Source of the DNA: a virus
Reading direction: 5' to 3' (one strand)
IMG/VR virus record: IMGVR_UViG_3300028378_000032
Coordinates: 1-21,697 of that record
Length of the DNA stretch: 21,697 nt
Shown piece after piece: positions 1 to 21,697 of the stretch. The translations under genes were made by a program, and so were the position numbers. Below the pieces are notes generated by a model. It was given only the letters and a program-made list of their open reading frames with translations. It did not search any database and was not told the DNA's origin. Each line of letters starts with the position of its first letter. Position 1 is the first letter of the stretch.

Positions 1-95
1 TTATGCCCCATCTTTTTTACATCAAATGCTCTCCTTATAGAAGTACCTGCACACTTGGGAATATGGATGAATTCAAAGTTATTTGGGTCGTACAT
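1..95 (-). CDS. Sulfotransferase-like protein, N-terminal part (runs off the left edge)
   Basis: A minus-strand frame opens with ATG at 95-93 and stays open to base 1, giving 31 residues. The start reads MYDPNNFEFIHIPKCAGTSI. The stretch FIHIPKxAGTS is the classic 5'-phosphosulfate-binding loop of the sulfotransferase family (Sulfotransfer_2-like), whose members move a sulfate group from PAPS onto carbohydrates or other acceptors. Only this loop is visible, so the acceptor and even activity are unknown. The gene follows a terminator after the virion-protein operon, so it may be its own unit. In a phage such an enzyme could modify host surface glycans or virion components; that is inference. 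Confidence 0.6.
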   Translation of the reverse strand, partial: MYDPNNFEFIHIPKCAGTSIRRAFDVKKMGH

Positions 96-110
96 ACGTC
101 TAATATAGAT

Positions 111-148
111 AAAAAAAAAGAGAGACAGTAATTAAACCATCTCTCTTT
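111..148 (-). terminator. Intrinsic terminator after the virion-protein gene
   Basis: On the minus strand AAAGAGAGA (148-140) pairs perfectly with TCTCTCTTT (125-117), followed by an unbroken T run (read from the A run at 111-119). It lies just past the stop codon of the 286-aa gene and closes the left-arm operon before the sulfotransferase-like gene. Confidence 0.8.
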
Positions 149-171
149 AGCCTATCGGTCTTAGGTGCGAA

Positions 172-1032
172 TTACACTCCGAAGAATGTGTTCAGATCAA
201 TACCATCAACTGTTCCACCAGTTACCAACGCAATAGTGATCTCCTGATACATATTGCTTCGGGCAATATTAGGAGTTGTATTGGTCTTTACTTTCAAAGT
301 AATCAACTTGTAATTACTTGAGGTGTTTGCATAAAAAGGAGGGGCAATTGGGAGATAAATACGGTTTAGGTAATTAGATCCTTTTGCTACTTCTTCCAAA
401 GATCGTACTTGAGCTCCAGTTCCTGTTCCACCTTTAGCAGCAGTAGTTGCAGCTTTAGTCCAATTAGATGCTTCGCCATCAAGAGCTGTATCAAATGCTA
501 CAATACCGTTTGCAACGGCACCTTCAACACTTAAATTAGCTGTGATAACTATATCATCGGCAGCAGTGGTTACCGTTACAAAATCAGGGAACTGCTTATT
601 CAGCTGGGTTGCAAACTCAGTTGCAATAGCTGCAGCAGTTTTACCATCCAATTTTACTTCGGCGGTTAATCTTCCTTGTGGACGTGGGCTTCCATCTGCG
701 CGTACGACTACTATGCTCGCAAAACCAGTTCCCGTCTCAGCGGTTACAGTGGTTACTTGGGCAACAGGCGCTACGTAGTCTTTCTCAACTACTTCGACCA
801 CATCGTCTACATTAATAATAGAAGATATGATAGCGTCGTTTTCGTTGGCTCCACCTTGAACAATCTGTACCCTCTTTGCAGAGGTTAGAGAAGTTGGATC
901 AAGGGTTCCACCAGCAAAGTCGTCAACGTCAAAAAGAGCAACACGAGCTTCCGCTACATCAGCAGGGTTTACTACGTTAATATCCACGCCTGGAATAGCA
1001 TTGGCGTTGTTAATAAATAATTGTCGTGACAT
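172..1032 (-). CDS. Putative virion structural protein (286 aa)
   Basis: A 286-residue protein rich in Val, Ala, Thr and Gly with almost no Cys or charged clusters, a composition typical of beta-rich phage tail, decoration or tube proteins. It is the last gene of the head/neck block and ends in a strong terminator. Its leader (cattgttctatatg, 1030-1043) is identical to the one before the major capsid gene, which suggests matched high late expression. I do not recognise a specific family. A decoration or tail-tube-type protein is possible, but only position and composition support it. Confidence 0.6.
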   Translation of the reverse strand: MSRQLFINNANAIPGVDINVVNPADVAEARVALFDVDDFAGGTLDPTSLTSAKRVQIVQGGANENDAIISSIINVDDVVEVVEKDYVAPVAQVTTVTAETGTGFASIVVVRADGSPRPQGRLTAEVKLDGKTAAAIATEFATQLNKQFPDFVTVTTAADDIVITANLSVEGAVANGIVAFDTALDGEASNWTKAATTAAKGGTGTGAQVRSLEEVAKGSNYLNRIYLPIAPPFYANTSSNYKLITLKVKTNTTPNIARSNMYQEITIALVTGGTVDGIDLNTFFGV

Positions 1033-1043
1033 TGTTCTATATG
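1030..1043 (-). promoter_or_regulatory. 14-nt leader shared with the capsid gene (copy 1)
   Basis: Reading on the minus strand, CATATAGAACA stands directly before the ATG of the 286-aa virion gene. The same 14 bases, including the start codon, stand before the major capsid gene at 4295-4308. It could be a translation-initiation element or part of a late promoter. No Shine-Dalgarno is present in either copy. Confidence 0.45.
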
Positions 1044-1114
1044 TTTAATTGGTGCTTACGCTAAAGACGTAAACTGTTTTTGTTTGCCTGGAGAGCTTAT
1101 CTGCCCTCCGTAGT

Positions 1115-1139
1115 CTAAGATACCATTACAGTATCTTAG
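1115..1139. repeat. Perfect 9-bp inverted repeat in the 1033-1204 gap
   Basis: CTAAGATAC (1115-1123) and GTATCTTAG (1131-1139) are perfect inverse complements with a 7-nt loop. No T run follows in either direction, so it does not look like a standard terminator. It could be an RNA-processing hairpin or a protein-binding site upstream of the 286-aa gene. Nothing else clear is seen in this 172-bp gap. Confidence 0.5.
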
Positions 1140-1204
1140 CTACAAGTAATAAATGCTCACTATATATCCTCTACTATCTAATATAACAAGAGGGTCTTTA
1201 CGAT

Positions 1205-1966
1205 TTATTCAAGTTCCATTAAATCTTGTAATTGTCCATCAGCACCAAATTTATCTATATCTGACAAGATGGATTTAACAGCTAAATCAACTATTTCATC
1301 ATGTGTAAACTCAGGTAAATCACAGTCTACATTATTGGATGGTGTGTCTGTATCATTAAGTACAGTCACAGGCTCTCTAATGTAGTTGAGATACGCTTCA
1401 TCTACGATAAAATGACTATCTGTATAAATATCCAAACCGTGGCTTGAGATATCATATATAGGGTGATTTATAGAAGCTTTGTTAAAAGGGTCGCCAAGCA
1501 ATGCATAAATATCATCTGTCTGTATACGCTTAGCTAAAACAACTCTTTCTAAGTAATCTTCGTTAAGAACTCCATCGATTTCTCGTTTAGAGTTTACCAC
1601 TGTAAATGTTACACCATCTCTGGCATATTGTATCTTACATCGCAAAGACAAGAGAAATAAATGATCATCAGGAAAAGCACCCCTATCTACAAACACAATA
1701 CCTACGCCTGTGTTAGCAGGCACATGTGTTATGGTGAGTGATTCGTCCTTAATAACCAGTGTCTTCAGATCTTCATACCGCTTCAATGATTCTTCAAAAC
1801 CCGTCTGCAAAGCATTAGATTTATCATCAATTCGGTCTTTCACAAATTGATTGATTGCCATGTTGAGATATTTATCGATCTCTTGTGACACGAGATTATC
1901 ATTGGCGAATGAGTTTATCTTCTGACTTCTCAACCGCACTTGTCTGTGCATGTTTAAGATATCCAT
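1205..1966 (-). CDS. Putative neck/connector protein (253 aa)
   Basis: A 253-residue protein in the head-tail joining part of the late operon, downstream of the capsid gene. The N-terminal half has long amphipathic helices (RSQKINSFANDNLVSQEIDKYL, about residues 13-34, and a following FVKDRIDDK segment). The middle is mixed alpha/beta and the C-terminus is acidic. Its start codon overlaps the stop codon of the upstream gene by one base (TAATG), implying translational coupling. Genes in this place often encode head-completion, adaptor or tail-stabilising ring proteins. I do not recognise a family, so that role is inferred from position. Confidence 0.6.
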   Translation of the reverse strand: MDILNMHRQVRLRSQKINSFANDNLVSQEIDKYLNMAINQFVKDRIDDKSNALQTGFEESLKRYEDLKTLVIKDESLTITHVPANTGVGIVFVDRGAFPDDHLFLLSLRCKIQYARDGVTFTVVNSKREIDGVLNEDYLERVVLAKRIQTDDIYALLGDPFNKASINHPIYDISSHGLDIYTDSHFIVDEAYLNYIREPVTVLNDTDTPSNNVDCDLPEFTHDEIVDLAVKSILSDIDKFGADGQLQDLMELE

Positions 1967-2778
1967 TATTCAGTTTTTCGAGCTGCTTCCAGTTTCCCTT
2001 TCAGGATTTCTGTAGTTTTGCTGTTCTTGGGATTTTCGAAGTATTTAACTGTTTCATCAAGGTTGTTACCAAGTAATTCATCACTAAACCAGTACTGACT
2101 ATCAATCTTGGTAAGAACATTTGCTTCAACAAGGTTAAAGATATGTGCTTTAAGCTCAAGATGTTTATCAGTGGCAACAGCTACGAACTTACGAGGTTCT
2201 TCATCAATCAACTGATCGATGTAGTTTTCTTTTTGTTCTGCAGACATGTTGTCTGGGTTGGTATCAGAAAGAACAGTAAGAACAAGATTGATTTTATCCT
2301 CGTTGTCAGACATACGAATAAATTCTTCGTAAGCTTTCTTTTTAACCTGTACCAGTTTATTGTTTTCCTTAGTTTCAACTTCAGGATCGTAAATGTAAAA
2401 TTGTTTTTTGGAGTTGGCTAATAAGGCTGCACGACTATCCGCTACATACTTATGTTTTAATGCCCACTTGTATATCAAGTAGTGATTAGTGTTTTGAGGT
2501 CGCCCACCCTTTCCTTTGGAAATGTTTAACACTTTTCCATCAGAAGGAATATCTACCCTCAAGTTTGCCCACCACATACGACATGCCTTACCGAAATCTC
2601 TTTCAGCAGGGTCTATGCCTAACAATTCAGAAAGAAGTTGTTCTTCTTCATCACCAGATACGCCTTTTAAAGGTGCTTGTCCATCAAAAATTGAGGATAA
2701 GGTCTTTTTAGCGTTGGCTACTATAGCAGGAGGTAAATGACTTTTTGCCTCTCTCCTGCGGATTTGAATTTCTTTCAT
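1966..2778 (-). CDS. Late-operon protein, possibly head-tail joining (270 aa)
   Basis: A 270-residue, mostly helical, charged protein. It starts MKEIQIRRREAKSHLPPAIV and has a Lys/Gly-rich basic turn (SKGKGGRPQN, about residues 87-96). It starts 34 bp past the terminator that follows the capsid gene and ends in a TAATG overlap with the 253-aa gene, so the two are co-translated. The pair sits where portal-adaptor and ring proteins are usual. No motif gives a specific function. The basic turn hints at nucleic-acid contact, which is weak evidence. Confidence 0.6.
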   Translation of the reverse strand: MKEIQIRRREAKSHLPPAIVANAKKTLSSIFDGQAPLKGVSGDEEEQLLSELLGIDPAERDFGKACRMWWANLRVDIPSDGKVLNISKGKGGRPQNTNHYLIYKWALKHKYVADSRAALLANSKKQFYIYDPEVETKENNKLVQVKKKAYEEFIRMSDNEDKINLVLTVLSDTNPDNMSAEQKENYIDQLIDEEPRKFVAVATDKHLELKAHIFNLVEANVLTKIDSQYWFSDELLGNNLDETVKYFENPKNSKTTEILKGKLEAARKTE

Positions 2779-2814
2779 ACTATTATGTTAGATTTAGGGT
2801 TTAGGTTACATACT

Positions 2815-2844
2815 AAAAGAGGTGATATTCCTATCACCCCTTTT
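2815..2844 (-). terminator. Terminator just after the major capsid gene
   Basis: AAAAGAGGTGAT (2815-2826) pairs with ATCACCCCTTTT (2833-2844) over 12 bp with one G-T pair and a 6-nt loop. On the minus strand it ends in a short U run. Placed right behind the capsid stop codon, it probably limits read-through so that capsid mRNA exceeds that of the downstream connector genes. Confidence 0.7.
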
Positions 2845-2857
2845 GTATAAAGTGTGT

Positions 2858-4297
2858 TTACGCAACACAACGTAAATCAAGTGAAGTGTCGAAGCGCTTG
2901 AGCACTACTCCCATAACTTTCAGGAAGTGAACACTTGCACCGTCAATGTCGGATGCACGTAAGTCGTTACCAGGGAATCCTGTAGGGACTGTGGAACCAG
3001 CTACTGCCCATCTGAGCATTTCACGGTTTTTACGAGTAACCATTTGCAGGTTAGGCTCGCCTTGATAATTGGATTGATCTACGAATACCATTCGGTAGGA
3101 TTCAAGAGGCAATCCAGTTTTCGGATGAAGCTCACTTGCCTGAGCAACACCACCATGGTCAAACAGAGGTACTTTAACTACACGAACAACATGTCCATCG
3201 ACGTGTTGATAAGTAGTGAAGAACCCTGATAGTTCCATGTTTCTACCAGAACCGTTTACAAACTTACCATCGTTAAACTGACGATAAGAACTTGCATCCA
3301 ATTCGGCTTTCATTGCTTGGTCAAACTCATCTGCACCACCAATTCCAGTGTACAGTGTTACCTGTTTGTTTTGACCATCACTCATTCCGTAAAAGATACT
3401 TCGGATAACATCCTTGATCTTTTGGGAAGTAAGGATAGAATAAGTTTCCTTATTCTGAATTTGCTCAAGAAGTCCAGGACCAATAATTACTGGCTGTCCG
3501 TTCTCATCGAGCATGTTTGTTTGCCCTTTGGAATCATAAGACTGCTCACCATACCAGAGGTACATTTCACATTCTTCTTTCCATTGGAGCATATATTGCC
3601 ATTCTTCGAAATCCATCCAGTATTTGGAGGTTCCTCCGCTTGCAGTGGGTAAACCCATCTCCATAACGGTTTCTTTGGCATTACCAGAGATCTGATAAGA
3701 CTTACGAATAGTCGTCAACTTATGACGAACCTTCGCAGGTGCTTCCCAGTTACTGGCATTTCCTCGTGACCAGTCAATTCCAACAGGTGCAAATAATGAA
3801 GCGAACTGACTTCCAGCTGCTACATCGGCTGCAGGCATTGTTGCTGTTGAATCTGGAGACACAAGTCTCAGGGTATAATCCCAGTTTTTACCATTAGGTA
3901 CTGGATCACTCATGATACGTGCCTGAATTCCAGACTTGGAGACAAGGACGTAATCCTTAATGAACCATTTGTCAGGGAAGGTAACTTTGAAGAAACTTCC
4001 TCCGAGACCTAAGTTCGTGGTACTTGCAGGGGTTTCTGCAACTGGTCGAGTTTTTCTCAACCTTGTCATTACATCGTAGCTGTATTCCAGCTCCTCAATT
4101 GATTTTACGTTATTTACACCTTCGGTTAGCATTGAAAGAGGGAATCTTTGATCTTCCTTACCACCTAAAAATGTCAACATAGGACTCAGCTTTTCGGGCT
4201 GAGTAAGTAACGCACTTGAGATAGATGCAACGTCAGACTTTTGCTGATCATTGTATGTGGTACGCTTGGCGTACATGCGTGGTTCTACTTTTGCCAT
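2858..4297 (-). CDS. Major capsid protein (predicted)
   Basis: A 479-residue protein that begins MAKVEPRMYAKRTTYNDQQK and ends in LDLRCVA. Size, balanced composition, position (terminase, portal, acidic scaffold candidate, then this gene) and a dedicated terminator behind it all fit a HK97-fold major capsid protein. N-terminal residues 1-80 look helical and could be a delta-like arm. I cannot prove the fold from sequence alone, and I call it from synteny. The leader is the same 14-nt element found before the 286-aa virion gene, consistent with very high late expression. Confidence 0.75.
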   Translation of the reverse strand: MAKVEPRMYAKRTTYNDQQKSDVASISSALLTQPEKLSPMLTFLGGKEDQRFPLSMLTEGVNNVKSIEELEYSYDVMTRLRKTRPVAETPASTTNLGLGGSFFKVTFPDKWFIKDYVLVSKSGIQARIMSDPVPNGKNWDYTLRLVSPDSTATMPAADVAAGSQFASLFAPVGIDWSRGNASNWEAPAKVRHKLTTIRKSYQISGNAKETVMEMGLPTASGGTSKYWMDFEEWQYMLQWKEECEMYLWYGEQSYDSKGQTNMLDENGQPVIIGPGLLEQIQNKETYSILTSQKIKDVIRSIFYGMSDGQNKQVTLYTGIGGADEFDQAMKAELDASSYRQFNDGKFVNGSGRNMELSGFFTTYQHVDGHVVRVVKVPLFDHGGVAQASELHPKTGLPLESYRMVFVDQSNYQGEPNLQMVTRKNREMLRWAVAGSTVPTGFPGNDLRASDIDGASVHFLKVMGVVLKRFDTSLDLRCVA

Positions 4298-4308
4298 TGT
4301 TCTATATG
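4295..4308 (-). promoter_or_regulatory. 14-nt leader shared with the 286-aa virion gene (copy 2)
   Basis: The plus-strand sequence cattgttctatatg, which includes the start codon, is identical to 1030-1043. Only 27 bases separate the capsid start from the scaffold-like stop codon, so the element lies wholly in this short gap. Confidence 0.45.
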
Positions 4309-4324
4309 ATTTGATTTTTTAGGG

Positions 4325-5386
4325 TTATAACGTACCAAGCTCAACATTCGCTCCTGTAACTACTTCGTCTTCCTCTTTTTTGCGATCAAGTTTACGTTGA
4401 TTCATACGCTCTCTTAACTTCTTGGCGTTCTTATCTTTCGCTTTTCGATCCACAATAGAAGAAAGGTCAAAGCCTTTAAATAAAAGGTAATCCATTGCCA
4501 GTTGTGTTTCTCTGTCTATGTCTTCGACATCAAGGTCTCGTTGAGACTTGTTGCCATCCACAGGCTTCGAAATGTAATCAAAGAGGGAATCCTTATCCTT
4601 TGCAGGAAGGGTAAACCCTTTTAAATTACTAACTGAAGCAATGTCTTCTTTTACATCGTTCCAGAATTTTTCTACGTTTTGTTGTTTTTGTTTATCTGCT
4701 TCTCTCTGCTCTTCAAGAAGATTGTCTTGGTCTTCTTGTTGCTTAGTACGTAATGCAGAGAGTGCGCGTTTTGCTTTGTTGTCAAGAATTCCCCCGTTCT
4801 TGTAATCCTCTACTTCAGCTTCGATTTCCTCATCAGAGTAACCTCTTACTTTGAGTTCACGCCGAACAAGGTCTTCATGCTGAGAAGAGTCCTCTTCGTT
4901 AAATTCAACCGTGGTGTAGTCTACTTCAGGGAATTTAGTTTTCAAAAACTTGTCAGGGTTTCCGCCAAGTCTTCGATATTCGAGTAGCTCCTGAACATCA
5001 GGGTACTGCTCGAAAATTCTTGCTAATTGTTCATCTGCAAGTTTTTCAGAACTCGCTTGAACTAATTGTTGGATACCTTCTTCGGTATCTTCAAATTCTT
5101 TGTCAAACTCATAACCGAGGGCTTGCTGTATTTCTTTGACCAAAGGAACATCTTCATCAAGAGGATCATCATCATCACCTTCGTCGTCTTCATCCTTATC
5201 AGGATCATCATCATCGACTAAGTTAAGATCTTTATCCTCTTCATCATCTGTATCCTCTACTTCGGGGTCATCTGAAGACTCTTCCTCTTCATCATCCAGC
5301 CCTTCAAGGTTATCGTTTATCTCCATCTCTACTTCTGAAAAGAAGTCAGTAGATAGTTCTTCTTGTTTTTCTTGTTCTTTTGCCAT
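4325..5386 (-). CDS. Scaffold-like acidic protein (353 aa)
   Basis: A 353-residue protein with an extremely acidic N-terminus: about residues 20-80 are dominated by Asp and Glu runs such as DDEEEESSDD. Helical, coiled-coil-prone segments (about 195-235, rich in Gln, Glu and Lys) and a basic C-terminal tail (KDKNAKKLRERMNQRKLDRKK, about 318-338) follow. Acidic or helical body with a basic C-terminus, encoded between portal and capsid genes, is the usual form of an internal capsid scaffolding protein. The tail would touch the capsid's inner wall. No protease domain is visible. The family assignment is by architecture and position. Confidence 0.6.
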   Translation of the reverse strand: MAKEQEKQEELSTDFFSEVEMEINDNLEGLDDEEEESSDDPEVEDTDDEEDKDLNLVDDDDPDKDEDDEGDDDDPLDEDVPLVKEIQQALGYEFDKEFEDTEEGIQQLVQASSEKLADEQLARIFEQYPDVQELLEYRRLGGNPDKFLKTKFPEVDYTTVEFNEEDSSQHEDLVRRELKVRGYSDEEIEAEVEDYKNGGILDNKAKRALSALRTKQQEDQDNLLEEQREADKQKQQNVEKFWNDVKEDIASVSNLKGFTLPAKDKDSLFDYISKPVDGNKSQRDLDVEDIDRETQLAMDYLLFKGFDLSSIVDRKAKDKNAKKLRERMNQRKLDRKKEEDEVVTGANVELGTL

Positions 5387-5458
5387 GTGTTAAAGGTAAT
5401 TATTAGTGATTATAGTGTCAACATTATTCATGAAATTCTTTCAATTACTTTTATGGTT

Positions 5459-7708
5459 TTAAGAATTACTGGAGCTCGTACTCTTTTTAGCTGCTATTTC
5501 TTTAGCTTTAAGCTTCTCCTGAGCCTTGTTAGAGCGTTTTTCTTCCTGTAATTGTCCCATTTTAACTTTTTCTTCTAATTGAAGTTTCATGCGTTGAATC
5601 TGCTCATCTGACATATTCATTACATCAGCGTTAGCAAATTCCTGTTTAATTAGCTCTATATCGATTTTATTTTGACGGTCTAACTCATTTTGCTGAGCGT
5701 CAAACTCACGTTCTTGTTGTTTTTCTTCAAGTTCAGCTTGTTTCATTTGCTGTTCCATTTCAGATGCCTGCTGTTGCAGCTGCTCCATAGAAGCTTCTGC
5801 TTGTTTAACAAGATTTTTAAGTTCAGCAAAGTTATCAGAATCAATGATCTCTGTTATGATAGACATAGGAGCACCATTCTGCATAGCTGCCTGACCAAGT
5901 TGTCTTAACTGTTCAAGCTTATGACGTTCTTTATTAGCGTCTTTAACAAATACACCAAACTCTTCATGTACAAAGGTATCAGGATCGATGTCGATAAACT
6001 TTTCAGTACCATCAGGCATTATGTAATTACCCTTCTTACCATTCAGCCAGGCTATCTGAGAACAATCGATAAGTCCCTGAAGATCTCTTTGTTCAAGTTC
6101 TGCATACTTACGGTATAGCTCTTCTGTAATATGTGAACTTTGAATGATTGCCTGTTCACCTGTAGCTTTACCTTCATATTGTCCCATTTGCCCCATGCGT
6201 TGTCTGGATACCCCACTGACAAATTCCCACTCTTCTTTAATAAACTGAAGCAGGACTATGTATTGTTCAATGGTCTTAATACTCATATCGAGTACAGACT
6301 GATGTTGAGGATTAAACTGTATTCCTTCTTTCTGATAATTCACCCATCCAATACCTGTGGCTTCAAGAATACGCATGAACTTATCCATATCCCAGCCTTT
6401 CGGAATCATGGAGATATCAAGTAACGCTAAAATATCCTTTGATTTGGCTATAGCATTTTCCAATCGGTATTTGTAGATGTTGTAAGATAGCTGATAAGGA
6501 ATTCCTAATGATACCAGACTAATATTCTTTGAGTTTCTCTCACTGTAAGCTCTACCATTAACAGGTAATTTACATTTAGACGGATTGTCTATACTTGTAC
6601 GTTGGTAATCAATAGGACGAATATCCATATAGATATCTCCATCAATACGGAAACCTTGCCATACTTCGTTAACCCATTCCCAATCAAGACTGTAGTCTGT
6701 TTCAGGATTATACTCATATCCCTCTTCTACAATCTCTTCGTATATTTCCCCAAATTCATCCTGATACATACGGAAGCCTACTTTCTTCATACTCTTCCAG
6801 TAAACTGTAACCAACTCTGTATAAGAATCCCACTCATCATGAAAACTATGGTTATCCTGATTATACCAGAAGAACGTATCCCTATTACTATTTTGAGGAT
6901 TTTCAAGACGTCTTACTTCTTCGTCTGTAAGCTGACTTCTAAACTTATCAATAACGCTTGGACGTGATGCCAATTCACGAATAACTGCCCAATTACCATC
7001 TTCAATAAACTCAACATTAGGGTCTTTATCATAGTCTACATCTAAAGGATTCAAATTTTCAAAGAAAGGCTCGTTGTTATACACTCCTTTATGTGTCATG
7101 GCATAGCCACTTACTACGAAATCAAACCACCCTTTCTGGGCTTCATTGTAATAATGCAGGTAAGGAATTAAGAACTCAAGAGATTTTTGAGCCATGATTG
7201 CCCTATTATCTCTCCAGTTACGTTCAAAAATCTGTTGGATATGCTGAGGCAGCTGAGGTTCTTCCCCTTGTTCAATTCCTGTATTAACCCCTGCTTTATT
7301 TAATTTCTGAATAACCCATTTCTGTAATTCCTCATTGATGCGTTCCTGCATCATTTGATGTTTGATATTTTCTACGTCTCCTGAAGAAACAATGACTGTA
7401 AAGTTAAATGGGCGTTTAGCCTTCTCACCTACAAGTAAATCAATACTTGGTTTAATGAGAGGGAAATTACGAATCTTAGCAGGAAAGTTATCGCGCTTCT
7501 TCCCATAGGGTTCGAGCACATAGTTATAATCTTCGTTGTTAATCTTACCATTATAGTAATCATACAACTTAGTCATGAAATAACGGTCTGAATTACTTCC
7601 TGTCTGGAAGTTTGCCTGATCAATATAGGCGTCAACCGTATTTTGTCTCCATGTATCGTCTTTCTTTTCGTAAGTAATAGACTGTTGTGGAATATTTTGT
7701 GTGCTCAT
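5459..7708 (-). CDS. Portal protein (predicted)
   Basis: A 749-residue protein directly downstream of the large terminase (2-nt gap). Length, Trp/Tyr-rich central domain and a long C-terminal helical tail rich in Gln, Glu and Lys (about residues 620-735) match large podovirus-type portal proteins. Portals form the dodecameric ring at one capsid vertex, dock the terminase and pass DNA. The FVSGVSRQRMGQ segment (about 490-501), followed by an EGKATGEQA stretch, resembles the portal wing-to-clip region of Bacteroidetes phages; this is from memory, not alignment. The tail may form the portal barrel. Confidence 0.8.
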   Translation of the reverse strand: MSTQNIPQQSITYEKKDDTWRQNTVDAYIDQANFQTGSNSDRYFMTKLYDYYNGKINNEDYNYVLEPYGKKRDNFPAKIRNFPLIKPSIDLLVGEKAKRPFNFTVIVSSGDVENIKHQMMQERINEELQKWVIQKLNKAGVNTGIEQGEEPQLPQHIQQIFERNWRDNRAIMAQKSLEFLIPYLHYYNEAQKGWFDFVVSGYAMTHKGVYNNEPFFENLNPLDVDYDKDPNVEFIEDGNWAVIRELASRPSVIDKFRSQLTDEEVRRLENPQNSNRDTFFWYNQDNHSFHDEWDSYTELVTVYWKSMKKVGFRMYQDEFGEIYEEIVEEGYEYNPETDYSLDWEWVNEVWQGFRIDGDIYMDIRPIDYQRTSIDNPSKCKLPVNGRAYSERNSKNISLVSLGIPYQLSYNIYKYRLENAIAKSKDILALLDISMIPKGWDMDKFMRILEATGIGWVNYQKEGIQFNPQHQSVLDMSIKTIEQYIVLLQFIKEEWEFVSGVSRQRMGQMGQYEGKATGEQAIIQSSHITEELYRKYAELEQRDLQGLIDCSQIAWLNGKKGNYIMPDGTEKFIDIDPDTFVHEEFGVFVKDANKERHKLEQLRQLGQAAMQNGAPMSIITEIIDSDNFAELKNLVKQAEASMEQLQQQASEMEQQMKQAELEEKQQEREFDAQQNELDRQNKIDIELIKQEFANADVMNMSDEQIQRMKLQLEEKVKMGQLQEEKRSNKAQEKLKAKEIAAKKSTSSSNS

Positions 7709-7710
7709 TA

Positions 7711-9768
7711 TTAAAAGCGATTAAAGAATTCTTCGTGTTCTGTTTTTTGTACGGCTTCCACTTGTTGATTAAACTTCTCTTTAAGGTGATACATTCCAAC
7801 AAAAAGAGCAGAAACTCTATCAAAGTTACCTTTTTTGTTAAATTTTATCAACTCTTCGAGCAAAGCAATATCATATATCGTATTTAATACAAGCGTTTCT
7901 TTGTCTTCTTCTGTGTTCTTACTAACGGTCTGTAATAGCCAGTCTCTTAAATAAATCTCTCCCTCTTCTTTACGTGCGGTAGTCATGTTCATTCCATAAC
8001 TCCGCTTCGTATTACCCTGAAGATGCTTTTTATCCATGAACTTAAATTCAGGTTCCAGCATATGGAGTTTGTGATGTCGTCGTGCATAGCCAATTACATC
8101 TCCCCTGTCATTCTCAAATCCTATCTTTGCATTATAATATTCAGCAAGCATGAACAACATGTTATTATACTCATCTCTTGAGCTTGGTCTTCCTACGTAA
8201 CTGGCAACAATACAATTATTAAATGTGGTGGAGTATTTGTTTACCCGTTTTATAACGTATGCAGCTCCTAAAGAGAAGCTTGAATATTCTGCTGTTGTGT
8301 CTTGTGCAAAAGGATCATGTACTACGATGTACATGTTTTCAGGTACACCATCTCCCATTCTAAATGGAGACTCGTAAATAAGAGGACACCCTACCACATC
8401 ATCATCTTTAGCATGAGGAAACTTCATAATAGATTTTGCGTCAGGGTCAAGCTTAAACTTAACATCTCCTTCCTGCCTGTAGAAATACCCAGGCGTTCCT
8501 ATATTATATGTCTTGCTTGCTAATACCCTGTTCTTTTGTTCAGCCAGCTGCTGAGAAGGAAACAAGTTTGTGTCGAAAGTCATAATAGCTTCCCTCGGCA
8601 TAAATGGCGTTTCAGCTATATACTGGGAATAGGTATTGGTCCCTTTGGCTTTCTTCTTGATCTTCCGTTGTTTCATCTCATATTCAATAGCTTTTTCTCT
8701 GAGAGAATTACCAGCTTCATCCATGAATCCACGAAGGTTTTGATAGATAGGAACAAAGAATCCACAATCTGTACCACTGGCACCTTCATCCCACTGGTTG
8801 TTAAATCTAAGACAATCACTACCTTCAGGTTCATAATACAGTTCTTCAGCTCCCTGGAAATCAGCGCCCTCTGTACCACCAGTACCAAAAGCAATCATAA
8901 GTCCAAGAGCATCAATCCCCTCTTTAACCGTGTGATGTGTAATATCCCAAGCTTTTTTCAATCCGGGGAACTTACCCATCTCCTCGAAGAGTACTAACTC
9001 TCCAGCTTTACCACGAGCCCTATCTGGGTTATCCTTTAATGAGATACCCTGTACAATAGATTGCTTTCCTTTCTGAACTTCTGTTCCCTTAATAACCTCT
9101 GTGTACCCACTCTTATAATACATATCAGAGTCACGGCTATTAATAGTAGGTTGAGTATAGGCTGTATACTCATTAATAAACGCCATACCATCAAGGAACT
9201 TCTGGTAGATACCATCACCCTGCAGATACTTCTTATCATACGCGAATACAAAGTTCTTACTACGAGAGAGGAAGAAGTAGTTACGGCATAACATAGCCGC
9301 ACATTTATAAGAGTACCCTTTACGACGAGCTTTAAGAACAACTAACTGTTTTCCACCTTCAAGATCTTTCTTGTTAATCTCTACTCCAAGATTGAGCGCT
9401 TCATAGGCTTCTACACTAATACCTTTACGAGCAATTTCACATGCCCAAAAGAAGTCATAATCTCCGTCATAGAAGTCTGGCGGGAAGTACTCACGTTTCT
9501 TATAGGTCCTTCCATTCTCTGTTACTTCTACAGAACGATCAATACGAAAAAAGTTAAGATAGAAGTAATGATACCCAGTGATCTTTATACCATTGGCTTC
9601 ATATCCCTCTAAACACCGGCGCTCATGCTCTTTCCAAAAGCGTAGCCATTCTTCAGTATCAGGAATAAGCTTTGTATAAACTCCATGCTCTTTGTAGTAA
9701 TTAGCTACAGGACTTAAAGCTTTGGTTCCTTTAAATTTATTTTTACGTGAGTTAAATTCTAATTCCAT
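7711..9768 (-). CDS. terL: Terminase large subunit (DNA-packaging ATPase/nuclease)
   Basis: A 685-residue terminase. Residues 147-155 (ARRKGYSYK) form a deviant Walker A loop, ELVLFEE (257-263) is Walker B with the catalytic Glu, and GTGG (295-298) fits the coupling motif. The C-terminal RNase H-like nuclease shows an HDP acidic site (Asp485) and ENDRGD (552-557). The enzyme pumps genome DNA into procapsids through the portal and cuts it. I chose the ATG at 9768-9766. The frame extends 12 codons further upstream, but that extension would run into the terminator hairpin. The portal follows two bases after its stop. Confidence 0.92.
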   Translation of the reverse strand: MELEFNSRKNKFKGTKALSPVANYYKEHGVYTKLIPDTEEWLRFWKEHERRCLEGYEANGIKITGYHYFYLNFFRIDRSVEVTENGRTYKKREYFPPDFYDGDYDFFWACEIARKGISVEAYEALNLGVEINKKDLEGGKQLVVLKARRKGYSYKCAAMLCRNYFFLSRSKNFVFAYDKKYLQGDGIYQKFLDGMAFINEYTAYTQPTINSRDSDMYYKSGYTEVIKGTEVQKGKQSIVQGISLKDNPDRARGKAGELVLFEEMGKFPGLKKAWDITHHTVKEGIDALGLMIAFGTGGTEGADFQGAEELYYEPEGSDCLRFNNQWDEGASGTDCGFFVPIYQNLRGFMDEAGNSLREKAIEYEMKQRKIKKKAKGTNTYSQYIAETPFMPREAIMTFDTNLFPSQQLAEQKNRVLASKTYNIGTPGYFYRQEGDVKFKLDPDAKSIMKFPHAKDDDVVGCPLIYESPFRMGDGVPENMYIVVHDPFAQDTTAEYSSFSLGAAYVIKRVNKYSTTFNNCIVASYVGRPSSRDEYNNMLFMLAEYYNAKIGFENDRGDVIGYARRHHKLHMLEPEFKFMDKKHLQGNTKRSYGMNMTTARKEEGEIYLRDWLLQTVSKNTEEDKETLVLNTIYDIALLEELIKFNKKGNFDRVSALFVGMYHLKEKFNQQVEAVQKTEHEEFFNRF

Positions 9769-9804
9769 TCCAATAAATATACACCAATAAAAAACAGTCT
9801 TCAA

Positions 9805-9838
9805 TAAAAAAAGCCTCTACTAATTAAAGCAGAGGCTT
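9805..9838 (-). terminator. Strong terminator between the Acb2-like gene and terL
   Basis: AAGCCTCT (9811-9818) and AGAGGCTT (9831-9838) are perfect inverse complements. On the minus strand the hairpin is followed by about eight T. It separates the upstream small-gene operon from the packaging and head operon, which therefore needs its own promoter, anti-termination or partial read-through. Confidence 0.8.
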
Positions 9839-9863
9839 AAGTAAAGTATAGGATAACTCCATA

Positions 9864-10067
9864 TCACTTTTTATACGTGCCTTGCACTTCACGTTTCTTT
9901 CTATCAATTTGTCGTTTCAATACCCATTGCTGGGCTTCTTCAATCTTAGTAATAATTAAAGAACATTCTCTTGAAGGGACGAGAGTATTCTTAAACTTAA
10001 GATCCATAATCATCATTGCAAGCAGATGTTCATGCAGAGTTCCTTCGTCTTTTAGATCAATATTCAT
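9864..10067 (-). CDS. Acb2/Tad1-type hairpin-domain protein (67 aa), putative anti-defence sponge
   Basis: A 67-residue protein. The segment VPSRECSLIITKIEEAQQWV (about residues 30-49) matches the helical-hairpin pattern S-R-E-x-S-L-x-x-T-K-x-E-E-A-x-x-W that I associate with Acb2 and related Tad1-hairpin proteins. In known members this fold binds cyclic nucleotides made by CBASS or Thoeris systems and so blocks effector activation. Members are often about 90 residues; this one is shorter but keeps the helix pair. Its ATG overlaps the upstream zinc-ribbon stop (ATGA). The ligand cannot be told from sequence; it could be a diverged relative with another role. Confidence 0.6.
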   Translation of the reverse strand: MNIDLKDEGTLHEHLLAMMIMDLKFKNTLVPSRECSLIITKIEEAQQWVLKRQIDRKKREVQGTYKK

Positions 10068-10216
10068 AATCGTTTCTTTATTTCGTTTTGAATTGATTCT
10101 TCTGAATGGTTGATACCTGTATCACGGCGCTTAGCACATCGTTCACATAAAGCCATTCTATCTTGTGGCTTCATACATGAGGGACAATAACCATTTGGGT
10201 CTTTTTTCTCTTCCAT
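10064..10216 (-). CDS. Small zinc-ribbon protein (50 aa)
   Basis: A 50-residue protein with two CxxC knuckles: CPSC at residues 11-14 and CERC at 24-27, the layout of a compact zinc ribbon, followed by a charged helical tail. Its start codon overlaps the stop of the 166-aa gene (TAATG), and its stop overlaps the start of the Acb2-like gene (ATGA), so the three are translationally coupled. Small zinc ribbons in phages often bind RNA polymerase or nucleic acid; no specific role can be assigned here. Confidence 0.75.
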   Translation of the reverse strand: MEEKKDPNGYCPSCMKPQDRMALCERCAKRRDTGINHSEESIQNEIKKRL

Positions 10217-10716
10217 TAGTCTCTATTAAATTCCCCTATTTTAACACCTCTTCGTACAGCATTAGATGCTTGTTCTTTCTTCACTTGCTCTTCCCACTCT
10301 GAGAATTTGCTAAGTAAAGCTCCTACCTTCTCCAAGTTATGCATGAGGTCTTTCGCCTCTCTCCCCGCGTTTTTTGATAAACTTGGTTCTGCTTCTCTGA
10401 AATAGGTAGCAAGCGCATTGGCTCCTTTTCTGGCTGCCTGAAGTAATTCTATCTGTGGTGTATTACTCAGCTCTTGATACTTCTCAACAGCTGCTACAAC
10501 TGCCTCATCAGGTTCTTCACCATCAAGGAAGTCCTTAATAAGCTGTTTTTCTCTATCAGGATACTTAGCATACGGACTATTCCATTCGCACATGTGATAT
10601 ATGTAGGATAACAAACGGGTACTGTTATCTCGTTTCTGTATCTCACGAAACTCTTTGATCTCAGCGATATCCGCTGTTATCCGTACATAATCAGGTTGAA
10701 CGTCAAATAATTCCAT
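10216..10716 (-). CDS. Conserved-type phage protein, small-terminase candidate (166 aa)
   Basis: A 166-residue, almost all-helical protein (MELFDVQPDYVRITADIAEI start). It has a central charged segment, a helical pair at about residues 95-145 and a basic C-terminus (RRGVKIGEFNRD). It lies two small genes upstream of terL. Small terminase subunits are usually 100-200 residues, helical and encoded just before terL, so it is a candidate, but no helix-turn-helix stands out and I would not name it firmly. Five bases separate it from the GroES-like gene. Confidence 0.6.
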   Translation of the reverse strand: MELFDVQPDYVRITADIAEIKEFREIQKRDNSTRLLSYIYHMCEWNSPYAKYPDREKQLIKDFLDGEEPDEAVVAAVEKYQELSNTPQIELLQAARKGANALATYFREAEPSLSKNAGREAKDLMHNLEKVGALLSKFSEWEEQVKKEQASNAVRRGVKIGEFNRD

Positions 10717-10721
10717 TATTA

Positions 10722-11102
10722 CTACTGTTCAGGGGTTATAACGGTATCACTGGGTTGTGGAATCTTACCATAGATACTATCTGCATGAAGCATAACACCT
10801 GCTACTTCATCAATAATAGCAATTTCAATAAAGCGGGGATCGCAATATACATAATCTCCTACTTCCAGCCAGCACTCACCATCTTCAGTGAACTGTTCTT
10901 TAATGTTTTTACCAATTGCCATGAGTTGTACAATAGGAGTAGAATTCTTTTGGGCATTTTCAGGAAGATAGATACCTCCTTCTGTTTTATCCTTTAACAA
11001 CCGTTTTGCAAACAGCAGGTTAGGATGCACTTCAAATTTTAGCTCGTCAGACGTTTTGTCTTTACCGAGACTCTTACCTTTTAAATCTTTAAGATCGCTC
11101 AT
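10722..11102 (-). CDS. GroES-like co-chaperonin (126 aa)
   Basis: A 126-residue protein with the GroES beta-barrel pattern. After an N-terminal tail of about 22 residues comes HPNLLFAKRLLKDKTEGGIYLPENAQKN (about 27-54), matching the GroES strand and mobile-loop region (V-K-R-x-x-x-x-x-x-G-G-I-x-L-P). VGDYVYCDPRF (about 82-92) matches the G-D-x-V core. GroES caps GroEL to fold proteins; T4 gp31 is a phage version adapted for capsid folding. Here it precedes the packaging/head genes, suggesting help in folding the capsid protein with host GroEL. It overlaps the upstream HU-like gene by 14 nt. Confidence 0.75.
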   Translation of the reverse strand: MSDLKDLKGKSLGKDKTSDELKFEVHPNLLFAKRLLKDKTEGGIYLPENAQKNSTPIVQLMAIGKNIKEQFTEDGECWLEVGDYVYCDPRFIEIAIIDEVAGVMLHADSIYGKIPQPSDTVITPEQ

Positions 11103-11313
11103 TCTTTTTCTTTTTTGAGTTTTTTAAGTGATTAATTCGTGATTGTTTGGCGAAGAACTTACCAAAATAAGGTAGACGTATAGAAGGAAAGTCAGGTTCA
11201 GCCATCTTCTCTGCGGTAAACGCAAACTGAGAGCTTACAGCCTTACGTACTTTATCTACAGATACGTGATACTTATTTGCTAAGTCTTGTATTAGTTTAT
11301 CTTCTTTTGCCAT
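11089..11313 (-). CDS. Short HU/IHF-like DNA-binding protein (74 aa)
   Basis: A 74-residue, very basic protein (tail SKKKKNERS). The region VDKVRKAVSSQFAFTAEKM followed by IRLPYFGKFFAK resembles the helix pair and the V-R-L-P-G-F-G-T-F strand of HU/IHF proteins, but the DNA-clasping arm and the last helix are absent. HU/IHF subunits are a known part of crAss-like phage gene sets. It may bend DNA during packaging or late transcription. It overlaps the upstream HTH gene by 22 nt and the GroES-like gene by 14 nt, so the unit is tightly coupled. Truncation makes the call moderate. Confidence 0.55.
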   Translation of the reverse strand: MAKEDKLIQDLANKYHVSVDKVRKAVSSQFAFTAEKMAEPDFPSIRLPYFGKFFAKQSRINHLKNSKKKKNERS

Positions 11314-11660
11314 TCAAAAAATATTCCTTTTTCGTTTTCCAGTTGTATAAGCAGTTTATTGAATTTGTAACTGTTCTCTGTTACATACAACGCCTGCTTT
11401 TCTTTGAGACGCTTAATATAAACATTGATCGTATTAAAATCCTGCATTCCCAGTTCATCTGCTATCTGTTTTTTAACATCTGTTGAAAAGGGACTTAAGC
11501 CAAGAGGCTTCAGTTGTTTATACTTGTCAAGGAATGTGGCAAGGACTACCAATTCTCTGTCGGTCAGCTGGAACATGCCATTCAATATACGTAAATATTG
11601 AAGCGTGCTTTTCAACGTCATTTTGACGTGCTTGATTTCCTTATTATCGAGTTGACTCAT
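11292..11660 (-). CDS. Helix-turn-helix protein (122 aa)
   Basis: A 122-residue helical protein. LTDRELVVLATFLDKY (about 32-47) and FSTDVKKQIADELGMQDFNT (about 58-77) followed by INVYIKRLKEKQAL look like a winged or LuxR-type helix-turn-helix, with the recognition helix near QDFNTINVYIKRLK. It is the first gene after the structured 11749-11788 element and heads the run HTH, HU-like, GroES-like. It may be a late-gene regulator. The domain is seen as a pattern; target and partners are unknown. Confidence 0.6.
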   Translation of the reverse strand: MSQLDNKEIKHVKMTLKSTLQYLRILNGMFQLTDRELVVLATFLDKYKQLKPLGLSPFSTDVKKQIADELGMQDFNTINVYIKRLKEKQALYVTENSYKFNKLLIQLENEKGIFFEWQKKIN

Positions 11661-11748
11661 ACATTATTGTTTTCATTTGTGTGAGTCAGAACTTACAACA
11701 TTTGTAATCGATTTGCAATAGAAATGTTATATAGATCAGTAAGGATTT

Positions 11749-11788
11749 TCGATGGGTGGCTATATCAGCCAGTAGCCTTTCTCATCGA
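11749..11788 (-). repeat. Nested inverted repeats at the end of the 51-aa gene
   Basis: An outer pair TCGATG (11749-11754) with CATCGA (11783-11788) encloses a perfect hairpin TGGCT (11757-11761) with AGCCA (11767-11771). It covers the last codons and stop of the 51-aa gene. There is no following U run, so it may attenuate or process the mRNA rather than terminate it. Confidence 0.4.
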
Positions 11789-11920
11789 GCGATGTAATTT
11801 TTTAATTTTGGATAAATGGTCACGTTCACGTTTCATTAATAATTCAATACGACGGGCGCATTCTAAAGTCTCGCTTAAAAACTGATTCGGGTCTTTCTTA
11901 CTTTCTATCTTTTTTAACAT
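11765..11920 (-). CDS. Small basic helical protein (51 aa)
   Basis: A 51-residue open frame (MLKKIESKKDPNQFLSETLE start), rich in Lys, Arg and Leu, predicted as a helical hairpin. It begins 12 bases downstream of the patatin stop codon and reads in the same direction. No family is recognised. Placement in the operon and clean helical periodicity argue that it is real. Confidence 0.55.
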   Translation of the reverse strand: MLKKIESKKDPNQFLSETLECARRIELLMKRERDHLSKIKKLHRSMRKATG

Positions 11921-11932
11921 AGTACTATCCTA

Positions 11933-12877
11933 TTAATTGTCCATGCCATCATTACGACGCACGAGCATACTGTTTAAAATTTCACGAGTGTCAGATTTTC
12001 CTTGTTCTTTACGAAACTGCAATTGCTCTCTTGAGTAATCAAGGGCAGATCCCAGACTAACTGTAGGACTAATAATTACAGGATTGTAATACTTCAGCTT
12101 CCTTACACTACCATGATATAACGCATGACCATGTTCTTCAGCTTGTAATACTAAGTCATTTATCTGTAAGAATCGTTCCAAGTCTTCATAGAAAAGCTCT
12201 TTAAGCATAATACCAATACTACTCTGTGCTATCTCAAAGATGTCACCAGAGGTACCAGCTCGTTCATCATTATGACTTTCTGTTGTAATAATAAATACAT
12301 TGTCAGGGTCGTGCTTTAACACTTCCCAGATAGGAGAGATATTACGAATCCCTCCATCTACCAGGGCTTTATCTCCTTGCTGCACAGGGTCCCATATGCC
12401 AGGGATACTTGCAGACGCTAATACATACTTATCAAGAGACATTGTTTCTCGTATAGCTGACTCATAAATACCTGAATTAAGATCCACTCTACCAGCGTAA
12501 AATGGAATAGAAGGGACAGCCTCCTTTAAATACTGTTTCAATAACCTCTTAATAGGTCCATTATCATAAATGCTTTTAACAGGATCTCCTAAACCAAGCT
12601 TCCACTTCAATACCCTGAAGGCAATTTTAAGAGGAGACAATGATTTATGTATATCATCCTTTGTAATGGTTTCCCACATCTGCTCACACTTATCAAACTG
12701 ATCAGTGGCAAGCATAGCTCCATTAATTGCTCCAACAGATATTCCTGCTATCACATCAAATTTAATATCAAGCTGCTTTTCTATCTGTTTAATAGCAGCT
12801 ACCTGATACATCCCTTTAGCACCGCCTCCTGCGAGGACCAATGCATTTGTCTCCGTTAATTTCTTTCTTTGCTCCAT
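11933..12877 (-). CDS. Patatin-like phospholipase (314 aa)
   Basis: A 314-residue patatin-family lipid hydrolase. GGGAKG (17-22) is the oxyanion loop, GISVG (45-49) carries the nucleophile Ser47, and DGG (174-176) supplies Asp174 of the Ser-Asp dyad. All three catalytic elements are intact. ASASIPGIW (154-162) also fits the family. No signal peptide or membrane segment is present, so it acts in the cytoplasm. Patatins cleave membrane phospholipid acyl chains. In a phage it might aid membrane break-up at lysis, remodel membranes, or be related to patatin effectors of defence systems. It overlaps the upstream 171-aa gene by 22 nt. Confidence 0.9.
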   Translation of the reverse strand: MEQRKKLTETNALVLAGGGAKGMYQVAAIKQIEKQLDIKFDVIAGISVGAINGAMLATDQFDKCEQMWETITKDDIHKSLSPLKIAFRVLKWKLGLGDPVKSIYDNGPIKRLLKQYLKEAVPSIPFYAGRVDLNSGIYESAIRETMSLDKYVLASASIPGIWDPVQQGDKALVDGGIRNISPIWEVLKHDPDNVFIITTESHNDERAGTSGDIFEIAQSSIGIMLKELFYEDLERFLQINDLVLQAEEHGHALYHGSVRKLKYYNPVIISPTVSLGSALDYSREQLQFRKEQGKSDTREILNSMLVRRNDGMDN

Positions 12878-13371
12878 ACCATGTATAGTTCTGTAAAGGA
12901 ATCAAAAGGCAGGTCAATAAGAATACCCTCACCATTTGTTTTAACAAATGTGGCAGGACTTACTTCTCCTGTATTATTACGGGCAGGATAAAAACCATTA
13001 ATACGTCTCATATTGAGCGCCATTTCTGCTTTAAATTCTGGCACCTCTCCTTGAATTCCAAGTGTTTCGTGTTCGTCGTTTGTTTCTTTGTCATAAAACG
13101 TAACAGGCACCAATGCCATATCTCCTATCATTGAGATATTGACCTCCTTATTACTTTCATGGTCATCATTTATAAATGCGTTGTCTTCTCCCATAAACAG
13201 AATATACAGCAACTCTGAAGTAACCACAAATTTCCCCTGTAAATATGCATGAGGGGTTGGCGCATAACAACTGGTTGGCAGTCGAGCATCTACCAGTACC
13301 TGTACAATAATGCACACATTTATTGACATCTGTCTACATTTATGTACACATTCCCCTACACTTATTACCAT
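12856..13371 (-). CDS. Unknown protein co-transcribed with the patatin (171 aa)
   Basis: A 171-residue frame, first gene of the leftward unit. The body from about residue 30 (DARLPTSCYAPTPHAY onward) looks like a genuine beta-rich protein with an acidic middle (GEDNAFINDDHESNKE). The first 25 residues are doubtful because their DNA carries TGTACA repeats and may be promoter or leader. ATG codons at 13371 and 13329 are both possible starts, and the internal MGEDNAF Met is a third. Its end overlaps the patatin start by 22 nt, which ties the two functionally. No family recognised; an immunity or adaptor partner of the patatin is one speculative idea. Confidence 0.6.
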   Translation of the reverse strand: MVISVGECVHKCRQMSINVCIIVQVLVDARLPTSCYAPTPHAYLQGKFVVTSELLYILFMGEDNAFINDDHESNKEVNISMIGDMALVPVTFYDKETNDEHETLGIQGEVPEFKAEMALNMRRINGFYPARNNTGEVSPATFVKTNGEGILIDLPFDSFTELYMVWSKERN

Positions 13372-13440
13372 CTATATAGGGTACAGATATATCAAATTAT
13401 TGGCAATAAACCCCATATAGTGCCGAAATATAGTTACAAA

Positions 13441-13456
13441 TCACATTATACTGTGA
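13441..13456. promoter_or_regulatory. Palindromic operator-like site A1
   Basis: TCACATTATACTGTGA has matching 5-bp arms TCACA/TGTGA around an AT-rich centre. It repeats at 13502 with one base changed. The spacing start to start is 61 bp, close to six helical turns. Confidence 0.55.
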
Positions 13457-13501
13457 AAATCGTGTATAATTGCTGAAAAACGAGTATGCACCTCCCCTAA
13501 A

Positions 13502-13517
13502 TCACATTATAGTGTGA
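13502..13517. promoter_or_regulatory. Palindromic operator-like site A2
   Basis: TCACATTATAGTGTGA is the second copy of the A-type palindrome, differing from 13441-13456 at one position. Both copies are followed within about 10 nt by a similar CGTGTATA or CTCGTATA motif, so the repeated unit is longer than the palindrome. Confidence 0.55.
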
Positions 13518-13567
13518 CTATTTCTCGTATATTACTGTCAGCTATATAGTTAGAACAGGTTCATGTC

Positions 13568-13612
13568 CAATTACTGTCGTAAAAAACTGGACAGTAGTTG
13601 ATTATTATCAAC
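13568..13612. repeat. Two overlapping inverted repeats
   Basis: CAATTACTGTC (13568-13578) pairs with GACAGTAGTTG (13590-13600) over 11 bp with one G-T pair. GTTGAT (13597-13602) pairs perfectly with ATCAAC (13607-13612) around TATT. The two share the GTTG bases, so the structures are mutually exclusive, as in a switch or a protein-binding cluster. Confidence 0.5.
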
Positions 13613-13737
13613 AATAGCTGGAGTACCTGTTGAATGTGCTCACCATTTCTAAGCGGCAAAAGAACCGGCAGAATAGTTTAAAATAGTGCATATAAGTACA
13701 GTATTAATAGACGAATATGAACTTTTTTAAACCAGCA

Positions 13738-13753
13738 ATACCTGTACGGGTAT
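13738..13753. promoter_or_regulatory. Palindromic operator-like site B1
   Basis: ATACCTGTACGGGTAT is a near-perfect palindrome with arms ATACC/GGTAT. The second copy at 13778 differs by one base and starts exactly 40 bp away. Confidence 0.55.
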
Positions 13754-13777
13754 AAAAGGACTAAAAAGCATTATTTT

Positions 13778-13793
13778 ATACCTGTATGGGTAT
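13778..13793. promoter_or_regulatory. Palindromic operator-like site B2
   Basis: ATACCTGTATGGGTAT, preceded and followed by T and A so that the arms extend to TATACC/GGTATA. The 40-bp spacing from B1 suggests cooperative binding on one face of the helix. It lies about 195 bp upstream of the first rightward gene. Confidence 0.55.
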
Positions 13794-13821
13794 AGTTACC
13801 CAAAAATTATTTCAAAGAATG

Positions 13822-13855
13822 TGAAACAACGCCCCCGTTTCATTAACAGTGAAAC
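13822..13855. repeat. TGAAAC half-sites
   Basis: TGAAAC (13822-13827) and GTTTCA (13837-13842) form an inverted pair around a C-rich spacer, and a third direct TGAAAC stands at 13850-13855. The C-rich tracts after each are alike. Possible binding sites for another regulator; weak on their own. Confidence 0.35.
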
Positions 13856-13986
13856 ATACCCCCACCCCTATTTAAAAAAAATTGCACATTCAGTGTGTTC
13901 GGGTACCACATCATTAAGACCCCGCCTATGCTTTGGGGATTTTCGAATACCCCCACACTCTTAATTCTAATCTAATATTTAAAACT

Positions 13987-14238
13987 ATGCTATCATTCAC
14001 AAAGTATGCCGACAATAAGTACAGAGCCTTTGACGAGAAGTCTAACACTCTGTTCACTTCCTCTGTTAAACCAACAACTGATATGGAATGGGAAGACAGT
14101 GGAGTTAAAACTGAAACTGGTGCCAATGTTGCCGTTCCAAAGGCTGAAGTAGTAGAGGTTGATGTTAAAAAGATCACTGTTGGCAAGAAAACCGAAGCTA
14201 AAGCTTCTGATTTAGAGGTTGACTTCGCACTTGATTAA
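13987..14238 (+). CDS. Small phage protein with acidic tail (83 aa)
   Basis: An 83-residue protein starting MLSFTKYADNKYRAFDEKSN, first of the rightward genes. A longer frame exists with a TTG start at 13933, but the ATG at 13987 follows an A/T-rich leader and begins the protein-like sequence, so I prefer it. The middle is Thr/Val/Glu-rich (VKKITVGKKTEAKA, about residues 60-73) and the end is acidic (DLEVDFALD). A strong terminator follows, so it forms a single-gene early transcript. Function unknown. Confidence 0.65.
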   Translation: MLSFTKYADNKYRAFDEKSNTLFTSSVKPTTDMEWEDSGVKTETGANVAVPKAEVVEVDVKKITVGKKTEAKASDLEVDFALD

Positions 14239-14241
14239 CTC

Positions 14242-14274
14242 AAAAGGGAGAGCTGTACGCTCTTCCCTTTTTTC
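14242..14274 (+). terminator. Terminator after the 83-aa gene
   Basis: GGGAGAGC (14246-14253) pairs with GCTCTTCCC (14259-14267) with one bulged T. It is preceded by an A run and followed by TTTTTT. Confidence 0.8.
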
Positions 14275-14319
14275 GTCACCAACACACACAACACATTGTC
14301 ACCAAACATAGGGAACACC

Positions 14320-14463
14320 ATGAGTAGAACTAATAGCGTCAACAAAGACATTCAACGTATTGTCATCATAGGCAAGAATAACACTGAACCTGTAATAAAA
14401 CGTCTTGTAAGACTTGGAATGGCAGAGAAAGTGGCATCAGCTAAGCCAAACAAAAACAATTAA
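14320..14463 (+). CDS. Small basic protein (47 aa)
   Basis: A 47-residue frame, MSRTNSVNKDIQRIVIIGKN at the N-terminus and a Lys/Asn-rich end (KPNKNN). The central stretch alternates hydrophobic and basic residues (PVIKRLVRLGMAEKVASA) and would form one amphipathic helix. It starts after the terminator at 14242-14274, so it needs its own promoter. No family recognised; codon content looks coding. Confidence 0.5.
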   Translation: MSRTNSVNKDIQRIVIIGKNNTEPVIKRLVRLGMAEKVASAKPNKNN

Positions 14464-14572
14464 GTAGATTGAGTGTGATTAGGTGCCAGAACTTTTTCCC
14501 GTGTTTTGACCCTTTTCTCACTCTCTCTATTTTTACCTGTATCTATACTATATAACATTAGAGGAGTTTACC

Positions 14573-14863
14573 ATGAGTAAATATCATTATCCTGACTACA
14601 GTTTAGTCATTGAAAATAGCGAAGGAGATACACGAGTTATCCCTTGTTGTTGTTACGACAGTCTTAACGCACTAATGAGCTTTGCAGTTGCAACACCAGG
14701 AGTACAGCCTATAAAACTTTATAATCGTAAACTAAAGCTTATGCGTAACAAAGAAGAAATACTTCAAAGCGTAATAGACAAAGGAGGAATACTACGTAAT
14801 GTATGTCCTGAGCATAACATTGAACAAATGAAACATATAATAGAATTTACAACTGATAGGTGA
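14573..14863 (+). CDS. Unknown phage protein (96 aa)
   Basis: A 96-residue protein (MSKYHYPDYSLVIENSEGDT start) with a CCC triplet at residues 25-27, a beta-rich first half and a helical second half ending in ITERS-free, charged sequence (FTTDR). A GAGGAG Shine-Dalgarno (14561-14566) sits 6 nt before the ATG and fixes the start. Upstream, TATATAACATTA (14549-14560) recurs before the 139-aa gene and may be part of a promoter or leader. No family recognised. Confidence 0.65.
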   Translation: MSKYHYPDYSLVIENSEGDTRVIPCCCYDSLNALMSFAVATPGVQPIKLYNRKLKLMRNKEEILQSVIDKGGILRNVCPEHNIEQMKHIIEFTTDR

Positions 14864-14894
14864 TTATTATGGACTCTGGATTAATAGTACAAAA

Positions 14895-14951
14895 ATGAGA
14901 CATTTTCACAAATCATTAATTAAACGCTGGAATATAACGGAGGATAAATAA
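14895..14951 (+). CDS. Possible 18-aa leader peptide
   Basis: The frame MRHFHKSLIKRWNITEDK ends in TAA whose last A is the first base of the next gene's ATG (TAATG). Such an overlap is how coupled genes are arranged elsewhere in this phage. It is very short and may be chance; the next gene also has its own GGAGG. Confidence 0.3.
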   Translation: MRHFHKSLIKRWNITEDK

Positions 14952-15193
14952 TGGCACAATTAGCTCTTATTATATCAGTAGTGGCATTAATTATGGTATT
15001 ATTAATGTTTTTGGCTCTTATGAGGTTGATTGAATTGTTGCAGAAGCATATGAAACTTCAAAAAGAAATGAGGAAGCTATTAATGGAGCGTTCTAATTTG
15101 CTTTTTGAACGTATTGATAAGATAAATAACATTAGGCTTGAACTGGTAAGGTTTGAGCTTAAACAACTCATTAATAAATTAATAAGACTATGA
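14951..15193 (+). CDS. Membrane-anchored coiled-coil protein (80 aa)
   Basis: An 80-residue protein: a hydrophobic helix at about residues 3-31 (ALIISVVALIMVLLMFLAL), then a long charged helix (about 32-80) with heptad-like Leu spacing (LLQKHMKLQKEMRKLLMER). It is probably inner-membrane with a cytoplasmic or periplasmic coiled coil. A CGGAGG (14938-14943) precedes the ATG, and its stop overlaps the next gene's start (ATGA). A pair of small coupled membrane genes could be spanin- or holin-like, or superinfection-related; the sequence does not decide. Confidence 0.6.
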   Translation: MAQLALIISVVALIMVLLMFLALMRLIELLQKHMKLQKEMRKLLMERSNLLFERIDKINNIRLELVRFELKQLINKLIRL

Positions 15194-15483
15194 CTAAATC
15201 AGAAAGAACAATTTGGATTGCAATTATTAGTGTACTTATCATATTAATTATTCTCATTATTGAGTTTAATTATGATGTACATACACGAGTTGTCAGGGTA
15301 GAAAGCAGATTAGAAACACCTCAAGGTATGACATGGTATCTTCAAAATGGTGATTCTTTGGACTTTAGCTATGCTCGTCCTGGAGAAATGACCTTAATGG
15401 TTTATTACTATGGACGACTTAGTAATAATTTGTATAAGTATGAAGAACATCCAGCAATGAAATATCAACAGATATTTAACTAA
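15190..15483 (+). CDS. Single-span membrane protein (97 aa)
   Basis: A 97-residue protein with an N-terminal transmembrane helix (about residues 7-25, IWIAIISVLIILIILIIEF) and a soluble C-terminal part of about 70 residues rich in Tyr. No lipobox Cys and no cleavable signal site are evident, so it is likely a bitopic inner-membrane protein with its domain outside. It overlaps the 80-aa gene by 4 nt (ATGA). The two likely work together. No family recognised. Confidence 0.6.
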   Translation: MTKSERTIWIAIISVLIILIILIIEFNYDVHTRVVRVESRLETPQGMTWYLQNGDSLDFSYARPGEMTLMVYYYGRLSNNLYKYEEHPAMKYQQIFN

Positions 15484-15503
15484 TTAGTCAGAATGGCTAA
15501 TAC

Positions 15504-15579
15504 AGGATTCTTGTAGGAAGGAGTCCTAATTCAGAATGAGACTGTAGTCCCTGCAATATGGGATTACGGTCTTTCTTTT
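15504..15579 (+). terminator. Tandem hairpins and terminator after the membrane pair
   Basis: First hairpin: AGGATTC (15504-15510) with GAGTCCT (15521-15527), one G-T pair. Second: GACTGTAGTCCC (15540-15551) with GGGATTACGGTC (15560-15571), a 12-bp stem with G-T pairs, followed by TTTCTTTT. The second is a good intrinsic terminator. Confidence 0.75.
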
Positions 15580-15593
15580 AATTATATAACATT

Positions 15594-16013
15594 ATGGAAC
15601 TTAAAAATGCATTAAAACACTTAATGTCTGCAAGTACAAGTAACAATGATTTAACTAAAAATGACGTAAAAGAAAAATTAGAGAGTTTATGGACCAAGTA
15701 CCCTAAAGAAATGAACACTTGGGTAGAAGCATTACGTTCTAGGAAGTATGAACAAGGAAAGAGTAGATTATACAATTCTCTTAATTATACATACTGTTGT
15801 TTAGGTGTAGTGGCTCGTTGTCAAGGATTATTACAAAATGATATTCAAAAAGTATTTTTTTTATATAATTTGGATTTAGAGTTTGAAGACTATCCTATGA
15901 TTGTTTCATTTGATAAGGAGCTTCAGCGTAGATTTGCAAAACTTAATGATAGAAAAGAGCTTGATTTTAATACTATTGCAGACATACTATCTGCATTTAA
16001 TCCCAACTCTTAA
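15594..16013 (+). CDS. Conserved-type phage protein of unknown function (139 aa)
   Basis: A 139-residue protein. The segment WVEALRSRKYEQGKSRLYNS followed by YCCLGVVA (about residues 43-77) is a pattern I know from many uncharacterised phage proteins (W-x-x-A-L-R-S-x-x-Y-x-Q-x-x ... C-C-L-G-V). The second half ends in LNDRKELDFNTIADIL, also typical of that group. Function is unknown; the family seems to be cytosolic. The leader TATATAACATTA touches the ATG, with no Shine-Dalgarno. Confidence 0.7.
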   Translation: MELKNALKHLMSASTSNNDLTKNDVKEKLESLWTKYPKEMNTWVEALRSRKYEQGKSRLYNSLNYTYCCLGVVARCQGLLQNDIQKVFFLYNLDLEFEDYPMIVSFDKELQRRFAKLNDRKELDFNTIADILSAFNPNS

Positions 16014-16024
16014 CCAGTAAACCA

Positions 16025-16123
16025 ATGACAGAAGAACAATTAGCGTACTTGTACCCTGAAATGTATGATGAGGGTGATCCTCATGAGCTGAGTATTGTAG
16101 ATAATTTACCAGCCGAACAATAA
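16025..16123 (+). CDS. Small acidic protein (32 aa)
   Basis: A 32-residue frame, MTEEQLAYLYPEMYDEGDPH at the start, strongly acidic. It begins 11 nt after the 139-aa gene and is closed by a terminator 9 nt after its stop, so it belongs to that transcript. No family recognised. Confidence 0.45.
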   Translation: MTEEQLAYLYPEMYDEGDPHELSIVDNLPAEQ

Positions 16124-16132
16124 ACCTGTATT

Positions 16133-16163
16133 CAACAGAAGTGGAATATCTTCTGTTGTTTTT
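16133..16163 (+). terminator. Terminator after the 32-aa gene
   Basis: CAACAGAAG (16133-16141) and CTTCTGTTG (16150-16158) are perfect 9-bp arms with an 8-nt loop, followed by TTTTT. Confidence 0.85.
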
Positions 16164-16174
16164 ATTAACATTTA

Positions 16175-16327
16175 ATGGATAGAATCATGATTATTTTAAG
16201 AGATATAGTAATAGTTGTTTTCGTAATGGTATGTGTTGTACTTCTATGTAATTTGTTAAGAATTGATGCCACGATAGGTGTTTTTGGTGTTATAATTCTT
16301 GCCATTTTAGGAGTATTTAGTAAATAG
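16175..16327 (+). CDS. Two-span small membrane protein (50 aa)
   Basis: A 50-residue frame with two hydrophobic segments: about 10-28 (DIVIVVFVMVCVVLLCNLL) and about 32-48 (ATIGVFGVIILAILGVF), separated by Arg-Ile-Asp. It starts 12 nt after a terminator. Size and two helices fit a holin-like or other small membrane toxin-type protein, but no family is recognised. An inner start at the second Met (residue 5) is also possible. Confidence 0.5.
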   Translation: MDRIMIILRDIVIVVFVMVCVVLLCNLLRIDATIGVFGVIILAILGVFSK

Positions 16328-16341
16328 TTTGGATTAAGAGT

Positions 16342-16375
16342 CATCCATCTGTGCTGTAAAAAGCATGGGTGGATG
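16342..16375 (+). ncRNA. 14-bp hairpin of unknown role
   Basis: CATCCATCTGTGCT (16342-16355) pairs along its whole length with AGCATGGGTGGATG (16362-16375), counting four G-T pairs, with loop GTAAAA. G-T pairs form in RNA only on this strand, so the structure is likely at the RNA level. No T run follows, so it is not an ordinary terminator. It lies 81 nt before the next start codon. Confidence 0.45.
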
Positions 16376-16455
16376 TAATGTAGCCACTGGCAGTCACAAG
16401 CCTGCATAAATACAGAGTGATAATTTATCTAAAACATTTAAAATCAATTAATATC

Positions 16456-16959
16456 ATGGATAATCGAATAAAAGAACTATCTCCAATCGTAGAAGTAATT
16501 GGACGACGTGCAACAGATCCAAGTGGTGACCCTCTTGTAGACAAGAATGGTAATCACTTTGTAACTTTGCGTCTTCAGGGACTCACAGAAACAGAGAAAG
16601 TAATTGGTGGTAAGAAGTACACGGTCAAAGGTCGCGGTAAGCAGATTTCAATGAACCAGTGGGAAGAATCTTATTTGCCATCATTAGATACTGACCCTTT
16701 CTTCAATAGTCAAGTAGGTGATATGCTCGATATAGGAATATTTCGTGCAGATGTGAAGCCTTACGACATCACTGATGAAGAAACTGGGGAAATACGAGAA
16801 GTAGAAAGCTATACATTTCCAGTAATTGCAGGAGACAATCCCAAAACTATCCTGGAAAATGCTGATCGTGAATTAGCAGAGGAAGATGTTTCTACTGCTA
16901 CTGCAGTCAGTCAGGAAGAAGCTGCTGCTGTTGAACAAGACTTCAATATTGCTGAATAA
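16456..16959 (+). CDS. Possible ssDNA-binding-type protein (167 aa)
   Basis: A 167-residue protein (MDNRIKELSPIVEVIGRRAT start). The frame opens 13 codons earlier with GTG, but the ATG at 16456 starts the protein-like sequence. A beta-rich core (NHFVTLRLQGLTE and GDMLDIGIFRADVKPY) is followed by a disordered Ala/Glu-rich linker and an acidic end (VEQDFNIAE). A beta-barrel-like core plus acidic C-terminal tip is the layout of SSB proteins, whose tip recruits replication partners. The match is architectural only. Confidence 0.6.
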   Translation: MDNRIKELSPIVEVIGRRATDPSGDPLVDKNGNHFVTLRLQGLTETEKVIGGKKYTVKGRGKQISMNQWEESYLPSLDTDPFFNSQVGDMLDIGIFRADVKPYDITDEETGEIREVESYTFPVIAGDNPKTILENADRELAEEDVSTATAVSQEEAAAVEQDFNIAE

Positions 16960-16970
16960 GCCCGACAAAA

Positions 16971-17003
16971 GGTATGAGAGTTGATAGCTCTCATATCTTT
17001 TAT
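16971..17003 (+). terminator. Terminator after the SSB-like gene
   Basis: TATGAGAG (16973-16980) and CTCTCATA (16988-16995) form a perfect 8-bp stem followed by a T-rich stretch (TCTTTTATTTT). Confidence 0.75.
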
Positions 17004-17023
17004 TTTAACGTATAGGTATATGG

Positions 17024-17051
17024 TTTGTGCCTTTTGAAAAACGAACCTTTG
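17024..17051 (+). promoter_or_regulatory. Possible Bacteroidetes-type promoter
   Basis: TTTG (17024-17027) and AACCTTTG (17044-17051) resemble the TTTG (-33) and TAnnTTTG (-7) boxes, with a spacing slightly short of usual and one mismatch in the -7 box. It follows a terminator and lies 36 nt before the 86-aa gene. Confidence 0.25.
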
Positions 17052-17087
17052 AATTAAACACATAACTAATAATTAAATTAAATACAG

Positions 17088-17348
17088 ATGAAAACTTTTA
17101 AAGATTTAGAATTTACGCCACACCCAATAGGTAACGGCTTGCAAGCAACTATGAATTTTGATAATGATTACGGTGTTAGTGTTGTGAAATTTAATGGCTC
17201 TTATGGGTTTAACAGAGACTTATGGGAAGTAGCTATACTTTATAAAGACGGACTTACTTACAACACGGATATAACAGACGATGTTCTTGGATACCAAACA
17301 GACCAAGACGTTACCGATGTTATGAAGAAAGTACAAGCTTTAATTTAA
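17088..17348 (+). CDS. Small conserved-type phage protein (86 aa)
   Basis: An 86-residue protein. The opening (TFKDLEFTPHPIGNGLQATM) and GVSVVKFNGSYG resemble a group of short phage and prophage proteins of unknown role that begin with T-F-x-D-L-x-F-x-P-H. It looks like a compact beta-rich fold with a C-terminal helix. It follows the possible promoter at 17024-17051. Function unknown. Confidence 0.7.
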   Translation: MKTFKDLEFTPHPIGNGLQATMNFDNDYGVSVVKFNGSYGFNRDLWEVAILYKDGLTYNTDITDDVLGYQTDQDVTDVMKKVQALI

Positions 17349-17350
17349 TT

Positions 17351-17416
17351 ATGGCATTAGAAGCACAAAACTTTGATACAGCACGGAATTTAGGCATAAA
17401 CTATATACCGTGTTAG
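17351..17416 (+). CDS. Possible 21-aa peptide
   Basis: The frame MALEAQNFDTARNLGINYIPC begins 2 nt after the 86-aa gene's stop and is plausible as a coupled small gene, but it is short and has no other support. Confidence 0.25.
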   Translation: MALEAQNFDTARNLGINYIPC

Positions 17417-17503
17417 TATCATCGTTTTAATGTGTGCTAACGTCTATTGTAAGGAGTAGTTGCGCCAACCAAAATATTAATAACTCTTAATACAGGAGAT
17501 AGT

Positions 17504-17620
17504 ATGTCTACAACTAAAAAACAAATTTATTCGTCTTTAACAACCAGATGTGTGTTTATTCAGCCACGTAAGTCTGAGTTGAAAGCATTTAATTATAATC
17601 CAACAACTAAACATTTATGA
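17504..17620 (+). CDS. Small basic protein (38 aa)
   Basis: A 38-residue frame (MSTTKKQIYSSLTTRCVFIQ start), basic and Thr/Ser-rich. An AGGAG lies 5 nt before its ATG, and its stop overlaps the start of the 99-aa gene (ATGA), the arrangement of coupled genes. No family recognised. Confidence 0.5.
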   Translation: MSTTKKQIYSSLTTRCVFIQPRKSELKAFNYNPTTKHL

Positions 17621-17916
17621 AATATGCGATCTCATACAGTAAACCGCATAGTACACGAGTTCGTCGTACTCGGTTTGTAGGAAAGAATATGGCTAAGCGT
17701 AAGCGAGTGTCATTGAAACAGCGTGGTTTTGAAACCAGCATTATTCCTCGAACTGAACTCGAAGAACAACCAAAAGACTTGAAAGCGACTGTTAATCCTC
17801 GTCAATTTAATTCGGGGATGTTATGGCGTTTCGTTCCTAAATATCATAAAGGTGAATACCTTGATTTGATATGTATCAAAAATGGAAAAAATAAGGCGTT
17901 GCATAACTTGCCTTAG
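17617..17916 (+). CDS. Basic unknown protein (99 aa)
   Basis: A 99-residue, strongly basic protein. The first half is Arg/Lys-rich (STRVRRTRFVGKNMAKRKRV, about residues 12-31), suggesting nucleic-acid binding, and the second half is more hydrophobic with Tyr and Trp (FNSGMLWRFVPKYHKGEYLD). It overlaps the 38-aa gene by 4 nt and ends before a terminator. No family recognised. Confidence 0.6.
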   Translation: MKYAISYSKPHSTRVRRTRFVGKNMAKRKRVSLKQRGFETSIIPRTELEEQPKDLKATVNPRQFNSGMLWRFVPKYHKGEYLDLICIKNGKNKALHNLP

Positions 17917-17933
17917 ATTGGATACGGGAGAAT

Positions 17934-17966
17934 GATGCACCTGAGATATGGTGTATCACTTTTTTA
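17934..17966 (+). terminator. Terminator after the 99-aa gene
   Basis: GATGCACC (17934-17941) pairs with GGTGTATC (17950-17957) with one G-T pair, followed by AC and a run of six or more T. Confidence 0.75.
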
Positions 17967-18252
17967 TTCCAAAATATGACAGACTTACAGGAATTGAAAT
18001 GAATGTTTACGTTGATATTTTCACCGTGAAGCATTATTTTCATGAACTGCTCTCCTCTTCAGGGATGGAGAATCCGCTTTGAGGGACCAATAGGTTAGTT
18101 AGAAGCGCAGAAGTCGGTTTGTAGGATTCACCAATTACATAGAATCTGAGTTTTCACCGATAGCAGTCAAAATACTTATTGAGTGAACGCATGTTATGGG
18201 CTAAATACTGGACATGTATAAGACAATAAGCTAATTATTATGTGTGAATTAA
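17967..18252. other. Intergenic stretch with a nested hairpin, no convincing gene
   Basis: About 286 bp without a convincing gene. GAATCC (18070-18075) pairs with GGATTC (18124-18129). Inside are GCTTT (18076-18080) with GAAGC and ACC-AATA-GGT, so a branched RNA structure is possible. Two tiny coupled frames (17976-18002, 8 aa; 17999-18082, 27 aa, MNVYVDIFTVKHYFHELL start) exist but lack support. Base composition is less AT-rich here than in the small genes around. It may be a remnant of an insertion or an unrecognised structured RNA. Confidence 0.4.
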
Positions 18253-18693
18253 TTGTTTCACAGGGGCTTTCTATGTCTCGTAACACAGTTACTCGCCAAT
18301 TGCCTTCGGCAAATTATTAATATTGAACTTCAACCAGGAAAAACTATATTCCAGACAAAAGATAGTGACTATTATGATGATGATTTAAACATTGCTCAAA
18401 AGTTGATTCATCTAAGCGAGAATGCAGAAAATAGAAATATTGAGTTTAATTTGTCTTTTACTCATTTTAAGAAAGAGTTAGCTCGTAAATTCTGTCCATA
18501 TACAGGCAGACAATTAATAGCTACTGGACAAGACAAAAGAACTGTTGAACGTATTGATAGTTCTTTAGGCTATACTGATGACAATGTAATTGTTATTAGT
18601 CATCAAGCTAACATGGCCAAGGGAAACCTAAGTTATAAGGAAGTAAAAAAGATGTACCAGTTTCTTAAACGGTACCACGAGAAACTACTGTGA
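18253..18693 (+). CDS. HNH-type endonuclease, free-standing, start uncertain
   Basis: A frame of 146 residues. CPYTGRQL (about 81-88), VERID and LGYTDDNVIVISHQANMAKGN form the compact HNH-like fold seen in many phage homing endonucleases (C-P-Y-T-G ... E-R-I-D ... G-Y-x-x-x-N). Only a TTG start at 18253 opens the frame; no in-frame ATG precedes the domain. A separate ATG frame (18273-18320) ends in TAA at the point where the long frame becomes protein-like, so the 5' end may be frameshifted or start elsewhere. A GCC-TTC-GGC hairpin lies there. The gene stops 6 nt before the tmRNA, so it may mobilise that locus. Confidence 0.65.
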   Translation: MFHRGFLCLVTQLLANCLRQIINIELQPGKTIFQTKDSDYYDDDLNIAQKLIHLSENAENRNIEFNLSFTHFKKELARKFCPYTGRQLIATGQDKRTVERIDSSLGYTDDNVIVISHQANMAKGNLSYKEVKKMYQFLKRYHEKLL

Positions 18694-19070
18694 ATAAATG
18701 GGGGTGTCTTGGATTCGACAGGCTTACAGACGTCGGACACTATGACTCAAGCGTGAGTGCTTGTAAATCAACTCGACAACCATGTTAAATGGCAAAAATA
18801 AAGTTGCTGGCTTCATAGGTCAGCCTAAGAAAATGAAAGCAGCTGCGTAGTCAGTTTGTTTTCCTCTTTAGTTCGTGAACCACCTACGTTCTAAAGAGTA
18901 TACGGTGTGGGAACCTGTTATCATACAGTAAAAATGATGATCACGGACGCTGATAATAACAAAGCCCTCTATCATATTTTCAGCCGAACTGATTTAAAAG
19001 AATTACTACTTGATTGAGGCTATAGTCATATACGTAGAAGAAAGACGAAGATCTGGACCGGGGTTCGACT

Positions 19071-19807
19071 CAAAGGGTCACTATATAGGTAACTATATAG
19101 ATAAAAATTGGATGAATTGCTGGAAGGCTAAGTATTTATATAAGTATATGCTAATCAGCAGCGAAGTCGTGAGTACACTCACGAAACGTTCAGAGACTAC
19201 TGGAGAACTTTAGAGTTCTTAATTACCAGCTAGAGCGTCCAACTCCTCGCTAAGAGGATGATGATATAGTCCGTAATCTCTCGGAAACGGGAGGCAAATC
19301 AGAAAGTTTACCACGATCAGCTAATCTATGATGATTAAGGCACAAAACTGTTAAGTTTTTTAGTGAGTTATTACCTCCTTCTTTTCTAGGAGTTATATGA
19401 TGGATATCACATTGATCTTCATTCCAACCGCATATAAAACATGACAGGTTTTTGTCTGTGCTAATTTTCAAGGCTTTATAAACCTTTCGCTGAATACGTG
19501 GACGCTGATTTGATAATTTATTATTTCTGTAATGCCTTGATTTGCATTTACCAGAACAGAACTTTGCATTGTGTGCTTTTGTAGTAAATTTATTTTTACA
19601 AACTACACAATCCTTTATTACTGTTTTTCTGCCGTCATTTCTATTTTTTGCCGCGCAGCTTCTGGAACAAAATTTAGCATTACCTCTATTAAGCTCCTTT
19701 ATAGGAGCCAAAAAATTACTGCCACACCAATCACAAATTGTTGTTTTATGTTTCATAAGATAATATATAAACGGTGGGCATGAGAAATAAATAAATTATA
19801 ACATTAG
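19071..19807 (+). mobile_element. Group I intron in the tmRNA T-loop
   Basis: A 737-nt intron. The 5' splice site follows exon GACT, and GACTC-AAA-GGGTC gives P1 with the U-G pair at the cut site. The last intron base is G19807 (omega-G). Core elements are seen in order: P (AATTGCTGG, 19115-19123), Q (AATCAGCAGCGAAG, 19153-19166), R (GTTCAGAGACTA, 19188-19199) and S (GATATAGTCC, 19263-19272), with GACTA/TAGTC forming P7. Removing it rejoins exons into a perfect T-arm. Group I introns self-splice using guanosine. The 3' part carries an antisense HNH gene. The exact splice sites are inferred from pairing. Confidence 0.9.
19250..19756 (-). CDS. HNH homing endonuclease, antisense inside the intron (168 aa)
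   Basis: A 168-residue protein in two parts. Residues 1-80 hold two zinc-finger-like modules (CDWCGSNF...CSRSC and CVVCKNKF...CSGKC). Residues about 110-155 form the HNH domain: CFICG, then CDIHHITPRKEGGNN and LCLNHH, with HH and the final His as catalytic and metal ligands. Such enzymes cut intron-less alleles so that repair copies the intron. It is encoded opposite to the tmRNA, and its last codons (ERLRTISSSS, stop at 19250) run across the intron's P7/P8 strands. Sharing bases between protein tail and ribozyme core is a tight constraint. It needs its own promoter on the minus strand. Confidence 0.9.
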   Translation of the reverse strand: MKHKTTICDWCGSNFLAPIKELNRGNAKFCSRSCAAKNRNDGRKTVIKDCVVCKNKFTTKAHNAKFCSGKCKSRHYRNNKLSNQRPRIQRKVYKALKISTDKNLSCFICGWNEDQCDIHHITPRKEGGNNSLKNLTVLCLNHHRLADRGKLSDLPPVSERLRTISSSS

Positions 19808-19824
19808 CCCCGCACCTCCACTAT

Positions 19825-19911
19825 GAAGAAATAATAAAAAGGTTGAAAAAAAAGAACTTAATTGAACGTATTGGTTCTGCAAGAGGCGGAAAATGGAAAT
19901 TAAAGATTTAA
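19825..19911 (+). pseudogene. C-terminal fragment of a winged-helix protein
   Basis: Directly after the tmRNA 3' end an open frame reads EEIIKRLKKKNLIERIGSAR, then GGKWKLKI and TAA. The phrase K-x-L-I-E-R-I-G-S-x-x-G-G-x-W-K is the typical end of the winged-helix domain of AlbA/Fic-type chromosomal regulators in Bacteroidetes. No start codon or upstream part is present, so this is a remnant of a host-type gene, truncated at the tmRNA boundary. Family naming is from memory. Confidence 0.6.
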
Positions 19912-19926
19912 GGATATTCTAAAAAA

Positions 19927-20040
19927 ATGATAAGTAAACAAAAAATATGGCTTTCCTCCCCACACATGGGTGGAGAAGAACAAAAATTTGTAAATGAAGC
20001 ATTTGAAACCAATTGGATTGCTCCCTTCGGGGAGTCTTAG
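19927..20040 (+). pseudogene. N-terminal fragment of a DegT/DnrJ/EryC1/StrS aminotransferase
   Basis: The 37-codon frame begins MISKQKIWLSSPHMGGEEQK, a near-standard opening of sugar aminotransferases of the DegT/DnrJ/EryC1/StrS family, and continues to ETNWIAP, where family members go on with L-G-P. Here it diverges into FGES and a TAG within a CTCCCTTCGGGGAG hairpin. Full-length members have about 370-390 residues, so over 90% is missing. The PLP-binding Lys is absent, so it cannot be active. It looks like chromosomal DNA brought in with the tmRNA, cut off at a recombination point. Confidence 0.8.
20021..20031. repeat. CTCCCTTCGGG repeat, left copy (in a UUCG hairpin)
   Basis: CTCCC-TTCG-GGGAG (20021-20034) makes a 5-bp stem closed by a stable UUCG loop. 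The first 11 bases recur exactly at 20615-20625, on the far side of the 174-aa gene. The aminotransferase fragment loses its similarity at this repeat. Confidence 0.5.
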
Positions 20041-20069
20041 ACTAAACACCAACAATTCGGAGGATAGTC

Positions 20070-20594
20070 ATGACGACTCAATCAACAACTCAAGAACAAA
20101 TGAAAACTAAAGAAGCAGTATCAATAATCGAAAAACAACAATACAATAACGTTACAGAGCTTTTCAAGGAAAAAGTAGGACAGGCAGTAGACGTAACTGT
20201 TGGAAAAATGAAAGAGCTACAAATAAGAACGTTAGATATACCCGGCATCGGTGAGCTACAATTAACAGAGCACGGTAGCCAATTTCATTACGAGCTTTTC
20301 CAATGGAAAAATGATGGATTATCCGATCTTTACAATGACAAAGATCTTAGTGGTGACTTGCTTTCAAGTCATAATACAAGAGCCGATACAGAACAATCTG
20401 GCAGTTATTATGGAGGCGACTTCAACCATTGGATTAACTACCCTTCAAAATCTGCTGTAATGAAATTTGCGTCAAATTTCGACAAAATCCTAAAAGCTCT
20501 TGAAAAAGAAGAGGATAAAGCCGTATCAGAGGCTCAAAAGGCAATTGAGCTAATAAGTTTGATTGATCAAGCAAAAGAGGATCAGTCTAACTGA
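20070..20594 (+). CDS. Unknown protein in a repeat-flanked cassette (174 aa)
   Basis: A 174-residue protein (MTTQSTTQEQMKTKEAVSII start): a polar N-terminal helix, a middle region with GIGELQLTEHGSQFHYELFQ, Gly/Tyr-rich YYGGDFNHW, and a long charged C-terminal helix (about 134-170, SNFDKILKALEKEEDKAVSE). GGAGG lies 6 nt before the ATG. It stands between two copies of CTCCCTTCGGG, next to chromosomal fragments, as if inserted as a unit. No family is recognised. Confidence 0.65.
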   Translation: MTTQSTTQEQMKTKEAVSIIEKQQYNNVTELFKEKVGQAVDVTVGKMKELQIRTLDIPGIGELQLTEHGSQFHYELFQWKNDGLSDLYNDKDLSGDLLSSHNTRADTEQSGSYYGGDFNHWINYPSKSAVMKFASNFDKILKALEKEEDKAVSEAQKAIELISLIDQAKEDQSN

Positions 20595-20614
20595 CGAGGC
20601 CTTATAGGCCGAAA

Positions 20615-20625
20615 CTCCCTTCGGG
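20615..20625. repeat. CTCCCTTCGGG repeat, right copy
   Basis: Exact 11-base match to 20021-20031, 594 bp away and in the same orientation, 18 bp after the end of the 174-aa gene. Confidence 0.5.
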
Positions 20626-20644
20626 TAGCCAACTAATAATAATC

Positions 20645-20659
20645 CGTCATTGCGAGGAG
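20645..20659. repeat. Chromosomal-type repeat core CGTCATTGCGAGGAG
   Basis: These 15 bases match the start of a repeated palindromic sequence that I know from Bacteroidetes and Rickettsiales chromosomes (CGTCATTGCGAGG...). The rest of that element is not seen here, so this is only a remnant or a chance match. Confidence 0.35.
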
Positions 20660-20722
20660 CCCGTAAAGCCGAAAAAGGCTACCAACAATGTATATAATGC
20701 ATTACTTTTATTCGCTTACTTA

Positions 20723-20740
20723 TGTATGATATATCATTCA
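20723..20740. promoter_or_regulatory. 18-bp palindrome C1
   Basis: TGTATGAT-AT-ATCATTCA, arms of 8 bp with one mismatch. It repeats in perfect form 41 bp further on. Confidence 0.55.
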
Positions 20741-20763
20741 TTAAGTACTGTTTCATCTATTAA

Positions 20764-20781
20764 TGTATGATTTATCATACA
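20764..20781. promoter_or_regulatory. 18-bp palindrome C2
   Basis: TGTATGAT-TT-ATCATACA with perfect 8-bp arms. The start-to-start distance from C1 is 41 bp, about four helical turns, which suits a dimeric repressor. It lies about 115 bp before the next gene. Confidence 0.6.
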
Positions 20782-20897
20782 CGCAACGCATCATATACAA
20801 ATACGTTGGTAGTAATTGAGGAAGCAAATAACAGAGAAACGTACCGCAGATAAGATTAGTTGCGGAAATATTAACATAATTTAATAAAAATACACAA

Positions 20898-21203
20898 ATG
20901 AAAAAAGCAGAATTTATAAAAAAAGTAAGTAAGATTGAAGACACTTTTGAAGATGAATTTAGAGCAGAATTTAACAGCCCTGAACTTATTTGGGAATCGG
21001 TAATAAAGCAATTAATTTTAGCTGGTGTTAGTAATTGGGTTGCGATTGAAAGCGAGGAACAGCCTGAAAGAATTACTGATGTAATGGTAAAGTATAAAGA
21101 CAATAGAAAGGAAGTAGCGTTCTTTGATGGTGACGGAAGATTCTATACACAAAATGACGATGATATTACTGATAAGATTGCAAGTTGGCACAAGCTACCA
21201 TAA
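20898..21203 (+). CDS. DUF551-like phage protein (101 aa)
   Basis: A 101-residue protein. Residues 1-45 form a helical lead (KKAEFIKKVSKIEDTFEDEF), and about 53-101 resemble DUF551: E-Q-P-E-R-I-T-D-V-M-V-K-Y, then AFFDGDGRFYTQ and a final ASWHKLP, where the family ends in W-x-x-L-P. DUF551 proteins are small, common in phages and prophages, with no known biochemical role. Paired palindromes upstream suggest that it is regulated. Confidence 0.65.
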   Translation: MKKAEFIKKVSKIEDTFEDEFRAEFNSPELIWESVIKQLILAGVSNWVAIESEEQPERITDVMVKYKDNRKEVAFFDGDGRFYTQNDDDITDKIASWHKLP

Positions 21204-21283
21204 GCAACCTTGTTACTAACACAGGCTATAACCAATAACAGGTGGGTATATGAGTAGATTTTTAATCGATTAAATAAAAGAAA

Positions 21284-21520
21284 ATGGAATTAAAAATAGC
21301 AATAGAAATATTAGATTACCATCAAGAATGGAGACTGGGGAAACGTGATGAGATGATTCACGAACCTAAAAAATTAACAGAGGCTTTAGATACAATACTA
21401 AGCGAGGTTAAAAACAATGTTAGCAGGTCGTTTTATTGCCAACGAGAGATTGAAGGGAGAAGTAAATGCACCAACCAATGCGAACACTGTAAAGAATATT
21501 ACAAACCATTAGAGCAATAA
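21284..21520 (+). CDS. Small phage protein with EWR motif and Cys tail (78 aa)
   Basis: A 78-residue protein. AIEILDYHQEWRLGKRDEMI (about 5-24), followed by EPKKLTEALDTIL, is a pattern I know from many short Bacteroidetes phage and mobile-element proteins. The C-terminal tail carries C-x(10)-C-x3-C-x2-C (residues 52-69), which might bind a metal. Function is unknown. Confidence 0.65.
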   Translation: MELKIAIEILDYHQEWRLGKRDEMIHEPKKLTEALDTILSEVKNNVSRSFYCQREIEGRSKCTNQCEHCKEYYKPLEQ

Positions 21521-21570
21521 CGGTACTCAGCTATAAAATCCGGCGGAATTAGCCCACAAAACTTAATAAA

Positions 21571-21697
21571 ATGACACAGAATAACATTATTGGCAGAAAG
21601 ACATTAGAACGCATAAACCACGACTGTTTTATAGGTGATGTTGTGCGCAGTTTATCTTTCAGCCCGAACCTTCTAAAGTTCATTAGAAAGCACCCGC
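21571..21697 (+). CDS. Unknown protein, N-terminal part (runs off the right edge)
   Basis: From ATG at 21571 the frame stays open for 42 codons to the window end (MTQNNIIGRKTLERINHDCF start). It is basic towards the visible end (LLKFIRKHP). Codon use looks coding, but no family can be named from this part. Confidence 0.5.
   Translation, partial: MTQNNIIGRKTLERINHDCFIGDVVRSLSFSPNLLKFIRKHP

Follow-up and report, generated by a model that had tools for sequence, protein, structure and literature searches.

A crAss-like phage tmRNA gene split in its T-loop by an evidently mobile group I intron with an antisense HNH gene

In a virus contig of 21,697 nt (IMGVR_UViG_3300028378_000032; hereafter the window), a tmRNA gene of a Crassvirales phage appears to be split by a mobile, predicted self-splicing T-loop group I intron with a homing HNH endonuclease, an explanation to which we assign a probability of about 0.86. 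Comparison of sequences establishes the anatomy of the gene, its exact boundaries and a recent transfer of the complete intron between the tmRNA genes of unrelated phages; splicing, charging, expression and cleavage we infer. The intron has clear boundaries, is evidently mobile and belongs to a wider family found in crAss-like phages. The features of the window are as follows.

18253..18693, plus strand: free-standing endonuclease-like gene immediately 5´ of the tmRNA (phrog_3322, E 3.3e-18; phrog_1400, Srd anti-sigma, E 2.6e-22)
18700..19070, plus strand: tmRNA exon 1 (RF00023; ARAGORN on intron-removed DNA)
18791..18850, plus strand: tag reading frame GKNKVAGFIGQPKKMKAAA with stop TAG (ARAGORN; positions 92-151 of the spliced tmRNA)
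19059..19070, plus strand: 5´ half of the T-stem, CGGGG, and T-loop TTCGACT, with the 5´ splice site after T19070 (sequence; covariation with the 3´ T-stem half beyond the intron)
19071..19807, plus strand: group I intron, 737 nt, at T-loop subsite 8 (identity to the L043/L044 intron between different exons; RF00028; P1 covariation)
19071..19294, plus strand: ribozyme core P1-P9, in which additional P7.1/P7.2-like stems separate P7 from P3, subgroup IA type (cmscan alignment; fold z-score)
19250..19756, minus strand: HNH homing endonuclease gene, 168 aa, after P9 (PF01844, E 1.1e-6; phrog_1271, E 8.6e-23; dN/dS of relatives)
19757..19807, minus strand: HNH gene leader in the intron tail, CCCACCGTTTATAT, a weak match to CCACA-N2..5-CGTTA
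19808..19820, plus strand: tmRNA exon 2, with the 3´ T-stem half CCCCG, the 3´ acceptor half CACCTCC including U70, and discriminator A (acceptor pairing; sequence)

The split tmRNA gene and the boundaries of its intron

A preliminary description had proposed a full tmRNA interrupted in its T-loop by a group I intron, with Rfam covariance models as the check, and both RNAs were found. RF00023 matches 18708-19072 with a modest score of 52.6 bits (E 2.6e-18; gathering threshold 47), and RF00028 matches 19055-19294 over the full model (1-253) with 89 bits (E 7e-22; above the gathering threshold). ARAGORN found no tmRNA in the intact window; after removal of 19071-19807 it returned one with a 19-aa tag, GKNKVAGFIGQPKKMKAAA*, that ends in small non-polar residues and a stop, and tagged peptides would end in GFIGQPKKMKAAA. 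A call of a permuted gene by the same program was rejected, as it arises from treating the test sequence as circular. Exon 1 contains the 5´ acceptor half GGGGGTG (18700-18706), the D-domain, the tag frame, the pseudoknot region and helix 2, as well as the 5´ half of the T-arm and the entire T-loop. Joined to exon 2 it gives a tmRNA of standard order with a predicted spliced length of 384 nt (18700-19070 plus 19808-19820), the length first proposed. The acceptor stem GGGGGTG/CACCTCC has 7/7 pairs, including the G3-U70 wobble that is the alanine identity mark of tmRNA and tRNA, and a 7-bp acceptor stem with G3-U70 is kept in all tmRNAs checked. CCA is not encoded by the window tmRNA and would need adding; it is encoded by the tmRNA of L043, described below.

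The RF00028 alignment covers a conserved P3-P9 with the P7 guanosine site. In P1, GACT (19067-19070) pairs with GGTC (19076-19079), which places a U-G pair (U19070-G19076) at the 5´ splice site, and the final intron base is G19807; position -5 of P1 is a mismatch (A vs C). Removal of the intron restores a 5-bp T-stem and a 7-nt loop. The joint (19070/19808), the 737-nt length, the restored stem and loop and the U-G pair were all verified on the sequence as originally claimed. The 5´ T-arm and intron core together fold with a z-score of -4.5 against dinucleotide shuffles, none of 200 being as stable. Insertion after T-loop nucleotide 7 corresponds to subsite 8 in the numbering of PMC11915505, and bacterial examples were recovered at the same junction. 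ARAGORN by itself accepts many junctions, so that the exact joint needs other evidence; it follows from P1, from the T-stem and from L043, where a different tmRNA contains an intron that is 99.7% identical.

Covariation was measured on nine genes with an intron at the window site, in which the T-stem halves lie 253-766 nt apart. These halves stay complementary by compensatory change across the intron. In T-stem and P1 together, 97.8% of cells are paired and five pairs have both sides changed; the covariation is 0.494 vs 0.124 in shuffles (0/500), and nothing similar is seen when slid. Exon position -2 shifts between C, A and T in step with G, T and A of the guide, and the U-G pair is invariant. 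The empty site is found in intronless relatives, L082 (MT835863, ...GGGGTTCGACT/CCCCTATGCTCC) beside cr4_1 and cr125_1 beside cr118_1; the latter two belong to the same subfamily, and in L082 as in cr125_1 the T-loop is plain at the insertion point. The resolution of an intron-core tree was too weak to root the phage introns against bacterial introns.

The antisense HNH gene and movement of the intron

The antisense HNH gene, also part of the preliminary description, was borne out by a PF01844 match above cut-off and an invariant catalytic motif (D117, H119, H120, N134 and H143). Its C-terminus, RTISSS, is encoded on the antisense of P8/P7 in the ribozyme core. A sequence profile search with the protein matched the HNH domains of McrA, IscB and others, and an AlphaFold model (mean pLDDT 70, pTM 0.38) is good for a zinc-finger-like N-terminus and poor for the HNH part. 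Homologous genes are placed likewise, on the antisense strand of the intron, in cr4_1, cr118_1, L039, L045, L074 and cr1_1/cr55_1. Purifying selection on the gene is seen between cr4_1 and cr118_1 (dN 0.070, dS 0.566; dN/dS ~0.12), relatives being used for this measure while the window and L043 differ by just two bases. As judged from these comparisons, both functions, tmRNA and endonuclease, are conserved. In gut crAss introns, CCACA-N2..5-CGTTA precedes the endonuclease start, with two other scattered matches in the 97 kb examined, and it is reasonable to suppose that the HNH gene has its own antisense promoter.

The endonuclease gene is antisense in every phage T-loop intron seen with one, and three protein families are represented. 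The introns of cr6_1 and cr128_1 have an antisense endonuclease of a third type, to which the free-standing gene at 18253-18693 is related (BLASTP E 1e-8 and 2e-7). The latter is possibly a partner in collaborative homing. A P1-anchored pattern (GGTTCGACTCNNNGGGTC) searched against viral contigs retrieved mostly ordinary tRNA T-arms and L027 as the only new intron; L040 and L041 were rejected as chance matches in protein-coding sequence. In L027 (reverse complement, 8194-8897) a tmRNA of standard form is interrupted at the window site too, and the antisense gene of its intron is LAGLIDADG instead of HNH.

A search based on HNH led to two virus contigs, L043 and L044, that carry the same intron. 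Between the window and L043, 735/737 intron positions are identical (99.7%; two bases differ), compared with 242/426 in the tmRNA exons (57%; shuffled 47%) and 47-51% in the flanks. The high identity is confined to the 737-nt intron and short adjoining stretches of T-loop and acceptor. The L043 tmRNA is recognised as such (E 1.9e-12), and the tags of the two tmRNAs have a common AGFIG core and AA end. A near-identical intron between very different tmRNA exons marks both of its ends and indicates recent horizontal movement.

The two phages differ. The terminase of the window is 34-37% identical to those of crAss-like phages (cr55_1, cr109_1 and others), and its terminase, portal and major capsid proteins match PHROG families phrog_6681, 6547 and 11589, which makes the window phage, by its proteins, crAss-like (Crassvirales) at the order level and agrees with the earlier assignment to a likely Bacteroidetes phage. 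Phages of this type infect Bacteroidota. The neighbouring protein at 20070-20594 retrieved no relatives when used as search bait. The L043 and L044 contigs (49-54 kb, perhaps fragments) have no match to the terminase, capsid or portal of the window, and this absence of crAss genes suggests a non-crAss phage. They encode a family A DNA polymerase, an NAD kinase, a B12-type ribonucleotide reductase, the gene for which adjoins a GIY-YIG gene, and a protein of 534 aa that in part of its sequence is 24-33% identical to phage tail sheaths; this content suggests a contractile-tailed phage of another kind than the window phage. The simplest reading is that the intron jumped recently, in either direction, from one of two unrelated phages to the other. 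Such an intron, 99.7% identical in two unrelated phages, resembles a natural homing experiment, and the recent horizontal transfer indirectly suggests that the HNH protein may cleave the intronless tmRNA allele.

Permuted and intron-split tmRNA genes in relatives

In cr4_1, cr118_1, cr1_1, cr55_1, L039, L045 and L065, the intron-bearing 3´ tRNA-like half precedes the tag-bearing 5´ half, from which it is separated by 17-187 nt. ARAGORN reported a permuted tmRNA on the intron-removed sequence of cr4_1, cr118_1, L039, L065, L045 and cr1_1, and tags of the permuted tmRNAs are GNTSYVMDYTRLAA, GNNVNFFDYTLKVA, GNMNIADYTGLKEAA, GNTFVTDYTGIAA and GNTMFVTDYSCVA. Two of these loci are placed as follows.

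L002 (cr4_1), 4960-6030: permuted, intron-split tmRNA with antisense HNH gene
L003 (cr118_1), 4970-5950: permuted, intron-split tmRNA with antisense HNH gene

The same combination is found in L039, L045, L065, L083 (cr1_1) and L084 (cr55_1). Several crAss RefSeq genomes have intronless permuted tmRNAs under the annotation SsrA, and the tmRNA is unannotated in the intron-bearing RefSeq records examined; the permuted gene with an intron is a form of tmRNA gene that annotation tools miss. At least three T-loop subsites are in use within Crassvirales, with subsite 7 in cr1_1 and cr55_1 and subsite 3 in cr128_1 (L086, standard order). The permuted, intron-split genes of gut crAss-like relatives use subsites 7 and 8. 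The ribozyme cores of L045 and L081 (cr6_1) are identical at 173/180 positions (96%) despite different subsites and endonuclease families, which suggests swapping of endonuclease modules and switching of sites.

Several further observations concern these loci. The cr6_1 intron lies near subsite 3, and its 3´ boundary fits the terminal-G rule poorly. L075 (cr56_1; 1860-2520) and L078 (cr113_1) have a permuted, intronless tmRNA whose T-loop, TATCGTAT, is unusual in having 8 nt and is perhaps intron-resistant; the spacer that separates their tmRNA halves contains an antisense endonuclease gene. In L074 (2306-3045 and upstream exon), the tag frame may be of about 40 codons (GNIITNEV...ELELAA) vs 11 by ARAGORN. 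A Hatchet ribozyme (cr4_1, L045, L065) and a RAGATH-9 RNA (cr4_1, L065) lie a few kb upstream of the tmRNA, at 1924-2052 and 3493-3654 in cr4_1. L065 (MSGT01000071.1) is a 100-kb crAss-like contig, near-identical to cr4_1 here, that is binned in a Sphaerochaeta MAG, probably wrongly.

Interpretation and comparison with known systems

We propose that a standard-form tmRNA gene of a Crassvirales phage has been interrupted after T-loop nucleotide 7 by a mobile group I intron. Once transcribed, the intron would fold, with the guide GGTC pairing with the last T-loop nucleotides GACU, and would excise itself with a guanosine cofactor, joining 19070 to 19808. Self-splicing would restore the T-arm and acceptor stem, and the tmRNA, once processed and provided with CCA, could accept alanine and serve, perhaps with host SmpB, in trans-translation in the infected cell; the phage tmRNA would then depend on splicing. 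The HNH protein, made from its own transcript, would cut intron-lacking tmRNA genes at the T-loop, and the intron would in this way spread to co-infecting phages.

The intron may instead splice and yet be simply a selfish element, carried in a phage tmRNA that is dispensable or decaying, with trans-translation left to the host tmRNA. The host presumably has its own tmRNA, the phage sequence evolves fast, as the 57% exon identity shows, and the T-loop is aberrant in cr56_1 and cr113_1. However, every phage copy examined has preserved its acceptor stem, G3-U70, T-stem and tag frame through compensatory changes, and the window and L043 tags retain their core and end. A decaying gene would lose such features, and we consider this alternative unlikely. 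The antisense position of the endonuclease gene in all three families, and the overlap of the HNH transcript with the ribozyme core at RTISSS, could also be read as parts of a timing switch, in which antisense transcription represses splicing and the tmRNA is active only under splicing conditions (GTP and no interfering HNH transcription). Bacterial subsite-8 introns without an endonuclease gene (L050, 253 nt; L070, 334 nt) show that such a gene is not needed for persistence of the intron, and a switch of this kind seems quite improbable. The window comes from the contig of an uncultured virus, but the chance of an assembly artefact, or of a chance join of two unrelated pieces in a metagenome contig, is negligible, given the same architecture in at least seven independent records (including RefSeq cr4_1, cr118_1 and cr1_1), breaks exactly at splice sites and strong covariation.

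Beyond the proposed splicing and homing, one tentative idea, to which we give somewhat less than an even chance as a whole, is that an arms race among Bacteroidota phages has a hot spot in the tmRNA T-loop. Several intron-endonuclease elements would invade standard and permuted phage tmRNA genes, at subsites 3, 7 and 8, and cut the tmRNA of rival phages (or of the host), excluding them; cr56_1 and cr113_1 would resist by their altered T-loop, and permuted genes would give a two-piece tmRNA only after removal of the intron and processing of the ends. The system makes testable whether phages conduct trans-translation of their own and whether this depends on a ribozyme, and also how homing introns pass from one phage to an unrelated one within a single host.

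T-loop introns had been described at first as known from a few bacteria and phages. Their existence stands and their rarity does not, as a survey of 97,179 tmRNA sequences catalogues 883 unique intron-bearing ones, all in the T-loop, and the part of the survey drawn on here, including its table of forms, describes none of them as phage and has no permuted-and-intron class (PMC11915505). According to the same part, subsite 7 occurs across 21 phyla and subsite 8 is restricted to Saprospiraceae, with subsite 3 found in Bacteroidia and subsite 2 mostly in Anaerolineae; the introns average 293 nt, none exceeds 700 bp, and 36 (4%) have an endonuclease gene, identified as LAGLIDADG. In the open-licence PMC text, no report was found of tmRNA in crAss-like phages or Crassvirales, of phage tmRNA introns or of permuted-plus-intron genes.

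Our genome scan recovered tmRNA introns only in one Saprospiraceae genome (L070), one other Bacteroidia genome (the MAG L050) and the phage contig L065, most other matches being tRNAs or chance. The two bacterial introns are at subsite 8, which provides a check of the site numbering, and share insertion site and P1 (GACT|CNNAGGGTC) with the window; unlike the window intron they have no endonuclease gene, and their cores are ~50-60% identical to phage cores. Group I introns with associated endonucleases are found in the same phage order in the MCP, PolB and primase genes (PMC7886860), that is, in protein genes, with tmRNA unmentioned there, whereas the window intron is in tmRNA. Some nuclear rDNA introns, e.g. 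Didymium L2066 (PMC9548176), also have an endonuclease gene in their P9 region that runs antisense to the ribozyme; there it is of the His-Cys family and in eukaryotic rDNA rather than an HNH gene in phage tmRNA. The bacterial intron-form tmRNAs (Clostridia and others) likewise have a T-loop group I intron, U at -1 with U-G in P1, additional stems around P7, G as the last intron base and a tmRNA restored by splicing, here predicted. Those introns are mostly at subsite 7; relative to that part of the survey (PMC11915505), what is new in the window intron is that it is phage-borne, at subsite 8 outside Saprospiraceae, longer than 700 nt and equipped with an antisense HNH gene.
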